Of a stretch of DNA of 41,605 bases, positions 1 to 41,605 are shown in pieces (within the stretch, counting starts at the first letter, position 1; every line of letters begins with the position of its first letter). The stretch is from Caldisericia bacterium (GTDB taxonomy: Bacteria; Caldisericota; Caldisericia; JAAYUI01): NCBI GenBank assembly GCA_017992555.1, contig JAGOOK010000015.1:1-41605 (forward strand), given 5' to 3'. Under the pieces are notes generated by a model. The model saw only the letters and a program-made list of their open reading frames with translations, had not been told where the DNA came from and made no database searches. Made by a program: the position numbers and the translations under genes.

Positions 1-1061
1 AGCTTTATGACCTGTATGATTACTCCTACACATCCGACCCCGTCGGCGGTTGGGACCTCATGGCCACAGGTAATTGGGACGGATATTGCGGGATCAACTC
101 CTACCAGAGATGGAAAGCCAACTGGATCGAGCCGGAAACAATCACCGAACCAGGAACTTATGAAGTCGATGACCTGAATGGTGATGGCCCCCACAAAATG
201 TATAAAATCCCGTTTCCTGGCTCCGATGTTGAGTGGTTATGTATCGAAAACAGACAAAGACATGGAGGGGATGGGTATTTTCAGGGTTGCCCCGGCAATG
301 GCATGGTTGTTTATCATGTCGATGACCGCAGGGAATACAAACATCTTTTCAACACAAGAACAAAAGAATGGAGAACTGTCGGGATAGAGGTTCTTGATCC
401 AGGTGGTTCGCCGCTTCACAAAACGGCAATGTACGGGGACAACTATGGAAAAGTCGTCATCAGCGCCGATTCTATACCCAATACCCTGCCATATGAGAAA
501 AATGACTCCAAAAAAACTTTGAGGATTGACAAGATCTCTTCAGTCGGTGAAAAGATGACCTTCAGGCTAAGCTATGACACCCCACAAGTTCCAATCATGC
601 AGGTACTCGACACTCTGTCTTTTGGAAGGGTAACCAAGGGCGAAATGGCCAGTCAAGATCTTACATTTTACAATATTGGCCCAAAAAAGCTCCAGGCAAT
701 GCTCAAATCTGACTCCCAATGGATCAGCATTGACAGGACAAGCTTCATCGGCAATGAAGAGCCAATAAACGTAACAATCAGCACATCATCACTCAAATAC
801 GGCTTCAACAGCGGATACATCAAATACGACGGCAACGCCGGCACCGGAAGGGTGAAGGTAGTTGTTGACGTGGCCCCGATCCCTGGAGATGTAAATCTTG
901 ACGGGGTTGTGGACGATGCCGATGTCGAACTGTTCGCAAAATATTTCAACAGCTCGCTTGGCGACCCCAACTATTACAAGGACGCAGACTTCAACAACGA
1001 CCAGAAGGTCGACCTCATGGATTTCCTCATGATGTCAAAAAACTACAAGTCAAAAATTTGA
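1..1061 (+). CDS. Secreted M6-family metallopeptidase, C-terminal part, with dockerin (5' end outside window)
   Basis: The reading frame is open from base 3, so the gene begins upstream of the window and the ATG at 60 is internal. The first visible residues read LYDLYDYSYTSDPVGGWDLM, the stretch that follows the HExxH zinc site in immune-inhibitor-A-type M6 peptidases. The catalytic site itself is therefore outside the window. After the peptidase tail (to about residue 175 counted from base 60) comes an Ig/BACON-like beta domain with the phrase LSFGRVTKG. The end is a type I dockerin with two calcium loops (DVNLDGVVDDAD and DADFNNDQKVDLMD). M6 enzymes are secreted proteases, and dockerins bind cohesin modules. 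A cohesin partner is not in the window. A strong hairpin terminator follows. Confidence 0.88.
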   Translation, partial: LYDLYDYSYTSDPVGGWDLMATGNWDGYCGINSYQRWKANWIEPETITEPGTYEVDDLNGDGPHKMYKIPFPGSDVEWLCIENRQRHGGDGYFQGCPGNGMVVYHVDDRREYKHLFNTRTKEWRTVGIEVLDPGGSPLHKTAMYGDNYGKVVISADSIPNTLPYEKNDSKKTLRIDKISSVGEKMTFRLSYDTPQVPIMQVLDTLSFGRVTKGEMASQDLTFYNIGPKKLQAMLKSDSQWISIDRTSFIGNEEPINVTISTSSLKYGFNSGYIKYDGNAGTGRVKVVVDVAPIPGDVNLDGVVDDADVELFAKYFNSSLGDPNYYKDADFNNDQKVDLMDFLMMSKNYKSKI

Positions 1062-1080
1062 TTGACTCACCAGTCATCGA

Positions 1081-1112
1081 AAAAAGGGCGGCCCAAAAGG
1101 TCGCCCTTTTTT
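1081..1112 (+). terminator. Rho-independent terminator of the M6 peptidase gene
   Basis: A 13-bp stem (1081-1093 with 1099-1111, one G-T wobble) closes a CAAAA loop and runs into a T tract. It separates the peptidase gene from the M42 aminopeptidase. Confidence 0.85.
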
Positions 1113-1157
1113 GTTTCCACCGGCAATGATAAAATTGGCAGGCAGAAGAGGTGAAAC

Positions 1158-2192
1158 ATGGCAAACATTGACTACGCGGTTAAATTTCTTGAAGAGATCT
1201 GCAAAACCCCAAGCCCGACAGGCTTTGCCATGGCGGCAATAGACAGGTGCGAGCGTGAGGCAAGATCACTCGGGTTTTCAACAAGAAGAAACAACAAGGG
1301 CGGGTTGCTGGTCGATGTTCCCGGCAAGGATGCGTCCTTCAGGAGGCTCGTCTCCGGCCATGTAGACACCCTCGGCGCGATGGTGCGCTCGATAGATTCA
1401 AACGGCTGGCTGAAATTTACGCCAATCGGCGGCTACATGATGCAGACGGTGGAGGGCGAGTACTGCCAGATTTTAACAAGGAACGGAAAGACCTACACCG
1501 GAACATGCCTGACAACCGACCCGTCGGTTCATGTCCACCCAAACGCAAGGGAACTCGAGAGAAAACCCGAGAACATGGTAATAAGGCTTGACGAGCGCGT
1601 CTGTTCCAAGGAAGACACCGAAAAACTAGGCATCTCGGCCGGAGACTTCATCGCCTGGGACCCAAGAACAATTGTCACGGAATCTGGCTTCATAAAAACC
1701 AGACACCTGGACGACAAGGCAGGAACCGCCTGCATTTTCTGCGCCCTTCAGGCAATCTCCGAGGAAAAAATAACCCCGGCGCACCCCTTCACGGCAATCG
1801 TGACCAACTACGAAGAAGTAGGCCACGGCGCAAGCTTTGTTCCGGAGGCCAACGAAATCCTGGCCGTAGACATGGGCGCAATCGGGCTTGACCTTTCCAC
1901 AGACGAATACTGCGTCTCAATCTGCGCCAAGGACTCCTCCGGCCCCTACGACTACGCCCTGACAAACCAGCTGATCGATCTTGCAAAGGCAAACAAAATC
2001 AAATACGCGGTGGATATCTACCCATTCTATGGAAGTGACGCGTCTGCGGCGCTCCACGGCGGCCACGACCTGAGGGCCGGCCTCATCGGGCCGGGTGTCC
2101 AGGCCAGCCACTCAATGGAGCGCACTCACAGGGACGCAATCGAGGCCACTTCGAAATTGCTGGTGGAGTATCTGAAGACCGAAAAAGCGTAG
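1158..2192 (+). CDS. M42 family metalloaminopeptidase (glutamyl aminopeptidase/FrvX-like)
   Basis: This 344-residue protein has the normal M42 length and order of metal ligands: the GHVD motif (His68, Asp70), LDDKAG (Asp185/186), the catalytic NYEEVG glutamates (219/220), AVDMG (Asp238) and a late ASHSMERTH histidine (318). The family forms large cytosolic tetrahedral complexes with two metal ions and removes N-terminal residues from peptides. The start is supported by AGAGGTG a few bases upstream of the ATG. No signal peptide is present. It sits alone between a terminator and an AT-rich gene, so an independent transcript is likely. The exact residue preference cannot be read from the sequence. 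Confidence 0.93.
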   Translation: MANIDYAVKFLEEICKTPSPTGFAMAAIDRCEREARSLGFSTRRNNKGGLLVDVPGKDASFRRLVSGHVDTLGAMVRSIDSNGWLKFTPIGGYMMQTVEGEYCQILTRNGKTYTGTCLTTDPSVHVHPNARELERKPENMVIRLDERVCSKEDTEKLGISAGDFIAWDPRTIVTESGFIKTRHLDDKAGTACIFCALQAISEEKITPAHPFTAIVTNYEEVGHGASFVPEANEILAVDMGAIGLDLSTDEYCVSICAKDSSGPYDYALTNQLIDLAKANKIKYAVDIYPFYGSDASAALHGGHDLRAGLIGPGVQASHSMERTHRDAIEATSKLLVEYLKTEKA

Positions 2193-2329
2193 GTAGATTT
2201 ATTTTAATTTATCTGCAGAATATTGTTTAGAGTATCTTCCATTGAATACTTTATTAGTATATAAAATGTTTAGCTTTTTTTATAAAAGTACTATTGCTTA
2301 TAATTTGTAATCGATAAAATCTAACATTA

Positions 2330-3649
2330 ATGAATTTTCGTGAAATTGATTTTAATCAACTTCTAGTAGATAATAACATAAGAAACATACCAGATAATTT
2401 CAATAAATCACAATTTGATAATCTTCTCGCAATTATTGAAGATTTTTTCACAAAGAGTTTTCAAAAAGCGAACCCTGAACATCCTGTGTCAAAACTTTTC
2501 AATAGATATGATATTTTTTCCAGCTATGAATTGGCTACTCTTGGTTATGCAATAGACAGATTCAGAAATTCTAACCCAGGATGGTTAAACCGAATAATTT
2601 GTAATATAAGGGATAGTAATACTAATAATCAAAGAGGTTTCCTTAATGAGCTTCTAATTCCAAGCTACATCCAAGAAAATGGTTATAAATTGGTTTTGCC
2701 AAAAAAAACAAATATCCCATCAAAAGATTTTGAACTGCATGGAGAAAATGGAAAAAAAATACATGTATCAGTAAAAAATCTCGGTTTTTCAGATCACAGA
2801 AGAGAATTCATCAAAAATTGCAAAAATTTGGAAGAAAAATTCTACAAATTCCTCAATGAAAAAAACGACAATAACAAAATGTTATCCATTAATTTTACAA
2901 AATATGGCAATAATGATATGTTCGAAAAAATACTACAGGGATTCAAAGATTACGATAGTATTATTGATAAAAAGAGAGAATTTCAATCAGGAGAAGTGAC
3001 AGCTGTTTCAGCAATTACACGATTATTCAATAACACAGAGGATTTATTCTATGGCAAAATAAATTACTCAGTGGCAGTGACTAGCAATTATCATAAAAAC
3101 GAAGTACCAAACTTAATCAAACCAATTCAAGATGAAATCATTAAATTATCAGAAAAAGATGGTTATTACTTATTTATTGCTCATATTGATCAATTTGCTC
3201 CAACAGAAATGTTGATTGATGAATTAGAGAAAGTTTGCAAGTGTTGTTTTGGGGATAAACAGATCAAAAACGTAGAATTGATAGTATTTCAGTATTATAT
3301 AGCTTTTTCTACGGAGATTAAGAAAAAATGTCTGAATTGCTTCATAAAACAATTCCCTAACACTCATTATCTCCCCTTCGCATTGAATTTATCGATACCT
3401 TATGTAAGTTACTTCAATACAGAGCCTGATTCTAAAATATTTATTACTGGTGATAATGGTTATGATTTTTCCAATACATATATGTATCAAAATGGTCATG
3501 CCTATATCAAAAAAGATCTCTCGATAAAAATAGAACCTCCAGAATTTGATTATGGCATCAATTATCATTATGTAGAAGTAATGGAAGGATTTAACTTGGC
3601 CTATGCATTAAGCTTTAGAAAAATCCCGGACGAATTTGAAATACTTTAG
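2330..3649 (+). CDS. AT-rich orphan protein, possible PD-(D/E)XK-type nuclease
   Basis: I do not recognise the family of this 439-residue protein. Its base composition is far more AT-rich than both flanks, and its codons favour A/T third positions, which suggests recent transfer. Around residues 103-150 it reads GFLNELLIP...SKDFEL...HVSVKN. This resembles the core of restriction-endonuclease-like folds: Glu107, Asp133 and Lys149 in an x-V-K strand, with Ser147 where an acidic residue is usual. That assignment is inference only. There is no SD before the ATG. A TATAAT at 2299-2304 lies 25 bases upstream, without a good -35. No methyltransferase or partner gene is adjacent. Confidence 0.8.
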   Translation: MNFREIDFNQLLVDNNIRNIPDNFNKSQFDNLLAIIEDFFTKSFQKANPEHPVSKLFNRYDIFSSYELATLGYAIDRFRNSNPGWLNRIICNIRDSNTNNQRGFLNELLIPSYIQENGYKLVLPKKTNIPSKDFELHGENGKKIHVSVKNLGFSDHRREFIKNCKNLEEKFYKFLNEKNDNNKMLSINFTKYGNNDMFEKILQGFKDYDSIIDKKREFQSGEVTAVSAITRLFNNTEDLFYGKINYSVAVTSNYHKNEVPNLIKPIQDEIIKLSEKDGYYLFIAHIDQFAPTEMLIDELEKVCKCCFGDKQIKNVELIVFQYYIAFSTEIKKKCLNCFIKQFPNTHYLPFALNLSIPYVSYFNTEPDSKIFITGDNGYDFSNTYMYQNGHAYIKKDLSIKIEPPEFDYGINYHYVEVMEGFNLAYALSFRKIPDEFEIL

Positions 3650-3657
3650 ATTTCATT

Positions 3658-3699
3658 AAAAAATATGCCCCTGAGTTCATCCTCAGGGGCATATTTTTT
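3658..3699. terminator. Bidirectional terminator between convergent genes
   Basis: A near-perfect 18-bp inverted repeat (3658-3675 with 3682-3699) has an A-rich left flank and a T tract on the right. It can therefore end both the AT-rich orphan gene on the plus strand and the double-GNAT gene on the minus strand. Confidence 0.88.
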
Positions 3700-3729
3700 C
3701 TCAATTTTATCTGGTCTCTAGAAAAATTT

Positions 3730-4761
3730 TTATATTCCCAACCTCTTCGAGGCCTCCTCAACACGAATCTTGTAGCTAATTTCGGTCCTGTGTTTCTTGA
3801 AACCCAGTCTGGAGTTGATTCCAAGCATAGGCGCATTCAGGTCATTGTTGCCTGTTGTGATCATCTTGACTTGGGGATTGTTCTGCCTGATGTGGTCGAG
3901 CATTAAAGCCTTGAGCAGTTTACCAATGCCGCTTCCGCGATGTCCTGCATCAACAGCTGTCACATACTGTATGAATCTGTAAGGGTTTTCATTGTCGATG
4001 CCACCCTCGGTATAGCCAATGACCACCCCGTCTGCATCTTTGACCAGAAAACAGCGATACTGCCTGAATTTTTCAAGGAACTCCTTGGAATCCTGCCACT
4101 TCTTTTTCTCTGCCTCCCTCAGGTCTATTGTTTCCTGGTTGTTCATTTTCCTGAATTCAACAGCTGTGGCAAAAGACAGGTCGCTGACATCATCGATAAA
4201 CTGGTCCGTTATTTTGGTGTGCAATTCAACTTTCCAGTTATTGCCAGGCTTTTTTGCAATCTTTAGCCATTCGTCAACAACACTCCAGTCAAACCCGTCA
4301 AGCTCGAGCCTCATGTCAGAAAAAACCGAGGAAGGTGAACCAAGTTTTTGAAGAAACCTGTTGCCCTCTTCCGAGCGAGAGTATGATCTGATAGTATGGA
4401 CACAGCTGTCTTTGATGTCCAGAAAGGCTTTTTTGGCCAAACTTGTTCCAATACCTCTGTTCCTGTATTCAGGCTCCACATAGCCAGATATATACCCAAG
4501 ACCCTTGTTCAACTCATATTCCGGATCATCTGGTTTTCCTAAATAGATTTCCGCATCACCAACAATTTTCTCGCCTTCAAAGGCATAATTTCTTATGGAT
4601 ACATCATACTTGTCTTCAAGCCACTGCATTGCCATTTCATCCGATATCGGTTTCATTTCAGGCTCCGCCTCGTGGAGCATCATGGTTACATGCGCTTTGT
4701 ACTGCGAAAACAATGTTGTTCTCAGTTCTTCGGTTTCAACTCTTCTGATTTGAATATTCAT
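3730..4761 (-). CDS. Tandem-GNAT N-acetyltransferase
   Basis: This 343-residue protein contains two acetyl-CoA-binding GNAT domains. The first carries the YRNRGIGTSLAKKAF pyrophosphate-binding loop, and the second, in the C-terminal half, carries AGHRGSGIGKLLKAL followed by the usual NxxxNAPMLGINSRLGF ending. Double-GNAT proteins include mycothiol synthase and several resistance and antibiotic-modifying enzymes; the substrate here is unknown. I chose the ATG at 4761 (MNIQIRR) over the upstream in-frame ATG at 4794. GGGAGA is properly spaced before 4761, whereas the longer form would start next to a hairpin. It lies downstream of the RIO kinase on the same strand, separated by a hairpin with a weak T tail on this strand, so read-through is possible. 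Confidence 0.88.
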   Translation of the reverse strand: MNIQIRRVETEELRTTLFSQYKAHVTMMLHEAEPEMKPISDEMAMQWLEDKYDVSIRNYAFEGEKIVGDAEIYLGKPDDPEYELNKGLGYISGYVEPEYRNRGIGTSLAKKAFLDIKDSCVHTIRSYSRSEEGNRFLQKLGSPSSVFSDMRLELDGFDWSVVDEWLKIAKKPGNNWKVELHTKITDQFIDDVSDLSFATAVEFRKMNNQETIDLREAEKKKWQDSKEFLEKFRQYRCFLVKDADGVVIGYTEGGIDNENPYRFIQYVTAVDAGHRGSGIGKLLKALMLDHIRQNNPQVKMITTGNNDLNAPMLGINSRLGFKKHRTEISYKIRVEEASKRLGI

Positions 4762-4800
4762 TTTGTCTCCCATGTTGTTTTCATCAATTTTCAAGTAGAA

Positions 4801-4837
4801 CAGGGCCCCCTGCTTTTAAGGGGCCCTGAATTTTTTT
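4801..4837. terminator. GC-rich hairpin between RIO kinase and GNAT gene
   Basis: A perfect 9-bp stem (4801-4809 with 4820-4828) is followed by a seven-T run on the plus strand. On the minus strand, where both neighbouring genes lie, only TTCTACTTG follows. As a terminator it is therefore best oriented for plus-strand transcription and only partial for the minus-strand operon. Confidence 0.55.
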
Positions 4838-4839
4838 CC

Positions 4840-5685
4840 TCAAATTTTCCCGGTTTCCCACTCAAGCCAGAGCGAATCGGCAATTTCCCTTGCCTCTTCC
4901 TCCCTCTTGAAGTAGCGTCCCAGGATTGCCATGTCCCTTTTGAAGAACAACTCGGCATTGGGGTTTGACCTTGGGTCAACGGCCTGCGCCATGTCTATGA
5001 TGATCGCCTTCCCGCCCCACCAGAGCAGGTTGAATGCGGAAAGGTCACCGTGAACAACATTGAGCCCGAGCATGTTCCGGATGTTCGTTATGGTCCGCCT
5101 GAATGCCCTGTCCATGTCCTTGTCCGGGATTTTCACTTTCCTCAAAAGCGGCGCTGGCCCGTTCTCGTCGCCGATGTATTCCATGAGTATCGTGTTGCCC
5201 TCAATTGCAATTGGCTTAGGCACATCAATGCCATTTTTCCAGAGAAGCCTCTGAACAATGTATTCATCATTTATCCATCGCTCGAACATGAACTGGTGGC
5301 CCATCGTGGACCTCCTGTTTATGGCCCTTCGAACGCTTTTTTCGGAAACCCACCTGCCTTCCCTGTAGAGAGCATCATTACTCAGGCTCCGGAAAATCCT
5401 TGGCCTGTAGACCTTGGCCGCAAGGAGCGGAAACCCTGACTTTTTTGTCCCCAGGCAACTGTAGACTGTCGCCTCCTTGCCCGATGAGACTTCCATAATC
5501 ACATCTTCAATCAGCCCCTGCTGTTTGAAAGCAGTCAGTGAAGGCAATATCCATTCACGCAGGTGGCTCTCTTTCAGGAAATCAGGGTTAAATTCGCCTG
5601 TCCTTAGCCCTTTTCTTTCAAGCCAGAGCCGGACTGAAGCGTCCGACTCGTGGCTCGTCTTCATTTTGGAGACTTTTTCTTCCAA
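4840..5685 (-). CDS. RIO-family atypical protein kinase/ATPase
   Basis: This 281-residue protein has RIO-kinase landmarks: VSSGKEATVYSCL as flexible P-loop, AAKVYRP with the beta-3 lysine, the catalytic loop VVHGDLSAFNLLW, and the metal-binding motif IIIDMAQAVDPRSNP. The N-terminal 70 residues form the winged-helix-like leader seen in RIO1/RIO2 relatives. In archaea and eukaryotes RIO proteins act in small-subunit ribosome maturation; bacterial homologues are poorly understood. The start is a TTG at 5685, preceded by AAGGAGG at 5690-5696; an ATG at 5664 lacks a comparable site. The gene begins inside the 3' end of the 42-residue microprotein gene (25-base overlap), which implies coupled translation. 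Confidence 0.92.
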   Translation of the reverse strand: MEEKVSKMKTSHESDASVRLWLERKGLRTGEFNPDFLKESHLREWILPSLTAFKQQGLIEDVIMEVSSGKEATVYSCLGTKKSGFPLLAAKVYRPRIFRSLSNDALYREGRWVSEKSVRRAINRRSTMGHQFMFERWINDEYIVQRLLWKNGIDVPKPIAIEGNTILMEYIGDENGPAPLLRKVKIPDKDMDRAFRRTITNIRNMLGLNVVHGDLSAFNLLWWGGKAIIIDMAQAVDPRSNPNAELFFKRDMAILGRYFKREEEAREIADSLWLEWETGKI

Positions 5686-5789
5686 AACCCCTCCTTGGTA
5701 CTTTTTGCTTTTGGCGCCGCTATTTTTGGCACCATCTTTGGTTTTATCTGCGTCAATTTCATCACTTTGAATCCTTTGCCATTTTTCAT
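5661..5789 (-). CDS. Lysine-rich 42-residue microprotein upstream of RIO kinase
   Basis: This small gene reads ATG at 5789 to TGA at 5661. The product starts MKNGKGFKVMKLTQIKPK and has 14 lysines in 42 residues with only one acidic residue, so it is very basic. GGGAGGT lies eight bases upstream of the ATG, inside the end of the preceding microprotein gene, whose TAA is only three bases away. The 3' end overlaps the RIO start by 25 bases in another frame. Its basic, Ala/Pro/Lys-rich nature would suit RNA or ribosome binding, but that is inference. The RIO frame is also open here, so an extended RIO leader is the alternative; no canonical start codon for such an extension was found. Confidence 0.7.
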   Translation of the reverse strand: MKNGKGFKVMKLTQIKPKMVPKIAAPKAKSTKEGFWKKKSPK

Positions 5790-5792
5790 AAA

Positions 5793-5936
5793 TTAATACC
5801 TCCCTTCTTCATTTGTTTGATCGGCTTTTCCAGCCACTGCCACTTTCCCGCCCTCGTATCGTTCGAGCTTTATCTTGTATGCGCGGACGACGGCCGGTGT
5901 GAGTGCTTGTGCGAGCTTGTCAAATAGCGTGGTCAT
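5793..5936 (-). CDS. 47-residue microprotein, first gene after tandem terminators in RIO operon
   Basis: ATG at 5936 follows an ideal AAGGAGG site six bases upstream, and the frame ends with TAA at 5793. The product begins MTTLFDKLAQALTPAVVRAY and continues with an amphipathic, charged stretch (KIKLERYEGGKVAVAG) and a polar tail. There is no membrane segment and no signal peptide. I do not recognise the family. It lies three bases upstream of the 42-residue gene and two genes upstream of the RIO kinase, so all three very likely share one mRNA. The SD of the next gene is embedded in its last codons. Confidence 0.72.
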   Translation of the reverse strand: MTTLFDKLAQALTPAVVRAYKIKLERYEGGKVAVAGKADQTNEEGRY

Positions 5937-5956
5937 TGTGTTCCTCCTTTGCGGGA

Positions 5957-5995
5957 AATTAAAAAGGCCCCTTTGCCTTTTTGTGCGCTGGGGCC
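5957..5995 (-). terminator. Terminator hairpin B in leader of RIO operon
   Basis: Read on the minus strand, a GGCCCC/GGGGCC stem (5990-5995 with 5966-5971) with an 18-base loop runs into TTTTTAATT. It lies directly before the SD of the 47-residue gene. The 14-bp string AATTAAAAAGGCCC at 5957-5970 is repeated exactly at 6000-6013 in hairpin A. Confidence 0.65.
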
Positions 5996-6000
5996 CTGGA

Positions 6001-6036
6001 ATTAAAAAGGCCCGTTCTCTGTTTTGAACGGGCCTT
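6001..6036 (-). terminator. Terminator hairpin A in leader of RIO operon
   Basis: On the minus strand, a perfect 11-bp stem (6026-6036 with 6007-6017) and an 8-base loop are followed by TTTTTAAT. It lies 27 bases after the stop of the 19-residue peptide gene and is a strong intrinsic terminator. Confidence 0.82.
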
Positions 6037-6063
6037 CTAGTTTATTTTATAATTGGGTACTGC

Positions 6064-6123
6064 TTAGCTTGAGGCTCCGCCCAAAAGATGCGCATTGTTG
6101 TTATTGTTTTTCACTCTCATCAT
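6064..6123 (-). CDS. 19-residue Asn-rich leader-like peptide
   Basis: The sequence AAGGAGGTGCG precedes ATGATG at 6123-6118, and the frame ends at TAA 6064. The peptide contains five consecutive Asn codons (AAC AAT AAC AAC AAT) and ends HLLGGASS. It is the first thing translated from the promoter at 6184-6157 and is followed at once by two tandem terminators, the arrangement of an attenuator leader peptide. It could also be a free-standing microprotein. If it regulates by stalling, Asn-tRNA supply would be the natural signal, but no asparagine gene is nearby. Confidence 0.6.
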   Translation of the reverse strand: MMRVKNNNNNAHLLGGASS

Positions 6124-6156
6124 CGCACCTCCTTTGGCGGAATTTGTTTTGAGGTG

Positions 6157-6184
6157 ATTCTAGGCATATTCCCAAGGTTGTCAA
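6157..6184 (-). promoter_or_regulatory. Promoter of the RIO-kinase operon
   Basis: Read on the minus strand: TTGACA (6184-6179), a 16-base spacer, and TAGAAT (6162-6157). Transcription would start near 6150, about 27 bases before the leader-peptide ATG. It is divergent from, and only 20 bases away from, the rarA promoter. Confidence 0.75.
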
Positions 6185-6204
6185 GACGGGTGCTCTGGCA
6201 AGTG

Positions 6205-6233
6205 TTGAAAAATACCGGTTTGTCCAATACAAT
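6205..6233 (+). promoter_or_regulatory. rarA promoter giving a leaderless mRNA
   Basis: TTGAAA (6205-6210), a 17-base spacer, TACAAT (6228-6233), then six bases and the rarA ATG. The predicted transcription start coincides with the start codon, and no SD exists. Confidence 0.75.
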
Positions 6234-6239
6234 TGCCGC

Positions 6240-7496
6240 ATGTCAGAACCGCTTGCTTACAGGATGAGGCCACAGACGATAGAAGAATTTGTTGGCCAGA
6301 AGCATCTGCTCGGAAAAGATGGCCTGCTCTCAAAATCCCTGTCGGGCAAGCCAACTTCGCTTTTGCTGTGGGGCCCACCCGGAACAGGCAAGACCACCCT
6401 TGCACACCTGATCGGGAAAGCAACGTCAAGGCAGACGATTGTTATAAATGCCGTGACAACAGGCATTCCAGACCTGAAAAAACTGCTTGCGCAGGCCGAT
6501 CACCCTGTCCTCTTTGTGGACGAGATCCACAGATGGTCAAAGTCCCAGCAGGATTTCCTGCTCCCATTTGTCGAATCTGGCGAAGTCCTGCTTGTCGGCT
6601 CTACAACAGAAAATCCTTATTACGAGGTCATTGGCCCACTTCTCTCAAGGCTCAGGGTGCTGAGGCTGGAGCCACTCTCCGACGAGGACATAAAGGAAAT
6701 CCTCAGAAAAGCGATTGTCGATCCAAAAGGCCTTGGTGAGTTCACCATAGAAGCACCTGAAGAAGTAATGGATTTTATCGCCCAGGTGTCGGCAGGAGAC
6801 GCAAGGTCAGCACTCAATCTTCTGGAGGACCTTTTCAATCTCTCGGTTCCTGTGGATGGCAAATATACTCTTCAGATACCATCAGAAGATGTCCTGCGAA
6901 GATTGCCGTATGACAAGACAGGTGATGAGCACTACCAGGTCATATCGGCGTTTATAAAGTGCATCAGGGGTTCAGACCCGGATGCGGCCGTCTACTGGCT
7001 GGCAAGGATGCTGAAGTCCGGGGAAGACCCAACCTTCATTGCAAGAAGACTCGTGATTCTGGCCGCAGAGGACATCGGGCTTGCCGACCCATGGGCATTG
7101 CTGATTGCCCAGTCAGGATTTTCGGCTGTAGAGCAAATAGGCGTCCCCGAATGCGGACTAATACTGTCCGAGGTTGCAGTGTATCTGGCACAGGCCCCGA
7201 AAAGCAACAGCACGGCCAGGGCGCTCTGGGCCGCGCAGGAAACGGTCGAGAAAACAACTCCGCCAGTGCCAATCCACCTCAGGAATGCAAACTTCAGGGG
7301 ACTGAAGAATCTTGGCTGGGGCAGGGACTACAAGTATCCACACGATCACAAGAGCGGTTTCGTGAAACAGGAATACCTGCCAAAAGAACTGCTGGATTCA
7401 AAATTCTTTGAGCCCACAGACATCGGCTTTGAGAAACGCATCAAAGAACGGATGGAATCCAGAGGACAGATTGAAAAAGATGACAAAAACGAATGA
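6240..7496 (+). CDS. rarA: Replication-associated recombination protein A (RarA/MgsA), AAA+ ATPase
   Basis: This 418-residue protein matches RarA/MgsA throughout. It has Walker A GPPGTGKT at 45-52, Walker B LFVDEIHR with Asp94-Glu95, sensor 1 GSTTENP at 120-126, and the SRLRV arginine-finger loop. The C-terminal clamp-loader-like region includes EDIGLADPWAL and FRGLKNLGWGRDYKYPHDH. RarA is a tetrameric ATPase related to clamp-loader subunits and RuvB that acts at stalled replication forks and interacts with SSB. The ATG at 6240 has no SD, but a promoter whose -10 ends six bases upstream indicates a leaderless transcript. The gene's end overlaps the HXXEE membrane-protein start. Confidence 0.96.
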   Translation: MSEPLAYRMRPQTIEEFVGQKHLLGKDGLLSKSLSGKPTSLLLWGPPGTGKTTLAHLIGKATSRQTIVINAVTTGIPDLKKLLAQADHPVLFVDEIHRWSKSQQDFLLPFVESGEVLLVGSTTENPYYEVIGPLLSRLRVLRLEPLSDEDIKEILRKAIVDPKGLGEFTIEAPEEVMDFIAQVSAGDARSALNLLEDLFNLSVPVDGKYTLQIPSEDVLRRLPYDKTGDEHYQVISAFIKCIRGSDPDAAVYWLARMLKSGEDPTFIARRLVILAAEDIGLADPWALLIAQSGFSAVEQIGVPECGLILSEVAVYLAQAPKSNSTARALWAAQETVEKTTPPVPIHLRNANFRGLKNLGWGRDYKYPHDHKSGFVKQEYLPKELLDSKFFEPTDIGFEKRIKERMESRGQIEKDDKNE

Positions 7497-7872
7497 AAAT
7501 AAACTGATGACTATCTATGCTGTCTTTTTTACGTTCCAGGTGCTCCACATTTTTGAGGAAATCTGGGGCAGAACTTATGAAATACCTATCCTGCCATTCC
7601 ACAAGCTTGAAAATTACCTGATTGCAGCATCAATGGTCGTGCTGGCTTCAGGTTTGGCCATGGTGCTCATGGCGCTTGGAAAACCATTTGGGAAGAAGCT
7701 TGCATTCATAATCGCCATAGCTTCTGGAATATTAAATTTCTTCGTGCATTCCATTGGCTGGATCACAACCGGAAATTACTTTGCTGGCCCTGGATCAGGG
7801 ACGATAACCGGCATTCCGCTGTTTGTTTCGGCCATATATTTTGTCATATCTGCATGGAAAGCGTCTGATTAA
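7480..7872 (+). CDS. HXXEE-type small integral membrane protein
   Basis: This 130-residue protein is predicted to have four transmembrane helices. It carries HIFEE in the first one, the defining motif of the HXXEE family, and a later FVHSIGWITTGNYFAGPGSGT segment that resembles that family's second conserved block. Its function is not known. I place the start at the ATG at 7480, which overlaps the rarA end by 17 bases. The only purine-rich stretch (AGAGGA at 7461-7466) is rather far upstream, and an ATG at 7507 is possible. It is probably co-transcribed with rarA; no functional link to it is evident. Confidence 0.8.
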   Translation: MTKTNENKLMTIYAVFFTFQVLHIFEEIWGRTYEIPILPFHKLENYLIAASMVVLASGLAMVLMALGKPFGKKLAFIIAIASGILNFFVHSIGWITTGNYFAGPGSGTITGIPLFVSAIYFVISAWKASD

Positions 7873-8250
7873 CACAAATTCTGACTTTAATGGTTTTACA
7901 CTAATCTTTAATAATTATTCTATTTATTGAAATTATCAGAGAGGATTCAAGAAATAATAAATATATTCCATATAATGATATAAGATATTGTCGCATTATT
8001 TGTGGTCTCACATATAACTTCATAAAATATTTTATGCACGATATCCCTTGTTAGGAATACACTCAACAGGGTTAAATTTTTATCATTAAAGATAGATGAA
8101 ATATAAGCTTGTCAACCCCGATTGTTTACAATTTTATTACATTATAAAATTATTAATAATTGATTACCAGTTAACATGGGAGTATAAACCCTCTCTAAAT
8201 AAGAGGGTGGATTTATTTATTTTTTTATTTCATCTTCCAAGGAGGACGTG
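7873..8250 (+). other. AT-rich intergenic region upstream of the beta-helix gene
   Basis: No ORF with a ribosome site is visible in this AT-rich stretch. Several -10-like and -35-like strings occur (around 8110-8150), but none pairs convincingly. The only clear structure is a hairpin near the right end, followed by the SD AAGGAGG at 8239-8245. Confidence 0.6.
8188..8208 (+). terminator. Leader hairpin upstream of beta-helix gene
   Basis: A perfect 7-bp stem (8188-8194 with 8202-8208) with a 7-base loop is followed by a T-rich stretch (8210-8230) ending at the SD. It could be a terminator for read-through from the rarA unit, or a leader attenuator for the gene starting at 8251. Confidence 0.5.
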
Positions 8251-10803
8251 ATGAGAAAAAATAGCCTTGTGGCTATACTTGTTATTGCTCTACTTTTCCT
8301 ATCCTCTCCCATATACGCTGCTGTACCAGCTGATAAGGGATCGAAAACTTCAAGTGCAGATCTGCAGATCACTTTTAGTCTGCCCGATACATGCGTTGAT
8401 GATGATTGGGTTGGTCTTCCACCTGGAACCAATGTCACCTTCCCTGGTGACCCAGACCCTCATACGATAGGAACTGACGCATTCCCAACAATCAATGCAG
8501 CATTTGCGGCAACTTCCGCAAATGCAACCATTTATGTGGCCCCTGGCGCATACAGCGAGAGTCTGACCATTACAAAAGCAATAAGAATAATTGGTTCAGG
8601 AAAGGGGACAGATCCAACCCAGGATACAGTGATTACCTCCCTGGTCAGCCACGCTTTTATCCTCCAGTCTGGCAATGTCACCATCGAGAACCTCTCTATA
8701 ACAACCAACAACAGGCCCACCAATGGCAATGCCATTCACACCAACATGGCAACACCAAACCTGACCTTCAGAAACCTCTACATCTACCGCTGCAGCTATG
8801 GCATGTTCTTTGATTACAATTCGAGCACGGCTAATGTCATTGTTGCCGACTGCGACATGATAAACAACATAAATGTCGGCATATACTTCTTCAAGAATGA
8901 CGGGTTGCGCCTGAGCGTTGCATGCAACAACATACTCGTTGAAAGGTGCAATTTCATCAACATGGGTTACGGCTTCTATGTTTGCACCCCCCATCTCCCG
9001 CCACCCCCAATGAGGATAAATGATTTTACAAATCTGATTATGAGGGATTGCGTTTTCCAAAACCTGTCTTACAAAGCCATGTATTTTGAAAAACTCTCAA
9101 ATGCAATTTTTGACTCCCTGACAATTACCAATACGGGTTACTGGCCAGGATACGGAAGCCCCTATGGACTTGAACTCAATCTGAAATATGGCGACTTCTC
9201 AAATATCCTCATTAACAACTGCGTACTCACAAGGTGTGGAAACACTCACGCAACAAACGGCATGGCCCTGGGAATAAAAGGAAGGTCAGACAATGCCTAT
9301 TCTGCCAACCCGGCAACGCTGACCGGTGTTACCATATCGGGGTGCGTGATACAGGATTCCATAAGGGGAATCAACATTGACAACTCAGTTTACAACGTGT
9401 CCATTCTTGACACCATTGTTCGCAATTGCTCTTATGGGTTGAATGCAATAGGCACAGTAGGCCTGGTTGTAAGGCGCTGTGCATTTCTTTCCAACATGGT
9501 TGTATATCCCCCATATTCAAGCTATGCAAACACTTATGGCGTTGGTATTTCCGGAAGGCTCTATCCAAACTCAACCACTGGCCCGTTGTGGCAACCATCA
9601 GACGCAATAATCGAAAGTTCCATCTTCTGTGGGAACACAAACGCCGCCCTTGTGAACATCGATGAGATATTCAATGTTGCCCAGTATGGCTTTGAGCCCA
9701 GCAAAATAGATGCAAGGCGCAACTGGTGGGGATCGAACAGTGGCCCGTCAGGATTTGGGCCTGGCAACGGGGACCCGATTGGACCTTCAGGAATCAAATA
9801 CAGACCATGGATTGTAATGAGGATCAGGGCACTATCGTCATCTATTGTTGTCGGTGGATATTCAACACCAGTAATGGTAGATTTCCACAGCGATCTGGAT
9901 GGTGGAACAGTTTCACCGGACATTCTCGACGGTATCCTGACAGTTGAGCTTTCTACAAACCTCGGCCTCATTAATGGAGGCACCTCCACAATACTGCTCA
10001 TAAACGGCGGCGGGGCAAGCGCAACTCTGACCTCTGGCGAGATAATCGGCATAGCAGACCTGAGAGCAGTCAGCATCCAGTCTCCTTCTGGAGAACCTGC
10101 CCAGGCAGAGGTTCAGATCGTTGGAGAAGTCAATTTGCAATTGCGCAAATGGGTGAAAAAATCAACCTGTAATATTGATGAAAAAGCAGTGTTCTATATA
10201 AGCGTTTCAAATGCAGGAACTGTTGATGCCATAAATGTTGTACTCTACGACAACTTCCCCAATGAACTTGTTTACGACACTTCAAGACCAACCGGTGCGT
10301 ATGGGATAAATGGCGTAAAGTTCGAGATCGGAAGACTCAAGGTTGGCGAGACAAGGACCTTCGAGATTACATTCAAGCTCAACAAAGGCGTCCAATTCCC
10401 AGGCAACAACCTGACAGTGATAAATAATGCCTCATGTACAGCCACAAATTCATATACCGGTAAGATAACAGGTGCAAAAGCATCTGCCTCGATGCTGTAT
10501 GTAAAAGCAATTCCTTCCCCGGATTTCACAATAACCGCGAAATGGAATGGGCTTGATACGAAGACCAGCACAATCGAATCTGGAAAAGAACTCGAACTTG
10601 GCGTCAAAGTCGAGGGTGGACAGTTCCCATGCGACGTAACAGTTGACTGGGGCGATGGAAAAGATGACATGAACACGCTTGATGGCAGCACCGAAACAAG
10701 CTTCAAGCATTCCTGGACCTCGGGTGAATATGTGGTCACAATAACGGCAACGGATGCCTACGCAAGGACCAAGACAATCACCAGGAAGGTAACTGTAAAA
10801 TAA
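8251..10803 (+). CDS. Secreted right-handed beta-helix protein with DUF11 and PKD-like domains
   Basis: An 850-residue exported protein. It starts with a signal peptide (MRKNSLVAILVIALLFLSS, cleavage after the Ala-rich YAA). Residues about 65-495 are a NosD/pectate-lyase-like parallel beta-helix with repeated units such as NVTIENLSITTN and NLIMRDCVFQN, closed by the ARRNWWGSNSGP cap typical of such helices. A DUF11-type domain (about 630-740, SNAGTVDAINVVLYDNFPNEL) and a PKD-like domain (CDVTVDWGDGKDD) follow. The ATG at 8251 is chosen because AAGGAGG lies five bases upstream; a GTG at 8248 would be too close. No catalytic residues can be assigned, so it may bind polysaccharide rather than cut it. 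Confidence 0.9.
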   Translation: MRKNSLVAILVIALLFLSSPIYAAVPADKGSKTSSADLQITFSLPDTCVDDDWVGLPPGTNVTFPGDPDPHTIGTDAFPTINAAFAATSANATIYVAPGAYSESLTITKAIRIIGSGKGTDPTQDTVITSLVSHAFILQSGNVTIENLSITTNNRPTNGNAIHTNMATPNLTFRNLYIYRCSYGMFFDYNSSTANVIVADCDMINNINVGIYFFKNDGLRLSVACNNILVERCNFINMGYGFYVCTPHLPPPPMRINDFTNLIMRDCVFQNLSYKAMYFEKLSNAIFDSLTITNTGYWPGYGSPYGLELNLKYGDFSNILINNCVLTRCGNTHATNGMALGIKGRSDNAYSANPATLTGVTISGCVIQDSIRGINIDNSVYNVSILDTIVRNCSYGLNAIGTVGLVVRRCAFLSNMVVYPPYSSYANTYGVGISGRLYPNSTTGPLWQPSDAIIESSIFCGNTNAALVNIDEIFNVAQYGFEPSKIDARRNWWGSNSGPSGFGPGNGDPIGPSGIKYRPWIVMRIRALSSSIVVGGYSTPVMVDFHSDLDGGTVSPDILDGILTVELSTNLGLINGGTSTILLINGGGASATLTSGEIIGIADLRAVSIQSPSGEPAQAEVQIVGEVNLQLRKWVKKSTCNIDEKAVFYISVSNAGTVDAINVVLYDNFPNELVYDTSRPTGAYGINGVKFEIGRLKVGETRTFEITFKLNKGVQFPGNNLTVINNASCTATNSYTGKITGAKASASMLYVKAIPSPDFTITAKWNGLDTKTSTIESGKELELGVKVEGGQFPCDVTVDWGDGKDDMNTLDGSTETSFKHSWTSGEYVVTITATDAYARTKTITRKVTVK

Positions 10804-10832
10804 GCTCGACTTTTCGACTAACTGAGCATCTT

Positions 10833-10864
10833 AAAACCCCGAGGCTTAACAGCCTCGGGGTTTT
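10833..10864 (+). terminator. Terminator of beta-helix gene
   Basis: A 14-bp stem (10833-10846 with 10851-10864) with a TAAC loop, rich in G-C at its top and A-T at its base, runs into a T-rich tail. Confidence 0.9.
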
Positions 10865-10946
10865 TGTTTTATGGCCATTCTTTGGGGAATATTAAAAAAC
10901 ACAAGAACAAAACAGAGGTTTTTCGTGTATTCTATATTGGAAGAAA

Positions 10947-13475
10947 ATGAAAAACAAAAGATTTTTGAAATATTTTAAGGATTCATTACTGATAATGCTT
11001 TCAGCCCTGTTTGTGATTGGGAGTTTTGGCAGTGCAAGAGCACAGGAAAAATCCCTGAAAATCGAGCCGAGCGAGCTGGTCATCAATCTTGGTGAAATTG
11101 CAAAACTGAACGCCGTTGCAATCGATGAAAATGGCAACAGGGTTGTTCAACCTGACATTGAATGGTCTGTCGAAGGTGATGCTGTTTCAATCGGAAAAAT
11201 ATCTGGCACCCAAATCACGGTAAACGCCAAAGATTATGGTTTCTCGACAATAATGGCCAGATGGGGCAACACCACTGCCACCTCAAGGGTCATGGTCTAT
11301 ATGGCTCAGGAGATTCAGCTTGAAAAAAACCTGAAACTCACCCCATCGGGCGAGGTGATCATAAAGGTGGGCCAAAAGCTCGACATATCGTGCAAAATCA
11401 GCGATGAGAACGAGAAGGATGTTCCATATGCAAGGGTCCAGTGGAACAACACTTGCAGTGGGACAACAAGGGAAACCGGGGCCAACAGATTGCAGTTCTC
11501 AAGCGACAGGCCGACAGTGTGCCAGATAAGGGCAAGCTACATGGGACTTGAGGCAACGCTCACCGTCAAGGTTGTCGAAATGTGCCTCAAGGTCACGCCA
11601 AACCCGGTCATTCTCGGCTGGCTGGAGTCCTATGGAAAATCTGAGATAACACTTGCCAATTGCTCGCCGCTACCTCTTGCCGTAAACCTCTCCGAGCAGG
11701 CGGCGTGGGCATCGCTCTCGGAAACAAAATTCACAATACCAGCAAATGGCACAAAAAAGATATACGTTTCCTCAACAAGGCCAACGCCCGCACCTGGCGG
11801 GGTCTACAACTTCGAAGTCACAGCTACATGGGAAAACAAAAAGACACCGGTTGCTGTCATCGGCTACACGAGGCCGCCTGAACAGGCAAAACCAAAACAG
11901 ACGTTTACCCAGGGCTGGATAAATCATGGTTCGAACCACAACAGGAGCTATACCGTGCCAGAAGGAAACGGCACAGAAACAAACGCCCTTTCTGTCCAGT
12001 GGGCACAGAACCTCGGCCTGAGCGGCAACATGATGATGCTGGACAAAAAACTCTACCTTGTTTCGGCAAACAATAGTTTTGTCGGCGTAAATTGCTACGA
12101 CCTCGAAACTGGAGGCAGGATCTGGACTTCCACCAATGTGCGCGATAAGCTGGGGATACGATTTAATACGGTTACCAACGCCATGATTGCGGAAGGCAAG
12201 GAATTTTTCTGCATCGAAGGATCTCTGTTTGCCATTTCACTTGCAGGTGGAAAACTCGTCTGGTCATGGCACCCAGAGAATGCTTATGAAGGTGTTGGGA
12301 TTTTCATGACTTATGCCAATGGGCTTGTCTGGACTGGCGGCAGCAACCTTCACTGTTTTGACCCAAAAACCGGCCTGAAGCTGGGTTCTTATGGAGAAAA
12401 AGCAATGTGCCCAGCCTACATGGATGGAAAAATTTACTTTGTTTCTGAAGGTAATGGATTATTTGACACTGGATACTCCCTCGAAATGTTTGATCCGGCA
12501 ACAGAAAAAATAACAACAAAATACAGATGGGATCAAAATGCAACCGGTGCAAGTGGTGGAATAGCCAAAGGAATGTATTGTAGTGAAGGATATATCTCAA
12601 TAGTTACTGACAAAAATATAAAAATATTCAACACAAAGAGCAAAAATGGCTTTGATCCAACCATTCTTTATGATCTGGAAAACGTTACAGACAATGTGTC
12701 CGTAATTGGAGGTAAAGCATATTTTCACGATGATAATGAGCTTGTTTGTTTTGATCTTACAAGTTCAAGCTATTCCTGGAGAGTAAGGTCATCTGACCCG
12801 TTTGTAGGACTTTTTTCAATAAGCGGCAACAGGATTTTTATCTCGACCCAAAGGACAGGATTAAAAATCTACGACACACGCAATGGCAAACTGCTTTCAA
12901 AACCTATTGACTACACCAACCTTGGCTATCTGGACGGGAAGTGGCAGACAGCAGTTTCAATCTATGGCAAGGTCATCTCGCTTTTCCAAAAAAACGGCGC
13001 GGAAACAAACGAATATCTCTTTGTATGCCTGGATGATGTAAAGGACGTACCAAGAACACCAAAAGTGCTCAGCATGCCTCTCGGACAAAGCAGCATCTAC
13101 AGCCAGGAGGAGAAAAAACCTGTCACCACAATAAGGACAGATTCACCAGTCCAGTCAATTGGCGGAACAACCTACGTTCCAGCAAAATACATTGTGGAGC
13201 CTTTTGGCGGAAGGGTCACATGGTCCCAGACCGAAAGAAAGGTCACAGCAGAACTGCATGGCCGGACCATCGAGATGTGGATTGGCAGAAACTGGGTGCT
13301 TGTCGATGGCCAAAGGGTCAACATTGACCCAGTCAATGCCATGCCAAAGGTGATAGGGGGCAGAACAATGGTGCCGGCAAAATTCCTGGCCACTGTCCTG
13401 GACTGCCAGGTCTACTGGGTGGCCTCGTCCAAAACGGTTGTCATTGCAAATTTTCAAAAACCACAAAAGAAGTGA
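10947..13475 (+). CDS. Exported PQQ-propeller-like protein with Ig-like and stalk domains
   Basis: An 842-residue protein with a signal peptide ending at GSARAQ. Two Ig-like domains follow (about 30-215; the first resembles Big_2, PSELVINLGEIAKLNAVA), then a third beta domain. A PQQ-enzyme-like beta-propeller (about 340-695) contains repeats such as VNCYDLETGGRIWTS. The C-terminal 120 residues are a copper-amine-oxidase-N-like stalk domain: GGTTYVPAKYIVEPFGGRVTW, later GGRTMVPAKFLATVLDCQVYW. Stalk domains are thought to mediate surface interactions and are not enzymes. The start is supported by GGAAG before the ATG. Its stop codon directly abuts the stop of the convergent gene, with no terminator between them. 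Confidence 0.88.
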   Translation: MKNKRFLKYFKDSLLIMLSALFVIGSFGSARAQEKSLKIEPSELVINLGEIAKLNAVAIDENGNRVVQPDIEWSVEGDAVSIGKISGTQITVNAKDYGFSTIMARWGNTTATSRVMVYMAQEIQLEKNLKLTPSGEVIIKVGQKLDISCKISDENEKDVPYARVQWNNTCSGTTRETGANRLQFSSDRPTVCQIRASYMGLEATLTVKVVEMCLKVTPNPVILGWLESYGKSEITLANCSPLPLAVNLSEQAAWASLSETKFTIPANGTKKIYVSSTRPTPAPGGVYNFEVTATWENKKTPVAVIGYTRPPEQAKPKQTFTQGWINHGSNHNRSYTVPEGNGTETNALSVQWAQNLGLSGNMMMLDKKLYLVSANNSFVGVNCYDLETGGRIWTSTNVRDKLGIRFNTVTNAMIAEGKEFFCIEGSLFAISLAGGKLVWSWHPENAYEGVGIFMTYANGLVWTGGSNLHCFDPKTGLKLGSYGEKAMCPAYMDGKIYFVSEGNGLFDTGYSLEMFDPATEKITTKYRWDQNATGASGGIAKGMYCSEGYISIVTDKNIKIFNTKSKNGFDPTILYDLENVTDNVSVIGGKAYFHDDNELVCFDLTSSSYSWRVRSSDPFVGLFSISGNRIFISTQRTGLKIYDTRNGKLLSKPIDYTNLGYLDGKWQTAVSIYGKVISLFQKNGAETNEYLFVCLDDVKDVPRTPKVLSMPLGQSSIYSQEEKKPVTTIRTDSPVQSIGGTTYVPAKYIVEPFGGRVTWSQTERKVTAELHGRTIEMWIGRNWVLVDGQRVNIDPVNAMPKVIGGRTMVPAKFLATVLDCQVYWVASSKTVVIANFQKPQKK

Positions 13476-14894
13476 TCAATAAACGACCATCGAGGCAAAG
13501 ACATCTTCGCGCCTGTCTCCAACAGTCACCGATATTTTAATGATCCCGCAGTAGGGTACATTTTTTGTTTTTAACTTGAGTGAAGCATAGTCCCCATGGG
13601 ATACGATTTCCGCCTGGAACCAGTCAGTCTCCTTCGGAAAAACCTCGAATACTATCACCTTCCCCTTGCAGACTGCTTTTGGTTTTATCTCGACAGAAAA
13701 TGATTTGATGTCGTCCCTGCCAATTGCAAGCGGCACGCCGGAGTTTATGACAACCCCGTACTGGCCAGTCTCATGGGTCCTTACCTCCAGGCTGGCATCA
13801 ACGCAAACGGTATTGCAGGAATCCTTGCAACACAACTTGAAGGCCATTTTTCCAGTTTGCGCATCTTTTGGCGGTTCAAATGTAACCAGTGCGCTCTGTT
13901 TACCCTTCTTTTCAACAGTGCACCATGGCGGTGCGCCAGGAATAGAGAATTCGACCGGATCATTTTCCTCGTCACTGCATGCAACCTCAAAAGTTGTCTT
14001 CGTTCCCCTGACCACAGAAAAGGTCTGCCCAGTTTCAAAAAGGGGTGGCATGTTCGAAAGGAGCATGATGCTGCACAATGGAATGTTTAATGCAGGTGTT
14101 TTTGAAAGGTCACGGATAAAAACTGGGAGTATGGCTTTCCGGTCCTTCATTTTTACCGCAAGGCCCTCAATTGCGGCTATAGTTACAGATTTTCCCTTGC
14201 CTTCTTCCCTCTGGGCAATGTCCACAGGAAAGACATGGCTTTTCTCAAGAAATTCGCACTCGCCAAACACTATTTGTCCACTCATCCCGCAACCAAAGTT
14301 CCCCACCGGAATGCCAAACCTTGATGTGATGCCATCAGGGCAAACTGATTTCACAACAACATCCTCGGCTTTTATTTTGGGGCCTGGGACCATCATGGTG
14401 GTTTTGTAAATAAGGTTTTTTGTGATTTTTTTGCCGGCAATCACCCAGGTCATGGCAAAAATCAGCCTGCCCTTTGACACCTCACCAACTTTGAGCATAT
14501 GCCACTTGATGTTGAGCGCAATTTTTATGGTTGCGCCTTCTTCAAGCTGGAAATGCTTTGGAGTCGGGTCCATCCATGAACCATTCCAGTCCCTGGGTGA
14601 AACATTATCGGGTGGCAGCCAGAATACTTCGACGCTTGCAGTGCCGCCTGATGTCACAGTTAAATCGACCCAAAGGTCATTCTTGTCACCCGGACAACCC
14701 TCAAGATCGAGCTCTTTTACCTTGTCCTCTTCACCAGAAATCCTTGCCTGACCGCATCCAGTTGAACCAGCATGTAAATAAAAATACGGCTCTGCTTGGA
14801 GCCCTCGAACAGGCAACAACAATTGTGATACAAGCAAAATCGCAACAAGCAAAATCGCAACAAGCAAAATCGCAACCAGCAAAACTCTTCCCAT
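13476..14894 (-). CDS. Exported Ig-like protein with a tandem-repeat signal peptide
   Basis: I do not recognise the family of this 472-residue protein. The signal peptide core is three near-identical VAILL units encoded by a 15-bp tandem DNA repeat, then SQLLLPVRGLQA as the probable cleavage region. The mature part is beta-rich. Around residues 300-385 an Ig/cadherin-like module reads FEVACSDEENDPVEFSIPGAPPW, like putative-Ig (He_PIG) repeats. Cysteines are frequent in the middle (KLCCKDSCNTVC), which suggests disulfides. GGGAG lies upstream of the ATG, and an extended -10 promoter is present. The 3' end abuts the previous gene tail to tail. Confidence 0.8.
   Translation of the reverse strand: MGRVLLVAILLVAILLVAILLVSQLLLPVRGLQAEPYFYLHAGSTGCGQARISGEEDKVKELDLEGCPGDKNDLWVDLTVTSGGTASVEVFWLPPDNVSPRDWNGSWMDPTPKHFQLEEGATIKIALNIKWHMLKVGEVSKGRLIFAMTWVIAGKKITKNLIYKTTMMVPGPKIKAEDVVVKSVCPDGITSRFGIPVGNFGCGMSGQIVFGECEFLEKSHVFPVDIAQREEGKGKSVTIAAIEGLAVKMKDRKAILPVFIRDLSKTPALNIPLCSIMLLSNMPPLFETGQTFSVVRGTKTTFEVACSDEENDPVEFSIPGAPPWCTVEKKGKQSALVTFEPPKDAQTGKMAFKLCCKDSCNTVCVDASLEVRTHETGQYGVVINSGVPLAIGRDDIKSFSVEIKPKAVCKGKVIVFEVFPKETDWFQAEIVSHGDYASLKLKTKNVPYCGIIKISVTVGDRREDVFASMVVY
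14831..14890 (-). repeat. 15-bp tandem repeat inside signal peptide
   Basis: The unit CAAGCAAAATCGCAA (plus strand) occurs three times in a row, with a degenerate fourth copy next to the start codon. Each unit adds exactly five residues (VAILL), so copy-number change would keep the frame. Confidence 0.85.
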
Positions 14895-14922
14895 CGCAAA
14901 CTCCCATCAATCGTTTGCAGGA

Positions 14923-14949
14923 ATTATACCACGGGTAGTATTTTTTCAA
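14923..14949 (-). promoter_or_regulatory. Promoter of the Ig-like gene
   Basis: Minus strand: TTGAAA (14949-14944), a 15-base spacer, TATAAT (14928-14923) preceded by TGG, which makes an extended -10. The start codon is 28 bases further on. Confidence 0.6.
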
Positions 14950-14956
14950 AACCTAA

Positions 14957-16075
14957 CTAGAGCTTCTTCTGGAATATCCTGTATTTTTTGTACACCTGCC
15001 CACCAAACCTCTTCATTTCTGCCTGGACCAGCGTGTTCGATTCAAGCTCAAGATGGCTGTCCATAAACTTGATGCCAGAGTCATGCGCAGATTTCATAAG
15101 TGACGAACCGAGGAGCACATCAATACCCCTGTCCCTGTACTCCCTGTCAATTCCGCCAAGCAGAAGATCAAGCTGCCTGGACCTTTTTGATGCGGAGAGG
15201 ATGTGGTAGAAACCAAATGGAAGCAACCTTCCTCTTGCCTTCCTGAAACCCTCGTCCATATTGGGGATTCCAAGGATAAAACCAACAAGTTTGCTGTCTT
15301 TTTCAACAACCTTGAGGAATTTTGGGTTTAGGGCTGGCAGATATTGCTTTGCAAGGTCTTCCATCTCTTCCATCACCAATGGGACGTAGCCATAAAGGTG
15401 CGAAAATACATCGTTTACCAGTGACAGCACAGGCACAATGTAAGGCTTGATTTGAGAGGTGGAGCTAAATTCCACAAGTTTGAATTCATTTTTCCTGGAC
15501 AATCTTTCCAGCACCTTTTTGTAAATTGGCGGATACTCGCTTGTAACTGGGATTTTATAGACTACGTAATCAACTTCCTTGCCATATCCAAGTTTCTCAA
15601 TGTGTTCCGGTATAAACTCGTAGTTGTAATATGTGGCAAGTGTCGGTTCATTCCCAAATCCCTCAATGAGGAAACCCTCGGGGTCCTGATCAGTAAACCC
15701 CATTGGTCCAACAATCTTGTTCATGTTCCTGGATTTGGCCCATTTTTCCACATGGGTCACCAACGCTTTTGTCACCTCAATATCGTCTGTGGATTCAAGA
15801 TAGCCGAACCTGGCTGTTTTTTCACCGGAGATCTCAAGGAACCGTTTGTTTATGATCCCCATGCACCTGCCAACAATCCTCCCACGTTTTTTTGCCAGAA
15901 CCATCACTGTGTCGCTGTGGTTAAAGTTTTTGTTTTTCCTCCTCGAAAAAAACTTCCACTCTTCCGAATACAGCGGCGTTGCCCAACCTTCATGCCCCCT
16001 GTGCAATTTTGTGGGTGCATGAATAAACTCCTTCAATTCTCTTTTCTGTGAAACTTCAATAATCTCGGTGGACAT
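14957..16075 (-). CDS. YghO/bCerS-like GNAT-fold acyltransferase
   Basis: This 372-residue cytosolic protein resembles the YghO family, GNAT-fold proteins that include the bacterial ceramide synthase described in Caulobacter. Recognisable features are the N-terminal HRGHEGWATPLYSEEWKFF block, the central IVGPMGFTDQDPEGFLIEGFG segment followed by YYNYEFIPEHIEKLGYGKEVDY, and a C-terminal GIDREYRDRGIDVLLGSSL acyl-CoA-binding-like loop. Family members transfer acyl groups to amines; ceramide synthesis would also need a serine palmitoyltransferase, which is not in this window. AAGGAGA four to five bases upstream supports the ATG at 16075. Family assignment is good; the substrate is uncertain. Confidence 0.78.
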   Translation of the reverse strand: MSTEIIEVSQKRELKEFIHAPTKLHRGHEGWATPLYSEEWKFFSRRKNKNFNHSDTVMVLAKKRGRIVGRCMGIINKRFLEISGEKTARFGYLESTDDIEVTKALVTHVEKWAKSRNMNKIVGPMGFTDQDPEGFLIEGFGNEPTLATYYNYEFIPEHIEKLGYGKEVDYVVYKIPVTSEYPPIYKKVLERLSRKNEFKLVEFSSTSQIKPYIVPVLSLVNDVFSHLYGYVPLVMEEMEDLAKQYLPALNPKFLKVVEKDSKLVGFILGIPNMDEGFRKARGRLLPFGFYHILSASKRSRQLDLLLGGIDREYRDRGIDVLLGSSLMKSAHDSGIKFMDSHLELESNTLVQAEMKRFGGQVYKKYRIFQKKL

Positions 16076-16179
16076 TTTTTCTCCTTAAACAAAATTATTA
16101 AACAGATAAATCCAGGACCATTACCGTCTATTTGATATTTTTTCTGACAACAAGGTTACGGTTGCATTTGAAAAAGTGT

Positions 16180-17556
16180 TTACTTGCTTGCCTTTTTTAG
16201 GACACACTCAAAGATATGACCTTCTTGTGAAGATTTGGTCGCATGCAAACCATAAACCTCAACTTGATCTTCATAATTGAACGATAGCAAATCAACCACT
16301 TCTGGTCGTATGTGGGTTGTTGTTTTCTCTCCTGCAACACTCTCAATAGTTGCAGTCTGAAGTTCGTAGTCGATGTCTATTATCATGCCAGAGATTTTGA
16401 CAACATCTGACGTTTTGCAGCCAATAAGCCTTCTTTGCAAATACGATGAAGATGAAACCTTTAGCATTGTTCCCAATGGCACACTCTTTGATCTCGACTT
16501 CTCAGAAAGCTGGATATTCCATCTAATATTGACTTCTGGTTCAATGCCACGGAGATCACGGCTTACTGGGTCTCTTTCAAAAACCGTACAGATTATTGCC
16601 GGGTTGGTCAAAGTTATCGAACTTGGAATACAAAGTCTTTCCTTCAGAGAGTAACTTCCCTTGACCTTGACCCAGTTCCCAATTGAAGATTTACCATTTG
16701 GACCATCATATTCAAAATTGATGACTGAATCGCACTCCCTGATGCTATATTTGTTTCCATTAATCTTTGATGGCACATCAAGCACTTCCCCGACAAATTC
16801 AACGCTGACAGTTTCTGGGCAAGGATTTTTCGTGCACACGGATGCAAACAGTATCGGGCCATAACTGTCTTTTACGTCTTGATAGCCCTCAACTCTTATA
16901 AAATCATCTTTTTTTATGTTGGTAAGGTTTTCAGATGTGTTAGTACTGTAAACCCGGATATCATTGTCAGAGGTATCCTTAGTTTCAAGCCATCCCGTTT
17001 TGGCATCTACCGAGACAACCTTTAGAAGAGATATTTTACGCCTCACGGTATCGTAAACAGATGCGTTATTGATTGTTTGTGAGAGATGGTAGTCCTGAGC
17101 GCCCCTGAAAGTATAGTATGTTTCAGATTTTAACCCGGCTGTTCCTTCGCCTGGTATGAAATTGATTTGCCAGTACTCATCATTGGATGTTAGCACCCTG
17201 AAGAGGCCATCATGCCATCCACCACTGGAAAGTTTTGCCCACAAAACAGTTGTTACTGTTTTGTCATAGACAATTTTGAACGTTGCGTCATGAAGGACAA
17301 ATTTTCTATTGGCATCCTGAATGGCAGTAAGGACCAGGGAATCCCCCGAACGCAACCTTTCCATTTCATTGGCATTCTTTGGGGAAAATTTATAAAGGCA
17401 GTCGCCACTTTTGAGAATAAATAAATTCTTCTCTGTATTTTTCGTGTAGAGCACGCCTTCAAGGCGTATCTCATTTGAGCCGGAGAGGCATGCTGGAGCG
17501 AATTGTCCAGCAAGCCCCATCACGACAAGGATGATAATTACTAATTTATCCCTCAT
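16180..17556 (-). CDS. Exported protein of unknown function, OB-like repeats possible
   Basis: A 458-residue protein with an N-terminal hydrophobic segment (KLVIIILVVMGLAGQFAPACL). This could be a signal peptide or a poor lipobox ending at the Cys. The rest is soluble and beta-rich, with recurrent phrases of the kind V-x-F-x-G-x-V-hydrophobic (for example LEGVLYTKN, FVGEVLDVPSKINGNKYSI and VKVKGSYS). These are consistent with a series of OB-like barrels, an inference only. No catalytic motif is visible. No SD precedes the ATG at 17556, and I could not find a clean leaderless promoter. It precedes the bCerS-like gene on the same strand with a 104-base gap. Confidence 0.75.
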   Translation of the reverse strand: MRDKLVIIILVVMGLAGQFAPACLSGSNEIRLEGVLYTKNTEKNLFILKSGDCLYKFSPKNANEMERLRSGDSLVLTAIQDANRKFVLHDATFKIVYDKTVTTVLWAKLSSGGWHDGLFRVLTSNDEYWQINFIPGEGTAGLKSETYYTFRGAQDYHLSQTINNASVYDTVRRKISLLKVVSVDAKTGWLETKDTSDNDIRVYSTNTSENLTNIKKDDFIRVEGYQDVKDSYGPILFASVCTKNPCPETVSVEFVGEVLDVPSKINGNKYSIRECDSVINFEYDGPNGKSSIGNWVKVKGSYSLKERLCIPSSITLTNPAIICTVFERDPVSRDLRGIEPEVNIRWNIQLSEKSRSKSVPLGTMLKVSSSSYLQRRLIGCKTSDVVKISGMIIDIDYELQTATIESVAGEKTTTHIRPEVVDLLSFNYEDQVEVYGLHATKSSQEGHIFECVLKKASK

Positions 17557-17605
17557 CTTTTGTTAAAAGAGATAAAGGATTTAACCTAAATATGCAAGTG
17601 CCAGA

Positions 17606-17998
17606 TTACTTTGCGTTAATGGTGATCTCGAAAGTATCGTATGGTGGCCCTTCTTCAGCAATATGCTTGGATTCCCAGACCATCTTTGCTGTTCCAGCAC
17701 TCGTAACCTCGAACGTGTAGATCCTCCAACCGCCGACTCCAACCATTCCTTCTGGATTTTCTTCGGTTTTGTATTCAGAACTCACGGTTCCAATTATTGC
17801 ATCACCTTCGATCTTTGGGTCAGTCCAATGGACTGGCGTTGTTTCGTTGGCCTTGAGTGTTACTTCAAATTTCTGGCCAACCGTTGCCTCAAAGGTTTTT
17901 CCCTTGTCTTCCTCGGTAACTTTGGTCGGGCCAGCAGCTGCGCCACCGCAACCCGCAAAAAGAATAGCAACACAAACTAAAGCAAGAATTTTTTTCAT
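17606..17998 (-). CDS. Chagasin-like (I42) cysteine-protease inhibitor lipoprotein
   Basis: A 130-residue lipoprotein. The lipobox LFAGC puts the anchored Cys at about residue 17. The mature domain resembles the chagasin/I42 inhibitor fold, whose three conserved loops are NPTTG, GxGG and RP[WF]. Here they are seen as NETTPVHW, GVGGWR and MVWESKH, in the right order, after a typical VGQKFEVTLKAN start. I42 proteins inhibit papain-type cysteine peptidases; anchoring would place the inhibitor at the cell surface or in the periplasm. The SD TGGAGG precedes the ATG. The loops deviate from consensus, so inhibitory activity is not certain. The target protease is not in the window. Confidence 0.82.
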   Translation of the reverse strand: MKKILALVCVAILFAGCGGAAAGPTKVTEEDKGKTFEATVGQKFEVTLKANETTPVHWTDPKIEGDAIIGTVSSEYKTEENPEGMVGVGGWRIYTFEVTSAGTAKMVWESKHIAEEGPPYDTFEITINAK

Positions 17999-18087
17999 TT
18001 AATCCTCCAAGTTTCAATTTTTTGTAAATCCCTAAACTAATACAATAATGATGTGTCAAATTTTTGCAAAGGGAAAGGAGAAATAAC

Positions 18088-18345
18088 ATGCCAGAAAAAT
18101 GTCGCACAGAAGAATTCCAGGTTTCAGGTGAAAAAGTCATCGAAAAAATCAAGGAACTCGTCCATGAAGGCAACATTAGAAGAATCATCATAAAAAATGA
18201 CCATGGTTCAACACTGGTTGAAATACCATTGACGCTTGGCGTCGTTGGTGCAGTATTGCTGCCTGTTTGGGCGGCAATTGGAGCAATAGCCGCACTGGTC
18301 ACAAAAATGACCATTGTTGTAGAGAGGGTCGAGGAGGAACAATGA
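18088..18345 (+). CDS. DUF4342 small protein
   Basis: An 85-residue protein with DUF4342 character. A charged N-terminal helix (EKVIEKIKELVHEGNIRRIIIK) is followed by a strand pair ending in VEIPLTLGVVGAV and a hydrophobic helix AAIGAIAALVTKMTIVVERVEE. The family's function is unknown; it often accompanies PspC/LiaF-type envelope-stress proteins. The start at 18088 is chosen because AAAGGAGA sits just upstream; a longer reading frame from 18064 would place that site inside the gene. The stop overlaps the next gene's start (ATGA), so the two are translationally coupled. Confidence 0.85.
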   Translation: MPEKCRTEEFQVSGEKVIEKIKELVHEGNIRRIIIKNDHGSTLVEIPLTLGVVGAVLLPVWAAIGAIAALVTKMTIVVERVEEEQ

Positions 18346-19109
18346 AAACCCCAATTTCAATATCATTTCCAGCTAGCGAGAGGCCAAAACTCAAGTTTTC
18401 AATAGGCGCTTGCAAGTTCAACCTGAGACCGGGTGATGGCCAGTCATGGGTGGAAGGAACCTATGATGACCCGACTGGTAATCTGCCATGTATCATAGAG
18501 CAATCCGGCAACGAAGTGAGCATCTCGCAATCAAGAAACATCTCGGGACTTATAAATGTCTTCAACAAAACGCCAACATTTGACCTCATGCTTTCCTCAC
18601 AAAATCCTTTCGATCTTGTGATAGAGGGAGGGGCAAGCGAGAACTGCGTCGAGCTGGGCGGACTGCCACTCTCGTCGGTTGCCGTGTCTTTTGGCGCAGG
18701 CAAGTTCGAGATGTCATTCCTGAAACCAAATCCTGTTCTGATGGATTCATTCAGGGTCTCTACAGGGGCCGGCTCAATGACGCTGCTGAAATTGCTGAAT
18801 GCCGGATTCAAAAATCTCAGGGTAGAGGGCGGGGCGGCCTCGTACAAGATTGACTTCACTGGCCAGCTTGGCCAGGATTGCAATGCAACTATCCAGATAG
18901 GTGCTGCATCGCTTGACCTCGATATCCCATCAGATGTCCCAGTTGCAGTGAAAAGCGAAACAACGCTTGGTGGAACAGAAATGGGCAGTGGTTTCACCAC
19001 AAAAGATGGCTGGCTGGTAAACCAGGCATATCTCACCAACCCTTCACCAGCGTTGTCCATTTCTGCTTCTATTGCCCTAGGTTCACTCAAACTCAAGATC
19101 GCAAAATAG
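18342..19109 (+). CDS. Toast-rack (LiaF-C/DUF2154-like) beta protein
   Basis: This 255-residue beta-rich protein has no signal peptide or membrane helix. The opening (LKFSIGACKFNLRPGDG...WVEGTYDD) and the repeated turns (VEGGASENCVELGGLPLSSVAVSFGAGKFEMSF) fit the toast-rack beta-solenoid found in LiaF/VraT-type cell-envelope stress proteins. The ATG at 18342 overlaps the DUF4342 stop codon and follows GAGGAGG, which is coded by the end of that gene. The paired genes probably form one functional unit; the toast-rack fold usually faces the membrane or its partner. Specific ligands cannot be inferred. Confidence 0.75.
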   Translation: MKTPISISFPASERPKLKFSIGACKFNLRPGDGQSWVEGTYDDPTGNLPCIIEQSGNEVSISQSRNISGLINVFNKTPTFDLMLSSQNPFDLVIEGGASENCVELGGLPLSSVAVSFGAGKFEMSFLKPNPVLMDSFRVSTGAGSMTLLKLLNAGFKNLRVEGGAASYKIDFTGQLGQDCNATIQIGAASLDLDIPSDVPVAVKSETTLGGTEMGSGFTTKDGWLVNQAYLTNPSPALSISASIALGSLKLKIAK

Positions 19110-19155
19110 CACAGGGGGCTTGAGGATAACCCCCCAAACGACTACCATCTGGCCC

Positions 19156-20973
19156 ATGGAACCATACTCAGACAACAGACCCCTGACCAGATGGTGGTGG
19201 TTTTCAGGCCCCATCAACGAGAAAGATATTGATTTCCAGCTCTCATGGCTGAAGAGCAATGGCTTTGGCGGAGTTGAAATAGCATGGGTCTATCCGCTCC
19301 CGGAGATCGAGGAAGGCCCTGCATGGCTTTCAAGAGAGCTCTCCGACAAGGTCCATCACACAAAAGAACGTGCCGGATCATTGGGGCTCGCATGCGATTT
19401 CACCTTCGGCACTCTCTGGCCCTTTGGCGGGTCGATGGTGAGCGAGGAAGACGCCTCAAAAAACTTCTACGGCACCTCAAAACAGCGGATAAGGAAATCG
19501 TGGGAGGCAAGAACTTATCCTGAAACATTTGTTCTTGACCACATGAATGAGGGTGCGTTTCTTCGCTATGCAGAAAAGATGGGGAACTTCCTGCCGCTTG
19601 ATGGGGAAAAACAATGTCTCTTCTGTGACTCATTCGAGGTCGCCACCGAAGGCCTCTGGGCAAGAGGCTTTGAAAACAACTTCAAGTCTGCTTTCGGATA
19701 TGACATAGTCCCATTTATGGACGATCTGGATTCAAGCCCGGGGGCAAGATACGACTACAGAAAGCTCGTATCAAAAATGCTCCTGGAAAATTTTTTCAGC
19801 CCATTTGCCAGATGGTGCAGGGAACACAATTCTTTCTCAAGAGTGCAGGTCCATGGGGCACCAGTCGACATACTCGAGGGATATACAATGTGCGATGTTC
19901 CAGAGAGCGAAGCTGTCCTCTTTGATCCACATTTTTCACAGCTTGCCGCAAGCTCCGCCGCGTTGACCGGCAAAAAATATGTAACAGCCGAAACCTTTAC
20001 ATGCCTCTACGGATGGAAGGGGTGGCCAGGCCCGGGTCAGCACCAGAGGGAAGAAAAAACCGGCGACCTGAAGCTGCTTGCAGACGCCATGCTGGCAAAC
20101 GGCATCAACAAAGTCATCTGGCACGGCATGCCATACAATCCAGAGGGTGGCAAAAATTCTTTCTATGCAAGCGTCCACGTTGGCCCAGACGCAAGCTTTG
20201 CAGGCGACCTGCCAGCGTTTAATGGCTACATGAAAAAAATCTCCGATTTCCTGCTTGAGGGCAAACCATATTTCCAGTGTGCTGTCATGCTTCCGGTCGA
20301 GGACGCATGGATGGAAGGCGAGCTTGAAGACAAACTCAAGAGGCCATCTGCGAAATACCACTGGGAGTTCCACTACCAGAGTATGCCGGAAGAACTCTGG
20401 GGCCACCGCCCATGCTGGATAACAGCACCATTCCTGAAAAAAGCAGAGGTCAGGGACGGTTTTACCGTCATTGGCGACCTAGAGCTTGATTTTATCTATG
20501 TTGACTGCCAGTATCTTGATTTCGAAGGGCTCGATACGCTTATCAGCATGGCACAAAGAGGTGCAAGGATCTGCCTGAAGCAAGTTCCGGAACAGCCAGG
20601 TTTTATTGCTTCCCCGGCTTACGAAAAGGCAATTTCGAAACTGGCCTCATTTGAAAACGTATCGGATAACATCAAAAAATTGTCCACATTACTGCCACTT
20701 TTTGCCACAACAAATAAGCTAAAACCTGAATACTGGTGCAGAAAAACAGGTGACGGAATAAATATTTTCATGGCAAATCCAGCGACAAGGGCAATTTCAT
20801 ACCCGATGCCCTATGGGTTGTCAGATGGAACCACTGAAGTAAAAATGGAGCTTGATGCAGCATTTTTGGGCCAGGAAAAGAGCATTGGCATCAGCTTCAA
20901 GAAGGAGGTTTCCACTATGCTCCGACTTTCCAAGGGAGGAATTATTTGCGAAGAGGCCCATTTGTTAAATTAA
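19156..20973 (+). CDS. GH106-like glycoside hydrolase, short form
   Basis: A 605-residue protein beginning PLTRWWWFSGPINEKDIDFQLSWLKSNGFGGVEIAWVYP, which matches the start of alpha-L-rhamnosidase-like GH106 enzymes. The same family look continues through FTFGTLWPFGG, CDSFEV, VTAETFTCLYGWKGWPGPGQHQREEKTGDLKLLADAMLANGINKVIWHG and the CAVMLPVEDAW segment. Typical members exceed 900 residues, so the C-terminal beta-sandwich regions are missing. No signal peptide is visible, which suggests cytosolic use of oligosaccharides. The start is uncertain: the ATG at 19156 lacks an SD, and a TTG at 19120 sits too close to a G-run. It follows the toast-rack gene by only 46 bases. Confidence 0.8.
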   Translation: MEPYSDNRPLTRWWWFSGPINEKDIDFQLSWLKSNGFGGVEIAWVYPLPEIEEGPAWLSRELSDKVHHTKERAGSLGLACDFTFGTLWPFGGSMVSEEDASKNFYGTSKQRIRKSWEARTYPETFVLDHMNEGAFLRYAEKMGNFLPLDGEKQCLFCDSFEVATEGLWARGFENNFKSAFGYDIVPFMDDLDSSPGARYDYRKLVSKMLLENFFSPFARWCREHNSFSRVQVHGAPVDILEGYTMCDVPESEAVLFDPHFSQLAASSAALTGKKYVTAETFTCLYGWKGWPGPGQHQREEKTGDLKLLADAMLANGINKVIWHGMPYNPEGGKNSFYASVHVGPDASFAGDLPAFNGYMKKISDFLLEGKPYFQCAVMLPVEDAWMEGELEDKLKRPSAKYHWEFHYQSMPEELWGHRPCWITAPFLKKAEVRDGFTVIGDLELDFIYVDCQYLDFEGLDTLISMAQRGARICLKQVPEQPGFIASPAYEKAISKLASFENVSDNIKKLSTLLPLFATTNKLKPEYWCRKTGDGINIFMANPATRAISYPMPYGLSDGTTEVKMELDAAFLGQEKSIGISFKKEVSTMLRLSKGGIICEEAHLLN

Positions 20974-21024
20974 CAATTAAATGTTAATCTGACTAATATC
21001 ATTTTTCCGCAATAAGAGCAATAT

Positions 21025-21052
21025 TTGACAAACTTTATGGGTTGTTTATAAT
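21025..21052 (+). promoter_or_regulatory. Near-consensus sigma70 promoter for the 55-residue gene
   Basis: TTGACA (21025-21030), a 16-base spacer and TATAAT (21047-21052). This is the best promoter match in the window. An AAAGGAGG site lies downstream. Confidence 0.85.
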
Positions 21053-21081
21053 AAGTCTTACGAAAGGAGGATTTAGGTTAA

Positions 21082-21249
21082 ATGTCAAAAATTACGTTGA
21101 TTATAATTGGTATTTTGCTGGTGATTATGGGCCTTTCGGGGATATGGTCATGGTTTGGGCTTGGTGTTGAGCCAATGTGGCACGCAATTTTGAAGATTGC
21201 AATTGGAATAATCGCCGTTCTCATCGGTGCAATGGACAAAACGGCTTGA
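21082..21249 (+). CDS. 55-residue double-helix membrane microprotein
   Basis: A complete small gene with its own promoter (21025-21052), AAAGGAGG at 21063-21070 and a terminator. The product starts MSKITLIIIGILLVIMGLSG. It has two transmembrane helices (about 4-20 and 36-50) linked by a short segment with three Trp residues (IWSWFGLGVEPMW), and ends MDKTA. I do not recognise the family. The second helix ends in VLIGAMDK and the loop is Trp-rich, like small two-helix inner-membrane proteins of unknown function. The strong isolated promoter suggests high expression. Confidence 0.82.
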   Translation: MSKITLIIIGILLVIMGLSGIWSWFGLGVEPMWHAILKIAIGIIAVLIGAMDKTA

Positions 21250-21278
21250 CCTAACAAGAAAAACCTGTTTTTAATTCT

Positions 21279-21307
21279 AAAGCCCCTGAATTTCTCAGGG
21301 GCTTTTA
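21279..21307 (+). terminator. Terminator of the 55-residue gene, probably bidirectional
   Basis: An 11-bp stem (21279-21289 with 21295-21305) with a five-base loop and a T tail. The A-rich left flank also makes it usable for the convergent lipoprotein gene ending at 21339. Confidence 0.8.
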
Positions 21308-21338
21308 TATTTAAGAGATTTATAAAATCAGGAAACTT

Positions 21339-21839
21339 TTACTTTATCTCGCTGTCAAATATCTTCCATTCGCCAGTAAGATCGCTGAGCGTGTACGAAC
21401 CAATGGGTGTATCGTCCTGTTTTTTTAGTTTGTCATAAACGTATAACATGAAACCAACCTTGACCATTCTTACATTGGCATTTTTTTTCATGACCGAGAG
21501 GGAGATGACCCTTGCACTCTTGTAGTCCACCTCGGCCTTGGCCTTTTCAAACATCTCGACCATCTGTTTCTTGCTGACCCTTGCAGTCTGGAATGGCGAG
21601 TTCTTTTCTATCTGTGACCAGGCCTCGTCATATTTGCCAGAAAAGAGGTTTTCGAAGTATGAAAGCACGACCTTTGACGCTGGGTGGTTTTCCGGGCCGG
21701 CCTGTTTTATGGCTTCGTCAACCTTTGACTTGTACTCTCCGCCATCCACCATGGCATTGATTTCATCCCATGTTGGCACTTTGGCGCCACAGCCTGCAGC
21801 AACAGCAACTAGCAACATAAAACAAATAATCTTTCTCAT
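21339..21839 (-). CDS. Lipoprotein, DUF4878-like
   Basis: A 166-residue lipoprotein. From the ATG at 21839 it reads MRKIICFMLLVAVAAGC, a classic lipobox (AAGC). The middle (ASKVVLSYFENLFSGKYDEAWSQI...SPFQTARVSKKQMVEMFEKA) and the tail (YTLSDLTGEWKIFD) resemble the DUF4878/NTF2-like fold in which a short domain of one helix pair packs on a curved sheet. Its function is unknown. An in-frame ATG at 21857 would give six more residues. No SD is present at either. TAAAAT at 21853-21848 lies eight bases from the ATG at 21839, so a near-leaderless mRNA is plausible. Confidence 0.78.
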   Translation of the reverse strand: MRKIICFMLLVAVAAGCGAKVPTWDEINAMVDGGEYKSKVDEAIKQAGPENHPASKVVLSYFENLFSGKYDEAWSQIEKNSPFQTARVSKKQMVEMFEKAKAEVDYKSARVISLSVMKKNANVRMVKVGFMLYVYDKLKKQDDTPIGSYTLSDLTGEWKIFDSEIK

Positions 21840-21885
21840 CTTTATGAATTTTACCACTTATGGCCATCTTTGGAAGGGGGTAGTG

Positions 21886-21913
21886 TTCCAAAAACATCCA
21901 AAACCTGTATAAT
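21886..21913 (+). promoter_or_regulatory. Promoter of the zinc-ribbon membrane gene
   Basis: TTCCAA (21886-21891), a 16-base spacer, TATAAT (21908-21913). AAGGAGG follows at 21919-21925 and the ATG at 21931. Confidence 0.65.
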
Positions 21914-21930
21914 CCAGCAAGGAGGTTGCA

Positions 21931-22182
21931 ATGGAAAACAGAAAAATTGGGTGGTTGCCGGTCATTGTAGTTTTGATTATTGGCGTGCCATCACTCTGGA
22001 TTGGCATCGACAAATCAAATGTCGCATTCATAATCTTTGGTGCTTTCGAGCTGGTTGTTGGTGCTATCGGTATCTGGGCAATACTCCGGAATTCAAAGGT
22101 GCCGAGGACAGTCTGTCCAAACTGCAAGGAACCGATTGGCCCAGGAATGGAATCATGCCCGAATTGCGGAATCAAACTTTAG
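21931..22182 (+). CDS. Small membrane protein with C-terminal zinc ribbon
   Basis: An 83-residue protein. Two transmembrane helices (about 8-24 and 31-52) are followed by a cytosolic zinc ribbon with two CPNC knuckles (VCPNCKEPIGPGMESCPNCGIKL). Such short zinc-ribbon membrane proteins are widespread and of unknown role. The start is set by AAGGAGG five bases upstream of the ATG. It converges with the radical SAM gene with only five bases between the stop codons and no terminator. Confidence 0.85.
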   Translation: MENRKIGWLPVIVVLIIGVPSLWIGIDKSNVAFIIFGAFELVVGAIGIWAILRNSKVPRTVCPNCKEPIGPGMESCPNCGIKL

Positions 22183-22187
22183 AGTGA

Positions 22188-22976
22188 CTAGTAACATGTA
22201 AGCTGAACACCTATTCTGTTTGCTTTTTCTATTGCCCTGAGTTTTTGGGCTTTTCTGAAATCGGTATTGGAGAGTAATCTCATTGCGTCATCAAAATTTA
22301 GACCGAGTTTTCTGTACGAAATAGCAAGGCTTTTTAACACTCTCGGATAGGGGTTCAAAAAATCCATCGAAAGGCCACAACCGATTGTTGCGGCAATCTC
22401 GATTATCCTGTCAACATTTGTAACGAGTGGTAATATCGGGGACATGAAAATCCATGTTGCCACACCTTTTTGTTTGAACATCTTCAAGGCATCGACTCTG
22501 GCGCGTATCGGTGCAGAGTCATCCTCAAAAGCTGTCCTGAGACACTCGTCATGGTAGGACATTGAAAATCCGACAGTCGGCCCATCAAATTTTGTTATAA
22601 GATCGACATCTCTGACCACAAGGGCAGATTTTGTCAGGATGTCTACTCTGCAATCGACCTTTGAAAGCAGTTCCAGACACGCTCTTGTTACCCCGAATTT
22701 TGCCTCAAGGGGTTGATAGGCATCTGTGGAGGTCGAAAAAACCACAGATTTGCCACTTGCCTTTTTTACCTGCTTCATCAAAACATCTGGCAGGTTGATT
22801 TTTGGATATACAAATCTTCCCCAGCGCTCCTTTTCATCAAGAAACCGGCACATGAATGTTGCATAGCAAAAGGAACACGCATGGGAACAGCCATAATAAG
22901 GATTTATCGAGTAATCACAGCCCTGGACCTTCGACTTTACAAGTGCCGATTTTGTAAGCCTGGCCTCTATTTTGAT
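22188..22976 (-). CDS. SPL-like radical SAM protein, non-canonical AUC start
   Basis: A 262-residue SPL-like radical SAM protein. The 4Fe-4S motif CSHACSFC (Cxxx-CxxC, Cys30/34/37 of the extended frame) follows the family signature DYSINPYYGC. The familiar FSTSTDAYQPLE and VDILTKSALVVRD segments come later. The first ATG (22853) lies after the iron-sulfur motif and would give a dead protein. The frame is open back to a stop just before GAGAGC, and it contains no ATG, GTG or TTG upstream of the motif. Family alignment puts the start at ATC (22976-22974), four bases after AGGGTGG and overlapping the end of the upstream gene. The gene therefore probably starts at a rare AUC and depends on coupling. 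Confidence 0.8.
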   Translation of the reverse strand: MKIEARLTKSALVKSKVQGCDYSINPYYGCSHACSFCYATFMCRFLDEKERWGRFVYPKINLPDVLMKQVKKASGKSVVFSTSTDAYQPLEAKFGVTRACLELLSKVDCRVDILTKSALVVRDVDLITKFDGPTVGFSMSYHDECLRTAFEDDSAPIRARVDALKMFKQKGVATWIFMSPILPLVTNVDRIIEIAATIGCGLSMDFLNPYPRVLKSLAISYRKLGLNFDDAMRLLSNTDFRKAQKLRAIEKANRIGVQLTCY

Positions 22977-23524
22977 CGTTCCACCCTGTCCTTTATATCT
23001 CTGGAGGCTCTCTCAAAATTTTCAAACTGACGCCAGTTATAGATGCAATAGGCCATAAAAAGCAACGTTGAGCCAAATATTGCCCACCCGGAGAAATCAT
23101 GGCTAAACCAGAGCGAGAACGCCGAAGCAACAAAAAACATTCCAAATACTATCGAAGCAAGGCCCCATGCAAATCTTGGGAAAGACTGCAGTTCATAGGC
23201 ATGGGCCGATAGTATTCTGGCCGCCTTGATTGCCTGGTTCATGGTTGGGCTCCCCTCAGGAAGGTCAAAGGAGCATTCTTTATATATTATTGTTGCACCA
23301 ATGGCACCAAAAAAAGCATCCACAAAATCTCTTGATATCTTGGCTTCCTTTGCCTTTGGATGGTTCACAAGGTATTGCTCACAGGCATTTTTATATTTTG
23401 TGGCTATCGCCTCGCAGGCAACCAGCGCCCACTGCCTGACTTTTGACGTGTCTGCAGATTTTATTGCCAGCTCACCTTTATAGGCAAGGACCAGGTATTC
23501 TGTAACTTCCGGATTTGTCTTCAT
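22967..23524 (-). CDS. Membrane protein of unknown function upstream of the SPL-like gene
   Basis: A 185-residue protein of unknown family. A soluble, helix-rich N-terminal half (ALVACEAIATKYKNACEQYL) is followed by a pair of transmembrane helices (about 120-162, FAWGLASIVFGMFFVASAFSLWF and WAIFGSTLLFMAYCIYNW) and a charged tail ending RVERSK. No SD precedes the ATG, but a promoter with a -10 ending six bases upstream predicts a leaderless mRNA. Its last codons overlap the proposed AUC start of the radical SAM gene by ten bases, so the two are likely co-translated. Confidence 0.8.
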   Translation of the reverse strand: MKTNPEVTEYLVLAYKGELAIKSADTSKVRQWALVACEAIATKYKNACEQYLVNHPKAKEAKISRDFVDAFFGAIGATIIYKECSFDLPEGSPTMNQAIKAARILSAHAYELQSFPRFAWGLASIVFGMFFVASAFSLWFSHDFSGWAIFGSTLLFMAYCIYNWRQFENFERASRDIKDRVERSK

Positions 23525-23530
23525 GACTCA

Positions 23531-23558
23531 AGGATAAGGTTTTTGTGGAAAGATTCAA
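23531..23558 (-). promoter_or_regulatory. Leaderless-type promoter of the 185-residue gene
   Basis: Minus strand: TTGAAT (23558-23553), a 16-base spacer, TATCCT (23536-23531), then six bases to the ATG at 23524. Confidence 0.6.
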
Positions 23559-23803
23559 ACCTGAACGGGTTACACTTTTGGTTATATAAATATTAATCTG
23601 TGCATTATTTCGACTGTAATTCGTATAAAATTAAACCAACCGATTTTGTGCCCAGTTTCACTATTAATTTGTTTCAACTTTGATAATAGAAAATGTATTT
23701 CACAAATGTGTATAAAAACATTTACAGAACATCCTCTTACATCGTGAGACCACAAATAAAACAAATTTAATAAAACGTCTGTTTGGCATTAGCAACCCCA
23801 TAA
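23559..23803. other. AT-rich divergent intergenic region
   Basis: AT-rich spacer between two divergently transcribed units. I found no ORF with a ribosome site. Only the leaderless-type promoters at its two ends (23531-23558 minus, 23804-23831 plus) are identifiable. Confidence 0.55.
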
Positions 23804-23831
23804 TTGACTTGCCCTGGTGCAAGGTTATGGT
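23804..23831 (+). promoter_or_regulatory. Leaderless-type promoter of the decarboxylase operon
   Basis: TTGACT (23804-23809), a 16-base spacer, TATGGT (23826-23831), then six bases and GTG at 23838. The -10 is weak (four of six matches), but the layout is the same as at rarA. Confidence 0.5.
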
Positions 23832-23837
23832 GACGAT

Positions 23838-25385
23838 GTGAAGAATCTAGATGATCTTATAAGAGAAAAAGACGAATTGCTTGCGAAAGCAAGCAATGAA
23901 ACGCCACAGGCCAGAGAATTCCAGGAGAAGAGGGGGAAATTGACGGCCAGAGACAGGATCAAGCTGTTCCTTGACCCAGAAAGTTTTGTCGAAACCGACA
24001 CTCTGGTCCAACACAGAAAAGACTACCCACAATCAGAGAAATTCGTCCCAGGGGAGGGTGTTATAACAGGTTATGGCACAGTAAATGGCAGGCTTGTTTT
24101 TGTCTTCTCCCAGGATTTTTCAATCATGGGAGGTTCCTTGTCAAAGATGCAGGGTGCAAAAATTGGTAAGATCATGGAAATGGCCTATCGCTCAGGTGCT
24201 CCGGTAGTTGGATTCAACGACTCCGGAGGGGCAAGGGTGCAAGAGGGTGTAGATGCTCTTTCAGGATATGGAAAGGTGTTCTACAGAAATTCCATATATT
24301 CAGGCGTCATCCCGCAGATAGCCATCATTGCAGGGCCATCCGCTGGCGGTGCAGCTTACTCTCCTGCCCTCACTGATTTCATCTTCACAATTGACGGGCT
24401 TACTGAGATGTTCATAACTGGCCCCCAAGTCATCGAATCTGTAACTGGTGAAAAACCCGACAAACAAACCCTCGGTGGCGCAAGAGTCCATGCCTCAAAA
24501 TCTGGCGTGACACATTTTATTTACAAATCGGAACAGGAATGCATCCAGTCAGTCAGGAGGCTCCTGTCATTCCTCCCACAAAACTGCAGACAGATGCCAC
24601 CACGCATCAAGGGCAATGACGATCCAAACAGGGCTTCAATGGCACTCAGGCAGATTGTTCCAGTTGAAGCAAACAAATCCTATGACGTTCGCAAGGTCAT
24701 CGCAGAAATAGTCGATGATGGCGATTTCATGGAAGTCCAGCCAGATTTTGCCAGAAACCTCACCATCGGTTTCGCAAGAGTGGACGGCTTCCCAATAGGC
24801 ATCGTCGCCAACCAGCCAATGTATCTTGCCGGCTGTCTTGACATCGATTCTTCCGACAAGGCCTCAAGGTTTATCAGAACATGCGATTCTTTCAATATAC
24901 CGCTCTTGAACCTCGTCGATGTTCCCGGTTTCCTCCCTGGAGTCAACCAGGAACATAACGGTATTATCAGGCACGGTGCCAAGATGCTCTATGCCTACGC
25001 TGAAGCCACAGTCCCAAAAATAACAGTCATTACCCGAAGGTCTTACGGCGGTGCCTATCTTGCCATGTGCTCGAAAGACATGGGTGCCGACGTCGTATTT
25101 GCCTGGCCACAGGCCAATATCGCCGTCATGGGCGCCGATGGGGCAGTCAAAATTCTTTACCATGACGAAATCAAAAACGCCCCAAATCCAGAAGAGAAAA
25201 CTAAAGAACTCGTCCAGGAATATGAAAGCTACCACTGTAACCCCTACGTGGCCGCCGAAAGGGGCTACATCGACTCGGTAATCAACCCTGAGGAGACAAG
25301 GGCAAGGGTGGCTTCATCACTGCACATGCTCCAGACAAAACAGCAGAGCATGCCGGAAAGAAAACACGGCAACATGCCGCTTTGA
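23838..25385 (+). CDS. mmdA: Carboxyltransferase alpha subunit of Na+-translocating methylmalonyl-CoA-type decarboxylase
   Basis: A 515-residue biotin-dependent carboxyltransferase of the crotonase fold, with two halves. The N-terminal half has ARDRIKLFLDPESF and GPSAGGAAYSPAL; the C-terminal half has VDVPGFLPGVNQEHNGIIRHGAKMLYAYAE and RRSYGGAYLAMCSKDMGADVVFAWP. These match MmdA and propionyl-CoA carboxylase beta. It transfers CO2 from the CoA ester to biotin on the carrier encoded downstream. I prefer the GTG at 23838 (MKNLDDLIREKDE): the promoter's -10 ends six bases before it, and no SD exists for it or for the GTG at 23817. Glutaconyl-CoA decarboxylase is a close alternative. Confidence 0.92.
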   Translation: MKNLDDLIREKDELLAKASNETPQAREFQEKRGKLTARDRIKLFLDPESFVETDTLVQHRKDYPQSEKFVPGEGVITGYGTVNGRLVFVFSQDFSIMGGSLSKMQGAKIGKIMEMAYRSGAPVVGFNDSGGARVQEGVDALSGYGKVFYRNSIYSGVIPQIAIIAGPSAGGAAYSPALTDFIFTIDGLTEMFITGPQVIESVTGEKPDKQTLGGARVHASKSGVTHFIYKSEQECIQSVRRLLSFLPQNCRQMPPRIKGNDDPNRASMALRQIVPVEANKSYDVRKVIAEIVDDGDFMEVQPDFARNLTIGFARVDGFPIGIVANQPMYLAGCLDIDSSDKASRFIRTCDSFNIPLLNLVDVPGFLPGVNQEHNGIIRHGAKMLYAYAEATVPKITVITRRSYGGAYLAMCSKDMGADVVFAWPQANIAVMGADGAVKILYHDEIKNAPNPEEKTKELVQEYESYHCNPYVAAERGYIDSVINPEETRARVASSLHMLQTKQQSMPERKHGNMPL

Positions 25386-25394
25386 GGTGACAAA

Positions 25395-25835
25395 TTGAAA
25401 AAAACATCAACCGGGCAAATAATTGCAAACATAATAACCGGGCTGGTTCTGGTTGGATTGATGGTCTTTGTTGTTGTGAGCTACATCCTCGACCCGGCAA
25501 AATATGGTGAAGGCGTTACAAAAGGCCTCGTTGCTTTTACAACGACGTTCATCATCCTCCTTGTTGTCACAGCTTCAATCTATCTCATCAAGGCAATAAC
25601 AGAGCGTTTTTCTGGCAATGGCTCATCAGCAAAAAGCACCGGCCTCACATCGCAAAACAAGGGGAAATCGGACAAACTCATGGCTGCAGTGATTGCTGCT
25701 GCCATCAACCAGTTCCAGTTCGATTCAAATGGCCAGATTGCTGTGGGCTTCAAGGTAAGGGAACTGTTCGATGTAAACACGCCATGGACAACATTTTCCA
25801 AAAATGATTACCACAAATCCGGAGGATCAAGATGA
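25395..25835 (+). CDS. OadG/MmdD-like membrane accessory subunit of the decarboxylase
   Basis: A 146-residue protein with two N-terminal transmembrane helices (about 8-30 and 43-66), then a basic Ser/Thr/Gly linker and a short C-terminal domain. It sits between the carboxyltransferase and the biotin carrier, the normal place of the gamma/delta subunit that assembles the decarboxylase on the membrane. It has two helices rather than the single helix of the classic OadG, so the assignment is by context and topology. It starts at TTG 25395 after GAGGTG, which overlaps the mmdA stop, and its stop overlaps the next ATG. Confidence 0.7.
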   Translation: MKKTSTGQIIANIITGLVLVGLMVFVVVSYILDPAKYGEGVTKGLVAFTTTFIILLVVTASIYLIKAITERFSGNGSSAKSTGLTSQNKGKSDKLMAAVIAAAINQFQFDSNGQIAVGFKVRELFDVNTPWTTFSKNDYHKSGGSR

Positions 25836-26221
25836 CCAGAAGATACAGAATAACTGTTGAAGGAAAAACATTCGAGGTTGAGGTTGAATCCATTGATTCA
25901 GTGCCAACGACACAGGCAATTCCACAACCACAAGTACAAGTTGCACCGACGCCACCTCCGCCACCACAGGAACCATCGGCAGGCCCCACAATGGCAAAAC
26001 CGGTTTCTGCAAAAGATGTCATTTCCCCAATCCCTGGAAAGATAAAGCAGATAGCAGTAAAAGCTGGCCAGACTATTGCCCCTGGAAACCTTCTCATGGT
26101 CATCGAAGCCATGAAAATGGACAACGAGATTCTTTGTGACGTCAATGCCACGGTAGCAGAACTCCTGGTCAAGGAAGGTGATTCTGTATCAATTGGCCAA
26201 CCAATCGTGAGGTATGCATAG
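25832..26221 (+). CDS. mmdC: Biotin carboxyl carrier protein of the decarboxylase
   Basis: A 129-residue biotin carrier. The C-terminal biotinyl domain holds the EAMKMDNEI motif, with Lys95 as the biotinylated residue. Before it comes a flexible Pro/Ala/Gln linker (PPPPPQEPSAG), and the N-terminal 30 residues form a small strand-rich segment that pairs with the partner subunits. Biotin carries the carboxyl group from the carboxyltransferase to the membrane pump. The start ATG overlaps the previous stop as ATGA after GGAGG. Its stop codon TAG is immediately followed by the ATG of the pump subunit. The biotin ligase is not in the window. Confidence 0.93.
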   Translation: MTRRYRITVEGKTFEVEVESIDSVPTTQAIPQPQVQVAPTPPPPPQEPSAGPTMAKPVSAKDVISPIPGKIKQIAVKAGQTIAPGNLLMVIEAMKMDNEILCDVNATVAELLVKEGDSVSIGQPIVRYA

Positions 26222-27370
26222 ATGGAATTCGTCACTGGCCTGAAAGGTATTTTCGACACATCGGGACTCCCCCTTTTCCTTCCAAGCTGGGGAAACTGGA
26301 TAATGATCGTGGTCGGACTCATCCTCATTGTCCTGGCTGTAAAATTCAAATTCGAACCGCTTCTTCTCATTCCAATATCTCTTGGCTGCATACTGGTCAA
26401 CATCCCGCTGCCAAAAGAACTTGCCTCTGCATGGATAGGCCAACCAGGTGTTGGTTTTCTGAGCATCATTTATGACGCCATAACAAAAACTGAGATAACA
26501 CCAATAATAATGTTCCTGTGTCTGGGGGCGCTGACGGATTTTAGCCCCCTTCTTGAGCGCCCGATAACATTCCTTCTCGGTGCCGCAGCTCAATTTGGTG
26601 TTTTTGTGGCTATATTTCTTGCACTTACGCTTGGTTTCAACATCAAGGAAGCGGCTGCTATTGGAATTATAGGTGGAGCCGATGGCCCGACAGCAATTTT
26701 CATTGCGCAGAAAATGGCACCCCAGATTCTTGGTGCGATAGCAGTATCGGCCTACTCATATATGTCACTGGTTCCAATAATATTGCCTCCTGTCATCAGA
26801 TGCATGACCACCAAAAAAGAGCGCACAACACGCATGGAACTGGCAAAACCGGTCTCAAAAACAACCAAGATGCTGTTCCCGATCGTCGTCACACTCGTGG
26901 TTGGAATCCTCCTCCCGTCATCTGTCCAGCTCATCGGAATGCTCATGGCAGGCAATTTCATAAAGGAATGCGGGCTTGTCGAAAGACTTTCAAATACCCT
27001 GCAGAACGAGCTTGTAAATATCAACACGGTATTCCTTGGACTGACTGTCGGCTCCACAATGGCCGCCCAGCAGTTCCTCACTCCAGCAACCCTCAAGATA
27101 ATCCTTCTCGGCTTCCTCGCTTTTGCCTTCTCGGCCGCAGGCGGAGTCGCCCTTGGAAAACTGATGTATGTTCTTTCTGGTGGCAAGATCAACCCGATGA
27201 TTGGTGCGGCAGGTGTCTCGGCTGTCCCGATGAGCGCAAGAACGGTCCAGAAGGAAGGCCAGAGGGAAGACCCTGGCAACTTCCTCCTCATGCCAGCAAT
27301 GGGCCCGAATGTGGCCGGTGTCCTTGGAACGGCAGTTGCTGCGGCAGCGCTTATTGCACTTCTCTCCTAG
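26222..27370 (+). CDS. mmdB: Na+-translocating decarboxylase beta subunit (OadB/MmdB/GcdB family)
   Basis: A 382-residue polytopic membrane protein of about nine helices that decarboxylates carboxybiotin and exports Na+. The hallmarks are GALTDFSPLLERP (about 102-114), GGADGPTAIF, whose Asp154 corresponds to the essential Asp of the OadB family, and the second conserved half beginning FLGLTVGSTMAAQQFLTPATL. Together with the three upstream genes it forms a complete four-subunit Na+ pump that would couple methylmalonyl-CoA decarboxylation to a sodium gradient, as in propionate-forming anaerobes. A strong terminator follows. Confidence 0.94.
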   Translation: MEFVTGLKGIFDTSGLPLFLPSWGNWIMIVVGLILIVLAVKFKFEPLLLIPISLGCILVNIPLPKELASAWIGQPGVGFLSIIYDAITKTEITPIIMFLCLGALTDFSPLLERPITFLLGAAAQFGVFVAIFLALTLGFNIKEAAAIGIIGGADGPTAIFIAQKMAPQILGAIAVSAYSYMSLVPIILPPVIRCMTTKKERTTRMELAKPVSKTTKMLFPIVVTLVVGILLPSSVQLIGMLMAGNFIKECGLVERLSNTLQNELVNINTVFLGLTVGSTMAAQQFLTPATLKIILLGFLAFAFSAAGGVALGKLMYVLSGGKINPMIGAAGVSAVPMSARTVQKEGQREDPGNFLLMPAMGPNVAGVLGTAVAAAALIALLS

Positions 27371-27392
27371 GCGCCACCCAGATCTTGTTTTC

Positions 27393-27422
27393 AAAAGGCC
27401 TGCAGTCATGCAGGCCTTTTTT
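27393..27422 (+). terminator. Terminator of the decarboxylase operon
   Basis: A perfect 12-bp stem (27393-27404 with 27409-27420) with a GTCA loop and a T tract. Confidence 0.9.
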
Positions 27423-27488
27423 ATTTGCCTTTGCCAACGACACACCCTTAACTGCGATTTTGAAATTATGTTGCTATGTTGTATCCGT

Positions 27489-28289
27489 ATGAAAAAGCCA
27501 ACTTTGACCCAAACAATGAGATATGTAGTCCAGTGGGGAATGCTCCTTTACCTTGCCAGCATCTCCACAACCCACATGTACAGATGGCCCGGCACATCGG
27601 CAGGCCCACTCGATGCCTACTGTCCGATGGGTGGTCTTGAAACATTGCTCCCATTTGTAACATCAGGCCAGATAGTCAGGGGAACCAACTTCAACGCCAT
27701 CCTCCTGCTTGGCGCCCTAACCATACTTGTTCTCATCTTCTCCGGTGGCTTTTGTGGGTACATGTGCCCGTTTGGCACTGTACTTGAATGGGTCTATAAA
27801 ATAAGAAAACTGTTCTGGAAAAAAACGGTCAGATTGCCAAACAAACTCAGCTCTGCGCTGTCCTATGTCAGATACGGAGTCCTCATCCTAATCGTGCTAA
27901 TTACCTTTGCAATTGACACAGAGCTCCATTTCGCTCACATCGACCCCTATAGGGCATTTTTCCATTTTGGCCGCGAGATGACCACAGAGCTGTGGATTGT
28001 ACTTGGTGTCATTTTTGGCCTGTCAATCGTCCTCGAGAGGGGTTTCTGCGCTTATCTCTGCCCCCTTGGCGGATATATTGGCCTGGTCTCGCTGGCCGGG
28101 TTCACAAAAATCAAAAATAACGGCGAGAAATGCATTGATTGCAAGCTATGCGACAGGGCATGCCCGGTGAACCTCACGCCGTCAGGAAAACTAGAGCACC
28201 ACAGGTGTATAATGTGCTTCAGGTGTGTGGATGCCTGCATTGGGACAAAAAGCCTTTGCGTGTCCCTTGCCGACAAGGAATGGAGATAA
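27489..28289 (+). CDS. NapH/MauN-like membrane polyferredoxin
   Basis: A 266-residue membrane protein with about five transmembrane helices and two half-motifs GFCGYMCPFG and GFCAYLCPLG of the NapH/CcoG-type Fer4_5 family. Near the C-terminus lie two 4Fe-4S clusters (CIDCKLCDRACP and CIMCFRCVDAC). Such proteins pass electrons between the quinone pool and cytoplasmic or periplasmic partners. No partner such as NapG, a reductase or a cytochrome is adjacent, so the pathway is open. I place the start at the ATG at 27489 (MKKPTLTQ), because the long upstream reading frame runs through the operon terminator. No SD is visible. Confidence 0.83.
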   Translation: MKKPTLTQTMRYVVQWGMLLYLASISTTHMYRWPGTSAGPLDAYCPMGGLETLLPFVTSGQIVRGTNFNAILLLGALTILVLIFSGGFCGYMCPFGTVLEWVYKIRKLFWKKTVRLPNKLSSALSYVRYGVLILIVLITFAIDTELHFAHIDPYRAFFHFGREMTTELWIVLGVIFGLSIVLERGFCAYLCPLGGYIGLVSLAGFTKIKNNGEKCIDCKLCDRACPVNLTPSGKLEHHRCIMCFRCVDACIGTKSLCVSLADKEWR

Positions 28290-28386
28290 TTATCAATCGA
28301 AGTTTTCCGCAAAATATTGGGGATTGGAAAAGGTGGGGAAGGAATATATCATATTTGGAGGAACGCAAGGAACGGGGGGGACTTAA

Positions 28387-29631
28387 ATGAATAAGAAGGC
28401 ACGAATCATAATTGAGACAGTGGCCGTGGTATTGGCGCTCATCATATTGGTATTTTTTGCCACATTGAACTTTGATTTCTTCGCCATCAGCACCTTTGGA
28501 GAGAAATCTGACATGGCTTTCATCATCAATCGAACCAGCCACCTTGAGAGCACCAGCATAGAAAAAGAAATCAATGCATCATATAAACGTGAATTCCCCT
28601 ACTTTTTTTATAATGGTAGGATTGCAAAAGACAAAATCACAGAAGATGACAATTATATAAGTGACAATTTTTTAAATGCCATCACAAACGAAAATAATTA
28701 CCTTGAATTTCCAGGTGAAGTAATATCACAAATGGGATATTACTTTTTAATTAAAGGAAACGATGGTAATTACATATATGATATAGATGAAAATGACTAT
28801 GCACCTAGCATATCCAAATATATAAAAACTCCCTGTAGTCGTATGTTATGTATCAATGATTATTTGTGTTGCACCACATCAAAGAACGACACAATTTATA
28901 TGTATAATACACTGAATTTAAAAGACTCACCAAAAATACTCAAATTGGACAAACCATCATTTATCTCAGGCCCAGAAAGGGAATATTTTACTGAATCATT
29001 ATATGTTTTCGATGGCCAATTCCTCACCCGCTACAATGATGATGGCTCTATTGATGGAACAGTCAAACTGGATGACGTTCCAATCAACAACAGAATGATA
29101 CTTATAGGCTATTTTAATGTAAGAGACAATAACGAAGTATTGTTCTACGATGGCTTCAACGCTTGGGACATCTCTCTCAAAGAGAAGAAAGTGCTATGGA
29201 AAAAACAGATTGACATCATTGGCAATGGAGTAGACAGATTGGAGTGTTACTTTGTCCCAACAAAGCAAGGCATAATGGCCATATCCTCCAGTACCGGAGA
29301 AACAAAGTTAATTGTTGATGGTGATGGGTGGAAGCTAGTGGACAGTTTAAACTACAATGAGAACAATTTATTCTCTTCAGTAAATACGGCCGTTTTCCTT
29401 AGACAGCTTGGCGACAACAAATACGAACCTGTTCTTCTCCTTGTCACAGAAGGCAAAGCCAAGGTTGTTACCTGCGAGCCTTTTGAGGGTGAATATAAAG
29501 GTTATTTTTTCCTGGTAGATATACGTCAGAGTGGCGGTATTCCAAATGATCAATATAACTTTGTTTTCCTCACCAATAACCGTGTTTACCAATATGGCAT
29601 CAAACGTCCATTCAAAATTGTATACAAATGA
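28387..29631 (+). CDS. AT-rich membrane-anchored protein, possible beta-propeller
   Basis: A 414-residue protein with one N-terminal transmembrane helix (IIIETVAVVLALIILVFFATL), then an extracellular, beta-rich region. Repeated four-strand blades are suggested by phrases such as DDVPINNRMILIGYFNVRD. No signature residues were found. The gene is more AT-rich than its upstream neighbours. A run of G residues before ACTTAA supports the ATG. A 49-residue membrane protein gene follows after 17 bases and may be part of the same unit. It is similar in length and style to the protein at 32797-34101, but convincing homology cannot be claimed by eye. Confidence 0.7.
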   Translation: MNKKARIIIETVAVVLALIILVFFATLNFDFFAISTFGEKSDMAFIINRTSHLESTSIEKEINASYKREFPYFFYNGRIAKDKITEDDNYISDNFLNAITNENNYLEFPGEVISQMGYYFLIKGNDGNYIYDIDENDYAPSISKYIKTPCSRMLCINDYLCCTTSKNDTIYMYNTLNLKDSPKILKLDKPSFISGPEREYFTESLYVFDGQFLTRYNDDGSIDGTVKLDDVPINNRMILIGYFNVRDNNEVLFYDGFNAWDISLKEKKVLWKKQIDIIGNGVDRLECYFVPTKQGIMAISSSTGETKLIVDGDGWKLVDSLNYNENNLFSSVNTAVFLRQLGDNKYEPVLLLVTEGKAKVVTCEPFEGEYKGYFFLVDIRQSGGIPNDQYNFVFLTNNRVYQYGIKRPFKIVYK

Positions 29632-29648
29632 TTTTTCAAAGGAGAAAA

Positions 29649-29798
29649 ATGAAAAGAGCGGTAGCTTACCCGATAATACTTGTCTTTGTCGCAATCGTTC
29701 TGGTAATACTCTTCAGGGCCATCGGTTATTTCATGTCACCAGCAACACCGGACGGCCAGCCCCCGGCAATTGTCAGCCCGATAGAAAACCAGCCGTAA
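29649..29798 (+). CDS. 49-residue membrane microprotein
   Basis: ATG at 29649 follows AAAGGAG at a normal distance, and the frame ends with TAA at 29796-29798. The product begins MKRAVAYPIILVFVAIVLVI. It has one strong transmembrane helix (residues 6-22) and a short Pro-rich tail (TPDGQPPAIVSPIENQP). It is 17 bases after the stop of the preceding anchored protein, so it is probably co-transcribed. I do not recognise it. Confidence 0.75.
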   Translation: MKRAVAYPIILVFVAIVLVILFRAIGYFMSPATPDGQPPAIVSPIENQP

Positions 29799-29909
29799 TA
29801 ATGCCTTTATGCAAGCAACCCATAATTTTATTATCGATATAGATCTGGAGCGAGTTTTCAAGGCATACTATCAAGAATTAATATCACCTAGTAAAAACAA
29901 CCTTTAAGC

Positions 29910-29937
29910 TTGCCAAAATTTCCATAAGCGTTACATT
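29910..29937 (+). promoter_or_regulatory. Leaderless-type promoter of the CLCH/stalk protein gene
   Basis: TTGCCA (29910-29915), a 16-base spacer, TACATT (29932-29937), then exactly six bases to the ATG at 29944. No SD is present. Confidence 0.6.
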
Positions 29938-29943
29938 TGTGTC

Positions 29944-32019
29944 ATGGAAAAAAGAACAGTTATCGCATTGGCTGCGGTAAGTATTCTGCTTGCCTCTGCA
30001 ATCGCATACGCACGACCCGCCTACTATGATCAATTAATAAAAACCTATCCCTCTATAAAAGGGAGCAGAATAGACTTCTGCCTCTGCCACGAGAGACATG
30101 GCGGAGGAGGGCCAAGAAACATGTTCGGCCAGGATTGGGCCAAGAGCGGCTATAATTTCAAGACAATCGAACAGATGGACTCCGATGGAGACGGCTTTTC
30201 AAACATCAATGAAATCATCGCCCAGACAAACCCTGGCGACCCGAATGATTTTCCAACTGACAAAGTTCCACCAATAATCGCAATAACCAGCCCAAAATTT
30301 GAAGAAGTGGTCACCACAAACACCGTAAAAATAACAGGAACCGCAACAGACAATGAGAAAATAAAAGAGATAAAGGTAAACCTTCAGGGAGATTTCAAGA
30401 AGGCAAATATCACTGCCACTGGCTGGGAAGCAGAATTTTTTGTAGAAAGAGGCGGCAGGAAGGTAGTAAAGGCAGTCGCCTGGGACATGGCGGACAATTC
30501 GGCAGAGGCAACCGTTGAGTTTATTGTGAAACTTACAGACAAATCTCCACCAAAAATTGTTTTTCTGTTTCCATCCGAAGGCGTGACCGTTGATGGTCTT
30601 CCAATAGTCATCACTGGCACGGCAGATGATGACAATGAAGTGACACTTGTGGAATATTCCATCGATGGTGGCAAAACATGGAACAAAGCGCAAGGAACAT
30701 ATAACTGGACAGTACCGATACCACTTGCGCCAGAGGGCGAAATAAAAGTAATGGTCAGGGCAACTGATGATTCAGGAAACATCAGCCAGATTTATACAAG
30801 AAGATTTTATCTCAAATTTCCTGAAGTGCCAGTTCCAACAATATCCTATCCACAAGACAATATGGTCCTGGACACAGGAACAGTCACTATCTCAGGAACA
30901 ATAATGCCACCAGCAACCAGGGTTTCGGTGAGAGTCGACGGGGCGGTAAGTATGGACGCCAAGATAGAAGACAACTTCTGGACTACAGACATATCCGGGC
31001 TACCGCCAGGCGAACACACAATCGAGGCTTGTTCATTTGACAAATACAACAGAAAATCCAAGGAATGCGCACAGGTAAAGTTTGTATTCAAGCTAAGAGA
31101 CACAGAATCCCCAAGGGTGCAAATAGATTCACCGCCTGACAATGCTGAAGTCGAGATAGGAGAAATATCTATCACAGGAACCGCAAGCGACAATGGCGAC
31201 ATTGACAGGGTGGAGGTTTCTTTTGATGGCACAAACTGGATGAGGGCCAAGGGCACCACAAAATGGTCTTACGACTATGTTGTCAATAAACCACAATTAT
31301 TGAGAGTGATGGCAAGGGCATTTGACAAGTCTGGGAATTTCACAAAAGAACCTGCCATTTCAAGCATCAGGGTCATGGGGCCCATGGAAGTGCAATTTGT
31401 TGGGCCAGACGTGCAGATGCTTGGCGATGGGCTGCTAAAAATCACAGTGAAACTGACCCGAAGGCCAGACAGCACGCCAGAAATAAAAATGACCGGCTCA
31501 ACGGAAACAATAGACATCGAATCCAAAGACCAGCAAACATTCGAAATCAGCGCAATGCTTGGCGGGGGATCGTCCTATCTGTCAGTAAAAGCCGAAATGA
31601 AGGGCAAAATATATAATGCCACAAAACGGATAGATTATGTTGTGACAGTCAAAATGGCTATTGGAAGCACGACCATGATTGTCAATGGAATGCAGAAATC
31701 AATACCAGCCGCTGCCACGATAATATCTGGCAGAACATATATTCCTTTCAGGTCAATTGGCGAGGCACTGAGGGCAACTGTTGAATGGGATGACAAGCGG
31801 AAACAGGCCACATACAAGCTGGGCACAAATACATATTACCTAACCCTTGGACAAACAAAGGCCTATGTTAACAAAACAGAGGTGAAACTTTCGTCGGCAC
31901 CGCTTCTTGTCGGTGGTAGGCTGATGGTCCCGGTAAGGGCAATGGCAGAATTGATGGGTGCCAAAGTAGACTACGACGCCCCAACCAGGGTGGTAACTTT
32001 CGTGTTGCCCGCCCTATAA
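29944..32019 (+). CDS. Exported CLCH, Ig-repeat and stalk-domain protein
   Basis: A 691-residue exported protein. A signal peptide (cleavage near AYA) leads into a short domain with DFCLCHERHGGGG and MDSDGDGFSNINE. This resembles the domain in many exported proteins that has CxxCH heme-binding and a D-x-DGDG-F-x-N calcium loop, but the heme motif is CxCH (Cys46, Cys48, His49), one residue short. Four bacterial Ig-like domains follow (about 109-478, each with ITGTA-D near the start), then an unassigned domain and a C-terminal stalk domain (about 575-690, GGRLMVPVRAMAELMGAKVDY). The stalk domain links it to the two other large stalk proteins of the window. The start follows a leaderless-type promoter. 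Confidence 0.85.
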   Translation: MEKRTVIALAAVSILLASAIAYARPAYYDQLIKTYPSIKGSRIDFCLCHERHGGGGPRNMFGQDWAKSGYNFKTIEQMDSDGDGFSNINEIIAQTNPGDPNDFPTDKVPPIIAITSPKFEEVVTTNTVKITGTATDNEKIKEIKVNLQGDFKKANITATGWEAEFFVERGGRKVVKAVAWDMADNSAEATVEFIVKLTDKSPPKIVFLFPSEGVTVDGLPIVITGTADDDNEVTLVEYSIDGGKTWNKAQGTYNWTVPIPLAPEGEIKVMVRATDDSGNISQIYTRRFYLKFPEVPVPTISYPQDNMVLDTGTVTISGTIMPPATRVSVRVDGAVSMDAKIEDNFWTTDISGLPPGEHTIEACSFDKYNRKSKECAQVKFVFKLRDTESPRVQIDSPPDNAEVEIGEISITGTASDNGDIDRVEVSFDGTNWMRAKGTTKWSYDYVVNKPQLLRVMARAFDKSGNFTKEPAISSIRVMGPMEVQFVGPDVQMLGDGLLKITVKLTRRPDSTPEIKMTGSTETIDIESKDQQTFEISAMLGGGSSYLSVKAEMKGKIYNATKRIDYVVTVKMAIGSTTMIVNGMQKSIPAAATIISGRTYIPFRSIGEALRATVEWDDKRKQATYKLGTNTYYLTLGQTKAYVNKTEVKLSSAPLLVGGRLMVPVRAMAELMGAKVDYDAPTRVVTFVLPAL

Positions 32020-32025
32020 CTTTTT

Positions 32026-32055
32026 TTCACAAGTTGTCGTATATTGGTTTATGAT
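32026..32055 (+). promoter_or_regulatory. Probable promoter of the Met/Gly/Cys-rich membrane gene
   Basis: TTCACA (32026-32031), an 18-base spacer, TATGAT (32050-32055). It lies between the CLCH gene stop and AGGAGGTG, which precedes the ATG at 32083. Confidence 0.55.
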
Positions 32056-32082
32056 ACCAAAAAACACTAGGAGGTGTTTTAG

Positions 32083-32670
32083 ATGATGATAGTTTGGGGT
32101 TTTGTGATGTTTGCCCTTCTTCTTGGCTTCCCATTCTTCGTACTTGTGGTTGCCAAAAAACAAGAAGGCTGGATGAAATATGCCGGATGGATACTTGCAG
32201 GTCTTTTCACACTTTTCCTTCTTGTAAGCAGTGTTTTTGTCATTGCCAGGATAGGTAATGGCGGTTGCGCCGGTGGCAGAATGGGTTGCCAGATGATGGG
32301 CGGACAAGGAATGATGATGGGAAGAGGCGGCATGTGCGGTGGCAATGGTATGTGCAATGGTCAAGATCCAGCAAATTGCACCGGCAGCTGCCCAACAATG
32401 GGTAAAAATGGAACTGGATGGAACAAGCTCGGGATTGATGGAAATGGAAGAAACACATGCGAAGACCAGGGCCCAAGAATGATGATAAAGATGCTCGACA
32501 ATGAACCCTTCCAGGATGAAAAGAACATGGATTCCTTTATCGAAAATCTGAGGAAAGACCAGAAGGTGTTTGACCAGTTCAAGACCAAAATCAATGCTCC
32601 AGCTCCAAAGAAGGAAACCACCACTACCAAGACACCAACAACCCCCACTCCAACACCAAAAAACCCCTGA
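32083..32670 (+). CDS. Met/Gly/Cys-rich membrane protein
   Basis: A 195-residue protein. Two transmembrane helices (about 3-24 and 34-55) are followed by a Met/Gly/Cys-rich segment (about 58-125: GCAGGRMGCQMMGGQGMMMGR, then GMCNGQDPANCTGSCPTMG) and an acidic-basic tail ending in Thr/Pro repeats. The sulfur-rich segment could bind soft metals such as copper or silver, but this is inference. AGGAGGTG precedes the ATG. A bidirectional terminator follows, so the gene is probably monocistronic. I know no close family. Confidence 0.78.
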   Translation: MMIVWGFVMFALLLGFPFFVLVVAKKQEGWMKYAGWILAGLFTLFLLVSSVFVIARIGNGGCAGGRMGCQMMGGQGMMMGRGGMCGGNGMCNGQDPANCTGSCPTMGKNGTGWNKLGIDGNGRNTCEDQGPRMMIKMLDNEPFQDEKNMDSFIENLRKDQKVFDQFKTKINAPAPKKETTTTKTPTTPTPTPKNP

Positions 32671-32691
32671 TCACTAACAAACGCTAGAAAT

Positions 32692-32722
32692 AAAAAAGGG
32701 CCACTTTAAGTGGCCCTTTTTT
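32692..32722. terminator. Bidirectional terminator between convergent genes
   Basis: A 13-bp stem (32692-32704 with 32710-32722) has an A run on its left and a T run on its right, closed by a five-base loop. It serves the Met/Gly/Cys-rich gene (plus) and the 434-residue gene (minus). Confidence 0.88.
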
Positions 32723-32796
32723 ATTAATCTGCAGTGTCCAATTGATAAGCCGTCAAAAAACGCACATCTCCGGTTGAGAATGACAGGATGGCAAAA

Positions 32797-34101
32797 CTAA
32801 GGCAAATTCTTCAAATCAACCCATTTTGCAGGAATTGGAATACTCTTAACAACTGATTTATAATAGTCATTGCTGGAAGATTTGCCAAAACTAAATCTAT
32901 ATATCTTATTAGTTGTATAAAAATAAACTCCCCGATCATTCCTATAACTGACTAGAACGTGCTCAAGTTTTTCGTCGATATCACAAAATTTATTAATGAC
33001 AAGTTTATTAGAATCTTCACCAAGATCAGCAACTCGGTAGATGGACTGGATACCATTCTTATATGAACCAACAATGTACTTATCGCTAAGAGCATCAATG
33101 TTCAAAAACACATCGTATTTTTCGTTGGTAATAAACTTGGAGATGCACAGAATCCTGTCATCACCTGGTTCTGGACGAATGTAAAAATAGTACAATCCAT
33201 CTTTGGTGTTATACAATGAATAGTGAGCACTTTGTTGTACATCATCAAGCTTGATGTGTTGGACAAAAATATTGGAGTCTAAATAAAATATATGCAAATA
33301 GGAACTGTCAAAAATACCTAAGTATTCTTTGTACGTAAAAAAATCATAATAATTCTCAACAACACTATTAAAGTTAAGATCTGATGGTGTTCCTTTGTAA
33401 CCTGTTGGATATTTGGATATTTCTGTCAATGACTTGCTATCAAATTTGTAAAAACAGAGATTCATTCCATCATAACCAACGAGTGTAGAATTTATTTCAT
33501 ATACAATATAACGGTGTAACGAGGTTTTGGTTTTAAATGCACCAGTATATTCTGACATGTTTTTCAAGTTGAATATTCCATATACCAACAGCGATTTTGA
33601 TTCACACAATACTGAAATACCATCATCATCTGAAAATGAAAAAGATACTACCTTGTCAAGCTCTGTTTTGAACCTGAAAATTGAATACTTGCTGTAACTT
33701 TTATCTCTGTCGTCTTCAGAAAAAGTGATAGTAACAAGAGTTTTCGTTTTGTCAGTATTGAGACAGATAAAGGACAGAACAGTGCTATAGGCCTTTCCAG
33801 TACTTAGCGGAGTATTCCGTATGCAATAATCCAGAACATCACCACCAAGATCGATTGTATTGAGAGACTTTTTTAAGGAGCAATCCTTATATATTGTCAG
33901 CTTGTTGCCATCAATCACAACTGGTTTTGGATTTACTCGGAAAGAGTCGTTATATAAAGCATCAATTACCTTTCCTTTGTTTCGATTTGAATCAATCAGT
34001 TCGAGCTTAAATGGTATGGCAGGTTTGAGAACATTGGTTATCAGACATGCCAATAATATCACCAGGACTGCGAGAGACAATATCAAAACAATTTTCCTCA
34101 T
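32797..34101 (-). CDS. AT-rich lipoprotein or membrane-anchored protein of unknown function
   Basis: A 434-residue protein with a hydrophobic start (MRKIVLILSLAVLVILLAC). This can be read as a lipobox with the Cys at 19, or as a single anchor. The exported part is beta-rich with recurring Tyr/Asp turns and phrases such as YEINSTLVGYDGMNLCFYKFD, like a beta-propeller, although no motif settles it. The gene is AT-rich. GGGAGGACAAG precedes the ATG. Its upstream neighbour (34291-36948) is on the same strand but ends at a strong terminator, so this gene needs its own promoter in the 34102-34230 spacer. Confidence 0.7.
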   Translation of the reverse strand: MRKIVLILSLAVLVILLACLITNVLKPAIPFKLELIDSNRNKGKVIDALYNDSFRVNPKPVVIDGNKLTIYKDCSLKKSLNTIDLGGDVLDYCIRNTPLSTGKAYSTVLSFICLNTDKTKTLVTITFSEDDRDKSYSKYSIFRFKTELDKVVSFSFSDDDGISVLCESKSLLVYGIFNLKNMSEYTGAFKTKTSLHRYIVYEINSTLVGYDGMNLCFYKFDSKSLTEISKYPTGYKGTPSDLNFNSVVENYYDFFTYKEYLGIFDSSYLHIFYLDSNIFVQHIKLDDVQQSAHYSLYNTKDGLYYFYIRPEPGDDRILCISKFITNEKYDVFLNIDALSDKYIVGSYKNGIQSIYRVADLGEDSNKLVINKFCDIDEKLEHVLVSYRNDRGVYFYTTNKIYRFSFGKSSSNDYYKSVVKSIPIPAKWVDLKNLP

Positions 34102-34231
34102 ATCTTGTCCTCCCTCAACAAATCAAAATCTCCTGAAAAAAATTACAAGATTTGAAACTGCCATAAATTGTATTTGTAATGTAAACATATTCAACAGCCA
34201 TAATTCAAGCATTTCCAGGTTTTGTCAAACT

Positions 34232-34258
34232 AAAAAGGCCGGCCTGAAGGGGCCGGCC
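34232..34258 (-). terminator. Terminator of the GND-repeat gene
   Basis: On the minus strand, GGCCGGCC (34258-34251) and GGCCGGCC (34244-34237) pair across a six-base loop and are followed by TTTTTAG. Confidence 0.85.
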
Positions 34259-34290
34259 CATGTTTTGACCATACAAAACTCAGACAGTTC

Positions 34291-36948
34291 CTACCACTGC
34301 GCCTCTGGCACAATGCCTTTCTCGACATCAAGACCAAACCCAAGAGATTTTGCCGGATTACCTGGCTGCGTCACTTCGCGCCAGACAGAGTTGTTTGCCG
34401 GAACTGGCCAGCCCTCCGGGACATTTGGCTCAAGCGTTCTTGTGTAGGTGTCGTTGCCACCCTTGTCTATCATGAGCCCCAGCGTCCACTCCTCGTACCT
34501 GTAGTTGTCAGGAACTGCACCAGTCCTCATCAGGCAGTAGCCAAGCGTTGACGAATTGACCAGCTCATACTTGTCATCACCGGCCATGTCGATGTGGAGT
34601 CCAAGTGAATTTGTGATTGCGGCGCCGATCAAAACGCCACCTGATGTTTTCTGGCCGTTTTCTACCTCATAGCACAGGTAATTGTCGTTGCCTTCCTTGT
34701 CTATGAACCACGAAACCGAGAAATCATGGGCGCCACCCTGAGAGATGGCCTTCCATACCTTGTAGGTGTCATTTCCGCTGTCATCAACTAATTCGGTCAA
34801 ACCCATGTGTGCGGTTCCGCTCTGGACAAAGAAGCTACCTTCATAGTGGTCGTCACCCTCGAGGTCGTTGAGGATGCCGGTGCCAAACCAGTAGCCAGTT
34901 GCTTGGCCATAAACCCCGCACTCGTACCAGTCATTACCAGTCACATCAACGAGGACTCCTGTTCCACCACCCCAGCCGTGGCCGTCAGACATGTCGCCCC
35001 TTCTGCCCCACCCGGCACCCTGGACGAAGCTGTAATTGCGGTTATTATCGTGGCCACCCGTTGCTGGGTTGATAAGGTTGTCTTTCGGATTGGACTTGCC
35101 TGGCTCGCCAACATACTTGTCGTCGCCATCTGTATCGACAAGAACACCGCACCCGCCAGAGAAACCGAATGCCTGGCCAACCTGGAAGCAGTAGTAGGAG
35201 TCGTTTCCACCAATATTGACAAGGTTGCCGACGCCAAAGCTGGCCGCACCCTGATTCATGTTCCTTCCGGAGAAGGAATCGTTGCCGCTTTCATCCCAGA
35301 GAAGACCGATACCAAAGAAGCACCCACCTTGGGAATTGTCATAGGATTTGTAGGTATCGTTGCCCTCGTGGTCAGTTACAAAACCATAGCCCAGCATTCC
35401 AAAGCCTTGCGAACAAGGATCGTCTTTGGTCGAAGTGTATTTGTCACTGCCCTTCCAGTCGATAATTGATGCAGCCGGTCTTCCCGGGAGTGTGCCGCCA
35501 GCAGGTCCAGTGTAGGTGTCATCGCCATTGTAGTCCACGATTGCAAAATACTTGTTGCCATCGTAAGTGTTGTCATCCTGGCCACCATTGAAAGCAAAGA
35601 GGCCGAATGGTGTTTCAAGCTCAAACTTGTATTTTGTTATGTTCATGATCGGGCCAAGCAGTTCCCTGCCCTGGTCGTCTTTTTTGCCTTCGTCCCTTGG
35701 CTCGTTCAGGAACTGTTTCATCTTTATAGTGGACATCACAAGCGGCATTCCACCATAATAAAGGTCATTGAAATCAAAATCATGCGCGATGTCATCCTGG
35801 AGTTGCGTTGCATCCTCCGGGAACGTTTTATTTAGCATGTCTACAAGTTCCTTGTTCCGGTAGTCCCTGTCTGACAGGAATTGGTATCTGCCAAGATTGT
35901 AGAGGTCATTGAAGCGCTCTTTCGGAAGCTTGCGCAGAGCAAGCTTCTGGTATTTTGCGGCATACAAGTGCGAAAGCATGTATTCCGCAACCAGCTTCTG
36001 GAGCTTCAACGGGACGTCTTTTAGCTGTTCATGATATTTTCTTATCATTGCATCAATATCGTCATAAACAATTGTAAGTTTTCTTGATATGTCATCAAAA
36101 ATTACATCCTTGCTATCAACTCCAATCGAATCAACAAACATCCTGACAGGAACATATACAATACCATTCTTGTAACCTAATATTACTGGAGCAGAGGAGT
36201 ATGTTTTTTTCGTTCCATTTACGATCACTTCTTCCTTGCCGACTTCCATCTCCACCACAAGGTCACCCTTTGTGAGCTTTATGTTTGGCTTATTGAACGA
36301 AACCTCAAAGCCAAATATTTCCGCCAGTGATCTAAGGGGGAGACAGATAAAATTTTTTATTAATGTGACTTGTGCAGGTAATTCCTTTTTTTGGCCATTA
36401 ACAAGGGCTTCAGTGCTATAAACTGTTAGAACTACCGTTATCTTACTAGTCATCCTTGCCCCGCCAAGCGGTTCAAACTTGTACATCTCCCTCAGAGCAG
36501 AGCCAATCGGGTCTTTCTCGTCAACCTGCATGGTCGGGATGTAGGCGGGGAAACCACCCGCAAGGTAGCCAGTCCTTACCTCGGAACTCAGGAGAATATT
36601 GTAAATTCCAAGGCCGTTTCTCGGATCGTTCCAGTTTCTGGACAGATCAGTTGTTACCCTCTTCACAAAGCGCGGGAAATAGTACGGATCTTCCCAGCAC
36701 TGGACAAAATGCGGGGCTGTTATCCCAGAACAGCTCCTCTTGATGAGGTTGTCAATCGTCTCCCTGGAGGTGTGCGTATCCTCCCTTGTGACGTTCTGTT
36801 TGGAGAGTGCATATCCAATCAAATCAGTACTGTCAGTGATTTCTTTATCTATTGGATAAGGCATCATGCCAATTGGTGATTCTTCAGCTTTAACAAAAGA
36901 TGGCGCCACAAGTGCTAGCGCAAGAAAAAAAACCAGCAGTCTTTTCAT
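34291..36948 (-). CDS. Exported stalk-domain protein with twelve D-x-x-G-[NDS]-D-x-[YF] repeats
   Basis: An 885-residue exported protein. The signal peptide is MKRLLVFFLALALVAPSFVKA, and the start at 36948 is set by AGGAGG eleven bases upstream; the longer reading frame from 37041 is not supported. A copper-amine-oxidase-N-like stalk domain lies at about 168-297 (FICLPLRSLAEIFGFEVSF, later GIVYVPVRMFVDSIGV). The C-terminal half (470-835) has twelve copies of a D-x-x-G-[NDS]-D-x-[YF] motif (for example VDYNGDDTY, VTDHEGNDTY, IDKGGNDTY), alternating with Gly-rich QGxGxxGxGxLxD spacers. This suggests a calcium-binding beta-solenoid. It resembles but does not match the RTX nonapeptide. Its role on the surface is unknown. 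Confidence 0.85.
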   Translation of the reverse strand: MKRLLVFFLALALVAPSFVKAEESPIGMMPYPIDKEITDSTDLIGYALSKQNVTREDTHTSRETIDNLIKRSCSGITAPHFVQCWEDPYYFPRFVKRVTTDLSRNWNDPRNGLGIYNILLSSEVRTGYLAGGFPAYIPTMQVDEKDPIGSALREMYKFEPLGGARMTSKITVVLTVYSTEALVNGQKKELPAQVTLIKNFICLPLRSLAEIFGFEVSFNKPNIKLTKGDLVVEMEVGKEEVIVNGTKKTYSSAPVILGYKNGIVYVPVRMFVDSIGVDSKDVIFDDISRKLTIVYDDIDAMIRKYHEQLKDVPLKLQKLVAEYMLSHLYAAKYQKLALRKLPKERFNDLYNLGRYQFLSDRDYRNKELVDMLNKTFPEDATQLQDDIAHDFDFNDLYYGGMPLVMSTIKMKQFLNEPRDEGKKDDQGRELLGPIMNITKYKFELETPFGLFAFNGGQDDNTYDGNKYFAIVDYNGDDTYTGPAGGTLPGRPAASIIDWKGSDKYTSTKDDPCSQGFGMLGYGFVTDHEGNDTYKSYDNSQGGCFFGIGLLWDESGNDSFSGRNMNQGAASFGVGNLVNIGGNDSYYCFQVGQAFGFSGGCGVLVDTDGDDKYVGEPGKSNPKDNLINPATGGHDNNRNYSFVQGAGWGRRGDMSDGHGWGGGTGVLVDVTGNDWYECGVYGQATGYWFGTGILNDLEGDDHYEGSFFVQSGTAHMGLTELVDDSGNDTYKVWKAISQGGAHDFSVSWFIDKEGNDNYLCYEVENGQKTSGGVLIGAAITNSLGLHIDMAGDDKYELVNSSTLGYCLMRTGAVPDNYRYEEWTLGLMIDKGGNDTYTRTLEPNVPEGWPVPANNSVWREVTQPGNPAKSLGFGLDVEKGIVPEAQW

Positions 36949-36974
36949 TTGTCCTCCTGATATTTTATGGATTG

Positions 36975-37004
36975 ATATTAGCACTTGTTGCCGCCCCGTG
37001 TAAA
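36975..37004 (-). promoter_or_regulatory. Promoter of the GND-repeat gene
   Basis: Minus strand: TTTACA (37004-36999), an 18-base spacer, TAATAT (36980-36975) with an upstream TGC (extended -10). Confidence 0.55.
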
Positions 37005-37065
37005 GCTCCCTGATTTGTCGAAAAGTTGCATTTTTTTGCAAATAAAGTAAATTCTATCCTTAACC

Positions 37066-37476
37066 ATGAACAAGACAGAACTGGTAGTGCCTTCACAGGA
37101 AGAGCTCATAGCGCTTGGAAGGTGGTGGGGCGAGGGTATGGAGGACAACGAGGTCTACGCCCTCAAGGGTCCGCTCGGCGCCGGAAAAACCACCCTGGTA
37201 AAGGGTATTGCCCTGGGTCTTGGAATCACTGACAACATCGTTTCACCAACATTCGTCCTCGTCATGGAGTACAAAGGCAGGCATTCCCTTTTCCATTTTG
37301 ACTGGTACAGGATAGAAACCGAAAAAGAAGTTGTAGACCTTGGCTACTATGATTACCTGGAAAAACCGGGTGTAAAAGTCATCGAGTGGCCGGACAAGTT
37401 TATTGACCTGATACCAGAAAATGCCAAGTGGATAACCATCGAGGTAGACGGTTCAAACAGGATTGTAAGATGGTAA
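37066..37476 (+). CDS. tsaE: tRNA threonylcarbamoyladenosine ATPase TsaE
   Basis: This 136-residue protein matches TsaE: the P-loop GPLGAGKTT (about 35-43), SPTF, the HFDWYRI segment and the C-terminal VKVIEWPDKF. TsaE is an essential ATPase of the t6A modification pathway that works with TsaB and TsaD, neither of which is in the window. It lacks an SD. A TTGCAT (37026-37031), a 16-base spacer and TAAATT (37048-37053) would give a very short leader. The end overlaps the DUF4911 gene start by seven bases. Confidence 0.95.
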   Translation: MNKTELVVPSQEELIALGRWWGEGMEDNEVYALKGPLGAGKTTLVKGIALGLGITDNIVSPTFVLVMEYKGRHSLFHFDWYRIETEKEVVDLGYYDYLEKPGVKVIEWPDKFIDLIPENAKWITIEVDGSNRIVRW

Positions 37477-37685
37477 CTTATGAGCTAGTTATTGACGAAC
37501 CAGACATCTGGTTCGTCCAGAGTGTCCTGGACACCGCAGATAACATTTGCATCGTCGACAAAACTAACATGGTTGGTCCAAAAGGACATATGAAAGTGAT
37601 GTTCTCTGAGGAGGCCGAAAAAGATTTCCTTTATCTTGTAGAAAAACTCTGGCAATGCTCTTCTTTCACTTATGAACATATTTAA
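37470..37685 (+). CDS. DUF4911-like small protein
   Basis: A 71-residue protein. The start is the ATG at 37470, which overlaps the tsaE stop. Its pattern (VTYELVIDEPDIWFVQSVLDTADNICIVDKT, then MKVMFSEEAEKDFLYLVEKLWQ) fits DUF4911, a small ferredoxin-like family of unknown function. Its last 14 bases overlap the yqeG start, so the three genes are translationally coupled. The next ATG sits in its final codons. Confidence 0.72.
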   Translation: MVTYELVIDEPDIWFVQSVLDTADNICIVDKTNMVGPKGHMKVMFSEEAEKDFLYLVEKLWQCSSFTYEHI

Positions 37686-38169
37686 ACCAAAAGCATACTT
37701 CAAAAGGGTGTCCCAGATACCCTTTTCGCTTCTCATGTCCTGGGGAATAAAAGCTGTTTTTTTGGACACCGATAACACTCTCGCACCCAGGGATTCTGAT
37801 GCGTTTGCAAAAGATGCACTTGCCTGGGTCGAAGCGTGCAAAAGGGCAGGTTTTTTACTTTGCATTGTTTCAAATGGCAGGCCAGGACGGGTCAGAAGGG
37901 CCTCGGAAAAGCTAGGGGTTCCATTTGTCAATCCGGCACTAAAACCATTTTCTTATGGATTCAAAAAAGCCGCCCGCATGATGAAGGTCAGTTCAAAACA
38001 GTGCGTAATGATAGGCGACCAAATATTCACAGACATCTGGGGCGGAAACAATTCTGGAATGAAAACCATTCTTGTCGAGCCAGTCGACCCGAAATCAGAC
38101 GGTCTCTGGACAAAATGGATCAGGAAGCTTGAGAAGCGGCATCTCGGACTTTCTCCCGAAGGCCTATAA
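37672..38169 (+). CDS. yqeG: YqeG-family HAD-IIIA phosphatase
   Basis: A 165-residue HAD-superfamily phosphatase of the YqeG type. The nucleophile motif is FLDTDNTLAP (Asp32, Asp34), followed by the SNG threonine-equivalent region (IVSNGRPGRV), the lysine in NPALKPF, and the acidic motif MIGDQIFTDIWGGN. YqeG-type proteins are thought to be phosphatidylglycerophosphate-phosphatase-like enzymes. It is the last gene of the tsaE operon and converges with the kinase gene, overlapping its 3' end by 50 bases on opposite strands. Confidence 0.9.
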   Translation: MNIFKPKAYFKRVSQIPFSLLMSWGIKAVFLDTDNTLAPRDSDAFAKDALAWVEACKRAGFLLCIVSNGRPGRVRRASEKLGVPFVNPALKPFSYGFKKAARMMKVSSKQCVMIGDQIFTDIWGGNNSGMKTILVEPVDPKSDGLWTKWIRKLEKRHLGLSPEGL

Positions 38170-41100
38170 GGGCACCAACATAAAGCCTGGTTTTCGATTT
38201 CTGGCACTGCATGATTGCCTCATCAAGATATAAAATGGCCCTTTTGCAATCCTCCTGGAACATTTCTTTGTATTTGGGATCAATCCTGCCTCTATCAAGC
38301 ACAAGGCGCGTAAAACCCATTGCGGCATAAGGTCTGGGCAACATGCATTCATCAACACCAAGCAGAGGGTCCATCACTTTACGGTATTTTCTGTATGACC
38401 TGTTCCACAGATTTTTTGAAAAAGTTGAGTTTTCTTTGCCACTGCCTTTTTGTTCCACGTTCCCTGAGAATGATTCAATCATGTCAACCCATGCTTCAAA
38501 GGTGATTGAAAAACCTGCAATTTCTTTATCCAGAGTCTCCTTCAGCATTGGGCTTGTAATCTTTAGTATTCTTCTAGCTTCATTTATGTCGCCCTCAGAT
38601 GCTGCACAAAACGCATATTTGTGGGCAATCATGCAATACATTTCCTTGTGCTCCCACTTCGCTTTTTCAAACATGTTCATTGCGATTTTGAGGTTTACAA
38701 TCGCTTCTTTGTGATTGCGTTTTATGAACATCATGTCTCCCTGAAGCGCAAACGCAAAGGCCTCCTGGAATTTGTTTCCAGACTCAAAGGCTCTGGATTG
38801 CAGGTCTTCGATGAAGCGTTCTGCCAAATCGAAATTTTCCATTTCAAGGGCTATCCTGACTGCTTTTTCATAAAGTGTGTGTAATCTGAAAGTAGAAGAA
38901 AGCTTGTTCAATTGGCTGAGTGCCTCTTCAAGAACAAAAAGGGCTTCTTCTTTCCTGTAGATTTTTTCGTATGTGTTAATAAGGTTGATATAAATAATGG
39001 ACAATTTGTTTATGTCACCAAGATCTTTTGCTTGATCCTTTAAATCCAGCAAAAGTGATATAGTTTTGTCAAACTCTTTCCTGTTACTATAAACACCGGC
39101 AAGATTCAGCATTGATGTTACTTCTTGGAGCTGGCTGCCAACCTTTCTGGAAAGAGCAATATTCTCTTTAAATGTCTTTTCTGCCTCGTAATCCTCTCCC
39201 GTCATCATCTGGACAACGCCAAGGTTGTTAAGCGACTGGAACAATCTGGTATCATTTTTCAGCTTTCTAGCATATTTCATATTGAGAAGGCAATATTTCT
39301 TTGCTTTCTCAAATTGCGATGAATTAATGTAAACTTCACTGAAAGCTCTTGTCAGATAAAAACCATCCCCATCATTCGGCGTCAGGGTAAAAAAACTCCA
39401 GGCAAGTTCGAAGTGGGCAAGTGCGTTATTAAATTCACCAAGCCTTGCCCTGGCAAGACCAAGCCAAGTAGCATACTTGATTTTCATATTTTCACGCGTG
39501 TCTTTACTTAATAACGCCTGTTCAAGCATTTCAGAGGTGTCTTTTAAGAAATGGGCTATGCCAGTATTCACAAATTGTACTATGCAGCTAAGACTGAAAC
39601 TTAGAGCAACCTCCCTGTCAGTTATATTGTTTAGATGTGGCAGCAGCTTGTTTAAGATATCATTGCAAAGCGCAAACTGATATCTTGACTGCATTTCTCG
39701 AAGAACAGGCATGAGATATTTTGCAGCTCTAAGGTACTCTCCAGCCTCTATATAGTGAGAGCCCACCTCCTCGCGATATTCAACTTTGCCATCCTCATTC
39801 AATGTTTTTTCCAGGTGTTCCCCTATTCTTCTATGCAATTCTGTTAGTTCCCTGGCTGGCACATGCCCTCTTACAAACTGTACCACTTCAGGGAGTATCG
39901 GTTCAACAACAAGTTCTCCATCCAGAAGAGTCTCGCGCACAAACTCCTTGGAAACAAGCTCATCAACAACGCCTCCTAACTGGTCTTCAGGGAGTCTGGC
40001 AATAGCACAGATCATTTTTGAAGGGAGTGGTCTCTCTGCAAGGCAAATTACACCAAGCATCTCCCTGGCGCTTCTGCCAATACTTGCAAATCTTCTGGCC
40101 GAAACACTGTTTTTCATGTCTTCCATGCCATCATGGAGAGCGGAAGGATTAATCGCAAGTTGCCTTAAAATTTCAATTGTATTTTTTGGAATTCCCTTTG
40201 AAAAACGCAAAACCTCGTCTGCAAGATCATCAGAAAGTGACACCTTGAGGTGATCCGCGAGTTTTTTTATTTCATTTCTGCCAAGTGATTTCAGGTCCAA
40301 AACCACCGGCAAGGCAAGGGCGTTCTGTGGCTGCATACTCTCTGGATCAAAACCGGAGAACACGAGCAATTTCTTTGCTTTTGGGACCACAATGGCCATT
40401 TCTTTGCACACGTCAATTGTTTGCGGATCAGTTGTGCCATCAAACGCAAAAATAACGCCCCCATCAAAAGCATAAAGCAATATCTTTGCAAGCACTGCTG
40501 GGAATTGTTCTCTTCCATCATCTGTGCATGCCGAAAAATCAAGGTTGTGCTTCTTGAAAAATAATGGAGATAGCAACTCTATCTGTTTTGAGAACCGTGA
40601 AACAAGTGGCCTGTCGATCATGATATCATAACCAGCAAGTTCATCCAGGACCCTTCCAATGGCCGGTACGCCAGGCCAGGCCTGTTTTCCGTCGCACAGT
40701 ATGAATTTGACCTTCCTGGACAGGGCCATCATCTGGAATTCTTCAACGAGCTTTGTTTTACCAATGCCGCTCTCACCCTGGACCAGAATAGTTCTTCCTT
40801 CCCCTAACATGAGAAGATCAAGGCAATCACCAAATTTCGATACTTCCTCCTCCCTTCCAACAAGAGGAACCTTCACGGTGTTTATTGCTGACCTGGCTGA
40901 TTTTTCTTCTGTGACACCTCTTGAAAAAGACAACAGCGCATCTTCAAGTTCCTTGCCAGATTGGTACCTTGAGCTAGGGTTTTTGCTGATGAGCTTTAGA
41001 CAGATTTCCTCGAGTTCCTCCGGTACCCTTTGATTTACGAGAGATGGTCTGATGGGTTTTTCATGCAATATTCTAAATATCTGGTTTTGGACTTGGCCCT

Positions 41101-41605
41101 CACCGAACGGGAGGCAGCCAGTAAGCTGTTCATACAAAACTGCTCCCAGCGAATACAGATCTGAGCGCCCATCTGTTTTTTGCCCCATCACACTTTCCGG
41201 CGACATGTATCCTATAGTTCCAGAAACCTCGCCACCTTTTCGCAACTGTTCTTGCATGTTTGTAATTGCAACACCAAAATCCAGTAGAACTGGCCTGTTT
41301 TCCACAAGCATGATGTTCGAAGGCTTTATATCACCATGAACAATGCCTTTCTGGTGTAATGTAGAAAGGGCATTTGCGACAATGGCCAGCAGGCCGGCCA
41401 ATCTCTTGAAATTCTCCCTTTCCCTTATTTCATGCCCCTGCACATACTCCATGACATAATAGAGGCTTTCACCATCATGCCCACTGTCCAGCAATTTTAC
41501 TATGTTAGGGTGATCAATCGATTTTAGAAAATCGATTTCACGAAAAAATCTCTCTTTTTCGGATTCCGGGTCTCTGCTCCCCAAAAAAGCAAATTTTATC
41601 GCAAC
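38120..41605 (-). CDS. Ser/Thr kinase, AAA-type ATPase and TPR protein (N-terminus outside window)
   Basis: The frame is open through the window's right end; the first visible residues VAIKF are the beta-3 strand with the catalytic Lys, so the start lies beyond 41605. The kinase domain has VHGDIKPSN (a non-RD-type catalytic loop), LLDFG and GTIGYMSPES. Next comes an ATPase domain (LVGREEEVSKFG, Walker A GESGIGKT at about 270-277, a degenerate Walker B region VIFAFDG), then a winged-helix-like linker and TPR repeats (about 690-1000), as in PknK/LuxR-type signal proteins. The visible part exceeds 1,150 residues. Its signal and targets are unknown. The 3' end overlaps yqeG in antisense. Confidence 0.92.
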   Translation of the reverse strand, partial: VAIKFAFLGSRDPESEKERFFREIDFLKSIDHPNIVKLLDSGHDGESLYYVMEYVQGHEIRERENFKRLAGLLAIVANALSTLHQKGIVHGDIKPSNIMLVENRPVLLDFGVAITNMQEQLRKGGEVSGTIGYMSPESVMGQKTDGRSDLYSLGAVLYEQLTGCLPFGEGQVQNQIFRILHEKPIRPSLVNQRVPEELEEICLKLISKNPSSRYQSGKELEDALLSFSRGVTEEKSARSAINTVKVPLVGREEEVSKFGDCLDLLMLGEGRTILVQGESGIGKTKLVEEFQMMALSRKVKFILCDGKQAWPGVPAIGRVLDELAGYDIMIDRPLVSRFSKQIELLSPLFFKKHNLDFSACTDDGREQFPAVLAKILLYAFDGGVIFAFDGTTDPQTIDVCKEMAIVVPKAKKLLVFSGFDPESMQPQNALALPVVLDLKSLGRNEIKKLADHLKVSLSDDLADEVLRFSKGIPKNTIEILRQLAINPSALHDGMEDMKNSVSARRFASIGRSAREMLGVICLAERPLPSKMICAIARLPEDQLGGVVDELVSKEFVRETLLDGELVVEPILPEVVQFVRGHVPARELTELHRRIGEHLEKTLNEDGKVEYREEVGSHYIEAGEYLRAAKYLMPVLREMQSRYQFALCNDILNKLLPHLNNITDREVALSFSLSCIVQFVNTGIAHFLKDTSEMLEQALLSKDTRENMKIKYATWLGLARARLGEFNNALAHFELAWSFFTLTPNDGDGFYLTRAFSEVYINSSQFEKAKKYCLLNMKYARKLKNDTRLFQSLNNLGVVQMMTGEDYEAEKTFKENIALSRKVGSQLQEVTSMLNLAGVYSNRKEFDKTISLLLDLKDQAKDLGDINKLSIIYINLINTYEKIYRKEEALFVLEEALSQLNKLSSTFRLHTLYEKAVRIALEMENFDLAERFIEDLQSRAFESGNKFQEAFAFALQGDMMFIKRNHKEAIVNLKIAMNMFEKAKWEHKEMYCMIAHKYAFCAASEGDINEARRILKITSPMLKETLDKEIAGFSITFEAWVDMIESFSGNVEQKGSGKENSTFSKNLWNRSYRKYRKVMDPLLGVDECMLPRPYAAMGFTRLVLDRGRIDPKYKEMFQEDCKRAILYLDEAIMQCQKSKTRLYVGALIGLREKVRDAASQAS

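Follow-up and report, generated by a model that had tools for sequence, protein, structure and literature searches.

To our knowledge, near-cognate start codons of the AUH kind are known outside infC from only a handful of genes. Initiation at AUC occurs in dsg of Myxococcus xanthus, which codes for the IF3 homologue. In Escherichia coli, infC, which is autoregulated by its product IF3, and pcnB both start at AUU (PMC1780047), and the part of a Staphylococcus aureus study considered here describes the conserved near-cognate starts of cvfC1 (AUU), ccpN (AUA) and infC (AUA), which have extended Shine-Dalgarno helices and give about 10-30% of AUG expression (PMC13009471). According to the sections consulted of the respective papers, IF3 discriminates against AUU, AUC and AUA (review PMC4611024), re-initiation in E. 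coli is reduced by additional IF3 (PMC2268962), and overlapping gene pairs with termination-reinitiation most often overlap by 4 or 1 nt (PMC10666635, PMC2268962). The bacterial AUC start in PMC10303841 is an engineered mutation. A literature search of open-access papers, mostly by listing and with subscription journals largely outside its scope, returned no natural bacterial gene with an AUC start; a search of the open-access literature, mostly by title and abstract, returned nothing on the radical-SAM gene described here or on start codons in Caldisericota.

This radical-SAM gene has its AUC codon in common with M. xanthus dsg, which is the IF3 gene itself, whereas the gene described here is not. 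It resembles E. coli infC and pcnB in having a near-cognate codon of the AUH kind, which serves low, IF3-sensitive initiation in E. coli and presumably also here, but the codon is AUC instead of AUU, and the gene codes for a radical-SAM enzyme, overlaps its upstream neighbour and is probably coupled to it (PMC1780047). With cvfC1 and ccpN of S. aureus it shares a conserved near-cognate start outside infC together with a Shine-Dalgarno helix; unlike in that set, which in the part of the report considered here includes neither an AUC case nor an overlapping pair, and which was demonstrated experimentally, the start is predicted (PMC13009471). As in the termination-reinitiation pairs treated in the relevant sections of PMC10666635 and PMC2268962, the overlap is short and includes the upstream stop codon, but it is 10 nt long and involves AUC. 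The kind of start represented by infC, pcnB and ccpN is known and is not a new mechanism, while this radical-SAM case appears to be new.

The radical-SAM frame and its candidate start codon

The radical-SAM frame is on the minus strand of the window (the whole stretch of 41,605 nucleotides that was analysed, which is contig C33 of the 1.5-Mb assembly of a Caldisericia MAG), extending from stop to stop over 23012..22188, with the terminal stop codon at 22190-22188. The features of the locus are the following, in the order of transcription of the minus strand.

22967..23524, minus strand: upstream gene, coding for a predicted membrane protein, with its TAG at 22969-22967; it has weak DUF2207_C similarity (E 0.00049), below the cut-off
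22982..22994, minus strand: Shine-Dalgarno region AAAGGA(CAG)GGTG, inside the upstream gene and invariant in 4/4 congeners
22967..22976, minus strand: 10-nt gene overlap ATCAAAATAG, where the upstream frame reads CGA TCA AAA TAG
22974..22976, minus strand: candidate initiation codon ATC (AUC), found in 5/5 genomes and in the initiator column of 14/28 distant relatives
22188..22976, minus strand: predicted radical-SAM coding sequence from AUC, 262 codons and a stop codon, with a spore-photoproduct-lyase-like fold; short-N-terminus relative of TIGR04470/PA0069/Rv2578c
22968..22970, minus strand: rival start ATA, overlapping the upstream TAG, with an aligned Shine-Dalgarno spacing of 8
22866..22889, minus strand: CxxxCxxC cluster-binding motif (C30, C34 and C37, numbered from AUC), invariant in 33/33 aligned proteins
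22851..22853, minus strand: first ATG of the frame, located 3' of the cluster motif

The initial annotation had claimed that ATG, GTG and TTG are missing at any usable start, and that the first ATG would remove the cluster motif. Both points hold, as the first of these codons is codon 54 of the open frame, the ATG at 22853-22851, which falls after C30, C34 and C37, and no family genome (5/5) has one before the motif. By itself, the lack of an NTG codon across about 53 codons would be met in roughly 8% of random frames, as estimated with uniform codons. It exceeds chance in that it recurs, with ATC in one and the same column, in 5/5 family genomes, and in that only three real genes among 181 conserved frames scanned in a congener were judged to be without a standard start. 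The ATC at 22976-22974 is indeed located four bases 3' of AGGGTGG (22987-22981), as had been noted, the strand, missing there, being minus. As to the overlap with the stop codon of the previous gene, it is correct that the genes overlap, by 10 nt, but the ATC does not fall on the TAG, from which it is separated by 4 nt.

The encoded protein matches Pfam PF04055 (8.3e-10) and NCBIfam TIGR04470 (3.6e-42). The score for the latter, 144.7 bits, is below the curated cut-off of 410, so that membership of this equivalog (radical SAM mobile pair protein B) is rejected and the protein is considered to be a relative. The AlphaFold model of the protein read from AUC has a mean pLDDT of 95; confidence is already high at residue 1 (pLDDT 96 for residues 1-10), and residues 2-3 form a strand. 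The best Foldseek match of this model is spore photoproduct lyase (4fhg; E 2.9e-8, TM 0.66 by query length), and with its CxxxCxxC motif and the radical-SAM barrel of the predicted model the protein can be placed with the spore-photoproduct-lyase-like radical-SAM proteins of the TIGR04470/PA0069/Rv2578c group. Solved structures were not found by sequence search, and the PADLOC matches (0.0011 and 0.0042) were weak and were disregarded. A standard gene call at this locus would delete the iron-sulphur cluster motif; gene callers limited to ATG, GTG and TTG truncate or lose genes with near-cognate starts.

For the genus, the 16S 3' end reads GGATCACCTCCTTTCT. In the calculated duplex of the Shine-Dalgarno region with this end, AAAGGA and GGUG are paired and CAG is bulged; its energy of -10.9 kcal/mol is stronger than for 140/178 genes. 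The aligned spacing is +2 for ATC, compared with a genome mode of -1 to +1 (98 strong sites), and 8 for ATA, which few genes resemble in this respect (spacings of at least 7 occur at 8/98 strong sites). For G004, the genome of the sister genus, the spacing is 1 for the first ATC and 7 for the second. The predicted Shine-Dalgarno helix therefore fits ATC and does not fit ATA, the next candidate.

Conservation of the start position

The family consists of five genomes, four from species of one genus, including that of the window, and one from a sister genus (G004); these are all that were found among the 54 phylum genomes searched. Over the radical-SAM frame, the three congeneric genomes are 88-96% identical to the window, and the radical-SAM proteins of the sister genus and the genus share 45-46% identity. 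In each of the five genomes a standard start is absent before the cluster motif and ATC is found in the same column. The sequence around the start is identical in all four congeners (ATAAAGGACAGGGTGGARCGATCAAAATAG). In G004 the upstream frame reads GTG ATT CGA TCG AAA TCA ATG CCA GAA TAG and the radical-SAM frame reads TCG ATC GAA ATC AAT GCC AGA, with the ATC in the same column as in the genus. The codons of the radical-SAM frame 5' of ATC vary in amino acid among the congeners (ESLQRYKGQGGT / KGLQGYKGQGGT / ESLQRDKGQGGA / QGFQGNKGQGGT), while the frame of the upstream gene stays conserved over the same stretch in the genus. The last amino-acid change (ACG/GCG) concerns the codon immediately before ATC. 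This free variation, which ends at ATC, indicates that coding begins at or after ATC. The first 100 nt of the gene are strikingly conserved by eye, but their synonymous difference is average (83/177 control genes have a lower value). Since such similarity among congeners is thus not unusual, it was given no weight as evidence, and the conclusion depends mainly on a single deep comparison, that of the genus with the sister genus.

The family-predicted start of the initial annotation was compared with an alignment of 33 proteins, including those of the window, the four other family members and 28 distant loci; these are 28 of the 29 distant related loci, L058 being left out, as were loci from a separate genome search. 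The alignment does not place the start elsewhere: the ATC column holds the initiator of 14/28 distant relatives, which, as the start of each distant relative was taken to be the standard start nearest the motif, is consistent with, and not independent of, that choice. The other 14 initiate one to three columns away, eight of them two and four of them three columns earlier, one of them one column later and one of them two columns later. In a further alignment (A1), which was the query for the searches of family genomes and solved structures, the N-terminus is one or two residues too short or too long in three rows. Taken together, no usable ATG, GTG or TTG is available, AUC is conserved at the initiator position of the orthologues, and a good Shine-Dalgarno sequence is present at normal spacing. 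By these sequence comparisons the position of the start at AUC is well supported, and we infer that initiation takes place there.

The gene overlap and the alternative readings

The upstream gene is present in 5/54 phylum genomes, which are those of the family, and in 5/5 it adjoins the radical-SAM gene as a separate frame. The two genes are on the same strand and overlap by 10 nt in the genus and by 22 nt in the sister genus; gene overlaps are common in this lineage (52/111 neighbouring pairs). The geometry is that expected of a termination-reinitiation pair, as the start is only a few nt from the end of the upstream gene, both genes share a strand, and the arrangement is conserved. On the plus strand of the window, 23817-27370 contains in a row frames for a carboxyltransferase, a small membrane protein, a biotin-carrier-like protein and a sodium-pump decarboxylase beta-like protein, which by reading only would be a decarboxylase operon.

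At the site of the start, the upstream frame reads CGA TCN (Arg-Ser), with the Ser and the CGA codon each conserved in 5/5 genomes, and the third base of this Arg codon is the A of AUC. An NTG codon in the radical-SAM frame would require TGN (Cys, Trp or stop) in place of the conserved Ser. The conserved Arg-Ser codons, which the initial annotation had not taken into account, constrain the start. It can be understood in this way why AUC has not been replaced by AUG, as NTG at this position would turn the conserved Ser of the upstream protein into Cys or Trp, and a conserved AUC kept from AUG by an overlapping frame is a concrete evolutionary reason for the persistence of a weak start. Of the three bases of AUC, the A alone is outside the upstream Ser codon; constraint on the upstream protein could suffice to retain the T and the C. 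CGA is a rare codon, making up 2.4% of the 3286 Arg codons of G002, a congener, and 6.7% of the 1884 of G004, so that the chance of CGA in both genera is about 0.0016 (a product, given Arg and with the genera taken as independent). Between the congeners G002 and G003, 45/71 CGA codons are kept.

In the reading that we consider highly probable, the radical-SAM gene is translated from the AUC at 22976-22974, in a manner that would be coupled to upstream termination, low and IF3-sensitive. Either the ribosome that has just completed the overlapping gene upstream or a newly arriving 30S subunit would be held by the AAAGGA...GGUG Shine-Dalgarno sequence, and the initiator tRNA would be placed on AUC, generating an ordinary, Met-initiated radical-SAM protein of 262 residues in low yield. 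As IF3 rejects AUC, abundant IF3 should lower the output, in the manner of infC. Weak expression and dependence on the upstream neighbour would likewise be expected by analogy with the published cases, and the AUC start is probably a way to keep the output low.

Four other explanations were weighed against translation from AUC. An error of sequencing or assembly that made ATC out of a standard start, as considered in the initial annotation, is hardly conceivable. The relatives are metagenome assemblies, two of which come from one study, but the same ATC occurs in assemblies from at least three projects, being present in three congeneric MAGs and one sister-genus MAG, and a base-call error is rejected because ATC sits in the same column of all five family genomes. 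The lack of a standard start would also suit a decaying pseudogene needing none. This is very improbable, as the frame is open in 5/5 genomes with the cluster motif intact, and in the comparison of G002 with G003 (88% protein identity) the whole frame passed the filter, in which synonymous differences are at least 1.2 times the non-synonymous ones.

It has also been considered that a programmed -1 frameshift at CAAAATAG, with the upstream ribosome slipping from AAA to AAA at the TAG, generates a membrane-anchored radical-SAM fusion protein. The radical-SAM frame is indeed -1 relative to the upstream gene, the P-site AAA can re-pair perfectly, a slippery-looking A AAA precedes the TAG in the genus (4/5 family genomes), and the two genes are adjacent in 5/5 genomes. 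Shine-Dalgarno-like sequences occur upstream of known -1 frameshift sites, and AGGGTGG is upstream of the slip site here. Nevertheless, such slippage is improbable, as the sister genus has the gene pair, again with no standard start, yet has no A AAA before its TAG, which is 12 nt further on. A downstream stimulatory structure is not predicted (z 0.56 for the 67 nt after the stop codon), each distant relative is a gene of its own with its start in or close to the ATC column, and a fused frame is not seen, the upstream gene being separate in all of the 5/54 phylum genomes that carry it. More generally, structured RNA with an Rfam match at the gathering score was not found in the whole window, and folding of three window stretches gives z values of 0.56 to 0.97, with no structure; the value for the sister genus is -1.8, which corresponds to an 8-bp hairpin in the first codons of the sister-genus gene (L115 of G004, 2211-2291, minus strand) that was not seen in the window. 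A start at the AUA at 22970-22968, coupled to the upstream stop codon through the overlap AUAG, is similarly improbable. This stop-start geometry is favourable and AUA is a known near-cognate start, as described for infC and ccpN of S. aureus in the part of PMC13009471 considered here, but the aligned spacing of 8 puts it in a sparsely populated class, the codon is two columns downstream of the ATC column, and in the sister genus it is replaced by ATC and no longer touches the stop codon.

Candidate near-cognate starts in the lineage and in the subfamily

The comparison with infC-type starts made in the initial annotation is apt, since AUC is likewise the start codon of the family's own infC, in 4/4 of the family genomes in which it was found (4/5). 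In G000, G002 and G003, infC has no standard start before the conserved N-terminus, and the site is AGGAGG TATGCA ATC; in G004 it is GGAGGTAAAT ATC. The calculated duplexes at these AUC codons are -13.5 (site of G000, G002 and G003) and -10.7 (site of G004). In G004, GTG and TTG codons are found further upstream in the open frame, which were judged to be too far from the family start. Across the phylum, 49/54 genomes have an infC match. Thirty loci were read (L156-L159, L213-L238), of which 18 matched the motif and form the basis of the count, the 12 non-matching loci being left out; on visual inspection, a Shine-Dalgarno sequence precedes ATC or ATT in 17/18 and ATA in L224.

The wider radical-SAM subfamily was surveyed at 97 loci (L001-L017 and L031-L110; L018-L030, having no motif, were left out), of which 22 had no motif match, four were duplicates, one contained X, 22 had a long N-terminus and 48 a short one. 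A standard start is found 20-31 codons before NPYxGC in 39/48 of the short-N-terminus loci, and the nine without it are the five of the family and L007, L009, L011 and L109. The last of these was judged to be misfiled, as it has a long N-terminus, with starts at -46/-39. L007 (G054, position 1501), a distant radical-SAM relative, has a CTG at the family start position (TAAGGAGTAAGGA) with the Shine-Dalgarno sequence AAGGAG; as its class is represented in the set by G054 alone, this CTG could be an error. In L009 (G052) and L011 (G050), the 51 codons leading up to the cluster motif contain no standard start (oriented positions 1384-1551). In these two loci the stretch before -24 appears to be non-coding (five synonymous and nine non-synonymous differences), and no clear Shine-Dalgarno sequence was seen before the ATT at -24. 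These sequences are no more than suggestive of a recurrent loss of the start in the radical-SAM subfamily.

For G002 and G003, 181 conserved frames were scanned (389 kb of G002), 50 of which were printed and judged by eye; the scan is blind to near-cognate starts that are closely followed by a shared in-frame NTG. Three start-less genes emerged, being the radical-SAM gene, infC and an SbcC/Rad50-like gene, together with one shadow ORF. The latter SbcC-like gene has CTG in G002 (C22:109312, L199) and G003 (C96:13229, L200), preceded by AAGGGTGGTGTAAT (duplex -13.4), and ATG in the same column in G004 (C13:30201, L201); G000 and G001 gave no full-length match. With CTG in both of these congeners and ATG at the corresponding codon of G004, the occurrence of near-cognate starts in the lineage extends to other genes. 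It is conceivable, albeit rather doubtful, that Caldisericia keep a small set of near-cognate starts controlled by IF3 (infC AUC, radical-SAM AUC, SbcC-like CUG), by which the IF3 level would tune enzymes of the repair or modification type, and that the radical-SAM subfamily has repeatedly lost its standard start (AUC; CUG in G054; none for 51 codons in G050 and G052), which would imply selection for very low expression. The frame flagged as start-less at G002 118562 lies opposite another frame and was rejected as the shadow ORF. The 180 frames kept start with ATG (114), TTG (32), GTG (31), ATC (2) and CTG (1).
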